Source of the DNA: Chrysophaeum taylorii
Taxonomy: Eukaryota > Sar > Pelagophyceae > Pelagomonadales > Pelagomonadaceae
Assembly (NCBI GenBank): GCA_029834535.1
Contig: JAQMWT010000427.1
Span: 93,936 to 157,935 of the forward strand
Direction: 5' to 3'
DNA length: 64,000 nucleotides
Part shown: positions 1 through 64,000 of the stretch, one piece after another
Layout of the letters: each line of letters starts with the position of its first letter
How positions within the stretch are numbered: the first letter of the stretch is position 1
The notes under the pieces: model-generated
What the model was told of the DNA's origin: nothing
Databases searched by the model: none
Seen by the model: the letters and a program-made list of their open reading frames with translations, nothing else
Position numbers and translations under genes: made by a program

Positions 1-208
1 TTTTGGTCGCGGCGACGTAGGTCGAAGCCTGGTCCTGGGCCCCCCGAAGCAATCCATCGTTCGCGACCTCGCGCAACGTCCTCAGATTCTCGAGCTGCTG
101 CCGGATCTGCTGGCCCGTCCCTGCTTCGCGACACACCCCCTGGACGTACTCCTCGGCCTCGAACTGCGCGTGGGCGAAGATTCGGAGCTCGGGAGCGAGC
201 CGAGCCAT
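1..208 (-). CDS. N-terminal fragment of a possible tethering-complex (Vps51/Exo84-like) protein, partial
   Basis: An open frame on the minus strand begins at an ATG (206-208) and runs off the left edge of the window. The 69 visible residues start MARLAPELRIFAHAQFEAEE and contain a FEAEEYVQ block followed by a helical stretch rich in Gln, Leu and Arg. This resembles the N-terminal helix of Vps51/Exo84/COG-type vesicle-tethering subunits, where a 'F-x-x-E-x-Y-V' motif precedes coiled coil. The assignment rests on a weak pattern and could be wrong. The gene is head to head with the acidic protein gene that starts at 323, so both would share the 114-bp gap as promoter. No intron is visible in this part. 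Confidence 0.4.
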   Translation of the reverse strand, partial: MARLAPELRIFAHAQFEAEEYVQGVCREAGTGQQIRQQLENLRTLREVANDGLLRGAQDQASTYVAATK

Positions 209-322
209 ACTGTAGTACTAGTAGTACTAGTACTAGTAGTAGTACTGCCTGCGTCGTCGTCACCGAACAACAAGAACGGACCGATATCTCTCTCTCTCTC
301 TCTCGTCTTCATCATCATCATC
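209..322. promoter_or_regulatory. Short bidirectional promoter region with TAGTAC repeats
   Basis: This gap separates two divergent start codons. It holds a run of overlapping palindromic TAGTAC/GTACTA units (about 211-246), a CT dinucleotide run (about 285-304) and an ATC run just before the + strand ATG. No TATA box is evident. A shared promoter is inferred from the layout only. Confidence 0.35.
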
Positions 323-2574
323 ATGGAGTGGAAGGTGGGCCAGCGGTGCGCGATCGTGGACACGGCCAACGTGCTCGCGCGATGCCCCGAGCTCGTCGGG
401 TCGATCGGGGAGATTCGCGCGCTCCCGAAACCCCCGAGCAAGTGGATCGACGTGCTCGTGTGCGACGGACGCGTCTTGAAGCTCCAGCCCTCGGCGCTGC
501 AGGCCGTGTCGACGAGCCGCAGCAGCGCGACGGCGTTTTCGCGCGAAGAGGACGTCGAGTCGGACGACGAGAATTCGACGAAAATGTCCCACGCCCAGTC
601 CCTCAAGAAGGGGACCCAGGTGACGATCCATCGCACGGAGAACGTGCAGCAGCGCGCGCCGCACCTCATCGGACGCGTCGGCACTATTAAAGAGGTTCCC
701 CAGCACCCGAACACCTGGTTCAAGGTGCAGTTTGCCGACCGCCGCGTCTGCACTTTCCGACCCTCGGCGCTCCGACGCGTCGACGACGCCTCGGCCTCGG
801 TCGACGCGTCCTCGGAGAGCGCGACGCCCGTCGCGCCGGCGCCCGCCCCGGCGCAAAAGCCGACGCGCGGAGGCAAGCCCGGCGGCAAGCCCGGGGCGGC
901 GAAGCGCGCCGCCCAGGCCGCCGCCGCCCAGGCCGCCGCCGCCCAGGCCGCCGCCGCCGAGAAGGACGACGAAGAGGACGAGGGGGACCGGCGCCCCGCG
1001 GCCAAGGACCGCGCGCTCCGCCTTTTGTCGTCGGTCGACGCCGACAAGTGGGTGGGCATGTACGTGAAAATTCGCGTCGGCCGCCTCGGCGGCACGATCG
1101 GGCGCATCATGCGCTCGGGAAACGGCTGGGTCCAGCTCCGGACGTTGCGCGGCGAAGTCGCCAAGCGGGCCTACGAACTCGAGCTCGTCCCCGACGGGGA
1201 TCCGCTCCCGCGCCTCGACGACGACCCGACGCCGCCGCCGCCCGCGCCCCTCAAGGACCGCGCCCCGCCGCGGGCGCCCGCGCCCGCGCCGGCCGCTATC
1301 ATGTCGGCGACCAAGGCGACCACGAGAGGGGCGGCGCGCCAAAGCCAAAGGGGGGCCCGCAACCTCGAGGACGACGCCGACGCCGCCGCGTCTTCCTCAA
1401 AGGCGGGCGACGACGACGGCCTCTCCGACGCGGCCGCGGCGGCGGCTCCATCGACCACCACCGCTGCCGCCTCCGCCGAGACAAAGAAGAGCGCCGAGCC
1501 GCCCAAGCCCAAGCCGGGCGCCGACGCGAAATCAAACATCATGAGCCGCGGTCAGAGCGGTCGCGCGGGGTCCTCGTCGGCCAAGCAGTCGGCCTACCGC
1601 GACTCGGTCCGCAAGCACCTCGAGCGCCAGCGCGACAAGTTCAAAGACCGGCCAAACCTCGCCGAGTGGCTCGAAAGGCTCCAGGGCGGCCGCTGGGACT
1701 GCAACGAGAGCGCGGGGGGGGCCTACGTCGACGCCTACGCCGAAGATTCTCCGGGCGACGACGACGAGCGCGACGACGAATCTCCTTTGGTCGGACCGCG
1801 CTGGCTCCGCCGCGCGCGCCGCCGCGCCGCCGACGACCGCGCGGCCACCTCTCTTCCCGGGTGTCCTCTCTGTCGCGTCGAGAAGCTCGACGGACCCTGC
1901 TGGAACGAGCGCTGCCTCGCCTCGCCCGTCTACGCCCCTCTCTTCGACGACGCCAACGAGGAGGACTGGCGCCGGCCGACCGACACGCTCTCCAAGCGGC
2001 CCCACGCCTGCGACATCGTCGACTATCTCAGCAAGGCGCCGCGCGTCCAGCTCCCGGCACGTTCCGAGCCGAGGACCGACGACGGCAAGCAGTATCTCTA
2101 CCTCCAAGCTGACCTCTCGGACGTCGTCGCGCCGGAGCCTCCCCCCGAGTATCGCGCGATCGTCGCGAGGCTCGAGGCGGAGGACCGCGAGCGTGCCGAG
2201 GACGCGCGCGCGGCCGCCGAGGCGGCCGAGGCTGCGGCGGAGCGAGCCAGGGCCGCGGCGCCCGCGTCGTCTCCCGTTTCGCCGCAGCAGCAGCAGCCCG
2301 CGGACGCCGGCCTGAAGATGGCGGAGGACGACGACGCTCGGGCGGCGCCAACGCCCTCGGACGCCGCCGACGCCGCCGAGGTCCTTCCTCCGGCGGCAGC
2401 CGAGCACCCGTCGTCGTACCGGCAGCAGATGCCCGACGCTGTGACGACGGCGGCGGCGGCCGCCGCCGCGGCGGCGGCAGCGACGGCGGCGGCGGAGGCG
2501 GCGAAGCCCGCGGCCGCGAACGGGGACTACGACGTGCTCGAAACGAGAAACGATTACGGCGGCGGCCCATCCGC

Positions 2575-2608
<34 letters not shown>

Positions 2609-3673
2609 GATTCGCGGTTCGAGCGATTTGACGGACATCGAGAGATGAGCAAATTAGAGGGTCGGCACCTCGATATGAACAGCAACAAGCGGCCCCGCGA
2701 GTACGACGACGACGACGACGACGACGAGGACGACGAAGAAGAAGACGAAGAAGAAGACGAAGAAGAAGACGAAGAAGAAGAAGAAGATCCGGCCGCGACG
2801 CGCGGCGAGGACGGCGTTAAGAAGCCGCGGCGTGACTTGTACATTCCGCCAGACGCCGGTCGCGAAGAGTTTCGCCGCTACGCCAACGGCCAGGCCTTCT
2901 ACCCGCAGCACGAGGAGGAGGAGGAGGAGGACGAAGAGGACGAGGAGGACGAGGAGGACGAGGACGAGGACGAGATGCCGTCTTCCGAGTACCGGGGGTA
3001 CGACGGAGGCGGTCGCCACCCGGGGGAAATGCGCCGGTACGAAGACGACTACGACCAGCTCTACGAGCAGTCCTACTACCCGCCGACGATGCCGCCCCCC
3101 GCGCTGGCAGAGCACCGCGACGAGGGGTCGATGCCCCCTCCCGGAGCGCGCGAGAAGCTCGCTACGTCGGAAGACGAGGATCGTCGTCGCTACGAGGACG
3201 AGCAGCGCCGCCTCGAGGAAGACCGCCGCGCGCGACGAATGAGCGAGGAATCGGAACGATACGCGATGATGGCCGCCGCCGCCGCCGCCGCCTCGAGGGG
3301 GCCTCCCCCCGACAAGCAGGCCCCCTCGTCGCTCGGCAAGGATCTCCTGCAGCCGCGACCTTTTGCGCTACCGCCGCTCGAGGAGAGCCAGCGCCCCCAC
3401 CGTCCGCACCGCGGTCCACCCCTCGGCGTGGCTCTCGCCGACGACCACAAGCCGCAGTTTGCTTTGCCCCCCTCGGAGGAGGAGCTCCGTCAGCGCCTCG
3501 GAGACGCGCCCCTCGGCCGCGAACACGATCCCTCCTGGCCGCCCATGCCCCCCAAGATCTCCGGGCCGCAGATCTTCCCTCCGCAGCCCGCCCGCTTCCC
3601 GCCGCCCGCGGCCTCGGAGATCGTTGCCGATGCCGCCGACCACGAAACAACAGCCAACAAGCCATACAAGTAG
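323..3673 (+). CDS. Large acidic low-complexity protein with three SH3/KOW-like modules
   Basis: The protein is 1116 residues from the ATG at 323; this start is preferred because the first globular module (MEWKVGQRCAIVDTANV) begins there, although the frame is open further upstream. Three related beta-rich modules are visible. Two near residues 1-60 and 95-155 share the pattern 'G-x(n)-R-A/C-P-x-L-x-G-x-x-G-x-I-x-x-x-P' and end in F/L-x-P-S-A-L. A third, near 245-295, has VRVGRLGGTIG followed by SGNGWVQL. Around residues 530-570 a small Cys-rich segment (CPLC...GPCWNERC) may bind zinc. The rest is poly-Ala, poly-Asp/Glu (about 2704-2790 and 2910-2975) and Pro-rich sequence. This looks like a nuclear or chromatin-associated scaffold, but no family was recognised and the function is unknown. 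Confidence 0.75.
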
Positions 3674-4005
3674 CGTCTTCTTTTTGCAAGCCACCTCTCG
3701 TTCCTCCTTCTTTCTCGATCACTCTCTTTTTGGGTCGTATACTGTACTCTCGGTGGCGCCGAATTTTGGTGGTGGTGGTGGTGGTGGTGGGTGGTGCCTC
3801 GCCGTGTTTTTTTTGTTTGCGTTCTACTACTACGACTACTACGTAATACGGACGGAGTGGCGCTCTCTCTGATTAGAGAAAGGAAAGAAACCAAAAAAAC
3901 CACTTCCGCCGCGCGCAGAGGGGGAAGTTATGGGAAGGAGCGTTCTTCTTCTTCTTCTTCTTGTGTCGAGGATGGGCCTTACGACGCTGATAATAGTGGT
4001 GGGAT
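3674..4005. other. Intergenic stretch with GGT and CTT runs
   Basis: About 330 bp separate the stops of two convergent genes. The stretch contains a (GGT)n run (about 3767-3792), short CT/CTT runs and an A-rich segment, and no convincing coding sequence. It probably serves as the two 3' ends. Confidence 0.4.
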
Positions 4006-4534
4006 TCAGCCGTAGAGTTCCTGCGATTAGGAGAGAGTGAGCGGAAGAACAAAAAATTAGTCTCACGGAAACGGCGCTGGTGATCTTGCCGTCATCGCCG
4101 AGGGTGTGGACGAACTGCTCGGGGATCGGAACTTCGACCATCTCGTCTCCTTTGCCCATGTAGGTGATCTGGACGTCCGAGTGCTGCGCGGTCGAAAGCT
4201 GACACTTCTTGGCGTCGTCGCTCATCAAAAAAATATTACAACCGACAGTCTTGTCGACGCTCGCGCTCGGACAGGACCCGGAGACCTGAAACTGTATTTT
4301 TTTCGAGTTGGTGACTTCGACCGTCCCGACGACGTTCTCCATCAATACTTGGGTTTCGTCGCAGTTGTCGATGGCCACCGAGGCGACTTTTCCCTTGATG
4401 ATCACGGTGGCCTTGGCGCACTTGAAGATGTAGACGGTCTGGTGCAGCGCCGTGTCGGAAATCGTCACGGTGCCCGTCGCGCCATCGACGGTCCACTTCT
4501 TCGAGTCGGGAGACAGCACGGCTTCTCGGCTCAT
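4006..4534 (-). CDS. Stand-alone C-CAP/cofactor C-like domain protein
   Basis: Exon 1 (4534-4067) encodes 156 residues. A 46-bp intron (4066-4021, GTGAGA to CTAATCGCAG) joins it to a last exon (4020-4006) coding ELYG plus stop. The join is supported because cyclase-associated proteins end in a similar short strand (human CAP1 ends ...VTEIAG), and the product here ends AVSELYG. The 160-residue protein is all beta and matches the C-terminal actin-binding domain of CAP, with repeated short strands such as KWTVDGATG, VYIFKCAKATVIIKGK and VTNSKKIQFQ. The N-terminal cyclase-binding, helical and WH2 regions of full-length CAP are absent. It probably binds ADP-actin and assists nucleotide exchange, or acts in a tubulin-cofactor-C-like role; the domain is clear, the role is inferred. 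Confidence 0.85.
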
Positions 4535-4656
4535 GAATGAATGAATGATGATGTTCTGAAGAAGAAGAAGAAGAAGAAGGATTTGAAGGCTTTTTGAGTA
4601 GACGTCGTCGTCTGGTCCGGTGGGAATATCCTTAACGGATTCGCAGTTGAGGAGGC

Positions 4657-7128
4657 ATGACGCTGTTCGCGCTGGCTTTCGTCATCTCGGGGAGGAGGAC
4701 CCCCGTTGCCGTCGCGCCGCGGTACGCGGTGAACGCGTCGAACCGGCGGCAGCTCGTCGCCACCGCCGCCGCCGCAGTCGTGGTGGCGGTCCCGACGACC
4801 TTGGCGGCGGTCGGGGGGGAGCCGGAGAAAATCCTGTCGAACCCCGCGCTCGTGTGGCGCGAAGCCCAGAGCCTCAAGACTTGTGCGCCGTCGGTGGCAC
4901 GGCGGGTGTTCGGGGAGCGGTTCGTATCGTACCTGGCGCGGTTTTTGCTCGCGTACGACCGGGGATCGCGGCTCTTCTGGCGCGCGACGGCCGACGAAGT
5001 ACCGCTCGGCTGGGACGAACCTCGCGCCCGGCGGAAGCGCGCCGAGCAGTTCGCCGAGTTCGCCGCCTCGGTCGAGGCGGGGCTGTGTCCCTACGCGGAG
5101 AAGAGCGACGGGACCCAGCTTGGCGTCCGGCAGCTCGTGAGCCTGCTCCGGTCCCGGTACGGTCAACTCCCGGACGCGGCGCGCCAGCTCGCGTTATCCC
5201 TATCGCTCCTCGAGCCGCCCTACCAGCCGAACGACGCGATCGCCGCGCTGAGCGCCAAGGCCCAGAACGCCTCGGTCGTCGCGGTTTCGCTCGATGACCC
5301 GGGGGTGTTCGTGGGGACGAAGGCGGCCGTCGCGGACGCGACGCTTTTCGCGACGCTCGCCGCCCCGCCCGCGCTCGCGTCGTACGGCGGCTATTCTTCA
5401 AAACCCGCCACTTTCGGATCTCCGGTGGTCTTGCGACCGACCGGCCGCGTCGTCGGTTTTCGGGTCGAGGACGGCGGCTGCGGCTACGATCCGAACCGAC
5501 CCCCAGAGGTGCGCGTCGCGCCTCCCGTCGTCGGCGCCGAACAGACCGAGCGGGCGGCCGTCGGCCGCGCCGTCGTCGACGCCGCCCAGGGTCGCATCAG
5601 CCGCATCGTCGTCGAGGATTCGGGAGCAGGCTACGACGACGCCGATCCCGCGAGCGTCGAAATCGAACCCGCCCCCGACGCTTCTCGATGCGGCGCCGTC
5701 CCTTCCGCCACCGCTCTTCTCGAGTGGGAAATCGCGGCCGTCCGCGTCGACGACGCGACGAACTACGGCTACACGACCGCCCAGCCCCTCGATATTATCG
5801 TCCAAGGATTCGACGACAACATCCACGTCGCCCGGCCCCCAAAGCTCCGGGCTCTGCTGAGAATAGCGCGCCAGGACGACTCGACCCTCTCGACGCGATG
5901 GGCGCCGCGCGACGCCGCGAGCTCCTCGCTGACGGCGCTCTTATCGCCCTCGTTTGGCGTCCCGCTCTGGACGGGGACCTCCCACGCTTTTCCCGCGCGC
6001 GCCTTCGGCGCGATCCGCCCGGCCCGCGCCGTCAAGCGCGACGTCGACTTGACCGCCTGGCAGCTCGCCCGCCTCGCGATCGCGGGGGCTTTCTGCACCT
6101 CGGCCACGCGCGCGGCCCTGAACCCCCTCGAACTCGCCAAGACGCGCAAACAGGCTGGCCGCGAAAAAAAAAAAAAAGAAGAAGAAGGAGAAGCGAGGTG
6201 GGTCGGCGTCGACGCCAACGCCGCGTCCGGCGCGGCGCTCGGCGCCTGCTCCTTCGCGGTCTACGAGCTCCTGCGGCGCCAGATCCCTCGCCTCGCCCAG
6301 TCTTTAACCGGCGACCCCTCGCTCGCCGCCGCCTTCGAACTCCCCATTTCCCTCGCGGCCTCGGGCGGCGCCGTCTTAGTCGCCGCCGCCACCGTCGCGC
6401 CCTTCGAAGCCGCCAAGGTCCGCATCATGCTCGGAAACGTATCCTCGCTCGCGGCCGCCCTCGTCGACATCTACGACGCCGCGCCCGCGCCTCGCCTCCT
6501 CGGCCTCTGGTCTTCGTTCTGGCCTCTCGTCGCGCGAGAGCTCCCCTTCACCACGGCCAAACTCCTCACCTACTCCTCCGCGCAGGCGGCCCTCTTCGCC
6601 CTCCTTCCCGCCGCGAGGGAGCGACCCGTCGCCGCGCTCGCCGTTTCCTGCGTCAGCGGCGCCCTCGCCGGCGCGGCCGGCGCCGTCCTCTCCGCGCCCG
6701 CCGACGCCGTCGTCACCGAGCTCGCGACCGGCAACCACGGCACCGACATCAAACTCGCCCTCGCCGCTATTCTCGGACGAAACGTCGACGTCGACGAGGC
6801 CGCCCTTTCGAAGCACCACCACCACCGTTACCATTTTGAGAATTCCACGTCCGTCTCGCTCGACGACGCGCGCTCGGCAGATCTTCCATCCTCCTTTGAT
6901 GATGATCCCAGACAACAACAGCCGTGCCAAAACAACGACGACGTCCGCGCGGCGCTCCCTCGCCTCTTCGCGGGCGTTCAGGAGCGCATGCTCCTCTTCT
7001 CCATCGTCATCACGGTCCAGCTCGTCCTCTTTGATTTTTGTCGCTCGCTCCTCAAAGTTTCTCCGGACGACCTCGCCCTCTCCCTCGACATTTTCGCCGA
7101 TCGACTCTCCTTCTACGACTATATCTAG
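4657..7128 (+). CDS. Mitochondrial-carrier-family protein with long plastid-type N-terminal region
   Basis: The product is 823 residues. The N-terminus has a signal-peptide-like stretch (MTLFALAFVISG), a Pro/Arg segment, and a second hydrophobic stretch preceded by RRQ (RRQLVATAAAAVVVAVP), as in proteins sent into complex plastids. Residues about 55-255 are helical. Three copies of a beta repeat follow at roughly 264-291, 311-339 and 358-386, each with the pattern G-x-V/I-x-x-(F/I/V)-x-V-x-D-x-G-x-GY. The last 350 residues form a carrier domain with the three signature loops PLELAKTRKQ (about 488), PFEAAKVRIM (about 581) and PADAVVTELA (about 681). A Lys/Glu run encoded by a poly-A tract (about 6163-6190) interrupts the first repeat. 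It is probably a solute carrier of a plastid membrane; the substrate is unknown. Confidence 0.8.
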   Translation: MTLFALAFVISGRRTPVAVAPRYAVNASNRRQLVATAAAAVVVAVPTTLAAVGGEPEKILSNPALVWREAQSLKTCAPSVARRVFGERFVSYLARFLLAYDRGSRLFWRATADEVPLGWDEPRARRKRAEQFAEFAASVEAGLCPYAEKSDGTQLGVRQLVSLLRSRYGQLPDAARQLALSLSLLEPPYQPNDAIAALSAKAQNASVVAVSLDDPGVFVGTKAAVADATLFATLAAPPALASYGGYSSKPATFGSPVVLRPTGRVVGFRVEDGGCGYDPNRPPEVRVAPPVVGAEQTERAAVGRAVVDAAQGRISRIVVEDSGAGYDDADPASVEIEPAPDASRCGAVPSATALLEWEIAAVRVDDATNYGYTTAQPLDIIVQGFDDNIHVARPPKLRALLRIARQDDSTLSTRWAPRDAASSSLTALLSPSFGVPLWTGTSHAFPARAFGAIRPARAVKRDVDLTAWQLARLAIAGAFCTSATRAALNPLELAKTRKQAGREKKKKEEEGEARWVGVDANAASGAALGACSFAVYELLRRQIPRLAQSLTGDPSLAAAFELPISLAASGGAVLVAAATVAPFEAAKVRIMLGNVSSLAAALVDIYDAAPAPRLLGLWSSFWPLVARELPFTTAKLLTYSSAQAALFALLPAARERPVAALAVSCVSGALAGAAGAVLSAPADAVVTELATGNHGTDIKLALAAILGRNVDVDEAALSKHHHHRYHFENSTSVSLDDARSADLPSSFDDDPRQQQPCQNNDDVRAALPRLFAGVQERMLLFSIVITVQLVLFDFCRSLLKVSPDDLALSLDIFADRLSFYDYI

Positions 7129-7664
7129 GTCGGGACTGGCCATATCTGTCTGTCCCGGGGCCCTTGTTTCATAATATATTATTGTTTCGGTCGGTGGTGA
7201 CGCCGCATTAGTAGTAGTAGTGAGTGATGATTACCCCCACACTTTCTCTTTTTTTTTTTTCAAGCGCCAACTTGCTGCAGAATTCCTCGTCTTAGCTTCT
7301 CGGCCGGCCGGGGGCACTTGCTTTCATCATCGGCATCAGGTTTTCGTCGAATCGGACACCCACGTCGGAGCCGCCAGAAGTCGATATCGACGGTGTTTCT
7401 TCACAACAACAACAACAACAACAATGACGACATGGGCGGGTGGGCGAAAGTGACGACGTGGGCGACTGACTGACTGACTACTATCTGGGTGTGCATTTAT
7501 TATCTAAAAATTAACTGGGGTGGTGCACCACCACCACCGCGCTCTCGCCTCGCCCTTCGGTCGGTTCGCGCCTTAAATACCTGCTCCTGTACAGCAGTCC
7601 GCCTATCGACTGCCGACGAGGTCTCCTGGAATACACTAATATAAATGTAGGGCGGGGGCTACGA
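7129..7664. other. Intergenic region between convergent genes
   Basis: The 536 bp contain a TAGTAG run, a poly-T tract (about 7249-7260), an ACA run (about 7408-7425) and GACT repeats (about 7464-7480). I see no gene in it. Confidence 0.4.
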
Positions 7665-8619
7665 CTAAAGGAGCATGCCAAAGAGCTCGGAAAAGGGGGG
7701 GTAGCCATCGACGGCCATGTTGAGCGCGAAGCCAGGGAGGTCCTTGAGAAACTGGGCCGCGAGTTCGTGGGCCCTTTCGGGTCCAAGGATCGAGGCGCCA
7801 GTCGCGGCCTCGACGACACGAATGTCGTTGAGGTTCCGCGCGAGACCCCTAAAAAAGAGCTGGACGTCGGAGGTGGTGATTTTGTCGATGCCCTGAATAA
7901 CGTCGGCAGACATGTCGTCGATACCGACGTGCGTGACGTTGTGGGTTTCGTGCCTGATGGTCAACGTGCCCTTGTCGCAATCCGGCGGAAGAACTCGTTT
8001 GAAGTTGTAGGTCAACACGCAGACGGATTCGGCCATCAATTCCATCACGGCAACGAAATCGTGCTCGGCGAGCTGGTCGAGTGCGGCGTTGAGTTGGTCC
8101 TCGCCTGTAGGATAACGCTCGCACGTCAAGAAGTTCGACATCATATTTAGCGGGCAATAGCATCCGTAAAACTCGTCGAAATGGAGGTCCCCGCACTTGG
8201 ACCAGTCGTGACTGAGCCAGTCGAGGAGCGGCAGATCCTTTGGGAAAGCCCGAAACTTGTCGTGGCACATCATAAACTGCGAGAGCACGTGAGTCCGCGG
8301 GGTCCGAAGAAGCGTAACGAGAAACGACTTTGTATAATTCGTGTCGTAGCAGTCCGTCAAAGGCGTGCACGCGGAATCGAGGCAGACTTCCTTGCTTGCC
8401 GCCAATTCCAGTTGGCCGATAGATTTCATGATTCCGCCGCGAATTTCGTGCGAGAAGGACACGCCGCCTGCAAGGTTTCATTCATTCTTCATTCGGTGGG
8501 AAAGAAGACTCCGCACCAGTTTTTGGAATGTGGGCAACGTACACGGGCTCGAGATCCTGTCTCAAACGCATCACTGTCCGTCCCTCGGCGGCGGCCACCA
8601 AGATCAATGCGACCAGCAT
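7665..8619 (-). CDS. Secreted/Golgi sulfotransferase-family protein
   Basis: Two exons are needed. Exon 1 (8619-8517) starts MLVALILVAAAEG, a signal peptide or anchor, and ends in YVAHIPKTG. A 49-bp intron (8516-8468, GTGCGG to TTGCAG) follows, and exon 2 (8467-7665) continues GVSFSHEIRGG. The joined motif HIPKTGG is the 5'-phosphosulfate-binding loop for PAPS in the Sulfotransfer_2 and Gal-3-O-sulfotransferase families. TLLRTPRTHVLSQF matches the 3'-phosphate-binding region, which usually reads V-R-x-P-x-x-R. The total is 301 residues. Several Cys residues and two NxT sites (NYT, NVT) fit a lumenal enzyme. It should transfer sulfate from PAPS to a glycan; the acceptor cannot be told. Recovery of the intact loop across the intron is strong support for the gene model. 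Confidence 0.82.
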
Positions 8620-8639
8620 GTCCCTCGTCTTGAGCCCTT

Positions 8640-9256
8640 TCGGCCGTGCTCGTGACACTATCGACTCGGCTGCTGTGTTTGATGATGTGTACCTAACATT
8701 CCTAACGGGATTCCTAACACTACCGTGATATTAAAAGGGCGATATGAATGAAACAAGTTGAATACATACTGTTAAGGTCAATGATGATTTGAGATGATAT
8801 AAGTTGCGAGAATGTTTTTTTTTTCTTCTAGCCTATAGATACTCAAGTAGTAGTACTAACTATCCTGTTGTTGATGGAATCAACAGCTACAAATCTCGAA
8901 TAATCCGAGCGGCAACGTCTATGACGCTAGCCGTTGAAAATAGCAAAATAGTACAAAAAACACAAACGATCGGTTTGCATAGATATATATCTAAACGTTA
9001 ATTGCACGTTTGAGCAAGGTTCCCACTTCGTTGAAGATTTTACCCTTCAACGAAGGCTCAAACCCTTGAACGGTCCAAAAATTAACAACCGTACGCTCAT
9101 GTTTGAGCAAAAGGTTGAAAAAGGCTTGAAGAATTTAATTGTGAACTTTGAATATTCGTAGCAAAGCTTCAAACCTCTTCGCTCCGTCCGTCCGTCCGTC
9201 CGTCTACTACTTGTAAAAAAAAACTCAATTCACGGAGCGAGAAATTAGCCCCCCCA
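8640..9256. other. AT-rich intergenic region with inverted-repeat fragments
   Basis: No coding sequence is visible. Near 8870 a short palindrome (TGTTGAT...ATCAACA) matches ones near 13940-13985, and near 9010-9110 there are inverted TTGAGC/GCTCAA units. At 9172-9205 there is a run of CCGT. This looks like decayed mobile-element sequence. Confidence 0.35.
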
Positions 9257-9292
9257 TCAACAAACAGCCCCAGCGTCCCCTTTTGGCGGAAA
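9244..9292 (-). repeat. Dispersed repeat fragment at the 3' end of the oxidase gene
   Basis: Read on the minus strand, the stretch GGGCTGTTTGTTGATGGGGG followed by GCTAATT matches 12430-12455 on the plus strand almost exactly. The segment covers the last codons and stop of the flavoprotein gene. Confidence 0.6.
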
Positions 9293-11323
9293 GAGGCCGC
9301 CCTTGCCATAGTGCGGGTGGGCGCCGCGGGCCTGGAGAAAACGTTCGAAAAAAGTGACCCAAGGGGGCGGGGGCGCGGGGACGTAGACGTTGAAGCAGGC
9401 GACGCGGTCCCCGGGGGCTCGCGCGGCGGCGTTGGGGGCACAAGGCGCCGCGCCCACGGGTTCTTCCGGAGCTCTGAGGAACTTGATCTCAATGACGGCG
9501 TCGTCGTCGTCGCGGAGGTGGGGCCGGATGGCATCCGCGAGGTCGCGCGCCGCGGCCGAGAGGTCGTCGAGGGGCACGGAATACTGGGCAGAGTAAAAAG
9601 AAGAAACGTCGCGAGGCAGCGCGTTCGCGAGGTCCTTTGGGTAAGGAAACCAGTTGCGGCCGTCGTAGAGGTCACCGCCGGCGCTGTCAACATCGAGAAA
9701 AAGGGCGACGTGTTTGTTCGAAGAAGGGAACCAGTGGACCCAAGCGTGGTCGGCGTCGAGGGCCTTCTTTTCGAGAGTCTCGTCGATAGGACCGCGCGCC
9801 GTTTCGTGGCGACGCTTGACGCGATACGCGGGGACGACGGCGAGGGCGAGCTTCAAAATAAAGCCCATCCGGCCGACGGAGGCGCGCGCGGCGTCGAAGA
9901 GCGAAGCATCGACGCGCCGGGCAGGCCCGTCGTCCGAGGAGTCGTACGCCGCGAGAATATCAAACCCCGCCGCGTCGCGCGCGAGCCAGAAACGATGGCC
10001 ATCTCGCACGATGTCTATCGCGAGGACGTCGTCGGAGAGGGTGCCGCGGTGCGCGCTCGATCCGTGGGAACCCGTAGCTATAGCGCCGCCTATCGTCGCG
10101 TTTTGAAACACCGGAAGCGACGGAAGACACAGGCTTCTCGCCGCGAGCGCTCGCACGAGGCGTCGGAGGGTGACGCCAGCTTCGACCACGCAGGCGCCGT
10201 CGCAAACGCCGAGGACGCGATCGAGGAGAGAGGCGCGGACGGCGAGCTCTGCCGGCTTTGAAGGACGACCCCAGGACGAGGCTCCGACGATCGTCGTCGG
10301 ACCCGAGACGATCGTCGTCGGACCCGAGACGTCCGTCGCGTCCCTCGCCGAGCGCGGGCGCGCGACCCACGTGTGCTGGGGTGTCGCGGCGGGCGCGACA
10401 AAGCGGCGAAGCCGCCGAAACGGCGCGCCCGCGACAGCTTGGGCAACAGCAAGATCGCGGAGAGCTTCCTCGGCGCTCGTCTCCGGGGCCTCGTCGCCGT
10501 TCCGCGAAATCTCGCCCAGGGCCGCCGCGAGGGCCTCCTTGGCCCCCCCCTCGATCCACGGGTCCCCCGCGACTATCTCCTTTTGACCGTCGACGAGCAC
10601 TATGACGCGCCTCGCGACGTCGTAGGTAACCTTTCTCTCGCCGCCGCCGCCGCACCATACGTCGCAAGAACAGCGGTCCTCGTCGGACCATTCGAAGTCT
10701 ATCCTTCCGACAGCCCCCGTCTCGTGCCTTCCCAAAACCTCCACCTCGCCGAACCACGCGCGCACGGCGCGCGCGACGTGCACGCAGACATCAATGACGC
10801 GTTCCATTTCGGAACATTCGTCGAGCCGCCAGCCGCTCGGCGGCCTCTGCCGCACGACGAACTCGTACCGCCGCGGCCCGTCGAGGGTGTCGAGGATCTC
10901 GGCCACGCGACGCACCCCGGGCTTGAACGCCCAGTTCTCCAGCACGCGCCAGGTCACCCCTCGCCGGAGCGCCGACCAGCACCTCTCGCCCTCCTCGCGG
11001 GACCACGCGCCGGGCTTCTCCGAAATTACGTGCTTTCCGGCCAAAAGGCACGCGACGACCGCATCGCACGCCGCGCTCCGCGGCAGTGCCACGACGCACA
11101 CCTCCACCCGCGGGTCGCGCAGCGCGGCCCCGAGGCTCGCGTACTCGGTGATCTCCTTAATCAGCCCCAGCTTCCGGACCGCGCGCCGACGGTTCTCCGC
11201 GCGCCGACTGCACACCGCGACCACGCGCACACCCTTCTTTCGGAGCTTGCGCAGCGACGCGCAGTGCACGCGACACATGTACCACCCGCACCCGACGAGA
11301 CACACGCCCACGACACCATCCAT
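9257..11323 (-). CDS. Fusion flavoprotein: Gfo/Idh/MocA-type domain plus aldonolactone-oxidase domain
   Basis: A single 688-residue frame. Residues 1 to about 320 are a Gfo/Idh/MocA-like NAD(P)-binding protein: an N-terminal Rossmann strand (VCLVGCGWYMC), VVALPRSAACDAVV, and the typical LLAGKHVISEKP block. From about 330 the protein becomes an FAD-linked oxidase of the aldonolactone/gulonolactone oxidase group, with TIGGAIATGSHGS and GTLSDDVLAIDIV, and a C-terminal HPHYGKGG that resembles the R-P-H-W-x-K motif of that family. Aldonolactone oxidases make ascorbate or a relative. The C-terminus stops right after this motif, earlier than in usual family members, and lies on a dispersed repeat (see findings), so the end may be truncated. 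Activity of either half is inferred. Confidence 0.82.
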   Translation of the reverse strand: MDGVVGVCLVGCGWYMCRVHCASLRKLRKKGVRVVAVCSRRAENRRRAVRKLGLIKEITEYASLGAALRDPRVEVCVVALPRSAACDAVVACLLAGKHVISEKPGAWSREEGERCWSALRRGVTWRVLENWAFKPGVRRVAEILDTLDGPRRYEFVVRQRPPSGWRLDECSEMERVIDVCVHVARAVRAWFGEVEVLGRHETGAVGRIDFEWSDEDRCSCDVWCGGGGERKVTYDVARRVIVLVDGQKEIVAGDPWIEGGAKEALAAALGEISRNGDEAPETSAEEALRDLAVAQAVAGAPFRRLRRFVAPAATPQHTWVARPRSARDATDVSGPTTIVSGPTTIVGASSWGRPSKPAELAVRASLLDRVLGVCDGACVVEAGVTLRRLVRALAARSLCLPSLPVFQNATIGGAIATGSHGSSAHRGTLSDDVLAIDIVRDGHRFWLARDAAGFDILAAYDSSDDGPARRVDASLFDAARASVGRMGFILKLALAVVPAYRVKRRHETARGPIDETLEKKALDADHAWVHWFPSSNKHVALFLDVDSAGGDLYDGRNWFPYPKDLANALPRDVSSFYSAQYSVPLDDLSAAARDLADAIRPHLRDDDDAVIEIKFLRAPEEPVGAAPCAPNAAARAPGDRVACFNVYVPAPPPPWVTFFERFLQARGAHPHYGKGGLFPPKGDAGAVC

Positions 11324-11370
11324 GCGCTAGCATTTATTAGGAAGGAGGGTTTTTACCACCAACTCTCTTT

Positions 11371-12240
11371 TCAGAGGAGCGTCGTGAGGGTAGAGATGAG
11401 GTCGAAGTCGGTGGAAGCTTGGTTAATCGAGGAGATCTGGGCGTCGGCGAGGTCCGTGGTGACGAGCTTGAGCTTGACCTTATCGGCGTCGGGGAAATCG
11501 GCCTTGTGACGGCGGAGGCAGCGGAGGGCCTTGGCGTAGGCTGCGCGGCGGCCACGCGGATTAATATTACTATTATCATTATTATTATTATTGAGGCGCA
11601 TGGCCTCCTTCTCGCGGCTCGCGCGCTCGCGCTCCAGTTCGTGCTGCTGCTCGGCGCGTCGCCACTTGTCGTCCTCCTCGCGCTGACGTCTCGCCTCAGC
11701 GACAACATTCTGGCGCTCGCGCGCCTCTTCGAGCACGAGCTTTTCGCGCGCCGCCTCCAAAGCCTCCTGCCGCTCTTTCAGGGCCGAGAGCTCGTCGACG
11801 CGGGCCTGAAGGGTCTCGACGGGCCGCTCCTCGTCGTCCTCGAAGTCGTCCTCGTAGTCCTCCTCGATTGGGACCTTTCCGAGCGACGCGTCCACCGACG
11901 CCGACAGCGGCACGTCCTCCTGGCGGTCCACGTAGAGCGCGTCCACGTGCTCCCGCATCGCGTCCACCCGCGCGTGCAGGGCCTTGCGGTAAAACTTGGC
12001 CGACTGCCGCCCCGAGTGCAGGTCCGTCGTCACGATGGCGTCGATCTCGCCGAACTGGAGCTTGTCAAGATGGCCCACCAGCTGCCGCAGCGCCGCCTTG
12101 GCCTCGACGCCCTGCATCCCCTCGATCTCCGTCAGGCTGTCCTCGAGGTTCCGCACGCGCCCCTCCAGTTCCGCCAGCGTCTTCAGCCGCGCGCTCGACA
12201 GGCTGCTCAGACGACGCTCCAGCGCACCGCCTTCCATCAC
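11371..12240 (-). CDS. Coiled-coil protein with possible BAG-like helical domain
   Basis: The protein is 289 residues. Residues about 20-105 are helical, with L-x-x-L spacing and the stretch LQFGEIDAIVTTDLHSG followed by RKALHARVDAMREHVDALY, which resembles the HSP70-binding BAG domain. An acidic linker (EEDYEDDFEDDEE) leads into a long charged coiled coil, about 135-215, then an Asn repeat encoded by AAT units (11560-11595). The start of the flavoprotein gene upstream of its stop is only 47 bp away on the same strand. BAG membership is a guess from the pattern; an uncharacterised coiled-coil protein is the safe call. Confidence 0.65.
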   Translation of the reverse strand: MMEGGALERRLSSLSSARLKTLAELEGRVRNLEDSLTEIEGMQGVEAKAALRQLVGHLDKLQFGEIDAIVTTDLHSGRQSAKFYRKALHARVDAMREHVDALYVDRQEDVPLSASVDASLGKVPIEEDYEDDFEDDEERPVETLQARVDELSALKERQEALEAAREKLVLEEARERQNVVAEARRQREEDDKWRRAEQQHELERERASREKEAMRLNNNNNDNSNINPRGRRAAYAKALRCLRRHKADFPDADKVKLKLVTTDLADAQISSINQASTDFDLISTLTTLL

Positions 12241-12463
12241 TGCTGCTTCAACCGGAGATCAACACCTTATGAATCTTATAATAACCCTCGTGCGAAACGG
12301 ACTGGTACCAATACATACTAAGGTATATGTCGTTACAAGAGGACTTGAGGGTAAGGGTATGGCTGGTATATCCAGAGATATGGCCGTTTGCATACGTGGT
12401 TCGAATTAAAAGAAGGGCTAATAACGCTTGGGCTGTTTGTTGATGGGGGCTAATTAAGAAGGG
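12241..12463. other. AT-rich intergenic sequence with two GAAGGGCTAA repeat units
   Basis: Upstream of the coiled-coil gene. From about 12408 it contains two copies of AAGAAGGGCTAA and the GGGCTGTTTGTTGATGGGGG block that also occurs at 9250-9285 (inverted); AATTAAGAAGGGCTAA recurs at about 13880. Confidence 0.4.
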
Positions 12464-12468
12464 CTAAG

Positions 12469-12751
12469 CACAGGGGTATATATAGCCCCGGGCACTCGCA
12501 CACACCAGGACCGGCATACCTACCCTCACCTTTTGGTTATGAGCCCGTAAAGCGCTCGAGGTGGTTCGCGCGTTCGAATCCGCCCCACCGCTGCGCCGCA
12601 AGGGGTGTGTGAATGTCTGCGCGAAGTAGTTGCCGTCGCCAACTGCTGGAGCGCCCCATCGTCCAGCACACGCACTAGACCCCCCTCATCTGGGCGCTCT
12701 CACTTACCAGGAGGCACACACCAGGACCGGCATTCCTACCCTCACCTTTTG
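12469..12751 (+). mobile_element. TRIM-like miniature LTR element, copy A (internally deleted)
   Basis: The element is 283 bp. Its left terminal repeat (12469-12535) starts CACAGGGGTATATATAGCCC and ends CCTCACCTTTTG. The right repeat keeps only its last 38 bp (12714-12751). It is flanked by a perfect 5-bp target duplication CTAAG (12464-12468 and 12752-12756). Directly after the left repeat, GGTTATGAGCCCG (12535-12547) is complementary to the anticodon arm of a tRNA-Met, fitting a half-tRNA primer-binding site. The body shares about 180 bp with copy C at 54133-54569, which lies in the opposite orientation. It has no coding capacity, so it is non-autonomous. Confidence 0.78.
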
Positions 12752-12928
12752 CTAAGACCCTTTGGTTGAAAAACAAGCCCTCAGAAAAAGGATGTAAAGC
12801 TCTTGGGATGATTGTAATACGTTCGCGAAACCGCCGTCGCCAGCTCAGTATATCAGTATATTGCGCACCAAACGGATCGCAAGGAACGGGAAGTTCAATG
12901 TGCGTCTGTCTGTCCGACTGCGAAGGCG

Positions 12929-13565
12929 ATGGCATCGCGTGGTCGCTGGGAGCACCGAGGACGATGTCACCACTTGACACGCACGCTCCTCGTGCTCTTC
13001 GCCGGGTCGGGAATGGCTTTCGTTCTCCCACGTGCCGGTGTGGCGGTTCGTGCGAGCGACGCTCTCCCTCGCCCGGGCAGCGAGCGCCGCGTTCCGGCCC
13101 TCCGATCGCTTCCGGGCGATGAGCCCGCACTCGGGGGGCGTGAGCCGGTCCTCCTGATCCACCGCCGCAGCGGCCCGTTGGCGAAGGCTTTCTGGTACTG
13201 GCCGCATTCTTATTCGGCATGGCCGTACTCTTACTCTTCGTGGTTGGCACTTACAAGATCGGTGTCTTAACCGATAAGTTGGCGGACATGAATTCGAATT
13301 TGTCGATGGAGATCTCGTCTCTCGGGACGAGAATCGACACTCTTGCGACAAGGATCGAAAAGATATCGACCGGGACATCGAGCGATTTGTCGTCTCTCTC
13401 AAGTCGAAGGTCGACGTCGTCGCGACCAAGGTCAACTTTATGGACAAGCTCGCCGGATACGCGCTTGCGGCTGTGGTTGGAGGTCTCGCGAGCGTGTTCT
13501 TTAACCAAGCCTTCTCCCAGGCGGGCCAGACCAAATCCACCCCCCCCCCCCAGGCGCGTCCGAGT
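12929..13565 (+). pseudogene. Broken or multi-exon gene for a plastid-targeted membrane coiled-coil protein
   Basis: Three short + strand frames read as one protein. Frame 1 (12929-13139) gives a signal peptide ending in LLVLFAGSGMA before FVLPRAGVAVRAS, a good bipartite plastid leader with cleavage before Phe. A possible 47-bp intron (13140-13186, GTGAGC to GCGAAG) restores frame into FLVLAAFLFGMAVLLLFVVG, a membrane segment, followed by a coiled coil (TDKLADMNSNLSMEISSLGT). Near 13345-13385 the frame must shift again to give DIERFVVSLKSKVDVVATKV and a second hydrophobic segment (LAGYALAAVVGGLASVFF). No intron explains the second shift, so this is either a sequencing indel or a decaying gene. 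The layout recalls short coiled-coil proteins with a C-terminal anchor. Confidence 0.45.
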
Positions 13566-13689
13566 CACCCGCGGGCGCTGACTCATCCTCGCGCTGATGC
13601 AGGCAGGCAAGGGCTCGTCCACCCAGAATCGCCTTCAGCCTTGCGCCCCCGACCTCCCTCGCGCGAACTAGGCAAAGTACGATAGATTA

Positions 13690-14600
13690 ATAACTACCCA
13701 AGCGCGCTGAAATTCAGAGGACGGGGTGTGTGGGCGCCAGGTGGTTTTTATATGCGCAAACGACGCCCCTTCCGCCGCTCTACGCGTAGGTAAATCACGA
13801 AGATCCAACTCGACGGTGTGTAGAAAATTTCTAGTTTACGACTAAAATCGCCCCGTCCGTCGTGTAATTAATTAATTGCTTAATTAAGAAGGGCTAACGC
13901 TGGGGACGGCCGCTCGGATTATTATTCGATTTGCTTTTGTTGATTCCATCAACAGGATTTGGAGCTGTTGATTCCAATCAACAGGATATTATGGCATGAA
14001 ATCAAAGCGATGACAGCCCCGACGATCTTGACTTGTAATATGTGTTACATAACCTAAAAAAATATTCCAAAACTCTCGAGAACGTATATGCATCACTCCT
14101 AGTGATTCATTCAAACTACGTTGAGGGGGTCCTGGGATTTACAATATACCCATATCTTGCATTTTCTCGATGTACCTCATCAACGCGTCGCGCCTCTTGT
14201 GGGTATGGCCACTCCTCCTTTCTCACGAATTCCTTTATTAGGGTTTTTTCTTCGTTCCATACGGCTTTCCCTCACCCCTTACCCCTTCTTTTCTCCTTTA
14301 ATACATTTCACAAGGCCATTGAGATCCCAGTCTTGGTTCGTTTCGCACGGTCAATTCATCCTCCTACGTGCCTTAAAAATTTAATGTCCTACTAGTACTG
14401 TGGAAAGAGGAGTCGTCTGTATTTCTCTGCCAATGTGCATGCTAAAGATGGTGCTTGAGAACATATTGGCTAGTAGCATGTGGCGAGGCGGAATGGTTTA
14501 CTTTGATCTTAAACCGCCTCGCGGTCTCTCCCAGCTCTCTGAAACTACTTTACAATACTACCTTTCGATAGAAATTATCCTCAAAATGATATGAAGAACG
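13690..14600. other. AT-rich intergenic region with repeat debris
   Basis: It contains TTAATTAAGAAGGGCTAA (about 13878-13896, also near 12452) and palindromic CTGTTGATTCCATCAACAG-type units (13936-13985). Nothing coding is convincing; short open frames are low-complexity and AT-rich. Confidence 0.35.
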
Positions 14601-14650
14601 TTCCTTAGTCCAATAAATATCGTTCTCGTGGGCCGCGATCGACTTCCGCT

Positions 14651-15067
14651 TCACCGTTGTCCTTCAAGTTCCGGTGTTTTTTTGTGTCTGAGGAAGAAGG
14701 ATACGGCGGAGGAGCGAGCGAGGAGGTCGCCGAAGGTTTGGGCATCGCGGGCCTCGACGAGGGGGGCCCAGGTCGTCGTGGGTTGCTTGGTGTACAGAAG
14801 GAGGTTCCTGTGGTCGAGGTTGATCGACTCGCCGATTTCACACTTGAGGCCCAAGACGGTGTCCGAGGGCAGTAAGTCGAAGACTAGGTCGGGCAGATTG
14901 CCGATAGCCTGGAGCCTGATGCGTGTCCCCCTCGGGGCAGCAAATGCGTCGGCAAACAACGCTCGGCGACCCCCGAAGGTGCGCGTCGGGATCGCCCGAT
15001 GATCGACGGAAATCGACTCGTGCTCTTTGGGTACATGGCGGAGCTCCGCTTGCCATTGCGCCATCAT
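14651..15067 (-). CDS. Small ubiquitin-like-fold protein
   Basis: The protein is 138 residues from the ATG at 15067 (a second ATG follows at once). After a basic N-terminus with RTFGGRRALF, residues about 50-128 show a ubiquitin-like layout: strand TRIRLQAIGNLPDLVFDLLP, helix DTVLGLKCEIGESI, then LDHRNLLLYTK, TFGDLLARS and a last strand AVSFFLRH. There is no C-terminal Gly-Gly, so it is not a conjugated modifier. It is perhaps a Ub-like domain that docks to the proteasome or Cdc48. An AAATC microsatellite lies directly upstream. Confidence 0.55.
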   Translation of the reverse strand: MMAQWQAELRHVPKEHESISVDHRAIPTRTFGGRRALFADAFAAPRGTRIRLQAIGNLPDLVFDLLPSDTVLGLKCEIGESINLDHRNLLLYTKQPTTTWAPLVEARDAQTFGDLLARSSAVSFFLRHKKTPELEGQR

Positions 15068-15104
15068 CAAATCAAATCAAATCAAATCAAATCAAATCAA
15101 ATCC
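15068..15104 (+). repeat. (AAATC)n microsatellite
   Basis: About seven to eight units of CAAAT lie immediately upstream of the ubiquitin-like protein start on the minus strand. Confidence 0.9.
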
Positions 15105-15640
15105 AGAAGGCGTTACTTTCGAAGACTTACCCTCTCGCAGCAGCCGCGCTTCTTGTCTCCCCAACTCTCTTTTTCGCTCGACGCACCGACCCCCGCCAAT
15201 CTGAGCTCCTTTCATCAGCGCCCGGCCTTTATCCGCTTACTCCTTAAGTGCTCTCGCCGGTCGGTAGGAGGCCTTGCGACGGTCGTCGCTCGGCGAGTGG
15301 ACGCGACGTGTCCATTCGCCGAGGGCAAAGTCAAGTTTAGGACGTCGCGCAGCGGTCGAGTGTAACCGCCCTTGCATTCGGGTACTTTTCGACCGTGCTC
15401 GTAGGAGCACCCACTCGCCTGAACTTTAATAACGAGGCCCGCCAGTTAGATTCAGATTCGGGTCGCAATGTCGCGGCGCAGTACCGACGATATCCTCCTG
15501 GTTTTCTGCCCCTGACAGCCACGTGTACATTGAGAGAGCCGCGAGACTGGTGGCGATACCACGGGCGTTCGATGATGCCGATGGGCATTTCGGTGCATTT
15601 TGCGAGGAACGCGCATATCAATCGTATTCAGCAAAAATGG
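15105..15640. other. Intergenic region, no gene seen
   Basis: Mixed composition. Short frames on both strands show no consistent protein signal. Confidence 0.3.
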
Positions 15641-17345
15641 TAGTGACGAGTCGCCTCGACGGGCCTCTCGCTGAAATAAGTGTGCCCAATCTATGTGGCA
15701 TCTTTCATGTCGCTTCAGCCGAACTCGTTCACAGCAAACGTCGGGAAGAATTGCGGTGCGCCGTATTTTATAGCCTTGGCGATGAGGTCGATGCCTGCGT
15801 ATTTGGAGTAGCCGACGCCCGAGTACCCCTCGAATTAAAATTTTGCGTCCGCCAGTTTGATCACTCGCAAGCCGTTCATGCTGAATGAGGTCGGCAGTAA
15901 TGCGTCGAAGGTGATTGCCGAGCCCGAAATCGGCGGTGTCGCCGTTGGCGTCCATCGGAGTCTGCCCGTTGATGAGGTCGTATCGTGCCCCGTTTCTTTC
16001 ATAGGTTGCTTCTCTCTGGTAATGGCCGCATGCATATACCTCTGCTTTGCAATTTCCTTTTTTTTCGCTGCAGAGAACGTCTTTTCATACGCAGGTTGTC
16101 TTTATGCCCGAGGACGTAGATGAGCGGGTTGAAGACTCGCCACGTACGACAGGCACTGAGTTTTGTGATGTTCCGCGCTTCGCACTTGATACTTCGACGA
16201 GGATATTATTCGAGCGCGCTGCAGTTGAAGCAGACACAGACTGGCTTCGCCAGGATAGTTTCGCGGTAATTCGAGATTTTCGTCCAGCCATGGCGCTCGA
16301 TGCGGCTTATTAGATGAGCGTCCTATATTATGATGCGTATCGTTGTTGGCGTCGACGAGCTCGCGCGAGAGGGAGGCCGCCGTGCTCTGGTGCATATTGC
16401 CGTGAGTTTCCTAGACACTGCGATGTGAAGTAGGTCGCCCGAGCAAAAACGTCTCTGGCGCTAGGTTCGTGACGACCAGATCGTCGCGACGGTTGAGTAG
16501 GTCGACATCTTCTATTTGAAGTGCCCTTCGAAGTTCTCGTGTTGCGGGCGGCTCTCTACCGAGCAGCGGCGGTTGAGGGTGGCGACGTGCCTGCACGCAA
16601 CCTATGCTCTCTCTCTCTCCGCGCGCGAGGCCGTCATGGTTGGTCAAGGATGCGAATTTTCTCTTGGGGGAAAAAAAAAAACGCGAGTCCACGGTTCGCT
16701 CGGAGCGATGAGAAAGCATCACACGTTGTAGAGATGCCCCACGTTGCCGTAAGGACCGCGGTAGGCGAGCGCGAGTGTCGTTGTCGCGCGCAAGGTCCTG
16801 TCGAGTGCCGCGAGGGGGGGCGCGGTTTCGTCCCTTCGCATACGAAGTCCCTGGCCCACGTAGTAGTAGTACTTGAGGTTGTTGAGCACGGCTTGCCCGA
16901 TTTCGTGGACTTTAACGGAGGAACGCCGCACGTCCTCGATGGTGTGCGAATATGGTGTATTCGTGAAGGCGTCAGAATGCTCCTCCGTTTGGCATATGTG
17001 CACTTGAGCGGCGGATGTATCGAGGTCCCAGGTTGGAGCGGTACGCGCACGAAACAACCGTCGTGATGGTATAGCACGCCAGTTGGCATAGGCCCGCTGT
17101 AGCGCTCTGGTCTGTTCATGAGTCGTAGTTCAGACGCGGCGGCGGAAGCCGATAATAATCTGGAAGCAGGGGGCGCCTGGCGATGGGGACTGACTGACTG
17201 ACTGACTGACTGACTGACTGACTGGCAGGCTCTGAGCGTTTTGTGTGCGGTAAGAGCTCGTAAGAGCTCGTACAACAACGGCGCGTGCTGCTGAGGCACG
17301 TACTTTCGCACGGCCGCTGAAAGTTCGAAGGCTGCCCCTTCCATG
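15640..17345 (-). pseudogene. Fragmented minus-strand gene relic (ankyrin/MYND-like debris)
   Basis: Several minus-strand stretches in different frames read like pieces of one protein. They include MEGAAFELSAAVRKYVPQQH followed by LLYELLRALTAHK (about 17240-17345); VRRSSVKVHEIGQAVLNNL (about 16900); RRALQIEDVDLLNRRDDLVV (about 16480); a Cys-containing piece KPVCVCFNCSALE (about 16230); RVFNPLIYVLGHKDNLRMK (about 16110); RNGARYDLINGQTPMDANGD (about 15950), which looks like an ankyrin turn; and KYAGIDLIAKAIKYGAPQFF (about 15770). No set of short introns joins them cleanly, and frames break between pieces. I take it as a decayed gene, but a multi-exon gene with assembly errors is possible. Confidence 0.35.
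17187..17226 (+). repeat. (GACT)n microsatellite
   Basis: About nine and a half GACT units. The same unit occurs at 7464-7480 and, inverted as TCAG, at 29104-29132. Confidence 0.9.
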
Positions 17346-17601
17346 TGACCACCGGCTTCTTGGTGTTGGAGAATCATGCTGCTGCTGCTGCTGCGTTGGG
17401 TGATCATGCAAGTCGTCGTCGTCAGATCCAAGCCAGCGAAGAAACGCATGCGGGCCGTGTCACAGGCGAATCTTTTTGGGAAGAAAGTATTGAAAAGGAA
17501 AGAAACACTGACTTGACGCTCCCAGAAAAAAAAAATTTGAGACGCTCGTCTCTAGGCCCCGATACTCTGATCCCTCGCGTCATGCACTGGGCTAGGTATA
17601 G

Positions 17602-18369
17602 CTAGGTAGTAAAATTCGTTGGTCGAGGTTTTTGCTCCCGGCGCCAGGTGCCGGCAAAAATATGCTCCCTTTCGGGAACGTGGGTGCCCATCTTGCGCGG
17701 CGTATACTTGCCGGGCTGGAGCTCGTTGACGAGGCTGGTCATATGGTCTCGGAGCTCGGGCTGGTATTCGGCGCGGGAGAACTGGTCCTCGACGCCGTCC
17801 GAGCGCGCCTCGGAACGACCGATCCCTAGGACGCTGGTGTACTTTGGTTTGAGGAGGCCCTCGGTGACGAGGTGGTGCTGGCGGCGGTCGTGGTCGGGTC
17901 CGCTCGGGATTGGCGAATAGAATCTGTAGTGCGAATTGCGAATCGTGATCTCGCCGCTCCTAAGGAGCTCGTCCGAGGGCCGGTCCGACAGGTATCTTGC
18001 TTGTTTCCGCTGGCCGCGGACCTTGCGGGCGTCGTAGCTGCCCGAAACAAAGTCGAAGCCGTTGTAGGCTGCCGTCTCGGCGAGGTGGTCCTTGCGGCGT
18101 TGGTGGTGCGCGTCGCGCTTCGCGAGCTTGGCCGCCTCCCAGGCACATCTCTCGACGTCGGGGCGGATCGCGCCGTGGGGCCGCCGCTGAAAGCCCTTCC
18201 CAAACTTCGTCGTTCGCAGGCCGTTGCCGATGGCTTGGGGCTCGCGCGGGCCGTTGCAGTGCGCGAGACACATCGTGTCGTTGCGGCTGATATGGACGCG
18301 CTTTCCGAACCGGGCCGCGGCCTGCCGCCCGTCGGGGTGCCTCGCGCCGTCGAGCCAGGCGCACGACAT
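17602..18369 (-). CDS. Conserved-looking hypothetical protein, possibly cilium-associated
   Basis: The protein is 255 residues from the ATG at 18369. The frame is open further upstream, but the sequence MSCAWLDGARHPDGRQAAAR reads as a natural start and the upstream part is Arg/Pro-rich. The protein is basic and has no membrane segment. It contains the blocks AYNGFDFVSGSYDARK and EITIRNSHYRFYSPIPSGPD, which recall the 'YD/YN-x-x-(S/T)-G-x-Y' blocks of flagellar-associated proteins. That link is an impression only. The C-terminus (EHIFAGTWRREQKPRPTNFT) may extend from an unspliced intron. Confidence 0.5.
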   Translation of the reverse strand: MSCAWLDGARHPDGRQAAARFGKRVHISRNDTMCLAHCNGPREPQAIGNGLRTTKFGKGFQRRPHGAIRPDVERCAWEAAKLAKRDAHHQRRKDHLAETAAYNGFDFVSGSYDARKVRGQRKQARYLSDRPSDELLRSGEITIRNSHYRFYSPIPSGPDHDRRQHHLVTEGLLKPKYTSVLGIGRSEARSDGVEDQFSRAEYQPELRDHMTSLVNELQPGKYTPRKMGTHVPEREHIFAGTWRREQKPRPTNFTT

Positions 18370-18397
18370 TTTGTTCGTTGTATCTTTAAGATTCGGA

Positions 18398-19012
18398 TGA
18401 CGTGGGCATGGTTTGCTTTTAAACTCGCGCCAGAGGAGATGAGCCCCCGCCGCGATCCGGGCGGCGCTTGGGAATTGCCTCGCGGTGGTCGTGGCGACCG
18501 GCCGACCTGCCCGGGCCGTGCAACCCTTGGTCGACGCGATCGGCGCGGCGCTGAGGTGCGGCGCGGGCGTCGTCGAAATGAGCCTCGGGTGGCGACGACG
18601 GCGGCGACGCGCGCGACCGAGTCGTTCGCGGCGCCCCGGACGCCGCGCCACGAGGAGCTCCCGAGCGAGCACCTGAGAGGCTCGAAGTCGTCGCGCAGCG
18701 CCGGGTCGCGAATATCACCCTCGACGCCGCCCTAAAGTTTGTCGCGATCTGCCGCGAGCGATACGGGAGCGGCCGAAGAGCTGCTAGACGTCGCGCCCGC
18801 CGAGATGCACGTCAAGGTTTTGAATCCCGTTTGTTCCGAGGGCGCCGCCCTCGAGAATCACTGGGGTAAAGGCGCTGTCTCGGCCCTTCGGCGACAACGC
18901 CAAGCCCGAGGAGGCCGCAACCCGGGCCTTCACGAACGACGAGGACGGCGGGAGCTCGAGGCGATCCTCCGCGGCGGCGCCGCCGCCCCCCCCTCGAGAG
19001 AAAGAAGAATGA
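18398..19012 (+). other. Possible additional + strand gene with tiny introns, unresolved
   Basis: Between two minus-strand genes several + strand stretches look coding in alternating frames: AAIRAALGNCLAVVVATGRP followed by VQPLVDAIGAALRC (about 18449-18585); RRVANITLDAALKF (about 18699-18740); LLDVAPAEMHVKVLNPVCSE (18781-18840); and KALSRPFGDNAKPEEAATRA (about 18869-18930). A GT-AG intron at 18589-18679 and one at 18741-18780 would join the first three in frame. The last step and the start codon (perhaps 18398) are not resolved. The opposite strand also has open frames here. Treat as a candidate. Confidence 0.3.
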
Positions 19013-19035
19013 GGAGACACATTTTTTTTTGGTTA

Positions 19036-21040
19036 TTACCCCCCAGCAGCAACAGCAGCGGCAGCGGTAGCGGTAGGGGGCGAGTCCCCTCGATGGTGGT
19101 GCTGCAGGGAGAGGAAGGCCCCGACGGCGGCATCCCACGGGGGGGGCGGGCTTACAACCCTGGAAGGGAAGGAGGAGGGGGCGGCGGCGGAGTCGTCGGC
19201 GGCGGCATCCCTCGGGGGCGGGGAGCGCCTGGCGTTTATTGTCGGCTGGAAATCGGCGGTTTCGGCGGTTTCGGCGGCGTCCAGGACGACCGCGCTGCGC
19301 GGAGAGATGAGAGAAAAGAATAGACAAAAGAAGGACGCACGCGATGTCTTTGAAGAGCCGAGGGAGGACTTCGCGGGCTCGGAAATGACGGTCGATAGAA
19401 GCGAGGCGGAGGAGAGCGACGCAGAGAGGGGCGCGCTGGCGGCCGTCGGCGTCGTCGGGGAGATCGTTGGTGTCGCGGGGCCGGAGGAGGGTGGCGAGGG
19501 CTTTTGCGCGGCGGCGCTTGACGAGAGGAGTGTGCTTGAGGCCCGCGTTGGTGGCGCCGCGGAGGACGGCGTCGACGGCGGAAACGACGGCAGAGACGGC
19601 GAGGTCTCGGGAAGCGAAATAGAGGACGCGGGAAAGGGCGCGAGACATGTTGAGCTTCAAAGCGAGGGCCGCCGAAGCGTCGAAGCGGAGGTGGGGTCCG
19701 TGGGCGTCGACGAATTTAACGACCGCAATCTCGTCCCATTTTTGCTCGAGGCGCGGCTCGAGAACGGCGAGATACTCGTCTTTCAACTCGAGGTCGTCGT
19801 CGTCGGGGTCGCGCCAGGATCCCAGAAGGGGCTCCAGGCGATCCGCAGAGGACGGCGCGTACGCGAGGTCCCCAAAGCCGCAGCGGTGGCGCAGGAGTTT
19901 TGCGGCGACCGCGCCGACGGCAGCGACCGCGCCGACGGCAGCGATTCCGCCGACGGCAGCGATTCCGCCGACGGCAGCGATTCCGCGAGGACCCGAAACG
20001 ACCGCGCAGGCCTCCAACCACGTCTCCAGAGCTCGGGAAGCGCGGGTTTCGTTGAGGGCGGCGGACGCGAGACGTGCGGCCGTTGGCGCCAGTGCCGGAT
20101 CCGTTGATCCCGCGAGGGCGAGAGCCGCGGCTTGGACGCTCGCGGCCTCCGAGCCGTCGACGCGAGCGACCTCGACGACGCAGTCGCACGACGCCTCCCA
20201 GCTTTCATCGTCGTCGTCTGTTTCCGAGGAGGAGTCCTCTTCCCGCTCCGACTCGGGCCGTTCGGGGGGGGGGGGAAGGTACATGGGCCCCACCAGAAGC
20301 GTCGCCACCCTCTCGGGAGACTCTCGAGGCCGTCGCGGTCTTCGTCGCCCCAGCAGCAGCTCGCGCTGGCGGACGAGCGCCGCTCGAGCCTGGCGCGCCG
20401 CTGTCTCGAGGGGATCGAGGGCCTGTTCGATCGGCTGCTTTGGGGGGTCGGGGTCGACGTATTCGTCGTCGTCGGCGCCCTCTTCGTCGAAGTCGGCGAC
20501 CGGCGTCGTCTCGACCGTCGAGTTCGCCGGAACGCGCCGCGGGACGCCGTCGTCCCCAACAAACACCTCGGGCCCCCCAAAGAAGCGCCCGCGCGGCACC
20601 ACCACCGCCGCCGCCTCCTCGATCACCGCGACGGTCCGCTTCCGCCGGACGGCAGCCGGCGCCGGCGCTTCGGAGACGCGCGTCGGGGAGTCGTCGCCAC
20701 CCTCGTCGGAGAACCCGTCCAGCTCCTCCTCAGACGCCGCCGCCGCCGCCGCCGCCGCCAAGGGTGGGGGGGCTTTCAAAGCGAGCCGGAGATCCACGTA
20801 CTCGAACACCTCGGCGCGCCGCACGCTTCTCGAGGTACGACGAGGCGGGAGGGGCGCGCAGATCAGCGCGGCGATCACCACTTCCCAAAGCTCGCCTTCG
20901 ACGACATCGACGACGAGGTCGATGGCCGCCAGCTCGATGATTTCTGCCGTCGACTTGGGCCGCGCCTCGGCCGACGAAAACATCGCACTCTGGAGCGCGT
21001 TGGCGAAGGCGTCATCATCCTGCCGCCGCGCGACCTCCAT
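19036..21040 (-). CDS. Unknown protein with Ala-rich helical repeats and acidic linkers
   Basis: Exon 1 runs 21040-19341. A 46-bp intron (19340-19295, GTGCGTCC to CCGCGCAG) joins exon 2 (19294-19036), whose peptide DIAAVVLDAAETAETADFQP is clearly better than the intron read-through. The product is 652 residues. The N-terminal 75 residues are helical (STAEIIELAAIDLVVDVVEG), followed by acidic low-complexity linkers. A helical region (about residues 300-560) includes a tandem IAAVGG/VAAVGA repeat encoded by 19913-19985. The C-terminus is Pro/Ala-rich. A further 47-bp GTAATAAC...CTCGAG intron could extend the gene past 19036, but the frame fails by one base at an 8-G run. The overall helical-repeat look suggests a scaffold; no family was recognised. 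Confidence 0.6.
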
Positions 21041-21077
21041 CTCGTGTACCGGTTGTATGGTGCCGGACTATAATAAT
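21041..21077. promoter_or_regulatory. 37-bp gap between divergent start codons
   Basis: The two divergent genes start at 21040 (minus) and 21078 (plus). The gap is short and contains ACTATAATAATATG directly before the + strand ATG. Any promoter must overlap the transcribed or coding sequence. Confidence 0.4.
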
Positions 21078-21851
21078 ATGAGGGGCCGCCGATTAACTCG
21101 TAGGGAAGCCGACTGGCTGCGGTGGCAGCTGGAGAATTGGCGCGAGCCGACCCTCCGCGCCATCAGCAAGACCGCGAACGACTTCATCGTCGAGAGCCTG
21201 AGGTTCGACGCCTTCCCCGACGAGAGCAGCGATCGCACCTTCAACCGGAGCCTGCCGCCCTCGATTCCATCCTTCGCAGCAGCGCACGCCGACTTGAAGC
21301 GCCAGATCGACGGAGTCGGCAAGTCGGCGCTCTTCGACGAGGTCCTCCCGGCGAGGCTCGACGGCCTCCGACCCAAGGGCCCCCTTTCGCCGCCGCCGCC
21401 GTCGCCGAGCGCCAACGACAAGAGGAGGAGCTTTTCGTGTCCGCCAACCCCGCTCTCCGACGGTGGCGACCACCTCCCGGAAGAGGAGGCCGCGGTGGCG
21501 CCCCCGCCCTCCGTCAGGGAGCTCCGGAAGAGGTTCGAGCGACGACGCCCGCCTTTGGACATGATGATTGGAGCGGAGGCGGAGGCGGAGGCGGGGGTGG
21601 AGGTGGAGGTGGAGGTGGAGGACCCCCCCCTCTCTTCTCCGCCCAGCCCGCTGCGTCGGTCGACCACAACGACGACACCAGCAGAGCCGCCGCTCCGGTG
21701 CCGCCACCGCCGACGGCGAAGTCTCTCCGAGGGGGCCGCGGACGACCACCTCGACGATGATCCCCCGGCGGCGGCGGCGGCGGCCTCCCTCGTCATGCGG
21801 CGCGTCGCCGAGTTCCAGAGGGGAATGAATACGACGACGTCTATAGTTTAA
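21078..21851 (+). CDS. Hypothetical protein with basic N-terminal helix and low-complexity tail
   Basis: The protein is 257 residues, starting MRGRRLTRREADWLRWQLEN. The first 110 residues look folded (a basic helix, then FIVESLRFDAFPDESSDRTF and a helix with FDEVLPARLDGL). The rest is Ser/Pro/acidic, with a Glu-Val/Ala run encoded by GGAGGC/GGAGGT repeats (21568-21630) and a poly-Ala tract. Start choice: this is the first ATG after the divergent gap. Only 18 bp separate its stop from the PRPF39 ATG. No family was recognised. Confidence 0.5.
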   Translation: MRGRRLTRREADWLRWQLENWREPTLRAISKTANDFIVESLRFDAFPDESSDRTFNRSLPPSIPSFAAAHADLKRQIDGVGKSALFDEVLPARLDGLRPKGPLSPPPPSPSANDKRRSFSCPPTPLSDGGDHLPEEEAAVAPPPSVRELRKRFERRRPPLDMMIGAEAEAEAGVEVEVEVEDPPLSSPPSPLRRSTTTTTPAEPPLRCRHRRRRSLSEGAADDHLDDDPPAAAAAASLVMRRVAEFQRGMNTTTSIV

Positions 21852-21869
21852 GAATATCAGGGTTTCGGA

Positions 21870-23727
21870 ATGGAGTTGTTGTCGTCGTCGTCGTCGTCGG
21901 ATGCGTTCGCTCGGTGGTCCAAGGCCGTCGAAAATGACCCGACCGACTTCGCGTCGTGGTCCAAGCTGCTCGCCGTGGTGGAGGAGCAGAGCGGCGGGTC
22001 CCCCGAGCGCGTCGCGCCCGCGTTCGAAGCCTTCTTGGCGCGGTTCCCGTTGTGCTTCGGGTACTGGTGCAAGTACGCCGACCTCCAAAGGGGTGACATC
22101 GAGCGCACGACCACCGTGTACGAGCGCGCCGTGTCCGCGGTGCCTTTGAGCGTGGAGCTGTGGAAGAGCTACTGCGCGCACGTCAAGGTCGCGACGGCCG
22201 GACAGGTGTCGGACGTGTCGAGGGCGACGTACGAGCGGGCGGTAGACGCGGTGGGCCGAGACCCTCAGGCGGGGCCGATCTGGGACGCCTTCCTCGAGTT
22301 CGAGGCCGACCGCGGCACGCCCGAGACCGTGTGTCGGGTGTACAGAAAAATGCTCGCCGAAGACTCTTCGGGCAGGACGGACGATTTGTGGCGACGGTTC
22401 AAGCTGCTCGCCAAGGCCTACAAGGCTACCGAGCTCGTGTCGGAAGAGGAAGCCCGCGACCTTTTGATGAGATACAACCGGTCCCGGAAGATCGAGGCCG
22501 AGGACGACCCCGCCGGGTCCGAGAGACTGGCGGGATACGGCGAGCTGCACGAACAGAGGCAGCTCGAGCAACTCCTCGGGGAGGTCGAGAAGACGAAGAA
22601 CGACCTCGTCCAGCGGCGCCTCGAGCGCCAGCATTTCGAGGCCGGGGTGCGACGGTGGTACTTCCACGTCAAGCCCCTCGACGCGGCGCAGCTCCAGAAT
22701 TGGCGAGATTATCTCGATCTCGAAATCGAGCGCGGCGACGCGAGCGACGTCGGGCGCCTCTTCGAACGCTGCCTCGTTCCGTGCGCCTTGTACGCCGAAT
22801 TCTGGATCAAGTACGCGTGGTGGTCTTCCAAGACCTTTGGAGACGCCCACGGCCTGGCGGTGATCGACCGCGCGGCGACCACGTTCTTGCCCGATCGCGT
22901 CGACGTCCTCGAATGTCGCGCGTTGCTCCTCGAGAGGCTCGACAAAATCGACAAAGCTCGCGATGTTTTTGGCGCGATTTTTCGGGCCACCGTATCGGAC
23001 CCCGCGAAGCGCGCCTCCTGCTCGGTCGCGCGAGCCAACTTCGAGCGAAGACAAAACAATCGTCCCGGCGTCCTGTCCGCGTATCGCGAAACGATCGACA
23101 GGGGCGACGCCGGCTTCGAGGCCGTCGCCGCGCACATGGCGCGCTACCTCGTCCGCGTCGAAAACGACCTCGACACGGCGCGTTCGGCGCTCGACGACGC
23201 GTGAGTCTTGTGGTATATAGATAGACGCCTCCTCGCCGATTTGATTGATTTCGCGGCGTCGTCGTCGTCGCAGGCTCGAGCGCGCGCCGGAACAGAGAGG
23301 CGCTCTGTGGATCGCGCGAGCTCAAATAGAATTCAGCCAGATCCACGACGAGAAGCTCGCGATCGTTCACGACGCCGTCGCGGCCGTCTACGAAAGGGCC
23401 TTGGCCGAAAACGCGAGGACATCGAACGAGGACCGCCTCGACCTCTGGGCTCGCTACTGGAGTTTCTCCAACGACTTTGGCCACGACGCCACACTTCTCC
23501 TCTCGATTCGACGTCGCTACGCCTCCTTTCGCCGCAAGCTCGACAGGCAACGGAATCCCTTCGTCCCCCCGCCCCCCAAGCGACCCTTCAAGACCTTCCT
23601 CTCCGGCAACGACGCGCTCGGGGGAGGAGGAGCAGCGCAAGGCGGTCACGCCGTCGTCCCCCTTGACCCGGCCAAAGCGACGCAGCGCCTCGAGGCCCTC
23701 CTCGCGGCCTACGGCCACCACCCGTAA
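21870..23727 (+). CDS. PRPF39: Pre-mRNA-processing factor 39 (U1 snRNP HAT-repeat protein)
   Basis: Exon 1 is 21870-23200 and exon 2 is 23274-23727. The 73-bp intron (GTGAGT to TCGTCGCAG, with TTGATTGATT upstream) restores ...ALDDALERAPEQRGALW across the join. The 594-residue product is built of HAT (half-a-TPR) repeats, with the usual W-x-x-Y and P-x-x-x-x-W/F/L-W patterns: FARWSKAVENDPTDFASWSK, FPLCFGYWCKYADLQRGDIE, VPLSVELWKSYCAHV, PIWDAFLEFEADRGTPETV, and in the second half WRDYLDLEIERGDASDVGRL. Length and repeat order fit Prp39/PRPF39, which dimerises (or pairs with Prp42) and stabilises U1 snRNP at 5' splice sites in the nucleus. The C-terminus (about 45 residues) is Pro/Gly-rich. Confidence 0.9.
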
Positions 23728-23777
23728 TAATTAAATAACATAGGGTTATTATTATTACAGTTGACTTTTTTCTCATC

Positions 23778-24443
23778 ATGGTGTTGTTGCTGCTGTTTCT
23801 GCTGGCGTCCGCCGCCGACGGGATCCGGAAGACCGGGACGACGATCGCGGGCGTCGTGTTCCGCGACGGATGCGTGCTCGGGGCCGACGAGCGCGCGACG
23901 GAAGGGTCTCTCATCGCTGATCCGGAATGTATGAAGATCCACGAGATCTCCGAGAACGTGTTTGCCTGCGGCGCGGGGACGAGCGCCGACGCCGCGCAAC
24001 TGTGTCGGCACGCCCAGTTAGACTTGGTGCTACTTCGACGGCGCGAGGAGGCAGCGAGGGGGGGCAAGGCGAGGCCGACGACGGTCGCGGCGGCGAGGGG
24101 CGTCGTGTTGAAGCGGCTCAGGTCTGCGCCCGCGATGGAGTGCGCTCTGATTCTCGGGGGTGTCGACGGCTCGGGGGCCCACCTCTACCGCATCGACGAC
24201 GGCGCGACCCACGCGGTGCCCTTGGCGGCGATGGGGAGCGGGTCTCTCGCGGCGACGCCCGTCCTCGAGGCCGCCTACAGAGACGACCTCGACGAGGAGA
24301 GCGCCATTGCCGCGGTCCGCTCTGCCGTCTCGGCGGGCGTCACCTTCGACGCCATGTCCGGCGGCCGCGTCAACATCCTCGTTATCGGCCGCGAGGGCCG
24401 AGTGACGCGACACACTTTTTTTGTGATGAAAAACAACAACTAG
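23778..24443 (+). CDS. Proteasome beta-2-type subunit with signal-peptide-like leader
   Basis: The protein is 221 residues. After a 20-residue leader (MVLLLLFLLASAADGIRKTG) comes TTIAGVV, so Thr21 is the catalytic Thr1. Asp17, Arg19 and Lys33 of the mature form are all present (GADERATEG and CMKIH), as are the GSGSLAA and FDAMSGG motifs that carry the other active-site residues. The sequence matches the beta-2 (PSMB7/Pup1, trypsin-like) group best. Two things are odd. The leader is short and very hydrophobic, unlike the roughly 40-residue polar propeptide of usual beta-2. The C-terminal tail that wraps onto beta-3 is missing. It may be an ordinary subunit with a reduced propeptide, or a paralog sent into the secretory or plastid route. 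Only 50 bp follow the PRPF39 stop. Confidence 0.88.
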   Translation: MVLLLLFLLASAADGIRKTGTTIAGVVFRDGCVLGADERATEGSLIADPECMKIHEISENVFACGAGTSADAAQLCRHAQLDLVLLRRREEAARGGKARPTTVAAARGVVLKRLRSAPAMECALILGGVDGSGAHLYRIDDGATHAVPLAAMGSGSLAATPVLEAAYRDDLDEESAIAAVRSAVSAGVTFDAMSGGRVNILVIGREGRVTRHTFFVMKNNN

Positions 24444-24463
24444 GCGCGTGCGTATGTATCTCC

Positions 24464-25045
24464 TCAAAGGAGGGAAAAGTAGGAGGCGACGAGGAGGGGC
24501 GAAGCGAAGAGGCCCTGGCGGACGAGGTCGCTGGCGTGCATGTTGTTAAAGCCGACGACGGCGGCGACCCACGCCAAGGCGGTCGCGACGCGGCCGCCCC
24601 ACTTGTGCCACCACCGCAGGACCTTGCTGGTCTTTTTGACGCCGATGTCGGGGTGGAGCGCGACGAGGCCGACCGCAAAGAGGAGGCCGTAGGCGCCGAG
24701 CGCGGCGAGACCGAGCCACGCGTGCCAGGATGTGAGATGAGGCTTCCCAAACAGTTCCTTGTTGCGATAGATCGCGTACCATCCGATTCCAGCGAGCAAC
24801 GTGCTCGCGAGCATCAGGGTGCCGTGGAGCTTGGTGTTCTCGTAGCCGCCCCGCTTCTTCACCAGCGCCGCGCTCGCTCCCAGCGCGACGAAGCTGATCA
24901 TCATCGCCGACGGATGGTACGTGAACCAGACGTCCCACTTCCAGGTGCCGGACGGCATCGAGGCGTACACCCCCGCAGCGACGCCCCACGCAAATATTGG
25001 CCACACGGGCATCTGCGTCTTCTTCGCCGCCTTGCCGGTCCCCAT
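24464..25045 (-). CDS. Cytochrome b561-family transmembrane protein
   Basis: The protein is 193 residues with about five to six membrane helices. Conserved His residues sit as expected for a b561 core: FTYHPSAMM (His44), NTKLHGTLM (His74), PHLTSWHAW (His103, His108) and WWHKWGGR (His147). These would bind two b hemes on opposite sides of the membrane, passing electrons across it, usually from ascorbate or to ferric iron. The short length and lack of extra domains fit the CYB561D2-like group. It ends 20 bp from the stop of the convergent proteasome gene. A link with the ascorbate-type oxidase at 9257-11323 is tempting but not shown. Confidence 0.9.
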   Translation of the reverse strand: MGTGKAAKKTQMPVWPIFAWGVAAGVYASMPSGTWKWDVWFTYHPSAMMISFVALGASAALVKKRGGYENTKLHGTLMLASTLLAGIGWYAIYRNKELFGKPHLTSWHAWLGLAALGAYGLLFAVGLVALHPDIGVKKTSKVLRWWHKWGGRVATALAWVAAVVGFNNMHASDLVRQGLFASPLLVASYFSLL

Positions 25046-25118
25046 GACGTGGCGATACGCCGAAGAGAAGGGTTATTATTATTATTAAAAATGAAAAAAA
25101 AATAGGGGTTTTCGCAAA

Positions 25119-26465
25119 ATGCGTCCGCGCGCCACCCGATCGGGGTCGTACGACGCCGAAGCACAGCAGCCCGAGGACGACGAGGACGACAAGAAGGAGC
25201 GGCGCGGGTGGCGGCGGGGGTTCGTGTCGAGCGTAGCGGCGACGGTTGGTCTGTGCGTCGTGGCGTACGTGTTATGGCCGCGGCAGCTGTCGCCCGTCGA
25301 CGCCGCCGCGCACAAGGCCGCCGCGAGCGCGTTGCGCGCGCGGCTCGCGGAGCTGACGCGGCGGATCCAGACGCGCGTGCGGCACCGGCGCGAACGGCAC
25401 CCGGCGCCGAGCTTTAGGCGGCTCGCGGAGGCGGCGCCGCCGCGGGCGTCGGTCGGCGCGGGCGCCAGCGCGTCCGACGCAGCGCTCGCCGTCCTTCGGC
25501 GGCGCGTCGCCACGGCCGAGCGCGAAGCCTGGCGACAGGAAAACGTCGACCGCGAGGGCGCGTACGAGAGCCTGTGCGACCGCGCGCCGCCGAAACCTTC
25601 GTCGAAACGTGTCGTGCGCGTCGCGACCGTCAACCTCTGGCAACCCCAGGCCGCGAGCTGGCCCGCGCGCCGCCGCGCAATCGCCGGAATTCTGCGCGAG
25701 GCCGCACCCGACATCGTCGCGATGCAGGAGGTGCGCGGGGGCGCGAATTGGGCCGAGGAGCTCCGGCGCGAGCTCGAGGGCTTGGACCACGCGCGCTACG
25801 TCGCCGGGACGGGGGACGGCCGCGGCGGCGCCGCGCCCCCGGGGTGGACTGAGGAGGGCGTCGCCATTCTGTCGCGGTTTGCTCTCGAAGCGGAAGATAC
25901 GGTCGGCATGCCGCCGGCTCGGGACTCTTCCGATCGGAACCCGCGGACGACTCTCGGCGCCCGAGTCGCGACGCCACTCGGAACGCTCAGGGTCGTCGCC
26001 TCCCACCTCAGCTACGACCGCGACCAGCAGTGCCGCGCGGTGCGCGACCATCTCAAGCCGTGGCTCGACGGGCTCTGGGACTCGGACAAAAACGTCCGGG
26101 CCCAGGTTCTCCTCGGCGACCTCAATATCTATCCCGACTTCGAGTGGCCGATCGATACCCTCGAGCTCGCCCCCGACGTCCGGGCGGCCCTCGGCAGCCC
26201 CTGCGCCGCCGGGGGCTCGACTACGACGACGACGAAGAATCCCCCGGTCTTCGTGGACGCGTGGACCGCGACTCGAAACGACGATCCGGGCTGGACCTTT
26301 CCGAATCCCGAGACACTGCACCTCGACCCCGCGCGGCCGGACCGCGTCCTCGTGCGTGGCCTCGTCCCCCGCGAAGCCTTCGTCCTCGGGTGCGACCCCC
26401 TCGTCGACAACCCCAACACTTGGCCCTCGGACCACCGAATCCTTGTCGTCGACCTCGTCCGTTAA
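25119..26465 (+). CDS. Membrane-anchored EEP-superfamily hydrolase (endonuclease/exonuclease/phosphatase fold)
   Basis: The protein is 448 residues. An acidic/basic cytosolic tail leads to one membrane segment (about 35-57, VAATVGLCVVAYVLW), then a charged stalk. The EEP domain begins near residue 165: VRVATVNLW (Asn), DIVAMQEVRG (Glu), VASHLSYDRDQQ (His), VLLGDLNIYPD (Asp, Asn) and the final WPSDHRILVVDL (Asp-His), so all catalytic positions are seen. It could be a DNase, a phosphodiesterase or a lipid phosphatase; the family is broad and the substrate is open. It is divergent from the b561 gene with 73 bp between starts. Confidence 0.85.
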   Translation: MRPRATRSGSYDAEAQQPEDDEDDKKERRGWRRGFVSSVAATVGLCVVAYVLWPRQLSPVDAAAHKAAASALRARLAELTRRIQTRVRHRRERHPAPSFRRLAEAAPPRASVGAGASASDAALAVLRRRVATAEREAWRQENVDREGAYESLCDRAPPKPSSKRVVRVATVNLWQPQAASWPARRRAIAGILREAAPDIVAMQEVRGGANWAEELRRELEGLDHARYVAGTGDGRGGAAPPGWTEEGVAILSRFALEAEDTVGMPPARDSSDRNPRTTLGARVATPLGTLRVVASHLSYDRDQQCRAVRDHLKPWLDGLWDSDKNVRAQVLLGDLNIYPDFEWPIDTLELAPDVRAALGSPCAAGGSTTTTTKNPPVFVDAWTATRNDDPGWTFPNPETLHLDPARPDRVLVRGLVPREAFVLGCDPLVDNPNTWPSDHRILVVDLVR

Positions 26466-26496
26466 TTAATAATATCTTTTGTTCTCAGAAGATACA

Positions 26497-28062
26497 ATGG
26501 CGGCCCGCAGCCTGCGTCTCGAGCGCGTCCGCGAAAAGTCCATAAGCGCCACCGCGCTCCTCGATCACAAGCTGCGGCAGCCCTACCCCCTGGCGCCTCT
26601 CGACGGGGTCCGACGGCGGCGCCCGAGCTACGACGACGAAGACGACGACGACGACCGCAATCCAAAAAAAAGGACAGCCCCATCCTCCATCAAGCCGGCG
26701 GAAGTAGTGAGCAAGGCGGGAAAAAAAGGCGGCTGGAATGACCAACTGATCTTCGCGGACAACAAGCGGCTCGAGGCGCTCGGGCTGATGGAACGGCTCG
26801 TCCTGCAGCACAAGCGCGGTCTCGGGGAGCGCGAGGCGGCGCGGAAGGTGTTGCGGCCGGAGACCGCTACGGCACTCCGAGAGTTGAGCCCGCAGCTGTG
26901 CAGGGAGCTGCAGCGGCGCATCTTCGCGAAGATTCGAAAGGTCGTCGCCGAACAGCACCGCAAGTACGAGCGCGTGCACGCGGCTCTAGACAAGCGCGGC
27001 ATCTTTTCGACGGAGGTCAACGCGCATCGCGTCCACACGAAATTTTTGACTGCCCTCCAGAAGCACATCGACATCCGGCGTTTCGAGGAGGAGTGCCTCG
27101 CCGACCTCGAGACCCAAGAGTACGACCGCCAGAGAGCCAAAGCGATCCTTCGGGGGGTTAAGGCAGGCGCGATGTTCGCGAAAACCAAAACCGTACGAGC
27201 AAACAGCGCGAAAAACTCGGACGATTTCGAAAAAGACAAGGCCTTCGACGCCTTCGCGAAGTGGTACGCCAAGCGCGACCGTCGCGCCCTCCCGGCGACG
27301 CCGCTCTTGGCCGAATCGTTTCAATTAAAACCTCTCCGTCGCCCGACGATCGCCATCGACCTCTCGGACGGACGACACACCAAAAATGTCCCGCGCTTCG
27401 AGAATTCGTTCCTGGCCGCCGCGCGCCCGCACGCAAACACTCACGACTGCGAGGAGGAGGAGGAGGAGGAGGAGGAGGAGGAGCTTCCAGTGACACAGCC
27501 CAGACCTAGCGACGACGACGACGACGACGAGGTTATCAGCGAGGAGAAGAAACGAAAGCCACCCGTCGTCAAGTTCAAGCCGCGTCGCACGAGCTCCCTG
27601 GAGCTCGCCTCGCTGCAGCAGCGCCTCGAGCGGAGCTGGTTCGACCTCCGGCTCACGACAGCCCAAAAGCTCGACTGTCTCCGGAAGTTTGCGTCGCTCG
27701 AATTCGCGCCTCATCTCCCAAAGGCTGTGGACATCTGGGAGCAGGCGGCCGACCTGCAGACGCGTCGCACCCGCATCCTCTCGCTCCGAAACCGCCTCGA
27801 GACGGACGAGGCCTTTGGGACCCAGGAATTCCTTGCCCTCCTCGATTCTGACGACACCGACCTTCCGGACCTCAAAACGCCCGGTCTCGAGGTTGTTACT
27901 GCCAAGGGCCACCACGAGCCCCTCCTCGACCGCCGCCAGGCCCACGCCTGGCTTTCCAGCAAACTCGCCGCCATCGACGCCGACCTCGCGACCCTCGCCG
28001 CCCACACTTCCGACGAAATCGGCACCCGCATCCCTCTCGTCGGGACTGCAACGGCACCCTGA
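26497..28062 (+). CDS. Coiled-coil protein of unknown function
   Basis: The protein is 521 residues from the ATG at 26497 (frame open slightly upstream, no earlier ATG). It is charged and mostly helical: MAARSLRLERVREKSISATA, an acidic stretch, a helix bundle about 95-200 with FNTKFL/FLTALQKHIDIRRFEE-type sequence, a poly-Glu run (27450-27482) and a poly-Asp run. A C-terminal helical region contains SWFDLRLTTAQKLDCLRKFA and SLRNRLETDEAFGTQ, a pattern seen in ciliary coiled-coil proteins. No family is firmly recognised. It starts 31 bp after the EEP gene stop on the same strand. Confidence 0.6.
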   Translation: MAARSLRLERVREKSISATALLDHKLRQPYPLAPLDGVRRRRPSYDDEDDDDDRNPKKRTAPSSIKPAEVVSKAGKKGGWNDQLIFADNKRLEALGLMERLVLQHKRGLGEREAARKVLRPETATALRELSPQLCRELQRRIFAKIRKVVAEQHRKYERVHAALDKRGIFSTEVNAHRVHTKFLTALQKHIDIRRFEEECLADLETQEYDRQRAKAILRGVKAGAMFAKTKTVRANSAKNSDDFEKDKAFDAFAKWYAKRDRRALPATPLLAESFQLKPLRRPTIAIDLSDGRHTKNVPRFENSFLAAARPHANTHDCEEEEEEEEEEELPVTQPRPSDDDDDDEVISEEKKRKPPVVKFKPRRTSSLELASLQQRLERSWFDLRLTTAQKLDCLRKFASLEFAPHLPKAVDIWEQAADLQTRRTRILSLRNRLETDEAFGTQEFLALLDSDDTDLPDLKTPGLEVVTAKGHHEPLLDRRQAHAWLSSKLAAIDADLATLAAHTSDEIGTRIPLVGTATAP

Positions 28063-28090
28063 GTGTCCACAACGGACCCAGCAGCACCAT

Positions 28091-29104
28091 ATGAAAGAAG
28101 CTGGGCGTCGTCTTGAAATAATCAGGCGGTGCGTCCGGGTCGCCTACGACGACACGGCCAACATCCACAGCGTCGCGGACTACTGCTCGGCGCGGCGGCG
28201 ACGCATCATTGACGACGAGTACCTAAAGCTTCGGTCGCTGCGACTGGCAGACGGCTCTTCGCTGCGCGATGCCGCCGTCGTCGGCCTCGCTGCTCTCGGC
28301 CACCACGAGCGCGTACGCCGGCAGTTGTCGACCAACGCCGACGAGCGCCTCGCGTTCCACAACGCGCGCATTTCCCTCGAGAACCTCGTCGACGCCCTGG
28401 CGACCGACGACGACCTGGAAGATATCCGCCGCTACGTCGAACTCTACGAGGACGAATTATCGAGGTGCGACCGCTTTCGGTTCGAGGCGCAGCCAATCGA
28501 GGTGGCCGCAATCGCACCCCCGACCGACCGCGCGACCGAAATCTTCGACGAGGGACGAGGCCGCATCCGGTACATGACCCAGAAGGACCGGGACGCGTGC
28601 CGGGTCGTCGTCGACGACCAAACCCGCCTCCTTGTGCTCGAGGCGACCGGCCGCGCCCTCAACGTCGCGCACGCCAAGTACGTCCTTTCCGACGACGGTC
28701 TCCTCTACGTGGCGCATCTCGACGCCTGGAACCAGCGGTGCCGCTGCGGCGCGCACTATTCTTCTTTTTTCCACCCGTCCTTCCTCCCTAAGGGCCGCGC
28801 CGTGCGCGCTGCGGGCCGCTTGACCGCCAAGGACGGCCTGCTCTTCCAGTTCGACAACAGCTCCTCCCACTTCTGCCCGCCCCTCCCTACCCTCACCCGC
28901 TTCTTTTTTTACCTCTACGACGACCTCCGCGCCCAACTCCGCTTCCCTCTCGTCATTACCTACTATCCACCGGGGACGAGCCGCGCCCGCCAGTTTGCCC
29001 TCGAGACTCCTCTCCAGTCGACCGAGTGCCTCGCCCTCGACGCCGGCAACAGACTCGTCCGCGCCCCCTCCTATAAAAACAAAAACAGCAACGTGCCCTT
29101 GTAG
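28091..29104 (+). CDS. Unknown protein with C-terminal 'HSSF...GHY-P'-type domain
   Basis: The protein is 337 residues. The N-terminal half is helical. From about residue 185 it has YVLSDDGLLYVAHLDAWNQR, AHYSSFFHPSFLPKGRAVRA, AAGRLTAKDGLLFQFDNSSS and HFCPPLPTL. This is the order of a small domain I know from many bacterial and protist proteins (pattern K/H-S-S-F-x-x-G-x-x-V-x-x-A-G-x-x-x-x-x-x-G, ending S-G-H-Y-x-P), whose function is unclear to me. Only 28 bp separate it from the preceding coiled-coil gene. A (TCAG)n run begins at the stop codon. Confidence 0.6.
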   Translation: MKEAGRRLEIIRRCVRVAYDDTANIHSVADYCSARRRRIIDDEYLKLRSLRLADGSSLRDAAVVGLAALGHHERVRRQLSTNADERLAFHNARISLENLVDALATDDDLEDIRRYVELYEDELSRCDRFRFEAQPIEVAAIAPPTDRATEIFDEGRGRIRYMTQKDRDACRVVVDDQTRLLVLEATGRALNVAHAKYVLSDDGLLYVAHLDAWNQRCRCGAHYSSFFHPSFLPKGRAVRAAGRLTAKDGLLFQFDNSSSHFCPPLPTLTRFFFYLYDDLRAQLRFPLVITYYPPGTSRARQFALETPLQSTECLALDAGNRLVRAPSYKNKNSNVPL

Positions 29105-29154
29105 TCAGTCAGTCAGTCAGTCAGTCAGTCAACCTGTAGTCGTCCCGATCGCGC

Positions 29155-29681
29155 CTACTCGAATCCCTGGTGGGTGCGCCGATGGCCGGCCCACGCCAGC
29201 TCGACCGTGACCCGGACGGCACCCGCCCCGACGCCGCGCTTGGTGAAATCGTAGGTCGCGTCGCTCGCCTCGGTGAGGACCACGTCCTTCGTGACGCCGA
29301 TCAAGTCGCTCTGGCTCGTCCAGTCGTAGTCGAAGGCGCCGACCACCACCGTGTTGTCGCCGATCGTCTTCTTGAGCTTGCCGAGGTCGACGACGATCGT
29401 CCCGAATTGCGGATTGAGATTCTTCGGAATGACCTCCGTGCGAAACATCTCGACGAGGCCCTGCCCAGAAAAACTTTCGTTCCCGTCCGACACGGCGGCG
29501 GCGGCCTGCTCGCTCGAGGCGACGAAAAACTTCAGCCACGGGTCTGATGACGCTTCTTCGCTCATCCACTGGTCCTTCGCCGCGAGCCCTGCAACGCGTC
29601 ATCGCACCCTGTCACGCCCGCACCCGTGCACGACAGCCGGATGATCGCGACCGACGCCTCGAACGGCTTGGGATCGTTCAT
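29155..29681 (-). CDS. Small C2-domain protein
   Basis: Exon 1 (29681-29624) and exon 2 (29588-29155) are joined over a 35-bp intron (29623-29589, GTGCGG to GTTGCAG). The join gives SVAIIRLSCTGLAAKDQWMS followed by SSDPWLKFF, which is the first two strands of a C2 domain (L-x-C-x-G-L-x-x-K-D...S-D-P-x-L-K-F). Then come FRTEVIPKNLNPQFG and VVGAFDYDWTSQSDLIG, typical copine/synaptotagmin-type blocks; Asp residues at the calcium sites are mostly present. The 163-residue product is essentially one C2 domain, so it probably binds membranes in a calcium-dependent way. The intron is among the shortest seen in this window. Confidence 0.83.
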
Positions 29682-29820
29682 CTGCCCCAAAAAAATATTA
29701 TACCGTACGTGTGGATGCGCCAACCAGCCACGACATCTTGTTGTCGTCACGACGCTTGTGGCTCGAAAGAAACCGGAACGTCGACCCGTCCGGAGGGTTT
29801 AGGAGTAAACTCAAAGGTTA

Positions 29821-29950
29821 GAGGGCGCGATCAAAGCAGCTTAGTCGAGCAGAAAGGGGTGAGTGGAAGGAGGGACGTTGACGTTAGAGGGCGCGATCAA
29901 AGCAGCTTAGTCGAGCAGAAAGGGGTGAGTGGAAGGAGGGACGTTGACGT
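29821..29950 (+). repeat. Two tandem copies of a 65-bp unit
   Basis: 29821-29885 and 29886-29950 are near identical. The unit contains GATCAAAGCAGCTTAGTCG and GGGGTGAGTGG. Together with the preceding AGTAAACTCAAAGGTT it resembles the reverse complement of 53225-53295. Confidence 0.85.
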
Positions 29951-30539
29951 AAGCCGATTATTAGGGGACGGCCAGGCGCGAGCCTCACCGTCCGGGCGCA
30001 GCCAGGGACCCGTCTGCCTGAGGGTTAAGAGGAGAAGGACGCACCTAGGCAGGACTTTTTTCCGTGGTCGTAAAATGTGCCACCTCATATACCATACTCT
30101 TGGGTGGTGGCGGAGGCGGATTATACCACGGACACTTACCTTCGGCACCGGCCCGTGACTCTACAGAACTGCAACGAAATAGAAATCAGGTATATGGGTA
30201 CGAGTGGGAAATCGAACGCCAGCTGCTTTGTTTTGAGCGTAATTTTTACACCGCCAGTCCGGGGGCGGCTTCAAATCATGGCTTTTTCCAACAAAGGAGC
30301 TGGGCAGCGCCGTTTTCGTTTCTTTCTGAGACGCACTGACTCTGGACGGGGAATATGGTGACCTCCACGGGGTACCCCGCGCGCGGGGTCGTCGCGGGCC
30401 AACCGCAACGTCGGTAGGACACTTTAACATCACCTTGTTATGACAAATGACGGTACGTAAAGTGCCAGATTTTGTCGTCAATGAGCTGCACAATGCCAGC
30501 GTTCTGCTTACTTACAGAGCATTCGTTCATCATAATTCG

Positions 30540-31277
30540 CACGAGTCGCTTCGGTGTACGCAGCATTGCGAAATGTGGCGCACGTGCGCACAAAGTACAG
30601 GATAGCCCTCATGTTTTAACTGCATCATCATACCGCACGTCGCGCCGATAAGCGAGCGTGGTCTACACCATTTCGATCAAGCATTGATCGTCGGGATTCT
30701 GCGCTCTGGCAAACAACATAAACAGAAGGCACGCGACGGCGACATCTTCCTACCGCACCGGCCTTGATTGGTGACCTGCTCGACGTCCCTTGCCCGGTTT
30801 GAGCAAAAGGGGCGCCGACGGCCTTCCAAACTCGCGGCGAAATGGCGTGCCGATTGGTCAGCTCGATCGCAGCCCCGCGCTCTAGCAGAAGAAAAACGAC
30901 ATCAATATGGTTATGCCAGGTTGTGAGTTCTTAGGTCGACGTCAAAAGACCCCTAACTCCAAAGCTGCAGTGCGGGTCGGCGCAGTCTCATCGTTCCTTT
31001 TCGGATGATATCTACACCGTGCTTGATTAACGACCCACGTCCGCTCGGCGATCTGGGCCGCGCAGGTTCGTGCAGTTCGTGGCATTCCTCGCTTACCTCA
31101 ACACAAGCGCCGAGGACCACGCCATCGACAGTGCCAGAGCTGGGCACGCGTAGCTCGATATGCGCCCGCAGTCGCGAGGACTGTTGTTGTTGCGTTGGTA
31201 GCGTCCTCACCGTGGATCGCAACAACGCATTGGTCAACGGCCCCAGAACACTCTGGTACGCTGGTAATGGGTATTTT
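30540..31277 (-). pseudogene. Ankyrin-repeat gene relic
   Basis: On the minus strand around 30785-30905 the peptide VVFLLLERGAAIELTNRHAI is a clear ankyrin turn (F-L-L-E-R-G-A-x-I-E-x-x-N-x-x-x-x-x-P). Further upstream (about 30960-31240) are frames with IELRVPSSGTVDGVVLGACV and LIKHGVDIIRKGTMRL. Stops and frame changes separate these pieces, so no intact gene remains. Confidence 0.4.
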
Positions 31278-31344
31278 CAAAAGGTGAGGGTAGGAATGCC
31301 GGTCCTGGTGTGTGCGAGTGCCCGGGGCTATATATACCCCTGTG
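31278..31344 (-). mobile_element. Solo terminal repeat of the TRIM-like element (copy B)
   Basis: 67 bp, CAAAAGGTGAGGG to ATACCCCTGTG on the plus strand, more than 90% identical to the terminal repeats of copies A and C. It is flanked by a perfect 5-bp duplication ATTTT (31273-31277 and 31345-31349), as expected for recombination between the two terminal repeats. Confidence 0.8.
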
Positions 31345-31349
31345 ATTTT

Positions 31350-33300
31350 GCGCACATCTACATCCAGCATCGGTCGGTCACAGCTTGCGAAACGTGGTTC
31401 CAGGAGCCGATGTCACTTTTGAATAACAATCCCATGAGGGCACCGCGATCCGAAGAGTCGATCAAAAGCGAGGCCACCTGTCTGCCGCTGCAGCGCAGGT
31501 CTCCGCCCAGCGCCCCTCGCGTTAGATTGTGAGGCTGGAACCTGGGTACGAGCGAAGAGCGGCAGGGTCGATGCGGACGCCCAGGGAGACGAACTCGCTG
31601 GCGAGATAGCCGTCGGGGATCTGGGACTTGGTGGGTCGCCGGAGGCAGGGCCGTTTTGAGCGGCCATCTCCTCTCGGATTTCTGCGAGAAGGCCGGCCCG
31701 CGCATCCTTGAGAGCCCGAGGAACTATTCCGACGCGAGCCGGGGTAGATAGTTAGGAACCATGGCGGTGCCTGTCGAGTTGCGACCATCGACGAGCCATG
31801 GGAGGGCTTTGGCCGCCGTGCCGACGAGGGCAACGAGACTGTGGTCGACGCTAGAGCGGATGCCGGTACCAACGATCTGAGCGGAAAGACGGAGGCGCTG
31901 GGGGACAGTGTCTTCGGCGTCAAAGACCGGACGTGCCTCTGTTCCAAGCGAGGCGACGACAAAGTGGGGGACGGTGTTTTCTAAGCGGCTGAGTTCAGCC
32001 TCACCTTTTCGAAGCGGCCGAGCTCTGCCTCACCCGTGGGTAGGTAGCAATGCTGCTCGACGCAAAAACCATATGTGCGGAGCGATACTGGAAGGGGCCA
32101 GGGCAAACACGCTCTGGAGCATGGCGTTCTGGATTTCGGTGCGACGAATTGTACTCATGTAGTTCAAGACTTGACGGCTAGCGGGAAACAGCTAAAAGAA
32201 CAAGCTACAGCGCGCAGCTTCAACAAAGACGACGACATCAAGAGCTAGGGAGCACGAAGCAGTCGGTACTGTAGCTAATGTACCTCACTTCAGCGATGCA
32301 AAGTAGAGGGAACGTAGGCGTTCTCTTTGTGGTGTGACCCGAGGGATACTTCGTGTCAGGCAACAAGGCCGTCGACAACAAAAGCGGAAATCGGGGCGAG
32401 AATGTGGGTTCCGTCAGGCGCGACTTTGGTTAAGGTGCTAAACGCCGGGATGGTCGAGGGGACTCGTCGCCAGCGCTGGACACAAGACCGCGCACTTGGT
32501 CAAGCTGGGTTCCTCGCCACTATAGCCAGGCGTACTCCGCAGGTGAGCTTTCGCAACCACACAAGGAGGACTGGAGGCGACGCCTGCGTCCATGGCAAAA
32601 CGGGGCGTCATCTGGCATCGAAGGCATGTGCGGCATCGCGAGTCGCCGATCGGTAAGCTGGGTGCTGGCAACGCCCTCCTGAGACTCAAAGAAGGGGGTG
32701 CGAGCGAGATCTGTGAGGCCGTGGACCGTTACCCAAGACGTCGGCTGAAGGTGCCTGGGGTCATTAAGGCCCGCAACTTGGCACTGGCGCGGTGGGGGGC
32801 TCATCAGGCGACTGGCCACCGCTTGAGCGTGTTGAGGGCGCGTTGAGTAAGCTGAGCGAGATGTTAAACCGCATACGTGCGGATGAAAAAAATGACGAAG
32901 TGCGAGGGACCGCCCTTGCCACCACCCACAAAGACGGTTGTTGGAATAATACACGCCGCCTCGGAGAGTTTACTCGGGTATTCGAGACATCTCGGCACCG
33001 GTGGCCAGCATGGCGCGGCGTTGCCCATGCCAATAAAAGGCGCGCGGCTGGCGAGGTATTCAACCAGCAAGCACATCAGTCAAAAGGTTGCGACGACATA
33101 GTTCCAGTCGGCAACGCCCCGAAACCGACGAAAAAAAATGGTCACAGCGCTGTGGACCTTACTTCCTCGCATGGCTTGCGTAGTGTTATCGAGGACCTCC
33201 TCGCGACGGGGACGACGCCCAAGTTCATTCGTAGCGTAGACCACCTCAGGGTGGCGGTTCTTTGGCACTCGTCGCCGGGATGATATGGGCGGCAAACGAG
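31350..33300. pseudogene. Region of relic coding fragments, mostly minus strand
   Basis: No intact gene is visible. Minus-strand fragments include SSVDHSLVALVGTAAKALPW (about 31800) and LVEYLASRAPFIGMGN (about 33030-33070, ankyrin-like). Stops and frame shifts interrupt each. The composition is less GC-rich than the nearby genes. I take it as decayed repeat-protein or transposon sequence. Confidence 0.3.
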
Positions 33301-33501
33301 GCGGCTGGGGGCCTAGTCTAGCCTAGTCTAGTCTAGCAGGCCGCACTTGGGAGTCGGCGTTGTTGTCGTCGGTTTCTTCTTCTTCTTCTTCTTCTTCTTC
33401 TTCTTCTTCTCGCACCATCATCATCATCATCATTCGCGCGGGTGGCGCATACTACTACGACGAAGAAGAAGAAGAGTAAAATGGCGGGGTGGTTCCCCCG
33501 G

Positions 33502-35706
33502 TCATGAGAGAAGGCAGCCGGGGCCGCGGGCGACGTCGTCGACCTGGTACTGGGCCTTGGCAGAGTCGACGGCGTCCATGAGGCGACGTTTTTGCAGGAC
33601 GTCCATATCGGGAATGTCGTCGAGGTCTCCCGGCTCGAGGTAGACGAGGTCGGAGACGCGCGCTGCCCCGAGGTGCTTCAAGGTGGGGAGGATGTCGGGG
33701 AGGTTGATGTCGTTGAGGAAGCTCTCGAGTTTGGTCGCGTCGAGGTCGAGTCTCTCGGCGGCGACGTCGGGTTCGTCGAGGAGAAAGTCGAGCACGGTAT
33801 AGCGGCGCTTGCGCTCGGCCTTGGCGAGCTTTCGCGTGAGCTCGCCCTCGCGTTCCTGGGCGAGCTTGATGCGCATGTCGAGGCGTTCCTGGAGCTGGCG
33901 CTGCCAGCGTTCCTCGTTGTCGAGCGCGGATATCGCGTCGGCGAGCTCGTCTCGGGCGGCCTCGGCGGCCTTGGTGGCCTCGGCGACCCGCGACCGCTCG
34001 GCGCGCAGCGCTGTCTCGAGGGCATCTACGCGCGCCTTGAGCGCGAGGGTTTCTTGGTGGTGGGAGTGCGATGTCTTGAGCTGCTCGTCGACCGTCTCTC
34101 TGAGCACCTTGTCCTTTCCCTCCAAAAAGGCGACGCGCGCCTCGAGATCACGTTTTTGAACTTCGATCAAGGCGAGGTGGGCCTCGCGGCGGTCGTGCTG
34201 TGTCTCCGAGACCGCCTTGGCCGCCTCGAAGCTCGCGGCGATGGCGAAGTGGCACACGTAGGCGAGAAGATGGTCGCGCGATCGTTTCTTTAGAGCGACT
34301 CGGTCGAGGTTGCGGCGAATCGTCACTTCCGCCTCGTCGAGATCGTGGTAAGCGCCTTCGGGGAGCGGGTCCTCGGCCAGCGCGAAGACCTGGCGCGTCT
34401 TCTCGATCGCGGGCGCGAGGACCTGGGCCTCGAGTCCCGCGAGGGCCCCCTTGAGCCGCGCCGCGCGCCTCGCGTCGAGGTCCTCTTTGTGGCGGTCGAA
34501 GGCCGCGTCGCAGTCTTCCCGCGTCTCCCGGACGGCTGCTTCGATCGCGTCGGTGAGCGACGGCGACACCCCGCCCACCACCGACTTGCGCACCACGTCG
34601 TCCGCGAGCCGGCACCCCCGGACGCGCCGCGCGGCGAGCGCGCCAATACTTTCCTCGTCGTCGTCGTCGTCGTCGTCGACGAGGCTGCGGGCGTGGGCTT
34701 CTAACGCCTGGCGCTTCGCCTCGCGGAGTTCGGTCTCCACGGCGCCGCGCCAGGCCGAGGTGATCGCCGGGACCTCCGACTCCTGGAAGGCCTTGGCGTA
34801 GCTCTGGGCGAGCGCGGCGAGCGTCGAACCCCTGATAGCAGCGCCCTCGACCAGCTTGGCTTCGCAGCTCATCAGCACGAATTCCCGGAACTTCTGGAAC
34901 TTCTCCCAGAACTCGGGCCGCGACGAGGACATGTCGTTCGACGAAGAAAAGGGCCGCGGTAGGCACCAGCACGCGCGCGTCGGAAAGTAGGAGACGATGG
35001 CCTCGCGCGTCGCGTCCGACTCGCGCTTCCCGTTGGGCCGCAGGCTTTTCTCCAGATACTCGTCCGAAGTCTGGGCCTGCCCCGCCTCGTCCGACAGCTC
35101 CAACGCGAAATCGCGCAGCACCCACACGAACCGCGGCATCGTCCGCGCGAGAGCCTGCCTCGTCTCGAACTCTTCGTCGCCCGACGACAACCGCACTCGC
35201 CGAGACAGATTCGCGCAAAACCCTAAGCTCGCGATCGCTCGCTCGTCGAGGGTCCCCAGCGAGTTGTAGATCAGCGTCGACGCCAAAAGCGACGCGAGCG
35301 TGAAGATGGTCGCGTCGTACGCATCGTCCACATCCCCTAACCCTCCGAATCCCTCCGTGTCCACCAGCAAGACGGCGATTCGACGACCGTCGCTCGCGCG
35401 AGTCGCGAGAGGTCGACCCCACACCCAGATCCCGCGCGTGCACCGCTCCACCTCGTGTCCCACCGCGAAACCCTCCGACTCGTGCCCGCTCCGCAGCCAA
35501 TTCAGCAAACTGCTTTTCCCCGACCGATACGGACCCGTCACTGCCACCACGCACACCCGCTCCTCGATCCGCGACACCACCCCCAACGTCTCCGCAACCG
35601 TCGATATCGACCATCCGTTCGCACCCCCGCCCTCCCGCACCTCGATTAAAGGCAACGCCTTGGCCGGATATCCCGCGTAATCATTCTCCCAGCCAGCGCC
35701 ATTCAT
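33502..35706 (-). CDS. Guanylate-binding protein (dynamin-superfamily GTPase) with SAM-like domain and CaaX end
   Basis: The protein is 734 residues from the ATG at 35706. The large GTPase domain shows GPYRSGKSSLLN (P-loop, about 58-69), Thr90 in switch I, DTEGFGG (about 116-122) and the RD motif of GBP/atlastin proteins (VLRDFAL, about 198) in place of the usual N/TKxD. A long helical stalk follows (about 260-640), with heptad coiled coil after 520. Near 655-715 a SAM-like domain is seen (FLNDINLPDILPTLKHLGAA and LEPGDLDDIPDMDVLQKRRL). The protein ends in CLLS, a good CaaX prenylation signal, as in some animal GBPs. It may coat membranes or act in cell-autonomous defence; this is inference. 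A hAT transposon starts 128 bp upstream. Confidence 0.9.
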   Translation of the reverse strand: MNGAGWENDYAGYPAKALPLIEVREGGGANGWSISTVAETLGVVSRIEERVCVVAVTGPYRSGKSSLLNWLRSGHESEGFAVGHEVERCTRGIWVWGRPLATRASDGRRIAVLLVDTEGFGGLGDVDDAYDATIFTLASLLASTLIYNSLGTLDERAIASLGFCANLSRRVRLSSGDEEFETRQALARTMPRFVWVLRDFALELSDEAGQAQTSDEYLEKSLRPNGKRESDATREAIVSYFPTRACWCLPRPFSSSNDMSSSRPEFWEKFQKFREFVLMSCEAKLVEGAAIRGSTLAALAQSYAKAFQESEVPAITSAWRGAVETELREAKRQALEAHARSLVDDDDDDDEESIGALAARRVRGCRLADDVVRKSVVGGVSPSLTDAIEAAVRETREDCDAAFDRHKEDLDARRAARLKGALAGLEAQVLAPAIEKTRQVFALAEDPLPEGAYHDLDEAEVTIRRNLDRVALKKRSRDHLLAYVCHFAIAASFEAAKAVSETQHDRREAHLALIEVQKRDLEARVAFLEGKDKVLRETVDEQLKTSHSHHQETLALKARVDALETALRAERSRVAEATKAAEAARDELADAISALDNEERWQRQLQERLDMRIKLAQEREGELTRKLAKAERKRRYTVLDFLLDEPDVAAERLDLDATKLESFLNDINLPDILPTLKHLGAARVSDLVYLEPGDLDDIPDMDVLQKRRLMDAVDSAKAQYQVDDVARGPGCLLS

Positions 35707-36195
35707 GGCTTCTGGCTGCGACGACACCTTGAAGACATTAAAATTAAAGGAAGGGTTTGCTTTTAAGCCGTCGTCAACTCCTGCTACGGGGTTGATGAGG
35801 GTTGCTGGAGCTATGCCCTTCACAAATTTTTTCCAGCGTTGTGGAAATTAATTCACTGACTGGGCTCACTTCACTAGGTTCACTGAATTTGGTTCACTTC
35901 ACTTCACTTCACTTCACCGAAAAATTTTTCGTCCGAAGTCCAATGTTCACTTCACGTTCATTCACTTTGGCTGACGGTCTGACCCGGACCCCGTCTGATG
36001 AGCCAAGTCGAGCCGTGCTACCTCTGGCGGTGGAGGATAATGTTGATGATGAGGAGGAATTTAAACGCGGTGTTAACAGAAGGAGGAAGTTCACAAGAAC
36101 GAGCCGATTGCGACGTCGATGTTGTGACGTGGAACACACCCGGCAACAAAAGTGGACGATCAACCAGGCTAGTTTCCAAGGTGTCGGACTGCGTG

Positions 36196-38346
36196 CGTCG
36201 ACTGAAGGAAAATCGTCCTGACCGCGTTGACCAGTGGGAAGGCGACGACGCATGTGTGTATCCGGTGCTGGGAGCGCCTGAAGGTGACGAGAGACTTCAA
36301 GAAAGACACGTGGCAGACAGACGACCAAGCCCTCTTGGGGCCCACTTCAAGGCTGCGCATCCGGAGGATGAGCTGGGACGTCAACAGCTCACCAAGAAAC
36401 AGAAGACAGACCAAGAAAAGGAGGGCGTTATGACGGCCGTGGGCGTTGTGGCAGCCTCGAAGGGTAAATCGGATATTACGAGATACTTCATGGCCATGCC
36501 CAGCCAGGCAAACACTCTTCCCTGATGACGTTCTCGGCTCGGCACTACGTGTACACGTCGCAGCGGATTTCTTCCAAGCGCGCCTTTGACGACGAAGATC
36601 ATCGCAACTTAATCGAGGCGTAGTATTACCGCGACGGTGGCGGGAAAGGCAAGCGCCCTCGTTCATGACTCGAAACGCGCTGTTTAAATGGGTGGACGCG
36701 GAATATCGTTGTTTTGTTGTTCGAATCTTGAAGCACGTCGTTACGGAGTGTTATGAAGCGGCTTTCGGCAATCAATCCATTCGCCCAGGTGCTGCATGAC
36801 GGCGGGACACTCAAGGATAAGTTCAAGGGACAGGCCATTGGCCTATCCTTCATTTGGCCCGATTGGAGTGGCGTTGAGACGGTGTGCGTGGGCCTTGTTC
36901 CAGCTGACGACGGAACCGATTCCGGGACGGCTTCTCTGCTCCGTTTTGTGGTCGCGGAGCGTGCGAGAATCGATATCGATTTGGCGGCCGCAACCATTGT
37001 TCAAGACCGGGCTGCACTTGGCGTCGCTGAAGAAATTTTTGTTGAGGTCGAAGCGTGTGACATGCATGATATCTCAAAAATCTCGGCAGCGGCACGTGGC
37101 GACTTGACACGATCCAGAGGCAAGCAGGTGATCAATCCATTCCCAGCAGGAGCTGCTGAACAGTGCCCACGATGGAGCCAAGTACCTTTCTTACGGCACA
37201 CGTTTGAAGGATCTGCATGCGCTGTTGCCATTACAGCCGGGGAAATGGCCGAAGCTCAAGCTCAAGCTCGACCTCAATAAGACGAGGTTCCGGGCGCGAT
37301 ACCAACTTATTCGTTCCTTGCTGCGTATGCACCACGTGCTCCAACTGTACACGGCTACCAACATTGGACTCCCCTGGACAATCAGTGAGGAGCAATGGGT
37401 GGCGTTGGCTGAATTCGAGGCGGCGATTTTTGCTATAACGGATGACCCCGTTGTTTTCGTGCAACATGAACACTTATACCTGGGGGCGTACGCCGCATTG
37501 ATCAGGCACAACATGATCGACTTTCTGCGAGCTCGGATGCTAGAAGTCATTGATCTCCCGAACATAACTGCGAAATCCATGCCACGTAAGACTGTCGATG
37601 TTGACGACCTCAGCGAGACCGGAAAAATCTGTCTTCAGCGGGCTATACTCGAATGTGAGCGTCGGTTTTGCGGGAATAATGAAAACTACGTGCGTCACTT
37701 CGACTACGAATTCAACGATCGCGAGCTGATTGCCTTCCTTCTTGACATTCCGACTATTAACTGCCGGCACCTGTCGTCCAATCAGAGAGCTCAGGCCAGG
37801 AAGTTGCTCAAGGAAGAATATGTGATTTACGCACGGACTGCATTCCACCACGAAAAGGCAAAGACTCCCTCCGAGCCTGCGCCTGCCCGCAGTCTCTTGG
37901 CGGCACTCGACGCACCCGGCGCTTGGGACGACATTAGTGGCGACATGCCTTCTTTTGCTATGCCTAAGAACCAGATGCCCGATTTCAATGTGGGGTTCGA
38001 ACAGGCCTTCACTCAATGGATCAGGTTCTCGAGATCGCTCAACTGGAAAGTGCGTTATCCTGAACTTGAGAAGAAGGATGAAGTCGGCTTCACAGATCTG
38101 GCTGTGCTCGACGTTGGAAAGCTGTATCGACCGCTCACCAAGAAGCAGTATGGGTTCCTTCCGGACATGGCGAGAGCCTCTAAGGGCTCAATTGGTACAC
38201 ATGGCGCGCAGAGCTACTGTGAGCGCTGCCTGAGCATTGGAAATCTTGTCCTGACCGAGGGAAACACGTTGCTCGGCGCGGACGAGACGGACAAAGTTGC
38301 CTTCAAAAACGCCGAGAGCACCATCCCCGAGACTCCTTGGAGATGA
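36196..38346 (+). pseudogene. hAT transposase, frameshifted
   Basis: At least three frames are needed. Around 36240-36370 a BED-type zinc finger is split between frames (CIRCWERLKVTRDFK, then LGAHFKAAHPEDE: C-x2-C...H-x4-H). From 36753 comes the catalytic core: FAQVLHDGGTLKDKFKGQAI, SGVETVCVGL, ATIVQDRAALGVAEE, MHDISKISAAARGDLTRSRG and KQVINPFPAG. Near 37145 the frame shifts to ELLNSAHDGAKYLSYGTRLK, and the rest runs intact to 38346. It ends with the dimerisation region (VGKLYRPLTKKQYGFLPDMA and SYCERCLSIGNLVLTEGNTL). It can no longer encode a full transposase. Confidence 0.75.
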
Positions 38347-38538
38347 AGGTTGATGAGGAAGAACAAGACGAAGATACCGAGGTCGTTCACATCGCCTCAA
38401 GTAAGAAACACTGAACCCCATCCACGGTAACTCCTCCTTCTTCCCGAAACGCGAATGAATCTAAGAGCACCAGACCTAGGCAATAGCGCGCGGGGGGCAC
38501 GGAACTGACGGGGCGCGGCAGGGACCGGCGCTGCCGTT

Positions 38539-38561
38539 AAAAAAAAAAAAAAAAAAAAAAA
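38539..38561 (+). repeat. Poly-A tract
   Basis: A run of about 23 A inside the right part of the hAT element. Confidence 0.9.
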
Positions 38562-38699
38562 GGTGGCGTTCACTTCACAAAGGTTCACGATGGCCACGTA
38601 GGGTGACGTGTTCACTTCAAATCACTTCACCACTATTGTGTGGCTGGTGAAGTGGTTCACGTTCACTTTCTGAAGTGAATTCCCAACGCTGATTTTTTG

Positions 38700-39245
38700 T
38701 TACGAGTCGACTGGTAAGAGGGGGGGGCACGGGCGTTGAGGGGATTTGGCGGATTACGTGGAGTTGTGAGGGATGCCTGGAAGGCGGAGGTATCCCGCCC
38801 AGGGGGTTGGGTTTCTCCCGTGTGGAGACGTGAGTGATGCCTGAAAGGCGGAGGCATCTATCTTGGGGTGTAGGGGAAACTCAGTTCACCCACCCCCCTA
38901 TGCCGGACCGGTGGTCACAACGCGACCTTCAAAATGTCCGAACCGTGAGTGATCCCGCCACAGGCTCACCCATGGCGCCTACGCGCGCCATATTGAGGTT
39001 GGCGAAAAGTATGTTCAAAGGGGAATTCGAGCAAGAACCAATAGACTGGCAGGTGAATACAATGAATTCCAAGTAGGTGAGATTCCTGGGATAGCGGATG
39101 GAGATGGCGGGGCGACATCACCAAGTTCAAGGCAAAAGGAAGGGTAAGTGGAGGGAAGGGCGTTTCCGCCACAGGGGCCTTGTCGGTGTCATCGAGCCGC
39201 GGGGCAGGCGAAGAGAGGACGGGCCCCGCCCGTAGGTCATCGCTG
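38700..39245 (-). mobile_element. Inverted, diverged 3' fragment of the non-LTR element
   Basis: Read on the minus strand it ends like the tail of the 39250-40675 element: GAGTCGACTGGTAAGAGGGGG (inverted tail) near 38705. Near 39187-39240 it carries a block (GGGGCAGGCGAAGAGAGGAC, then GGGCCCCGCCCGTAGGTC) that is the inverse of 40497-40553. The middle is diverged. Confidence 0.5.
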
Positions 39246-39249
39246 AGAG

Positions 39250-40675
39250 CGGCGATTATTTTGGGAGTACTATTAAATAAATCCACCGCACTCAGGGGAC
39301 ATACAACTGGCTTCCCACGACGGCGCTGGTTTCGGCGACCCAGCCAACGTTCATCTCGTCGACGGTTCTCTCTCCCACGAATTCGTCTCCATGGGCGTCC
39401 TCGTCGACCCCACCATCTCGACACCCGTGCTCATACCCCAACTCCAGCGTGCTCTAACCTCCCAGCGCGAGACAGCTCGGGCCACTGCACTCCAGCGCCT
39501 TGCGGCCACCCTTCCCATCACCGATGCACTTCGAGTAGCGGCGTCCTCCTGGGATCGCTTCTCGACCACGTTCATCAGCTCGTGGCCCAGCTCCGCCCTT
39601 CAAATCCCCAACCGCTGCTGGGCTGAGATGTGTGCCCAGTACTTTGGCTACCCCTCTCCAGCTTGTTCGGGCCTCGTGGGCACTCGCATTCTGGACACTG
39701 ACGTCGTTCTCGACGCTCACGGCAAGGTGCTTCTCATGCAGGCCAACCTTGTCAAGCGTGGAGGAGCGCGGACCAACTGGCATGACGGCCAGCTCGACTG
39801 CGTCCTCTGCAGCGTCAAAGAGGCCGGCATCCCAGCCCTGTCCGAGGTTTTCGGCATCTTTGCTGACGTCGTCGCCCCTACCATTCGCACGTGCCTCTAC
39901 GGCCGGTACCGAGGCAATCTCGCCCGTCGCCACGTCGTCCCAGACATCCTCACCACGCTCGACAACAAGGAGCAACTCTACGACATCAAAACCCTCGCTG
40001 GGGTTCGTTATACACCGCCCACGCCCTCCATCCCTCCCACCCGTCGCCTGTCGATAGGCGCGCAGCGCAAGTCCACTCCGAATACCTCGCTCACGCCCGC
40101 GGCATCGACGCCATCATCCCCCAGCCGGGTACAGCACCACCGCCTGGCTTCTTGGGCCCTGTCGAACAGCGGCTACGTAGCTACGGCACCGTCGCCGGCC
40201 TCGTCTTTGGTGCCTTCGGTGAGGCCAGCGCGGCGTGCCACGCTCTCGCCCAAACATGCGCAGAGCGCATCGCTGCGCGAACCTGGGTGGCAAGCGGCTG
40301 CGCCAACTTCACAGAGGCAAAGGCGGCCCAAACTCGCCGCATCTACCGTGAGAGGGGATCGCCAACGCATTAGGCCGGGCTCGCTGTGCCCTCACCGCCC
40401 TCACCCATGTCGCCGCCGCGGGGAACCCCACCCAGGCCGCCCGATCCCAGCAGGACGTCACCCTTCGTCGCACATACGTCCGGCGGCAGCATGCGTACGA
40501 CCTACGGGCGGGGCCCGTCCTCTCTTCGCCTGCCCCACGCCTCGGCGATGACCCCGACTAGGTCCCGCGTACTTATCTCCGCCCGTCAGGCACATCCCTC
40601 CTACCCCACAAACCCACCCACATCCTTCATGCTCCCCACACACACCCCCCTCTTAGCAGTCGACATTTAAAGACA
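39250..40675 (+). mobile_element. Non-LTR retroelement 3' part with nuclease-like domain, frameshifted
   Basis: The + strand frame 39391-40018 encodes VDPTISTPVLIPQLQRALTS, the helical region AEMCAQYFGYPSPAC, then RHVVPDILTTLDNKEQLYDI followed by KTL. The order P-D...D-I-K is that of a PD-(D/E)XK nuclease, as in R2/CRE-type LINEs that carry a restriction-like endonuclease at the C-terminus. Near 40005-40015 the frame shifts and continues as EYLAHARGIDAIIPQPGTAP, FGAFGEASAACHALAQTCAE and so on to about 40373. Another frameshift there breaks the end, which is intact in the copy at 52410. The reverse transcriptase is absent here. The 3' tail is TTAGCAGTCGACATTTAAAG. Confidence 0.6.
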
Positions 40676-40958
40676 TACAACTAGTATCCTCGAAGCTGAC
40701 ATCACGTCCCCTAGTCCTCGTCCTTGCAAGGACCATCATAGTTTACCTTCCCATGCTGCTGCCAAAGGGAACGCGCGACCCCAATAGTGGCTTATTTGCC
40801 CGTCCATCACCTCGCCCTCAATGCTCCTCTCTAAACCTCTCGTCTGAACGCTCTGTGATTTTGCGCACATTGCCAGTTGCAAAGCATGTCTAGTGAAAAG
40901 CCTGTGAGAGTTTCCGAGTGCCATAAGTCACGACAGAGCTGAGGACGTCGACAAGGGC
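40676..40958. other. Intergenic region, nothing seen
   Basis: No consistent coding or repeat signal. Confidence 0.3.
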
Positions 40959-41285
40959 TTACGCGAGCTCTTTTTCTTCGAACATGCTGTCTGTCGTCCT
41001 GCTCTTCCTCGTACACGATGACGACACTTTCGTTCGTTTCGTACGACGAATGACCATTGCAAGCACGATGACCGTTACTAGGAGAGCGATGATAACTGCA
41101 CCACCACCACCCAGTTCGCGTGGCGCCGGTCACGCGGTTCTCGAACCTCCGGCCTATCCTGGAGGCTGCGCTGGAAAACCTCCACATCGCGCGCCATCTC
41201 CTTCCGCTTCCGCGCCAACAAACGCCTGCATGTGCGCCTCCTTCTCTTCTTTCTCCTCCGCGACAGCAACCATCTACGCCTGCTC
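40959..41285 (-). CDS. Candidate small single-pass membrane protein
   Basis: The last part on the minus strand reads GAVIIALLVTVIVLAMVIRR, then TKRTKVSSSCTRKSRTT and FEEKELA plus stop (40959). This is a membrane helix followed by a short basic cytosolic tail. Upstream on the same strand, MVAVAEEKEEKEAHMQAFVG (from about 41267) is an open charged stretch. An intron such as one ending GGTGGTGCAG near 41100 would be needed to join them, and the exact splice is not resolved. It may be a tail-anchored, SNARE-like or adhesion-type protein fragment. Confidence 0.3.
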
Positions 41286-41399
41286 GTGTGTCTTCTTCCT
41301 CCTCCGCTGGAGCGTATCTTTGTCTTGACGGCCGTTTTCGCCACAAATTATCGATTTTTTCATCCCGAAAGAAAATAACGAACAAAAGTTTTATGCCAA

Positions 41400-42523
41400 A
41401 AATTATGGGGTCAAAATAAAATTACTATGTTATTACAATTTTCGTATGGTTAGCGACTCGCAGGCTCAAAAAGCCAAAAAGGACGGTCGCAAATGATGGT
41501 CGCAGAAGACGAGAATGAAAGAAGAAAAGACCACAGACGACCATAGGGGACTGATAAGAAGAAAGCAAGAAACCTCAAAGGAGAAGGGAGAAGCAAGCAG
41601 GAAGGCACAGAAACGCAGAGAGAAGAAGGGTGAGAGCAGCAAGAAGAGCACTTAGCGTTTGGTGCGCAAGGAGCGTGGTGCAGATCGAAGGGGACGGTAG
41701 AAGAGAGAAAAAAGCAAATGGTGAGGGCGCTAGGAGAATGAGTGTTTTGATCTTGGAGCAGAGAGAGAGAGAGAGAGAGAGAGAGGTGGCGCCCCAACCG
41801 CCGCCGCCGCCGCTACCGCCCAATTATCTCGATGTAGAAAGAGTAAGTGAAAAAGATACGAAAGGTCGCACGCCCTGCGGGCCGCCCCTCTCCTCTCGTT
41901 CGTGTCGCCTTGGCGGCGACTCTCCCTAAATCAGTTGGGTTCCAGCCTCCGATGCCCCTTCCCCCACTCACTCCGCGCTTCTGTATTCCGTGCCGTCTGA
42001 CTCGCGCCCGTCGCTTAGTAGCGCCACACCTTCCCACACATAGCACTCGGCTATTTGAAACTCCGGATGCGAACTCGAAAAGTGGCAAATTCAGAGACTC
42101 GAAACCAAACGTCGGCCGCAGAGACGCTGAACCTGACGTGCAAGCGGGACAAGCAATGGATAGCACTCACAAACAACCTCGATTGAAAGCCGCGCAATCG
42201 AATAACTCGCAGGTGTCGTGTATGACGAAACTAGGTTGACTGTTGATGCTTTTCACAAATGTGACCACCACTTCACTCCCATGAGCACACCAGATCCAGA
42301 CGCGCGATATATCCAGGAAAATATCACCAGGAAGGCCTGGGGTAGGGTGAAAGATGGTCGGAGACGGGGCGTTTGAAGCACGGGTGATCGTGCAAGGCGG
42401 CCAGCTCTGCGATTTTCAGGATGGTCTCTAATCATCGGTCAGGCGCGGCCTTGCCGCTTCAATACACAAAGTTAAGTGGAGTTGGCACCATCATCGAGGT
42501 AGGCACGTTCATAAATAGAAACA
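41400..42523. other. Intergenic region with (GA)n microsatellite
   Basis: Contains A/G-rich sequence with a (GA)n run (about 41760-41785). Short frames on both strands look like noise. Confidence 0.35.
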
Positions 42524-43433
42524 TTAGGGGGGTGTCGCGAGTAGGAATTGCCAATAGTTGGCGGGGTGCTCGAGCCTCGCATTGGTCGCAGCCGTCGTGC
42601 GGCCGGCCATCTCGGAGCACAAGGCCTCGACCTTTTCGTTGCCTGCGGATACGAGTAGGCGGGACGAAAGCGAAGAAAAACGGACCGTAGTGGTTGTGAC
42701 AGGTGACCTCGAGCTCGCGGCCAAAGTCGGTGAGGTCGGCATACTTGCGGTCAGCGGCGAGGGCTTGGTTGGTGCTGCGGTGTTGGAGAACTATGGGGGT
42801 GGCACCCAGCTCGTGGGACGCGGGCACGGGGTCTTCCCCCGCGGCGAGGTGGCGCACGACCCCCGTGTTTTTGGGGGCGACCTTCTCGCAGGTCCAGACC
42901 GCGTCGGTCGATGCGTTGGCTGTCACGAAAACAGGCGCTTGATTTGCAAGCCTCGAGGCGTTGAAGGACGTCTTTAGGGCCGACGCGAGGTAGTAGGGCT
43001 GGTCGTCGACGTGGGTCACGAGGTGAATCGGGGTCCCGTAGGTGACCACAGCTTCTTTTGCCTTGTCCACGGGGAGCACGGTAAAGGCGGTGCGCGCGAC
43101 GGGCTCCGCGCGAGGCGTTGCCGTGACTAGTTTGCGTTCGGCTTGGCTTTCGTGGAGCGTTTCCGTCAAATCGACGGCCAGAGCGCAGCCCGTCTCCAGG
43201 TGCGCGACCATGACGACGCTCCCGAACCGTAGCTCGGGGCTGAGCGTTGCCGGCCGAAGGTACTTGGCCTCCTTGGCGTGCATCTCGCTCGTCACGAGCT
43301 TTCCCGCGGACTGGGACCGCCCAAAGTCCGCCAGCATCTCCTCTTCGAGATGTCGCTCCTCCAACCAGTTCCCAACGCGCGTCGAAGACCCATAACGCGG
43401 ACCCCCGGACAACTGCTGCGGCGTGAACTGCAT
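42524..43433 (-). CDS. CFAP161: Cilia- and flagella-associated protein 161
   Basis: Exon 1 (43433-42686) and exon 2 (42642-42524) are joined over a 43-bp intron (42685-42643, GTCCG to ATCCGCAG). The product is 288 residues. It begins with RYGSSTRVGNWLEERHLEEE, contains PVPASHELGATPIVLQHRST and NQALAADRKYADLTDFGREL, and after the intron continues NEKVEALCSEMAGRTTAATN and HPANYWQFLLATPP. This matches CFAP161 from the start (Y-G-P-G-V-R-I-G-N-W-x-E) to the end (P-x-N-H-W). CFAP161 is a microtubule inner protein of ciliary doublets, so the organism builds a flagellum at some stage. The intron is strongly supported because exon 2 restores the conserved C-terminus. Confidence 0.88.
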
Positions 43434-43569
43434 CGTTAATGAGACTTATTCGTCTTCGTGCGTCCGTTTTCCGCGCGGATTTATTATGTTGTTTAGCAGA
43501 TACTACTGAACTACTGTACTCGCGGGCCAGGCGCGACGCCTCCCCAAGAGAAGAAGGCAATTTTACAAA

Positions 43570-44244
43570 TCAAGAGGCGGCACCACCACCACCAAAGACA
43601 GCCTTGGCGGTCCAATCGAAGAGGAGAGCCCATTCCCGGCGCTGGAAGGCCGTGCAGTAGGCGAGGAGGGTCCCGTCGGTGGCGCGCTCGGCGAGCGCGA
43701 CAAAGGCGTCGGGGTCCCATCGGCGGAGCCCGTCTTTGACGAAGGCGGCGGCTCGCGGATCTGGGTAGTCTCGGAGCACGTCCTCGGCGAGGTTTGGAAG
43801 GTCGTCGAAGAGGGGGTGCCTGCCCAGGACTCGGTTCCAGTACCTCGCGTTCTGAAAGCCGGTCAAGCCGAGTTCGCCGTCGTGGGGCCCTTCGCGTCGG
43901 TGGAGAAGAGCGTGGACGTACGCGGCGTCGGATCCAGCCGAGCTATCGGGGGTTACCAGATCGTGGGCCTCGTCGAGCATGTCGCAGCCCACGTAAAGCG
44001 TCGCGAGGAGCGCCCGGAGACGGGGCCGCTGTTCGGGCGCCACAGCCCCGAGAACGAGGTCGTCCGAGGACCTCAGGTCGCACGCGCACGCCGGTTTAGA
44101 CTCCTTTTCCGCTTGCGTCAACGGTCTGCCGTAGGCCATCGGCTTGGCGACCGTCAGAGCGAGCTCGCGGCCGTCGACGTAGGCCCGGAGACGCTTGAGA
44201 GATTCGCTCGGCGCGAGGGCCATAGCGAGGGCACAAAAAAGCAT
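43570..44244 (-). CDS. Secreted protein of unknown function with conserved HRREG block
   Basis: The protein is 224 residues with a signal peptide (MLFCALAMALAPS). The central block YVHALLHRREGPHDGELGLT followed by NARYWNRVLGRHPLFDDL resembles a 'H-x-x-x-H-R-R-E-G...N-x-K/R-Y-W-x-x-R-x-G-x-H-P-x-F' pattern found in uncharacterised bacterial and fungal proteins. It is divergent from the RND transporter gene with 45 bp between starts. Confidence 0.6.
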   Translation of the reverse strand: MLFCALAMALAPSESLKRLRAYVDGRELALTVAKPMAYGRPLTQAEKESKPACACDLRSSDDLVLGAVAPEQRPRLRALLATLYVGCDMLDEAHDLVTPDSSAGSDAAYVHALLHRREGPHDGELGLTGFQNARYWNRVLGRHPLFDDLPNLAEDVLRDYPDPRAAAFVKDGLRRWDPDAFVALAERATDGTLLAYCTAFQRREWALLFDWTAKAVFGGGGAAS

Positions 44245-44289
44245 TATAAATAATACTTAGAGTCCGGTAAAAAAATAACCGTCTAAAGT

Positions 44290-46872
44290 ATGGGAAGCAG
44301 CGTCGTGGAAGAGATCGCCGCCAAGTGGGCGTTCGCGACGCGGCGGCTGCGGTGGGTGATCGTTCTGGCGTCTCTCGGCGTGCTCGGGACGTACTCGATC
44401 GCCATCAAGCTGCTCGAACGCGCAAACGGCGACTTTGCGCTTATGAAGGGCACCAAGTCGCGGCGAGCGTCGATGGAGGTCGAAAAGACGTTTCCATCGC
44501 TCGCGAGGACGCAGTCGATGGTCGTGTTGGTCGAGTCCGAGGTGCCCCTCGGGTCTCTTCCCAATTACTGCGAGTGGGAGTTATCGCTCGTTTCGGCGAT
44601 AAACGCCGAATACTCGTGCGAGGCGTCGTCGTCGTCGACGTGCTTCCTGCGCTCGGTCGAGTCGTGGTGCGCCTTGGACGCCGCCGGCGCCACGCCCCTC
44701 GGCGTGGACTTTGTGTCGCCGCCGGGGATGACGCTGGTGAACGCGACGCGGGCCCTCGTGAGCGTCACCTATTCTGGCCGTAAGAGCACGACGAAGCGGT
44801 TCCGGCTCAACCATTGGGTCGACCGTCGGGCCAAGTCACTCCGAGACGAGCTCGGGCTCGGGGGGTTGTTGGAGCTATCCACGACGGGGTTTGATCGCCT
44901 CGAGGAAGCCGGGGTCGACGGCACCAAAAAAGACCTCGGCAACGTCGACACTCGAAGTCTACCGCTCGCTCTCGTCGTCATGGCTTGTACGCTCGGGAAC
45001 CTCGCGCTGCTCGTCGTGCCACTCGCGGCCATCCTCTGCGCCACCGTCCTCGAGTTTACGATCATGTCCATGGTCTCGACGACCTACCAGATCGTCTCCT
45101 TCGCGCCCTCGGTCATGATGTCTCTCACCCTCGCGCTCTCCTTCGACTATTCGCTCTTCTTCTGCTCGCGTTACCTCGAGGCGAGAGCCCTTTCTAGACC
45201 TCCCGAAGACCGCGTCCGCGATGTCCTCGAGAGCGCGGGCCACACCGTCGTCGTCAGCGGCACCACCCTCGTCGCCTGCTTTTTGGGTTTGTTGTGCTTT
45301 CCGGACCGCGTCCTCCGGGGCCTCGCTATCTCCGTCAGCGTCGGCCTCGGCGCCGCGATGCTTTTCACGCTCACCCTCACGCCCGCCATCCTCCACATCG
45401 CCGGCGAGGAACTCTGCGGAGCCCAGGATAAGCTCAACGCCTTTGTTCGGCGCCGCCTATATCGCGTCGCCACACGGCGGCATGGACCGCCAGACGAGGA
45501 CGAAGATGAGAGCTACTACGAGCCGCTCGACGATCGCAAGGCCCCGCCGAAAAAGCCAAACGCGTGGGAAAGGCTCACGCGGTATCTGTGGGATGACAGG
45601 CGGATCGCTTTTGGGGTCGTGTGCGGCGTCGTCGCCCTCTCGGCCCCCGCCTGCCGCTACTGCTTCGACCTCCGCATCCTCGCCGACAACGCGTTGGTCG
45701 CTCCGGCGACGTCGGCGCCGGCGCACGCGTACGAGCGCGTCGAGCGCCACTTTGGCGGCGGCGCGGTGGCACCCTACTACCTCCTCTTCAAAGGCAACAC
45801 CACCACCAACATGTTGTCGCAGTCATCCCTCGACTACATGGATACCGTTTTGTTTGGTTTCGTGACGAACGCGACCGACCGACCCGCGGGCCCTCTGGAT
45901 ATCGTATCGCTCGCTCGCCTCGACGGCCGCAAACTCACCACCCAGGACTACGAAGCCTGCTTCGCCAACGCGTCATCAAACCCCGCCGTCTGCCCGTCCC
46001 TCAACATCCTCGTTGCCGAGTACCTGACGGCCGACCGCTCGTCGGCCCTCGCCGAGATCGTCCTCTCGGGCGACGCCTACGCGACGAGCGGCTTTGATTG
46101 GATCGAGGACGCGAGAAGAGCCCTCCACCGAGCCCCCGCCCGAGACGACCTCTACCTCGACGGCGTCGCCGCCCAGTACCGCGACATCATCCAAACCCTC
46201 TACGCCTCCTTTCCGATCGTCGTCGCCGCGACCCTCGCGATCGTTTTCGTCCTTTTGGCCATCTCCTTCTCTTCCGTCGCCGCGCCCCTCCGATCCGTCG
46301 CCGCCCTCTGCCTCACCCTCTCCTGGACCTTCGGCACGGCCGTCCTGGTGTACCAGCGCCACAACTTCTTCAAGGCGGCTCCCTTCTTCTCGACCAGGGG
46401 CCGCGGCTCGGGGGTCCACTGGCTCGCGCCCCTCGTCTGCTTCTCCATCGTCGTCGGCCTCGCCCTCGATTACGACGTCTTCCTCCTCGCCCGCGTCCAC
46501 GAGTATCGTTTTCTCCGCGGTCTCGACGACCGCGACGCCCTCCTCGCCGCCGTTTCGCGCACCGGACTCATCATCACCTCCGCCGGACTCATCATGGCCA
46601 TCGCCTTCTCCGGTCTCTTCCTCTCCACCTGCACCATCCTCAACCAGTGCGCCTGGCTCCTCGTCTGCGCCGTCCTCTACGATACCTTCGTCATCCGGAC
46701 GCTCTTCATGCCATCCCTCCTCTCGCTCTCCCGCGAATACGCCTGGTGGCCCACCAAACCCCCGCTTCCCACACACGACGACCAAAACGACCCCGCCGCC
46801 GGCCCGCGCTGCAGCGAAACACCCCCGCCTCCTCTCCTCGACCCTCCTTCTTCGCCCCCCAACCTTGTATAA
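44290..46872 (+). CDS. RND-superfamily (MMPL/Patched-like) membrane transporter
   Basis: The protein is 860 residues with the duplicated RND layout: helix 1 near residue 25, a large non-cytosolic loop (Cys-rich, CEASSSSTCFLR), a block of about five helices with ALSFDYSLFFCSRYLEA, a cytosolic linker, helix 7 (AFGVVCGVVALSAPA), a second loop, and a final helix block with IVVGLALDYDVFLLARVHEY. The F-D-Y and D-Y-D motifs in the helix-4/helix-10 equivalents are the proton-relay positions of MmpL proteins. It probably exports lipids or hydrophobic compounds driven by protons or ions; the substrate is unknown. No introns are needed. Confidence 0.88.
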   Translation: MGSSVVEEIAAKWAFATRRLRWVIVLASLGVLGTYSIAIKLLERANGDFALMKGTKSRRASMEVEKTFPSLARTQSMVVLVESEVPLGSLPNYCEWELSLVSAINAEYSCEASSSSTCFLRSVESWCALDAAGATPLGVDFVSPPGMTLVNATRALVSVTYSGRKSTTKRFRLNHWVDRRAKSLRDELGLGGLLELSTTGFDRLEEAGVDGTKKDLGNVDTRSLPLALVVMACTLGNLALLVVPLAAILCATVLEFTIMSMVSTTYQIVSFAPSVMMSLTLALSFDYSLFFCSRYLEARALSRPPEDRVRDVLESAGHTVVVSGTTLVACFLGLLCFPDRVLRGLAISVSVGLGAAMLFTLTLTPAILHIAGEELCGAQDKLNAFVRRRLYRVATRRHGPPDEDEDESYYEPLDDRKAPPKKPNAWERLTRYLWDDRRIAFGVVCGVVALSAPACRYCFDLRILADNALVAPATSAPAHAYERVERHFGGGAVAPYYLLFKGNTTTNMLSQSSLDYMDTVLFGFVTNATDRPAGPLDIVSLARLDGRKLTTQDYEACFANASSNPAVCPSLNILVAEYLTADRSSALAEIVLSGDAYATSGFDWIEDARRALHRAPARDDLYLDGVAAQYRDIIQTLYASFPIVVAATLAIVFVLLAISFSSVAAPLRSVAALCLTLSWTFGTAVLVYQRHNFFKAAPFFSTRGRGSGVHWLAPLVCFSIVVGLALDYDVFLLARVHEYRFLRGLDDRDALLAAVSRTGLIITSAGLIMAIAFSGLFLSTCTILNQCAWLLVCAVLYDTFVIRTLFMPSLLSLSREYAWWPTKPPLPTHDDQNDPAAGPRCSETPPPPLLDPPSSPPNLV

Positions 46873-47575
46873 CAGACAGACAGACATATAGACAGACGAG
46901 GGACCTCCTCCTCCTAGTCCACTCATTTCAATTGCGTGGTGGGTTTTGATTTTATTTGATTTAATTTAATTTAATTTGATTTAATTTACCACGCGCGGGC
47001 GGCTGTGGTAACATGTGAACTTTCAAAAACTCCGGCTGTAATAATAAACCCACACATTAGGAATTGTGATTCTCTACCTCGTACGTTATCTATCGCCCTC
47101 TCCTCAAGACATGAGCTTCCCTTGTGCCATAATTGAATCAGTCCTGTTCTTCGAGCGAGCGAGCGAGCGAGCGAGCGAGCTCTCGCGGTACCTCGTCCGC
47201 CTGCGTTTTCACAACATACAGGCCATCCGCCTTTCGCGGAGGCGGCTCGCGTCGTCGCATCGCGATCCCTTCCGCACGGCTTCTCTCCGCCCGTGGGTAT
47301 TTTGGATGTAGGGTTTCTTCGAATTTCCACCGGTTCACGGCGCTTTTCACCCTTCGCCCGTCCGCGGGGGGGGTGGGAGGTCAGAAGTGCAAAAAACACG
47401 TCGCAACATGATTATGGTGTTTACGAGCAGCCCTGATAAAAATGAAAGGCAGTAAAGTGAGATTGATGAGCCGCCATGTACCAAGCTAGTCAGCAAGTAA
47501 GAAGCCGAGAACAACGGCCAAATAAGAGAAGTCCTTCGGGGCGCTCCTTGCTCCAGAGAGTCGGAGCGTCGTAGG
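46873..47575. other. Intergenic region with TTTAATTTGATT and GAGC repeats
   Basis: Contains ATTTAATTTAATTTGATTT repeats (46950-46988) and a (GAGC)n run (47154-47182). I see no gene. Confidence 0.4.
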
Positions 47576-47577
47576 CG

Positions 47578-47803
<226 letters not shown>

Positions 47804-50590
47804 TCCGGCATCATCACGAGGGTGGCGAAAGTTGTGGAGAGGAGGCCAGTGCGGAGGGAGTTAGTACTAACGCAACCTCCACATCGCTCACCGTCACAAG
47901 ACGAGACGTCAGAACTGATCATATATAATCGACGATCTGTAGATATTGCGCAATGTTCCGGCCAGCAACGAGAGGCGTTGTTAAGGGTGCCTCCATGATA
48001 CTGCCAGGCCCGGCGATGCGCATGTGTGGCTTCAGATTATGATGCTCCCAATGTTTTTTCGACCGTGTCTCACGCGCCTCGTCCTTATCGTATAATCGGC
48101 TGTAATGGTCTTCGACCCGAAGTTGCAACCTTCAGGATATCATTTGTGACAACGGCAGCATCCAGTTTGGGGGATTCTCGCCGAAGTATCCAGTCGATTG
48201 CTTCGTCAACCTTGATCTGGTCAAATACGTTTTCACTCGCCAGCTCCATTCGGTTGAAATCAAGGTTTCTCGCGGCTTTATGATTGTAGGATTTTTTTTC
48301 CGGGAGTCGGCGAGGTAAGTCACCGAGGACAGCACTGACAATAACATTCTTGCATGTCAAGCAGCCTCTGGCGCACATCAGTTTCATTGCCTGGGGACGA
48401 TGAGAGCTTAAAAAAAAGCTTCATCTTGATGACGGATGCACAAAGACCTTCGCGATAGTCTGGTATAAAAATTGCAAGGGTAGATTCGCGACTTGGACTG
48501 AAGACTTGGCGAGCGCTTCGTCAATGTCAAGCTGGCTGACCAAAGCATAGACGGTATAGACGAATCAAAACTGCGCGATGACCAAGCCAGCCACGAATCT
48601 GCCTTTTGACAGTGCCCTCGGCATCGCCAGCCAGCTCAAGCTTGAGAAAATGCAATATAGATGGTAGATCCGTCAGAAAGTGGCGAAGCACTCGAGTCTC
48701 GGATACGCCAAAACGAACCTCGAAGAGGTACCCAAGCTCCTCCACTCACTACCAATGCAAAGGCGTCGCATTCCGCGTACGCGCTTGGGCGATTGCGAGA
48801 AGTAGGAATATATAGGTGGCCTTATTTTCAACGTGGATCTTGGACATGTAGTTAGCTACCCTCAGCGGCGTCATTTCCCGCCGCCTTGGCCAGATTGCAC
48901 ACATGCACATGATCGTGGAAGAGTTCAGCCGTCACCTCGCCGTAGCCATCCACAGGATCATTGATGAGAGACTTGACGCTGCTCGGCCCGGTGCCGTTGT
49001 AGACGAACTCGCCATTGAAGGAAAAGACGTGGATCTGCTCTGCAATGCCCTGACCATGCCCAGGAAATTTACTCATCTTGAAGCGAGAGTTGTCGACTCA
49101 CCAGGGCGCTGCTCTTCGGAAAGGCTGATGCCTTAGTTTTCGGCGGTCTCACACAGAAGATTGAAGCACACCAAAGCGCCGGCTTCAGGCGACTAGCATC
49201 CGTCAAAGTTCGTGTAGTCGCCGGTACCCTATGGCCTTGATTTCAAGATGCAGCACAGCCGGCGTGCCAAGGGCATTGACGCGAACTGTATCAATTCAAA
49301 CTGCCGGCCTAGTATGGTCACCTTGTCTGCCTTGAGAGTCTCATGCGGCGATGTCGCACGATGAAATTGCAAGCCTGGAGGGATGAAGTTCGTAATTTGC
49401 CTCTGGCCGACCTGCGCGATGACCTCGACTATTTGGCTGCTGCCTTACGTGAATGCTACCGTTGACCGACTTCAGCATTGCTCTCATTTAGGAACAAGCG
49501 CCTCATTTTTATCGACAAAAAGGAATGCTTTTACTTAAAACCCTGTGAATGACCGCGCGAAAAATATTACACATGGCGTCGACTTCAAGCCTCTGCGCAT
49601 TGCAGCGACCCCAACATCAGTGGTCTGCTACGACGCTGCTTCAGTCTACGCCACCATACAGCGGCGATGTAACTCGGAATCACTGAAGCGAGATTTCAAG
49701 GCCTTCCAAAATTGTGCTCTACTGTACAGCGCGTGGATGGCCGAAGTTGCAGATTGTGACGAGTTTCGGATCCGACGTGATTTTGGGCTCTGGCCATCGA
49801 GACCATGGACGCCATCATGTTCAGAGCAGACGGTGAAAAAGAGCCTGCTGCTAAGTTGAACGCCGATCATGGCCTCACCCTTCGTTCTAGTTATATTCAC
49901 CCTTCTCGATGAGCTTCTCGATCATTTTTTTATTCTTACAAACGTTTTTTATTAAACAGCATCATGCCGCACATGCTCCTTCTTTATCCCCATCTTCGTA
50001 CTTGACATCTTGCACATCGAACATCTTCTTCCATGAGCCTCCTTGCACACTCAAATCTCCTCGTCGATGACAAGGCGCCTCCCATGTAGTTTGTTTTTCT
50101 CTCTTTTCCCGAGATGAGTCTCTTTGAGAGATAAAAAGTTCTATCTAGGGTTTTCTTCCCATCCTAGCTATCCTAGTTTAGACACATTCACACACTCAAA
50201 CCAGAAAGCACTCTGCTCTACACCGTGCTTCTCTTCGTGTCGTTAGAGACAGGACGTTAATACATTAAGAGCAGCACGACCACAGCCCAATTTTCTTTCT
50301 ACCAGAGGACATAGAGATTTTGCTGCCTCTTAATTCCGCCAGATTTATAAAGATTTTAGCTCTTGGAAAGCGGGCTACTTACTTACGCCTCGGTTTTTTC
50401 TGCTGCACTGATTTTACTGTCTTTAAATGTCGACTGCTAAGAGGGGGGGGGGGTGTGTGGGGAGCTGATTTTACTGTCTCTTCTCCGTATCGGCCACCCT
50501 CGTGGTGGTAGATTCAAATCACTTTGTTTGAAGTGAATACGTTGAAGTGAAGTGAAGTGAACTTCCTGACGTGAGTGGGGGTTTAGTGAA
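47804..50590. pseudogene. Long region with relic fragments only
   Basis: Fragments with some coding look occur on the minus strand at about 48860-49075 (IHVFSFNGEFVYNGTGPSSV) and 48090-48380 (ESPKLDAAVVTNDILKVATS), and on the plus strand at 49545-49860 (YDAASVYATIQRRCNSESLK). None starts or ends cleanly or matches a family I recognise. The composition is lower in GC. Near 50420-50450, inverted tail sequence of the non-LTR element is present. Confidence 0.3.
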
Positions 50591-50610
50591 TGAATGAATT
50601 CCCAACGTCA
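50510..50610 (-). mobile_element. Solo end of a hAT element
   Basis: Carries TGAAGTGAAGTGAAGTGAAC repeats and ends in GAATTCCCAACG, like the right end of the hAT element at 35834-38691. No partner end is seen. It lies about 95 bp before the next gene's ATG. Confidence 0.5.
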
Positions 50611-50701
50611 TCAAGTCTCCCTGCGATTATTAATAATAACCCGCCGTCAAGTTCAAGGCAGGATTTTCTCGAAAGAAGGGAAGCGTCGACTAGAGAAGAA
50701 G

Positions 50702-51925
50702 ATGTGGCCAATGACATCAGGCGGGAAGCAGTACGATCTCACGATCTACGGAGCCACAGGATTCACGGGTCGGCTCGCTGCGCGGTACGTCGCGCGGACG
50801 TACGGAACCTCAATCCGTTGGGCCGTCGCCGGGCGGTCGAAGGGTAAGCTCGAGAAGCTCCAGAGCGAGCTGGGAGGCGCGCCGGCAGTGGTGGTGGCTG
50901 ACGGCGACGACATGGCGGCCTTGAAAGAGATGGTGTCTGTGACGTCGGCCGTGGCGGCCTGCGCAGGGCCCTTCGCGCGATACGGAAGCAAGCTCGTAGC
51001 AGCGTGCGCGGAGCTTGGCACGGACTACGCCGACATAACGGGCGAGTCGGACTGGGTGCGCGAGATGATCACCGCCTACGACGACGCTGCGAGGGCGAGC
51101 GGGGCGCGCATTGTCCATTTTTGCGGCCACGACTGCGTCCCGTGGGATCTATCGACGTTGATGCTCGCTCGTCGCATTGAAAGTAAAGGTGACGCGCTGA
51201 AGAAAGTCGAATTCTACGACGAGCTGCGGTCGCTTCCCTCGGGGGGGACGCTCGAAACGGCCTTTGGCATTCTCGCGGGCCGAGCCCGGGCCAAAACAGC
51301 CTTCGACCCATTGCTGCGTCACGAAGGCGCGAAAGCGACGCATAAAACGATCGCCCGGAACGTCAACGCGCTCGATTTTAGCAGCAAAGGACCCTTTGCC
51401 GCGCGATCCTTTTTCTTCATGGCTGGCGTCAACGCCAATTGCGTCAAGCGCAGCAACGCGCTCCTGGGGTATGGCGATCTCACGTATTCAGAAGGCCTCG
51501 CGTTCGCGTCCAAGTTTGCCGCTCTCGCAAATTTCCTGCAAGTTGCCGTCTTCAGTATGCTTGCTCTGCTCCCGCCCACGCGCTTCCTTCTCCGCAAGTT
51601 CGTCCTCCCCAAGCCCGGCGAGGGCCCCTCGGACGAGTTCATGGCATCCGGCTACCTTCGCGTGACGGGCGTCGCCGTCGGCCAACGAGGCACGACTGCC
51701 AAATCTCTCATGACCTTCTCCGTTGATCCCGGCTACTTGGACACGGCACGCCTCGTCGTCGAGTCCGCCCTCGCCTTGTCGCTCGACGCCGAAAAGCTCA
51801 AGCACGTGCCTGGGGGGGTCTACACGCCTGCCGCCTGCCAGGGCACGGTACTCCTCGACCGTATCTGTAAGACGGGCACCACCTTTACCTTCCTTGATGA
51901 AGGTGAGGGCGAAGCCAAGCTCTAG
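50702..51925 (+). CDS. SCCPDH: Saccharopine-dehydrogenase-like oxidoreductase
   Basis: The protein is 407 residues from the ATG at 50702. The frame is open upstream into a hAT end, and the first Rossmann strand follows the chosen start closely. Seen: YDLTIYGATGFTGRLAARYV (dinucleotide-binding G-x-x-G-x-x-G), WAVAGRSKGKLEKLQSELGG, VAACAGPFARYGSKLVAACA, YADITGESDWVREMI and GHDCVPWDLSTLM. Near residues 300-335 a hydrophobic stretch (ALANFLQVAVFSMLALLPP) may attach it to membranes or lipid droplets, as in animal SCCPDH. It is a member of the trans-acting enoyl reductase/SCCPDH group; the substrate is unknown. Confidence 0.88.
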   Translation: MWPMTSGGKQYDLTIYGATGFTGRLAARYVARTYGTSIRWAVAGRSKGKLEKLQSELGGAPAVVVADGDDMAALKEMVSVTSAVAACAGPFARYGSKLVAACAELGTDYADITGESDWVREMITAYDDAARASGARIVHFCGHDCVPWDLSTLMLARRIESKGDALKKVEFYDELRSLPSGGTLETAFGILAGRARAKTAFDPLLRHEGAKATHKTIARNVNALDFSSKGPFAARSFFFMAGVNANCVKRSNALLGYGDLTYSEGLAFASKFAALANFLQVAVFSMLALLPPTRFLLRKFVLPKPGEGPSDEFMASGYLRVTGVAVGQRGTTAKSLMTFSVDPGYLDTARLVVESALALSLDAEKLKHVPGGVYTPAACQGTVLLDRICKTGTTFTFLDEGEGEAKL

Positions 51926-52409
51926 AGCCGAGGAACTTTATCATCGTCGACCAAGGAACTCGATCATCGACCGTCGTGCGACCCCACGCACGCGCTCTTC
52001 CACCCCGCGCCCTTTACTACGAGAGACGTGCCCTTTCTGCGCGCCACGGGCACCTCCTTGAATGAACAGTTTGGTTGTCATACCCCCCCCCGGAGCGAGG
52101 GCGAATTCGTCTTGGTGGTCTAATTATGGACTGTGCTCCGCTCGCTCGAAGCACACTTAGCTGGGTGGCGCTCTCGGGAGGTCGACCGCCGTGTATATTC
52201 TAGCCGGACGACGCGAGGCGGCGGCGGGCCTCGTTGCTATTCCCGTCGTCAACGAATCCACGCTGGTGGGTCCACGGTCTGGCGCAAGAAAAGAATTGTC
52301 GACATAAACAGATCGATGAATACGCGGCAAAGGATTTCGCGAAGATCTCGCTCCTCACCTCCCTTCTCACGCCTCTTCGAAAGCCGTTTTGTTTTTTTTC
52401 GGGGAGGAA
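51926..52409. other. Intergenic region, no gene seen
   Basis: Downstream of the oxidoreductase up to the truncated retroelement copy. No clear coding or repeat structure. Confidence 0.3.
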
Positions 52410-53007
52410 GAATACCTCGCTCACGCCCGCGGCATCGACGCCATCATCCCCCAGCCGGGTACAGCACCACCGCCTGGCTTCTTGGGCCCTGTCGAACAGC
52501 GGCTACGTAGCTACGGCACCGTCGCCGGCCTCGTCTTTGGTGCCTTCGGTGAGGCCAGCGCGGCGTGCCACGCTCTCGCCCAAACATGCGCAGAGCGCAT
52601 CGCTGCGCGAACCTGGGTGACAAGCGGCTGCGCCAACTTCACAGAGGCAAAGGCGGCCCAAACTCGCCGCATCTACCGTGAGTGGGGGATCGCCAACGCA
52701 TTAGGCCGGGCTCGCTGTGCCCTCACCGCCCTCACCCATGTCGCCGCCTCGGGGAACCCCGCCCAGGCCGCCCGATCCCAGCAGGACGTCACCCTTCGTC
52801 GCACATATGTCCGGCGGCAGCATGCGTACGACCTACGGGCGGGGCCCGTCCTTTCTTCGCCTGCCCCACGCCTCGGCGATGACCCCGACTAGGTCCCGCG
52901 TACTTATCTCCGCCCGTCAGGCACATCCCTCATACCCCACAAACCCACCCACATCCTTCATGCTCCCCGCACGCACCCCCCCCTCTTAGCAGTCGACATT
53001 TAAAGAC
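52410..53007 (+). mobile_element. 5'-truncated copy of the non-LTR element
   Basis: This is about 97-98% identical to 40080-40675. It begins abruptly at GAATACCTCGC, as expected for a 5'-truncated retroposed copy. Its reading frame is intact to a stop at 52892 (FGAFGEASAACHALAQTCAE ... SSPAPRLGDDPD), showing that the source element had a longer, intact C-terminus than the copy at 40 kb. The tail TTAGCAGTCGACATTTAAAG is followed by ACAAACAAACTAACTAAC. A further tail fragment lies at 53036-53097. Confidence 0.75.
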
Positions 53008-53035
53008 AAACAAACTAACTAACAAACTAAATAAC

Positions 53036-53097
53036 TCACCCACATCCTTCATGCTCCCCACACACACCCCCCCCTCTTAGCAGTCGACATTTAAAAA
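53036..53097 (+). repeat. Extra copy of the non-LTR 3' tail
   Basis: CCCACATCCTTCATGCTCCC through CGACATTTAAAAACAAAC repeats the end of the neighbouring element. Confidence 0.75.
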
Positions 53098-53104
53098 CAA
53101 ACAA

Positions 53105-53425
53105 GTGCAGGCCAGTAAGTTCACCTAGTCCCAATCTCTAACCCCAGTAAATTCGGCGTAAACCCAATCTCTAACCCCAGTAAGTTCGGCGTAAACCCAC
53201 ACTCACCCCACTCTCCTGCGAGCTCGTCGCTCTCACCCCCGCCAATCAAAGCTGCTTTGATCCGCACACGCCGCCAAGCTTTGAGTTTACTCTAAAAGCC
53301 CCAGTAAGTTCACACTTGGTCTCAGTAAGTTCACCTGGTCACTAAGTTCTTCTAGTCCCAATCTCTAACCTCAGTAAGTTCACCTGGTTCCAGTAAGTTC
53401 ACCTGGTCCCAGTAAGTTCACCTAC
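53105..53425 (+). repeat. Minisatellite of CAGTAAGTTCACCTGGTCC-type units
   Basis: At least eight imperfect copies of AGTAAGTTCACCTGGT or AGTAAGTTCGGCGTAAACCC, alternating with CCCAATCTCTAACC, surround a core (53225-53295) with AATCAAAGCTGCTTTGATCC that matches the inverted 29796-29860 region. Confidence 0.8.
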
Positions 53426-54012
53426 CGTGCGCGTGTAGACGCCGGGAGGGGGCTTATCGGTATTGCGCAGCACGTGTGGGGTAGGGTGGAGTCGTCGACT
53501 CAGAAGAGGATATCCTCGGGGTTGCCAATCGACAGAGAGCCACGTAGAGCTGGACGTGGCAGAAGACGGGCTTGGGCAAGAGGACGCCGACCTCGCGGGG
53601 CGTCTGGCCCTGGCTCTTGGTGATCGTTTGGCGTCGGTGGGGCTTGAGGGATACAGGTTGGAGGAGCCTCGGTGACACGACACGATCGATCATGTATCTG
53701 GTACCGTTGCAGTGGCCGTGCGACGGGTCGAGGTTGCGAAGACTTTAAGCTCGCGATCAAAGTCAGCATGCCGTTGGTTGTCAGGGAGTTGAAAACTCGA
53801 CTGTAAAGAGCGAGGCGTCGGCTTCCGACCCAACCTAGTCGGCCGAAAAGAACTCCGACGCCTCGTCTTCGGGAAAAAAAGGCCGCGGTCATGCGCGCGT
53901 TGTCAGCATCGACAACATCGTTTCGACGGGGCGTGAGAATGGCGCGCTGAAAGAGCCGCCGCGGGTCGTGGAAATAGTCTGCGAGGTCGCCGTAGACGGC
54001 TTGGAGGATCAC
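53420..54012 (-). pseudogene. Helitron-type (Pif1-like) helicase, C-terminal relic
   Basis: Minus-strand pieces in two frames: YGDLADYFHDPRRLFQRAIL followed by TPRRNDVVDADNA (about 53890-54000), NLDPSHGHCNGTRYMIDRVV (about 53690-53740), then QTITKSQGQTPREVGVLLPK and PVFCHVQLYVALCRLATP (about 53520-53620). The last is the hallmark T-I-x-K-S-Q-G-Q-T...L-P-x-P-V-F-x-H-x-Q-L-Y-V-A-x-S-R motif of Helitron helicases. Frames are broken and the N-terminal Rep and helicase core are missing. Confidence 0.75.
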
Positions 54013-54132
54013 TGTCTGGCTCTCGCGCCTACCTGATCCTTACTCTCGCGCCTATCTGATCCTTACCCTAAATCGAGGGACAAACAACAGACAGACAGAC
54101 AGACAGACAAACATCTGTCGATTAGTAGTTAG

Positions 54133-54569
54133 CAAAAGGGAGGGTATGAATGCCGGTCCTGGTGTGCGCGAGTGCCCGGGGCTATATATACCCCTGTGCT
54201 TCCCCATCATAGTAAAACGTGAACATCTTGGGCGAGTCAAGCATGTATGTGTATGCGAGGCGATGGGGACCCAGCAGACGACGACGCCATCTGCTTAAGA
54301 TGAACATCTGTGTCGGAGATGAACACCCGTTCCTGGTAAGTGAAAGCGCCCAGATGAGGGGGGTCTAGTGTTTGTGCTAGACGATGGGGCTCCAGCAGTT
54401 GGCGACGGCAACTGCTTCGTAGACACTCACACACTCCTTGCGGCGCAGCGGTGGAACGGATTCGAACGCGCGATCCACCTCGAGCGCTTTAAGGGCCTAT
54501 AACCAAAAGGGAGGGTATGAATGCCGGTCCTAGTGTGCGCGAGTGCCCGGGGCTATATATACCCCTGTG
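54133..54569 (-). mobile_element. TRIM-like miniature LTR element, copy C (complete)
   Basis: The element is 437 bp with two 66-bp direct terminal repeats (54133-54198 and 54504-54569) that differ at one base. It is flanked by a perfect 5-bp duplication GTTAG (54128-54132 and 54570-54574). On the minus strand the 5' repeat is followed by GGTTATAGGCCC (54504-54493), a variant of the tRNA-Met anticodon-arm primer site. The 3' repeat is preceded by a purine run (GATGGGGAAG). The repeats contain TATATATA, a likely promoter. The internal 305 bp has no coding capacity. Confidence 0.85.
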
Positions 54570-54574
54570 GTTAG

Positions 54575-54962
54575 GACTAAATAACTAACTAGAGGCCAGC
54601 CGAATGCATGGGGCGTAGGCTACTCCCAGCGCCATATGGAGTAGGGTCACCGGGCGATGAGACGGGGGCTGACCGCTCCCTCGACTCGTCCTGCCGAAGA
54701 ACCTGGCCGGCGAGGGCTACTACGGAACTGGAACCGAAACTCGTCTCTACGTGACTCCGGCGGAGTACCTCCTGGTGCGCCTCCAAACGTCCCCGCGAGT
54801 CCCCACAGTTCACGTATGGCCGTAGTCTCAACTAGGCACACGGCCAGTTCCAAATACCCCCAGCGACCTGGTACTCCCTCGCTAAAAACCGTGACAACTG
54901 GCGACAATAAATCAACTCGTCCTCAATCCCCCTTTCTACTCCCAGGATATCGATGGCGAGTT
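54575..54962. other. Flank of the Gypsy element, relic sequence
   Basis: No gene is seen. This is the pre-insertion sequence interrupted by the Gypsy element; it resumes at 60393. Confidence 0.3.
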
Positions 54963-54967
54963 CCAAC

Positions 54968-55302
54968 TGTGGCGGCAACTCCCGCCTCCTAAGGCTTACC
55001 CCTCTTCTAGGGCCCCCCTCATCAGGGGCACCCTACTCCGTTCCGATGATGTCAGAGTTTTCTCTGACATAATCTTCCTTTTCCGTGACATGTGTCACCC
55101 TGATTTCTGATTTCGATTATCTTTGATCATAAAGCAACAGCCGATCCTCAAGTTGAGAGGACCAGGCGCAGGAGTTGTTTGTGGTCGCGTGGCGGGAGAA
55201 CGGCCATCCTCGTCCAGTGATCCCACCAAGGGCACGGACGCGATCGGCGAGCCAGGATTCGAAGGCACGCCAGGTAGCCCCTAAAATTCTCCTTACGCCA
55301 CA
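54968..55302 (+). repeat. 5' LTR of the Gypsy element
   Basis: 335 bp, TGTGGCGGCAACTCC to CTTACGCCACA. It includes the inverted repeats AGGGCCCCCCTCATCAGGGG and TGTCAGAGTTTTCTCTGACA, possibly the polyadenylation or regulatory hairpins. Confidence 0.95.
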
Positions 55303-55337
55303 GGTGGTAACAGTATAAGCTGCGTCTATCGCGGCTC

Positions 55338-56285
55338 GTGATGATCCTAAATTATTTACCCTACGCGGAATGGTCGTCGTCGATGTGTGTCGCGTCGCCA
55401 CCCTGCGTACACTCCGCTCTGTGCAACTTGACTTCCAGAGATGTTGGGAAGGGAGTTACCGCTACCCACTGGACGATGAAATTATGCAAGATGGCTGGTT
55501 TCTTCATGTGGTTGATAGAGCAGGAGGCTTCGATTATTTCTTACGTTGCACGTTTGCACCCGTACGTATACGTCGTCAATTTTTACGACATAACTCCCAG
55601 TTTGATGAGCTGTCGCGTGCGATTGTTGGTTTCCAGCCATCCGCTCCATTTGCGTGCAGTTCCAAAGACTTGCAAGAATATGCAACAGAAGTTCGCCGCA
55701 GCACTTGGTTACGCCGACGAACGACATTTACTTCAGATGAACAATTTAGGATCATCACGAGCCGCGATAGACGCAGCTTATACTGTTACGCGTGTCCCGC
55801 TTCGCGTAGGACCGCACCGTTCCGATTACAGATCTCTGAATCTGGAAATGACTTCGGAGTTGCTGACAATGCCCCCTGATTTTGAGTGGGCCGGCTTCTC
55901 CAGGACGACCTCGTTGAAACACTTGGCGTCCGTCGTGCCACCTGACACGATGGCCTTATTAATGCTCGATCTGCACAACTCTGTGACCAAGGAATTTCAC
56001 CTGAGCGGCGAAGCTTTGCCGTCAGCGTTGAGTCCTGCAGACCGACCGTTTGATTATTATTTACAAATTGATGAAACCACCCTTCGTCACGTACAAGTTC
56101 CGCTGTTAAACACGCGCACACGTGTCATAAGATGGGTGTCGACTGATGATCTTCAAGATCACACCAAATGGAAACCTCCAGAGGTACCGTTGATTCCGCC
56201 TGCAACAGATGAGCCGGGGACGTCTCATGCTTCTTCTGCTGGGCCCCCCCCGACAACCAAATTTAGACGTTCCGCCAGATCCTGA
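55338..56285 (+). CDS. Gypsy ORF1 remnant (gag/protease position)
   Basis: An open frame of up to 315 residues precedes pol and overlaps it by 77 nt in a frame that would require a +1 shift to enter pol, as in Ty3. The first part is not convincing, but the C-terminal half is protein-like (MTSELLTMPPDFEWAGF, VPPDTMALLMLDLHNSVTKE, FDYYLQIDETTLRHVQVPLL). No CCHC zinc knuckle or D-T/S-G protease motif is visible. The true start is unclear because 55307-55353 is an inverted copy of 55743-55789, so the 5' end has been rearranged. Confidence 0.45.
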   Translation: MMILNYLPYAEWSSSMCVASPPCVHSALCNLTSRDVGKGVTATHWTMKLCKMAGFFMWLIEQEASIISYVARLHPYVYVVNFYDITPSLMSCRVRLLVSSHPLHLRAVPKTCKNMQQKFAAALGYADERHLLQMNNLGSSRAAIDAAYTVTRVPLRVGPHRSDYRSLNLEMTSELLTMPPDFEWAGFSRTTSLKHLASVVPPDTMALLMLDLHNSVTKEFHLSGEALPSALSPADRPFDYYLQIDETTLRHVQVPLLNTRTRVIRWVSTDDLQDHTKWKPPEVPLIPPATDEPGTSHASSAGPPPTTKFRRSARS

Positions 56286-59200
56286 GCGAGATCGGGAACC
56301 AAAGATTAAGAGCGAGCCGAGTGTTCGTGTCAAAGGCGAGAGGATCAACAAAAGCCACCCGGAAGTGAAACTAAAATACGAGAAAAAGTTCGATGTGCCA
56401 TGGAAAGATGCGCCGCGCGATGTCGAGGGTGCACCACTGCCGCAGACTCCTGAGCATGTCAAGGACAACGAAGCGATGAAAGTTAAAATTCCTACGAAGG
56501 AAGAAGTTGACAAGGTTGTGCAGGAGTTGGGAATTCCTGACAATCCGCACTTAGATGACGAGGCGAAACTGATGCTCCGCCATTGTGTGCGATATTCTTG
56601 GGCCTTTTTCGACCAGATTATGAGACCTGTGGACTCGCCTCCTGTGTCTCTACGATTCAAAGACGCGAATCCGCGACCGATTAAGATGACGCCCTACCGA
56701 TTGACGCCTGCGAAGCTCGATTGTCTCCGCAAGCAGATCAGCGAGTGGTGCCGGGATGGAGTCATTCGTCCGGCCAACTCACCTTGGGGCTTTCCTGTGT
56801 TGATGCTTCCGAAGAAAGGAGCTGAGATTGGAACGTCCAACGCGTTCCGTGCTGCAGTTGACTTACGTCAGCTCAACGATCAATTGGTCAATGACAGTTG
56901 GCCAAACATTCGACAAGATGATGCTTTAGCCTTTCTCGCGATGAGACGATGGCGGACATGCATTGATATTAGGTGGGGATACCACAACCTTCGTCTGGAT
57001 ACGGCAGCGCAGGACGCTGTCACGATGGTTAGCCCACTTGGCGCTCACAGTTTCTTGCGATTACCTCTAGGGGTGAAGACAGCCGGAGCTCTTTTCTGCA
57101 AGCAAATGGCGAGCGACCTTTCGAAATGGATGTATCAAGACTTGGTTGCGTTTGTTGACGATATTATGATGGGATCCGACGATCTTCATCGACATTTACA
57201 AGTTTTGATCGAAGTGATGTGTCATTTGGCACAGAGAGGGTACAGCGGTCGAACCGCGAAGTTCCACCTTCTCAAAGATGATATAGAATTTCTGGGACAC
57301 ATTTCTACCCCAGAAGGCTTGAAGCCGAATCCAAAGACGCTGGAAGCACTGCAGAAGATGCCGATTCCAGGTACTTTACCGAATACTTCCCCGAAGACCC
57401 AGATACGCTCTTTCATCGGCATGAGTAATTACTGCCGGCGATATGTAAAGGGCTACTCGAAGATTGTAGAACCGTTAAGACGATTATGCCTCGAAGGTGT
57501 AAAGTTCGAGTGGACGCCCGAGTGTCAGAAAGCTTGGGATACGATTATTGAAGCTTTGGTTGATTCCCGTGGAGTCTACCACGCCGATTATGATCTGCCT
57601 TTTCAGATCCGATCCGATGCTTCCAAGGATGGACTTGGAGCATATCTCTTCCAGATTGTCGAAGTCAAGGACGATGCCGGAAGGGTGACTCGAGAAGAAC
57701 GAGTAATTGAATACTGGAGCCGAGCTGTGCCGAAGGAGATGCGGAATTATGAGCCCCGTCGGCTAGAGCTGCTGGCAGTTATACTTTCTCTAGAGCACTT
57801 TCGAGCCTACATTGAAGGGCACCGGACTGTTTTGGAGACCGATCACCGAAATTTGACGTTTTTACGTAAGGCGACGCACTCGTCTGGGCAGCTTGCTCGT
57901 TGGGCGATGCGCCTCGCCAATTTTGACCCTGAACTTGGTTATAAGCCGGGAAAGTCACCGGGAATGAGTATCCCTGACTGTCTCTCCCGCAACCCGATTG
58001 ATCATGTCATCGAGACTGACGAGTTTGGAGAACCTTTGAACCACGCGTATTTAGTGTTCCAAGAGCTTCCCCGACCTGTTGATGACCGAGGAGTTCCCGT
58101 CTCTGGCTGCCACTTCATAATGTCGTTTATTACGACCGAACTGCCGGAAGACAGAGACGAAGACCCTGAAAAGGATCCGATGAAATTGGCTACGTCTCAC
58201 GCTACGAGACAACGTCGGAAGAACCGTGCGCGTGATGAGCCACAGATCTTCAAGGACGCAGCCGCTTACAAAGATTATATCGATAAGATACCCGATAATA
58301 TGACGCTCGCGGAGATCGCACGTGAGCAAGAATCTGATGCTACGTGCGAGGATATTCGCTACCGAATGGCCCAAGGTCAGACGCCACGACGTTCCCGAGC
58401 GAACGAACGATTCGAAGTCGTTAAAGATGTTCTTTACCGCATTTCTGCTGATTTGCACCCGATGATTGTTGCACCTGCTACGTTGCGCAAACGCATTATT
58501 CGACTTTATCATGACACTCCGGTTAACGGTGGTCATATGGGACGTCACAGTACCGTCCAGGCTATCCAAGAACGATTTTGGTGGCCCCACATGTCGAACG
58601 AAGTTGGAGTCTTCCTTGCTGAATGCTTAGTTTGTCAGAAAGCTCGTACGCCTGAGCCGAAACGAGCTGGACTCTTGCAGCAGCCCGTCTACGATGGTGA
58701 TGGTGCTGTTCTTTGCATGGATTTATTTGGACCCTTGCCCAGCGCTGGTCCCGAGACGTATCTTCTAGTATTTTTTGATCCGTTCTCGCATTTCTTGATT
58801 CTGGATGTTTTGAATGATAAGACTGCTGAGTCTGTCCTCGAGTCTTTTGTCATTAACATCCTTCTCAAGGGCTACTTGCCCCAGATGATTCGTACCGACA
58901 ACGGTAAAGAGTTCGTGAACAAGTTGATGCGCGAGTTCTGCCATCTCTTTAACACACGATACCAAACTACGATTCCTTATCATGCCCAGTCGAACCCGGC
59001 TGAGCGTGTCAACCGATTTATCAAGGCCTTCCTCCGTGCTTGCCTTCAAGGCCGGAACATCACGGATTGGCCTGACTTTGCCCATTATATTGCGTTTTGC
59101 TATAACCGCAAGTTTATTCCTGGCACGCAGATTTCTCCCTTTATGCTACGCCTGAACCGTCAGCCGATGCTACCGACTGACTACACGCTCATGGATTTGG

Positions 59201-60012
59201 ATACACGATTATTGCCGAAGACTCGCTCTGATGCAGTCGCCGAGACTCGCGAACGATTGAAATATTATACAAAGATCGTCCGCGAGGCTCGTGATAAAGC
59301 TTTGAAGAAACAGCGATTGGCTTACAATGCTGATCATGTTGATGTTGAATACAAGGAAGGATCGCACGTTTTGCTCTACATCCCTTTCCTTCAGAACAAA
59401 CTTCGACCGGAATGGCGAGGGCCGTTTATTATCAAGGAACGCCTCTCCCCGGTCACCTATAGGATTGAGTCTCTCGACTCTCCGCCCGAAGAACGACGTG
59501 TTCATGTAAGTCAGATCACGCCGGTGATGGTACCTCCGATCGTTGATCAAACCATCCGCAAACCCGAAGAAACCTTCCGTGATGATTATCAGCACGGTAA
59601 GTTTGTTGTTTTCCGGATTCCTGACCGGAAGCGCTCTGATTGGCGCAAGAAGATTTATGTTGCTGAAGTTTACGAGCCTTACGATTACCAAAATGATCGT
59701 GTCGCTCTACATTTCTATTCCGATTTGGGTCCGAATGATGATGTCGCTTATTTCAAGCCGACCTCTCACCTTTCGCACCGCAAGCTCAAGCCCGAATTCA
59801 AGGACGTTGAAGGTCGAAGTTTCACCGACAAGTCCCGAATTTCCTCCAACACAACTCCTTGTGTCACGGATTTCGCTCCGCACGAGATTGACGTGTTGGT
59901 CCCCAAGTTTACTTTACGCAGTGGTCGAGTTCCTGAACCGATCATCACCCGCGTCTACCAGAAGATTCGTTCACGAGATGCTCGTAAGGCGAAGCCGCGC
60001 TCCTCGCGCTAG
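56209..60012 (+). CDS. pol: Gypsy pol polyprotein: reverse transcriptase, RNase H, integrase
   Basis: The open frame gives up to 1267 residues. Reverse transcriptase: YRLTPAKLDCLRKQISEWCR, then CIDIRWGYHNLRL and the catalytic LVAFVDDIMMGSDD. RNase H: FQIRSDASKDGLGAYL, RRLELLAVILSLEHFR and VLETDHRNL carry the acidic residues. Integrase: an HHCC zinc finger (RLYHDTPVNGGHMGRHSTVQ ... CLVCQKA), then DDE residues in CMDLFGPLP, MIRTDNGKEFVN and NPAERVNRFI, and a chromodomain-free C-terminus with VEYKEGSHVLLYIPFLQNKL. The order RT-RNaseH-integrase is that of Ty3/Gypsy. The frame is uninterrupted. Codon use is clearly less GC-rich than in the host genes. Confidence 0.95.
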   Translation: MSRGRLMLLLLGPPRQPNLDVPPDPERDREPKIKSEPSVRVKGERINKSHPEVKLKYEKKFDVPWKDAPRDVEGAPLPQTPEHVKDNEAMKVKIPTKEEVDKVVQELGIPDNPHLDDEAKLMLRHCVRYSWAFFDQIMRPVDSPPVSLRFKDANPRPIKMTPYRLTPAKLDCLRKQISEWCRDGVIRPANSPWGFPVLMLPKKGAEIGTSNAFRAAVDLRQLNDQLVNDSWPNIRQDDALAFLAMRRWRTCIDIRWGYHNLRLDTAAQDAVTMVSPLGAHSFLRLPLGVKTAGALFCKQMASDLSKWMYQDLVAFVDDIMMGSDDLHRHLQVLIEVMCHLAQRGYSGRTAKFHLLKDDIEFLGHISTPEGLKPNPKTLEALQKMPIPGTLPNTSPKTQIRSFIGMSNYCRRYVKGYSKIVEPLRRLCLEGVKFEWTPECQKAWDTIIEALVDSRGVYHADYDLPFQIRSDASKDGLGAYLFQIVEVKDDAGRVTREERVIEYWSRAVPKEMRNYEPRRLELLAVILSLEHFRAYIEGHRTVLETDHRNLTFLRKATHSSGQLARWAMRLANFDPELGYKPGKSPGMSIPDCLSRNPIDHVIETDEFGEPLNHAYLVFQELPRPVDDRGVPVSGCHFIMSFITTELPEDRDEDPEKDPMKLATSHATRQRRKNRARDEPQIFKDAAAYKDYIDKIPDNMTLAEIAREQESDATCEDIRYRMAQGQTPRRSRANERFEVVKDVLYRISADLHPMIVAPATLRKRIIRLYHDTPVNGGHMGRHSTVQAIQERFWWPHMSNEVGVFLAECLVCQKARTPEPKRAGLLQQPVYDGDGAVLCMDLFGPLPSAGPETYLLVFFDPFSHFLILDVLNDKTAESVLESFVINILLKGYLPQMIRTDNGKEFVNKLMREFCHLFNTRYQTTIPYHAQSNPAERVNRFIKAFLRACLQGRNITDWPDFAHYIAFCYNRKFIPGTQISPFMLRLNRQPMLPTDYTLMDLDTRLLPKTRSDAVAETRERLKYYTKIVREARDKALKKQRLAYNADHVDVEYKEGSHVLLYIPFLQNKLRPEWRGPFIIKERLSPVTYRIESLDSPPEERRVHVSQITPVMVPPIVDQTIRKPEETFRDDYQHGKFVVFRIPDRKRSDWRKKIYVAEVYEPYDYQNDRVALHFYSDLGPNDDVAYFKPTSHLSHRKLKPEFKDVEGRSFTDKSRISSNTTPCVTDFAPHEIDVLVPKFTLRSGRVPEPIITRVYQKIRSRDARKAKPRSSR

Positions 60013-60052
60013 CACCTCGCTGGGGCAGCTCGAATTCTTACCAGGGGAGTCC

Positions 60053-60387
60053 TGTGACGGCAACTCCCGCCTCCTAAGGCTTACCCCTCTTCTAGGGCCC
60101 CCCTCATCAGGGGCACCCTACTCCGTTCCGATGATGTCAGAGTTTTCTCTGACATAATCTTCCTTTTCCGTGACATGTGTCACCCTGATTTCTGATTTCG
60201 ATTATCCTTGATCATAAAGCAACACCCGATCCTCAAGTTGAGAGGACCAGGCGCAGGAGTTGTTTGTGGTCGCGTGGCGGGAGAACGGCCATCCTCGTCC
60301 AGTGATCCCACCAAGGGCACGGACGCGATCGGCGAGCCAGGATTCGAAGGCACGCCAGGTAGCCCCTAAAATTCTCCTTACGCCACA
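60053..60387 (+). repeat. 3' LTR of the Gypsy element
   Basis: 335 bp, identical to the 5' LTR except at about three sites (start region, near 60207 and near 60226). Confidence 0.95.
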
Positions 60388-60392
60388 CCAAC

Positions 60393-61589
60393 GATGCCGC
60401 AGTGTAATGGTGCTCCTGCGTCGTCGAGGCCGGCACGAGGTCTCAACTCGCCGTCGTCACCAACTATCATGAAAGAGCGGTACTGCATAAAATCGCTTAC
60501 TGCCTCGAAGAGCGCTGTGGTGGCGTCTTTTTAATCATACATTGTCGAGGCTTCGTAGCCCGACACGTAATGGCCGAACAGTTCGTTAAGCATGCTGTGG
60601 TTCAAGCAGTCGCTCGTTTTGAAAATGTTCACCGTGTGCTGCGCGGTAACGTCGCACTCGAACTTCGAGTGCCCAACAGCCATGAACTCAAGATTCAATG
60701 CGTCCAGTACACTATTATTCATTCAATGGCAGCAGCGCCAGCCCGCCGAAGCAATGCCGCAACTTGCTCGTCCCGGAGCAGTTATCCATGAACGGATGCA
60801 CCAGTCGCACGAAGGGGTGAGACATCATGCTAAAATTCGCCTGGCTCCCATATGCCCGGGAGAGGTCCCAAGTTAGTTAGTTCGTTAGTTAGTTAGTTAG
60901 TACACTATTCAATGGCAGCAGCAGCGCCAGCCCACCGAAGTAATGCTGCAACTTGCTCGTCCCGGAGCAGTTATCCATGAACTGATGCACCAGTCGCACG
61001 AAGGGGTGAGGCATCATGCTGAAATTCTCCATCTCGCGGCGTTCACGCTCCAAATCGGCACCGAGAACAGCCGGCTGAAGCGGACCTGCGCGCGACCACG
61101 TCAGCCAGAGTTTGCGCACCATTGTTGTTACGGCTTACCGACTCACGCGGACGATAGCGCCTTAGACGGCTCGGCCAACGACCGGGGCTCAACAACGGGG
61201 ACACGATTATATCTTGGGGTTTGCGGGTTGTGGCCCTAACGCCTCCAAACGGCCGCGCAAACCGCATCTGGGTGACTCCGCCCCCAACGCCTCGCTAGGT
61301 GCTCTCATTGGAGTATGCACCTACCTGTCTCGAGGGCTACGCCCCACCAACCCCACCGGACGGGGGGATCCGCCCCCCAAGCCCCCCTCGTCGCCCGCTT
61401 GATTTTCGGAGGACTCCGTCCCCCGAACCCCCGCTTTTTGCTTTATCCGTTTCGGCATATCATGTGATTCATGAGACCGGGATGGCGACGACGAAATACA
61501 ATCTACGTAACTAAGGCAAAAGCATGCGCTGCGTGGTGAATCTCTAGCACCGGCGGGAAAGAGGGGACTCCGAAGAGGAAGGGTATTGG
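60393..61589. pseudogene. Transposase-like relic with internal duplication
   Basis: The minus strand at 60535-60722 encodes LNLEFMAVGHSKFECDVTAQ and FKTSDCLNHSMLNELF, which recalls the 'F-M-x-x-G-H-T-K-F-x-x-D' core of transposon-associated integrase-like proteins. A second minus-strand piece (MMPHPFVRLVHQFMDNCSGT followed by SKLQHYFGGLALLLP) occurs twice because the segment is duplicated (60709-60841 and 60901-61030), with a (TTAG)n run in between (60871-60900). No intact gene remains. 61200-61590 shows nothing recognisable. Confidence 0.45.
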
Positions 61590-62297
61590 CTAACCCCAAG
61601 GACCTCGTCGGCCGTGAAGCGCGTCCGAGGGTGAGGGTCGGGGTCGCTTGGGCGGGGCCCCGGCTTGTCGCCGCCGAAAGCCCATCGCAGAGGCCTCTTC
61701 CCAGCCCATCGGTGCAAAGGTATGCGACGCATCGTGGCTACCGAAGTCGCCATGGTTGTAGCAGCGGCCACACAAGGTGTAGGCGCCGGGCGGGCACGTC
61801 GTACACACGACGCCTTCATTTGGCGATCGCGCTCGTCGGAAAAACGCGCCGCGCGGGGGTGGATAGTACTGGGAGACAGCCCGGTAGCACACCGCGCAGG
61901 TGCCAGAGGGGGATCTGGCGGAAGGCGGTTCGAGGATTCGAAGCGCGGTCTCGGAGAGCGAGGGGTCTCCGCCCAGTGCCAAGACGCGGTCTCCGTTGGT
62001 GTCTCTCGTTTCGCCCCAGCCAACGGACTCAAGCACTGCGCGGCACACCTCGCTCTCCCAGAGTCTCGCGACGATGGGCTTCTCCAGCCGTAGCCGTCGA
62101 TACTTGGGGTTTGCCGGCTCGTCGCAAAAGTTCCTGAGGACCGTGCGCAGCGTCGCGATGGCTTCTTCGGGTTGCGCTGAGGCGGCCAGTGCCGCCTGCT
62201 CGACAAGCGTCTCCGCAGGAGGAATTGCCCGCCCCGTCAGCGAATTCGCAAGCGCCGCGTCGAGCGCGGCGTCACCCGTGTTGAACAGCAAGCTCAT
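61590..62297 (-). CDS. PUB-domain plus ZZ-type zinc-finger protein
   Basis: The protein is 235 residues. Residues about 30-110 form a PUB/PUG domain (AIATLRTVLRNFCDEPANPK, then RRLRLEKPIVARLWESEVCR), the module that binds the C-terminal tail of p97/Cdc48. Residues about 135-190 form a ZZ finger: CAVCYRAVSQYY, CTTCPPGAYTLCGRCYNHGD and HDASHTF give the C-x2-C...C-x2-C...C-x2-C...H...H pattern. The C-terminus is basic and Pro-rich. PUB with ZZ is an uncommon pairing and suggests an adaptor that links Cdc48 to substrates with certain N-termini or ubiquitin signals. That role is inferred. Confidence 0.82.
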   Translation of the reverse strand: MSLLFNTGDAALDAALANSLTGRAIPPAETLVEQAALAASAQPEEAIATLRTVLRNFCDEPANPKYRRLRLEKPIVARLWESEVCRAVLESVGWGETRDTNGDRVLALGGDPSLSETALRILEPPSARSPSGTCAVCYRAVSQYYPPPRGAFFRRARSPNEGVVCTTCPPGAYTLCGRCYNHGDFGSHDASHTFAPMGWEEASAMGFRRRQAGAPPKRPRPSPSDALHGRRGPWG

Positions 62298-62368
62298 TCC
62301 TTCGGCTCTTCAAGCTAGTTTCAAACGGGATATGGAGTAGATGGGGGGGAGGGATATCCTCGTACTAT

Positions 62369-63205
62369 CTAGTTGGTGGCGGTGCGCGCGAAGCGGCCGT
62401 CGGCGCAGAAGAGCTCGGCAACGGCGTGCGCATCGCCGATGGTGGTGGTCGTGGCGGTGGTCGTTGGCGCGGCCTCCTCGGGGGGGCGCTGGACGAATGC
62501 GCGAGGCGCACGGCGCGCCTCTTCGGTTTCTACAGTGGGGCGCTCGCGTGCCTGTTTGGCGGCAAGGCGGTGAAACTCGAGACGACCTTCGTCGGTCTTG
62601 AGCTTGCTGAGGAGCGACCCAACGAGATCCTCGAGTGAGGTCTCGGGATCGTCGGGCGGGTTGTCGTCGCGGTCGGGGATAGCGTCGACGATGGCGCCCG
62701 CCATCTCCTTGAGCGATGCGGCCAGGTCGAGAGACGCGATCAAGGGGTCCGCCGGCGCGTCCTCGACGACTGGGGGCGCTCCAACAAGACTCTTCTCGAC
62801 GGCACCGTCGACGGCCGCGTAGCCAGCGCGCGCGAGGAGCGCGGCCGTGTCGCCGCGCGGAACCTGGGCGCGGCACGTAGTCGCGCCCAGGCTCCGCGCG
62901 GCTGCCTCGGCGCACGACAACAGCGCCGACGCGACGTCCGGGGGGGCGCGGGACTCCACCAGCACCGCTTCGATTGTCGCCGTGCCGCCATCGAGCCTCG
63001 TCGCGATGGCCCCGAGCATCCGCTCGTCCGCGCTCGACTCGATGATGTGCCACGACGCCGACAACGACGACTCCGACGCGCCGAGGGCGACGAGATCGGA
63101 CTCGTCCTCATCGTCGCCCATGCGTACGTCCCAACCGCGCCGAGCCCCGAGCCCTCGCCGGTTCGTGAACCGCGGTGCGCGCCCCTCCTCCTCCTCGATG
63201 GCCAT
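62369..63205 (-). CDS. GNAT-fold acetyltransferase-like protein
   Basis: The protein is 278 residues. After a charged N-terminus, about residues 45-145 read as a GNAT core: ERMLGAIATRLDGGTATIEA, VLVESRAPPDVASALLSCAE, AAARSLGATTCRAQVPRGDT and AALLARAGYAAVDGAVEKSL, with the usual strand-helix-strand order and 'A-R-A-G-Y' near the C-terminal arm. The acetyl-CoA loop (usually R/Q-x-x-G-x-G/A) is replaced by RAPPDVAS, so catalysis is doubtful. The C-terminal half is helical and Ala/Glu-rich. Confidence 0.55.
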   Translation of the reverse strand: MAIEEEEGRAPRFTNRRGLGARRGWDVRMGDDEDESDLVALGASESSLSASWHIIESSADERMLGAIATRLDGGTATIEAVLVESRAPPDVASALLSCAEAAARSLGATTCRAQVPRGDTAALLARAGYAAVDGAVEKSLVGAPPVVEDAPADPLIASLDLAASLKEMAGAIVDAIPDRDDNPPDDPETSLEDLVGSLLSKLKTDEGRLEFHRLAAKQARERPTVETEEARRAPRAFVQRPPEEAAPTTTATTTTIGDAHAVAELFCADGRFARTATN

Positions 63206-63446
63206 TTTTTTTCGGCGTTAGGCGAATTCTTTGGACGAAGGGTAAGTGTAAGTGGGTTCCGAGCGGTAGCGTCATTGTATATCACGTCGTCGTCGTCGTC
63301 GTCGTCGTCGTGTTGCGAGAGCATAGTTCCTTCCTTCTCCCCTTCCTTCCATCCTTCCTTCCTTCCTTGCACGAAAGGGCGATGTATCGCGTGCGCTCCT
63401 TGCGGCGCGGCAGCAGTTCCAACGAACATTATTATCGGGTGTTCTA
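63206..63446. other. Intergenic region with GTC and CTTC runs
   Basis: Contains a (CGT)n run (63285-63311) and CCTTCCTTCC repeats (63330-63370). No gene is seen. Confidence 0.4.
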
Positions 63447-63852
63447 CTACTCTTCGTTCTCTTCGCTGTTGATGTTGAAATAACGCATCTCGTAGGTCGA
63501 CTTGTTTGTCGCGATGACGTGCAAGTAGTCCCGTAGTTGTTGCTTTTTCAAGTACTTCTTGGTGAGGTACTTGAGGTACCGTTTCGAGAAGGGAAGCTCA
63601 GCGCTGACGACGACCTTAGTCTTCTCCATCGAGACGCTCACGGCGTCGCCCAAGTTGCCAGCTTTGCCGGCGACCTTGATCGCGTCCTTGAGGAACTTTT
63701 CGAAGGTGTCGACATCCAACACGGAGTCCTCGACCGGTCTGCGTCGCGCGCTCACTTCGTCCACAAGCTTCATCGACTTACTGCCAGCAGTCGATGATGA
63801 ACTTGACTTGCTTCTTCTTGCCGGTCTTGGAGGTGGGCTTGGCGGCAGGCAT
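63447..63852 (-). CDS. RPL22: 60S ribosomal protein eL22
   Basis: Exon 1 (63852-63782) encodes [20 protein letters not shown] then DCWQ. A 43-bp intron (63781-63739, GTAAGT to GCGACGCAG) follows, and exon 2 (63738-63447) continues [20 protein letters not shown]. The 120-residue product matches eL22 throughout: [55 protein letters not shown] and an acidic tail. The splice falls inside the conserved D-C-x-x-P-V-E-D block, which confirms the join. It is a component of the large cytosolic ribosomal subunit. Confidence 0.95.
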
Positions 63853-64000
63853 CCTGCGGCATCGTCACGGCGAGTCGCACCATTCCTTCCATACCTTCCA
63901 AGGTCGCCAAAAAGTCACGATACTAACCCCTACCCAGTAAAGATCTCTTACCCTCTCTCCTTATACCTTACCCTTTAGGTTAGGTTCCTTCGAATCCCAA
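63853..64000. promoter_or_regulatory. Upstream region of the eL22 gene
   Basis: The last 148 bp contain CTTACC/ACCCTT-type pyrimidine motifs (TCTTACCCTCTCTCCTTATA) and GGTTAGGTT, possibly promoter elements. No further gene is visible before the edge. Confidence 0.3.

What the first reader, a model, noticed from the sequence alone, without database searches (positions are those of the whole stretch)
12469..12751. New TRIM-like LTR family: copy A with CTAAG target duplication
Three dispersed copies in this window (12.5, 31.3 and 54.1 kb) share a 66-67 bp terminal repeat, and each is bounded by its own perfect 5-bp duplication (CTAAG, ATTTT, GTTAG). Such independent duplications prove transposition by an integrase. 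Copy A retains a full 5' repeat and only the last 38 bp of its 3' repeat. The terminal dinucleotides are CA...TG instead of the canonical TG...CA, which is unusual.
Basis: partly seen in the sequence, partly recalled or inferred. Interest (0 to 1): 0.8.

Follow-up and report, generated by a model that had tools for sequence, protein, structure and literature searches.

The report
Tiny jumping element in an alga
This is a very small, protein-less jumping gene family (about 440 bases, with 67-base end repeats) in what looks like an algal genome, probably copied by borrowed machinery; it is a known kind of element, but its reversed end letters and its mirror-image copies are unusual.

Summary
The window holds three copies of a TRIM-type non-autonomous LTR retrotransposon. 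Of 27 genomic copies with both ends readable, 26 have perfect 5-bp target duplications and all 27 begin CA and end TG. (1) Right after the 5' repeat lies GGTTATGGGCCC, complementary to the anticodon arm of the genome's own initiator tRNA-Met: a copia-type half-tRNA primer site. That 12-mer occurs 683 times in the genome (control 4), also next to a 315-bp Copia LTR whose ends are canonical TG..CA. (2) A polypurine tract, GATGGGGAAG, lies right before the 3' repeat. (3) Tandem arrays, and mirror-image copies with a U3 end at both borders, are each bounded by one perfect duplication, which suggests that such DNA was integrated whole. Eleven of 27 copies lie in or near one host repeat. The element that mobilises the family was not found; a Copia enzyme acting in trans is inferred. 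TRIMs, half-tRNA priming, tandem TRIMs and one inverted TRIM pair are in print. CA..TG ends and short U3/U3 palindromes did not turn up in the passages and listings I saw. Verdict: new variant of a known kind.

The parts
12464..12756 (+). Copy A with its two CTAAG target duplications (12464-12468, 12752-12756)
12469..12535 (+). Copy A 5' LTR, 67 bp, CACAGG..CTTTTG, with TATATATA near its start
12535..12546 (+). Copy A primer site (Box 1), variant GGTTATGAGCCC; its first G is the last base of the LTR
   Evidence: complement of tRNA-Met genes L107/L108 with one difference
12587..12597 (+). Copy A Box 2, ACCGCTGCGCC, possible second contact with the D arm of tRNA-Met
   Evidence: suggestive only
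12714..12751 (+). Copy A 3' LTR, last 38 bp only
31273..31349 (-). Copy B: solo LTR 31278-31344 with ATTTT duplications
54128..54574 (-). Copy C: full element 54133-54569 with GTTAG duplications (54128-54132, 54570-54574)
54504..54569 (-). Copy C 5' LTR, 66 bp
54493..54504 (-). Copy C primer site (Box 1), variant GGTTATAGGCCC
54442..54452 (-). Copy C Box 2, ACCGCTGCGCC
54199..54208 (-). Copy C polypurine tract GATGGGGAAG
54133..54198 (-). Copy C 3' LTR, 66 bp

Best explanation
A family of TRIM-type non-autonomous LTR retrotransposons. A TATA box in the 67-bp LTR probably starts the RNA (inferred). The 5' half of initiator tRNA-Met, cut in the anticodon loop, pairs with GGTTATGGGCCC just downstream of the 5' LTR and primes minus-strand DNA (the match is shown, primer use is inferred). 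Plus-strand DNA starts at GATGGGGAAG (inferred from position). A Copia-type reverse transcriptase and integrase acting in trans copy and insert the DNA with 5-bp target duplications (insertion products shown, enzyme inferred). The LTR ends where a primer ending at tRNA nucleotide 39 would place it, and integrated ends are CA..TG. Now and then reverse transcription yields mirror-image DNA with two U3 ends, helped by short self-complementary stretches such as GGGCCC in the primer site; this too is integrated whole (inferred from single duplications around mirror-image copies). Tandem arrays may arise the same way or by later recombination between LTRs.
For: Direct LTRs, solo LTR and 26 of 27 perfect 5-bp duplications. 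Primer site exact in 11 of 16 two-LTR copies and complementary to both intact tRNA-Met genes found. GGTTATGGGCCC 683 times, control 4, and next to Copia LTRs. Polypurine tract in 15 of 16. LTR pairs identical in 4 of 16. Five mirror-image copies or composites with U3 ends at both borders, each with a perfect duplication: L016, L021, L024, L109, L007.
Against: No autonomous partner was found. The Copia LTR read here has TG..CA ends, unlike the TRIM. The TRIM copy L012 shows no similarity (E up to 1e-3) to the fetched Copia stretches, which are partial. Primer-site variants occur: 4 of 16 two-LTR copies carry a changed site and 1 (L026b) lacks it; copies with changed sites can be integrated products whose own site decayed later. 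Box 2 matches the C456 tRNA gene at 11 of 11 but the C524 gene at 10 of 11, and is missing in 2 of 16 copies that still have duplications. RNA folding of the internal region is weak. Mirror-image copies with both exact primer sites are rare: 2 places.
Confidence: 0.82

Rival explanations
1. The same kind of TRIM, but mobilised by an unseen or extinct autonomous element that itself has CA..TG ends, not by the TG..CA Copia families seen here.
For: TRIM ends differ from the Copia LTR read; no similarity of L012 to the Copia stretches fetched.
Against: Primer site and duplication length are shared with Copia. A listing of TTTTG ends before the primer site other than CTTTTG gave only 3 places: two of a diverged relative type (one read as L106) and one not read.
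Confidence: 0.4
2. Mirror-image and tandem copies formed after insertion, by replication fold-back or unequal recombination within an ordinary copy, so they say nothing about reverse transcription.
For: Tandem TRIMs are usually explained by recombination (PMC6934838, passages). Inverted copies have complex junctions at short palindromes.
Against: In the mirror-image copies a U3 end, not a U5 end, touches the far duplication exactly; later rearrangement inside a copy would be expected to leave the U5 end there (inference).
Confidence: 0.25
3. Not a retroelement but a miniature DNA transposon with imperfect terminal inverted repeats (CACAGGGG against CAAAAGGT).
For: Ends are weakly inverted and palindromic copies exist.
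Against: Direct LTRs, solo LTR, tRNA-matching primer site, polypurine tract, identical LTR pairs.
Confidence: 0.02

Closest known systems
Plant TRIMs and tandemly arrayed TRIMs (PMC4717578; abstract, part of section 5, section 8 and passages seen)
   Same: Short, protein-less, two direct LTRs, 5-bp duplications, tandem arrays; one inverted TRIM pair in maize bounded by a single duplication is shown there
   Different: Average size there 685 bp; here about 440 bp with 67-bp LTRs, CA..TG ends, and short LTR-primer site mirror-image copies
Fungal Helenus TRIMs (PMC10886601; passages and section 3.6 seen)
   Same: Primer site matches the anticodon loop of initiator tRNA-Met; 5-bp duplications; link to Copia elements with the same primer site
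   Different: [quoted passage not shown] no tRNA or Rfam match was found in the window
SMART / FRetro129 of grasses (PMC3281118; passages seen)
   Same: Very small LTR element (292 bp reference, 85-bp LTR), 5-bp duplications, likely moved in trans by a larger element
   Different: TGT..ACA ends; here CA..TG and 67-bp LTRs. Two copies here are 236 and 241 bp, but grass copies also reach about that size
LTR elements with non-TGCA ends: TARE1, Tos17, AcCOPIA1, TGTT, AACA (PMC3701649 and PMC5659011; passages seen)
   Same: Amplified with non-canonical terminal dinucleotides
   Different: Those depart from TG..CA at one end; here both ends differ, CA..TG
Drosophila copia and yeast Ty5 (priming as described in PMC10886601)
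   Same: Primer site complementary to the anticodon region of initiator tRNA-Met, as far as recalled
   Different: Autonomous, protein-coding, canonical ends (recalled)

Membership tests
TRIM | Total length below about 1000 bp with two direct LTRs | tested here: met
   Two-LTR copies 236-451 bp, one of 707 bp with an internal duplication
TRIM | Primer site next to the 5' LTR | tested here: met
   GGTTATGGGCCC exact in 11 of 16, variants in 4, deleted in 1; matches tRNA-Met genes
TRIM | Polypurine tract next to the 3' LTR | tested here: met
   GATGGGGAAG in 15 of 16
TRIM | 4-6 bp target duplications | tested here: met
   26 of 27 perfect 5 bp
TRIM | No retrotransposon proteins encoded | tested here: met
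   The 302-305 bp between the LTRs of a typical copy is too short; no frame of 150 aa or more lies within A, B or C
TRIM | Moved in trans by an autonomous LTR element | tested here: inconclusive
   Primer site shared with Copia; no partner with the same ends found
TRIM | TG..CA ends (usual, not defining) | tested here: not met
   27 of 27 copies are CA..TG
Helenus (TRIMp3) | tRNA-like sequence inside the LTR | tested here: not met
   No ARAGORN tRNA and no Rfam match at gathering scores in the window
Half-tRNA priming (copia type) | Primer site complementary to the anticodon arm of a tRNA present in the genome | tested here: met
Half-tRNA priming (copia type) | Cleaved tRNA actually used as primer | not testable with these tools
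   Needs cDNA junctions
Retrozyme | Hammerhead ribozyme in the LTR | tested here: not met
   No Rfam match at gathering scores in the window
Copia superfamily | Order and relationship of pol domains | not testable with these tools
   The element has no coding sequence

The most novel reading that the evidence does not exclude
DNA like plus-strand strong-stop (U3-R-U5-primer site) dimerises or folds back through self-complementary stretches such as GGGCCC in the half-tRNA site. This gives palindromic double strands with two U3 ends, and an integrase that accepts CA..TG ends inserts them as a second, dead-end mobile product of a miniature element.
Probability: 0.35. Interest if true: 0.65.

Novelty: new variant of a known kind. 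Interest (0 to 1): 0.45.

Why it matters
LTR elements outside the TG..CA rule are few, and those in the papers I saw change one end only; a family that amplified with CA..TG at both ends bears on what an integrase needs to see. Mirror-image copies with single duplications look like natural records of reverse-transcription by-products that reached integration with two U3 ends, and give junctions that can be tested. The family also shares its half-tRNA primer site with Copia elements of the same genome, and its 67-bp LTR is shorter than the 85-bp LTR of the element called smallest in 2012 (PMC3281118, passages).

Tried and rejected
L019 (C88) first looked like an autonomous partner: TRIM LTR and primer site are followed by an open frame with weak zinc-knuckle matches, below Pfam's cut-off. 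The stretch between is best read as the LTR of another element (TG..CA, about 97 bp by eye, ending at what looks like a full-length tRNA-Met primer site) inserted in the TRIM. No second copy of that TRIM LTR variant lies on C88 (2 places in the genome, C88 and C414). Its 3' side was not read, so nesting is an inference.

I first read the Copia LTR as CAGAG..CTCTG. The GGCAC duplication at C77 shows TGCAGAG..CTCTGCA. TG precedes CAGAG at 4 of 5 LTR starts read on the 5' side (C46 has TA), and CTCTGCA ends 6 of 6 3' ends; one further fetch (L103) missed its target.

L104 and L105 were taken for tRNA genes; ARAGORN found none. They more likely hold long primer sites of another family. ARAGORN does call L107 and L108.

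RNA folding of the internal region of L012: z -1.64, 3 of 100 shuffles as good; not used. Box 2: 11-nt match, reached by 59 of 20000 shuffles, one tRNA sequence tested; suggestive only.

Organism: a Ycf46-like plastid frame, cytochrome b6 and a mitochondrial cox1 piece point to a photosynthetic eukaryote, probably with a red-lineage plastid (the gene distribution is recalled); no name was reached.

Paper searches: open-licence PMC only; two of them found no paper. The listed titles and abstract starts (at most 20 per call, of up to 1108 papers) showed no CA..TG family and no U3/U3 palindromes; most listed papers were not opened.

Full report
Observation. Copy A (12469-12751) has a 67-bp 5' repeat and the last 38 bp of the 3' repeat. 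B (31278-31344, minus) is a solo repeat. C (54133-54569, minus) is a full element with two 66-bp repeats. Each is bounded by its own 5-bp duplication. The 35-base core matches three times in the window with up to three mismatches, twice in A and once in B, against none in 100 shuffles.

Genome-wide. The window lies in G000, 70.8 Mb in 697 contigs. A search with repeat plus primer site gave 48 matches, from the 40 best-scored of 319 first candidates, so counts are lower bounds and favour well-kept copies. Thirty matches were opened as loci. The junction CCTTTTGGTTATGGGCC with up to one mismatch occurs 124 times, control 0.

Target duplications. Of 27 distinct copies with both ends readable, 26 have perfect 5-bp duplications and L004 matches at 4 of 5. 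The 26 include 23 different sequences. Their G+C is 36%, against 50-68% in 4-kb steps of the window, and 25 of 26 have A or T at the middle base. All 27 start CA and end TG. L109 was chosen because one search showed a convergent pair; the others were not picked for shape.

Anatomy. Right after the 5' LTR stands (G)GTTATGGGCCC, and right before the 3' LTR stands GATGGGGAAG. Among 16 two-LTR copies the primer site is exact in 11, changed in 4 (A, C, L002, L014) and deleted in 1 (L026b). The polypurine tract is present in 15; copy A has lost it. Four pairs of LTRs are identical over 67 of 67 bases (L010, L012, L013, L022); most others differ by one to three bases or an indel, and A is truncated. 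Two tRNA-Met genes called by ARAGORN (C456, C524) carry GGGCCCATAACC in the anticodon arm, the exact complement. By tRNA numbering, a primer ending at nucleotide 39 makes the last G of the LTR the first copied base. The 39-nt primer of Drosophila copia is recalled, not read here. A second 11-nt match, ACCGCTGCGCC to the D arm, is present in 14 of 16 copies; it fits the C456 gene exactly and the C524 gene with one mismatch, and 59 of 20000 shuffles do as well.

Relation to Copia. GGTTATGGGCCC occurs 683 times, control 4. The Copia reverse-transcriptase profile gave 150 matches, all that were scored of 1670 candidates. In four cases compared by coordinates (C29, C33, C42, C46) the primer site lies 7570-7577 bases upstream of that match on the same strand, and in a fifth (C30) 7266. 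Fetched ends show a 315-bp LTR, TGCAGAG..CTCTGCA, followed directly by GGTTATGGGCCCAG; at C77 both ends were read and show a GGCAC duplication. The TRIM thus shares the primer site and the duplication length with Copia, but not the end letters. L012, the TRIM copy used as query, has no match (E up to 1e-3) in the Copia stretches fetched, which cover only parts of those elements. The partner is not identified.

Composite copies. Tandem forms with three or four LTRs lie within one perfect duplication (L005, L006, L008); L004 has three LTRs and 4 of 5. Mirror-image forms are L016 (181 bp), L021 (172 bp), L109 (202 bp) and L024 (268 bp), and the five-LTR composite L007 (1246 bp). All five have a U3 end at both borders and a perfect duplication: TGTTT, ATAAC, CGATC, CGTTA and TGTCT on the locus strand. 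Leaving out L109, 4 of 26 copies are of this kind. L029 holds an inverted unit inside a composite with a U3 and a U5 end and a perfect duplication. Turning an inserted ordinary copy into this shape would have to place a U3 end exactly against the far duplication, so I infer that mirror-image DNA was integrated. Palindromes of two exact primer sites with 1-61 bases between occur at two places in the genome, C238 and C318, both TRIM; control 0. L021 escapes that pattern because its second site is changed, and L024 because it has only one. Junctions lie at or near short palindromes such as GGGCCC, TCGA and CTCGAG, which suggests self-priming or template switching.

Target choice. Eleven of 27 copies have the host repeat R1 (GACA/AAAC runs and ATTAGTAGTTAG) within 60 bp; two of them (L026a, L026b) are neighbours in the same locus. 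R1 covers 632 of 3034 flank bases, against 653 of 264816 bases in the window plus 60 other fetched loci. Those loci were fetched for Copia or tRNA matches and are not a random sample, so the enrichment is rough. C, L005 and L026a sit at the same GTTAG site of R1, C in the opposite orientation to the other two, so at least C is a separate insertion.

Comparison with print. Tandem TRIMs and one inverted TRIM pair with a single duplication are reported for plants (PMC4717578; abstract, part of section 5, section 8 and passages seen). Anticodon-loop priming, mostly of initiator tRNA-Met, is reported for fungal Helenus TRIMs linked to Copia (PMC10886601; passages and section 3.6). A 292-bp element with 85-bp LTRs was called the smallest in 2012 (PMC3281118; passages). 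Non-TGCA ends in the passages seen depart at one end only (PMC3701649, PMC5659011). For the haptophyte Tisochrysis lutea 240 TRIM sequences were listed without manual check (PMC5963040; passages); whether the present organism is related is unknown. I met no CA..TG family and no short U3/U3 palindromes, but these cover open-licence papers only and most listed papers were not opened.

Verdict. It is a new variant of a known kind. What lifts it above routine annotation is the reversed end letters in every copy audited and the mirror-image integrants.

Noticed in passing
window 54968-60387: A Gypsy-type LTR retrotransposon next to copy C: LTRs 54968-55302 and 60053-60387 (TG..CA), CCAAC duplications, and a 1267-aa frame with RT, RNase H and integrase domains. 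Its ends differ from the TRIM.
   Followed up: partly
L104, L105, and L019 1568-3078: Another element family seems to carry a primer site complementary to about 50 nt of the 3' half of initiator tRNA-Met; in L019 it lies upstream of a gag-like frame with weak zinc-knuckle matches.
   Followed up: partly
L003 1120-1900: A deleted solo LTR and a full TRIM lie about 230 bp apart, both between GTATG/CATAC duplications, with the flank repeated: looks like a tandem duplication of the inserted locus.
   Followed up: no
window about 40609-40680, 50418-50450, 52942-53104, 54061-54132: Copies of the host repeat R1, the favoured TRIM target; one also interrupts a Copia LTR at C46 (L093).
   Followed up: partly
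window 40080-40653 and 52410-52984: Two nearly identical stretches (97-99%) 12.3 kb apart, ending in R1: an unidentified dispersed repeat.
   Followed up: no
window 47548-47850: Array of an 8-bp tandem repeat.
   Followed up: no
L002 and L011: Two copies of 241 and 236 bp lack much the same internal stretch, including Box 2, yet have their own duplications; a still shorter form may be mobile.
   Followed up: partly
L106 (C9) and C363:11848: A diverged, partly palindromic relative of the TRIM with a different end, CAAGTTTTG, before the primer site; two places share it.
   Followed up: no
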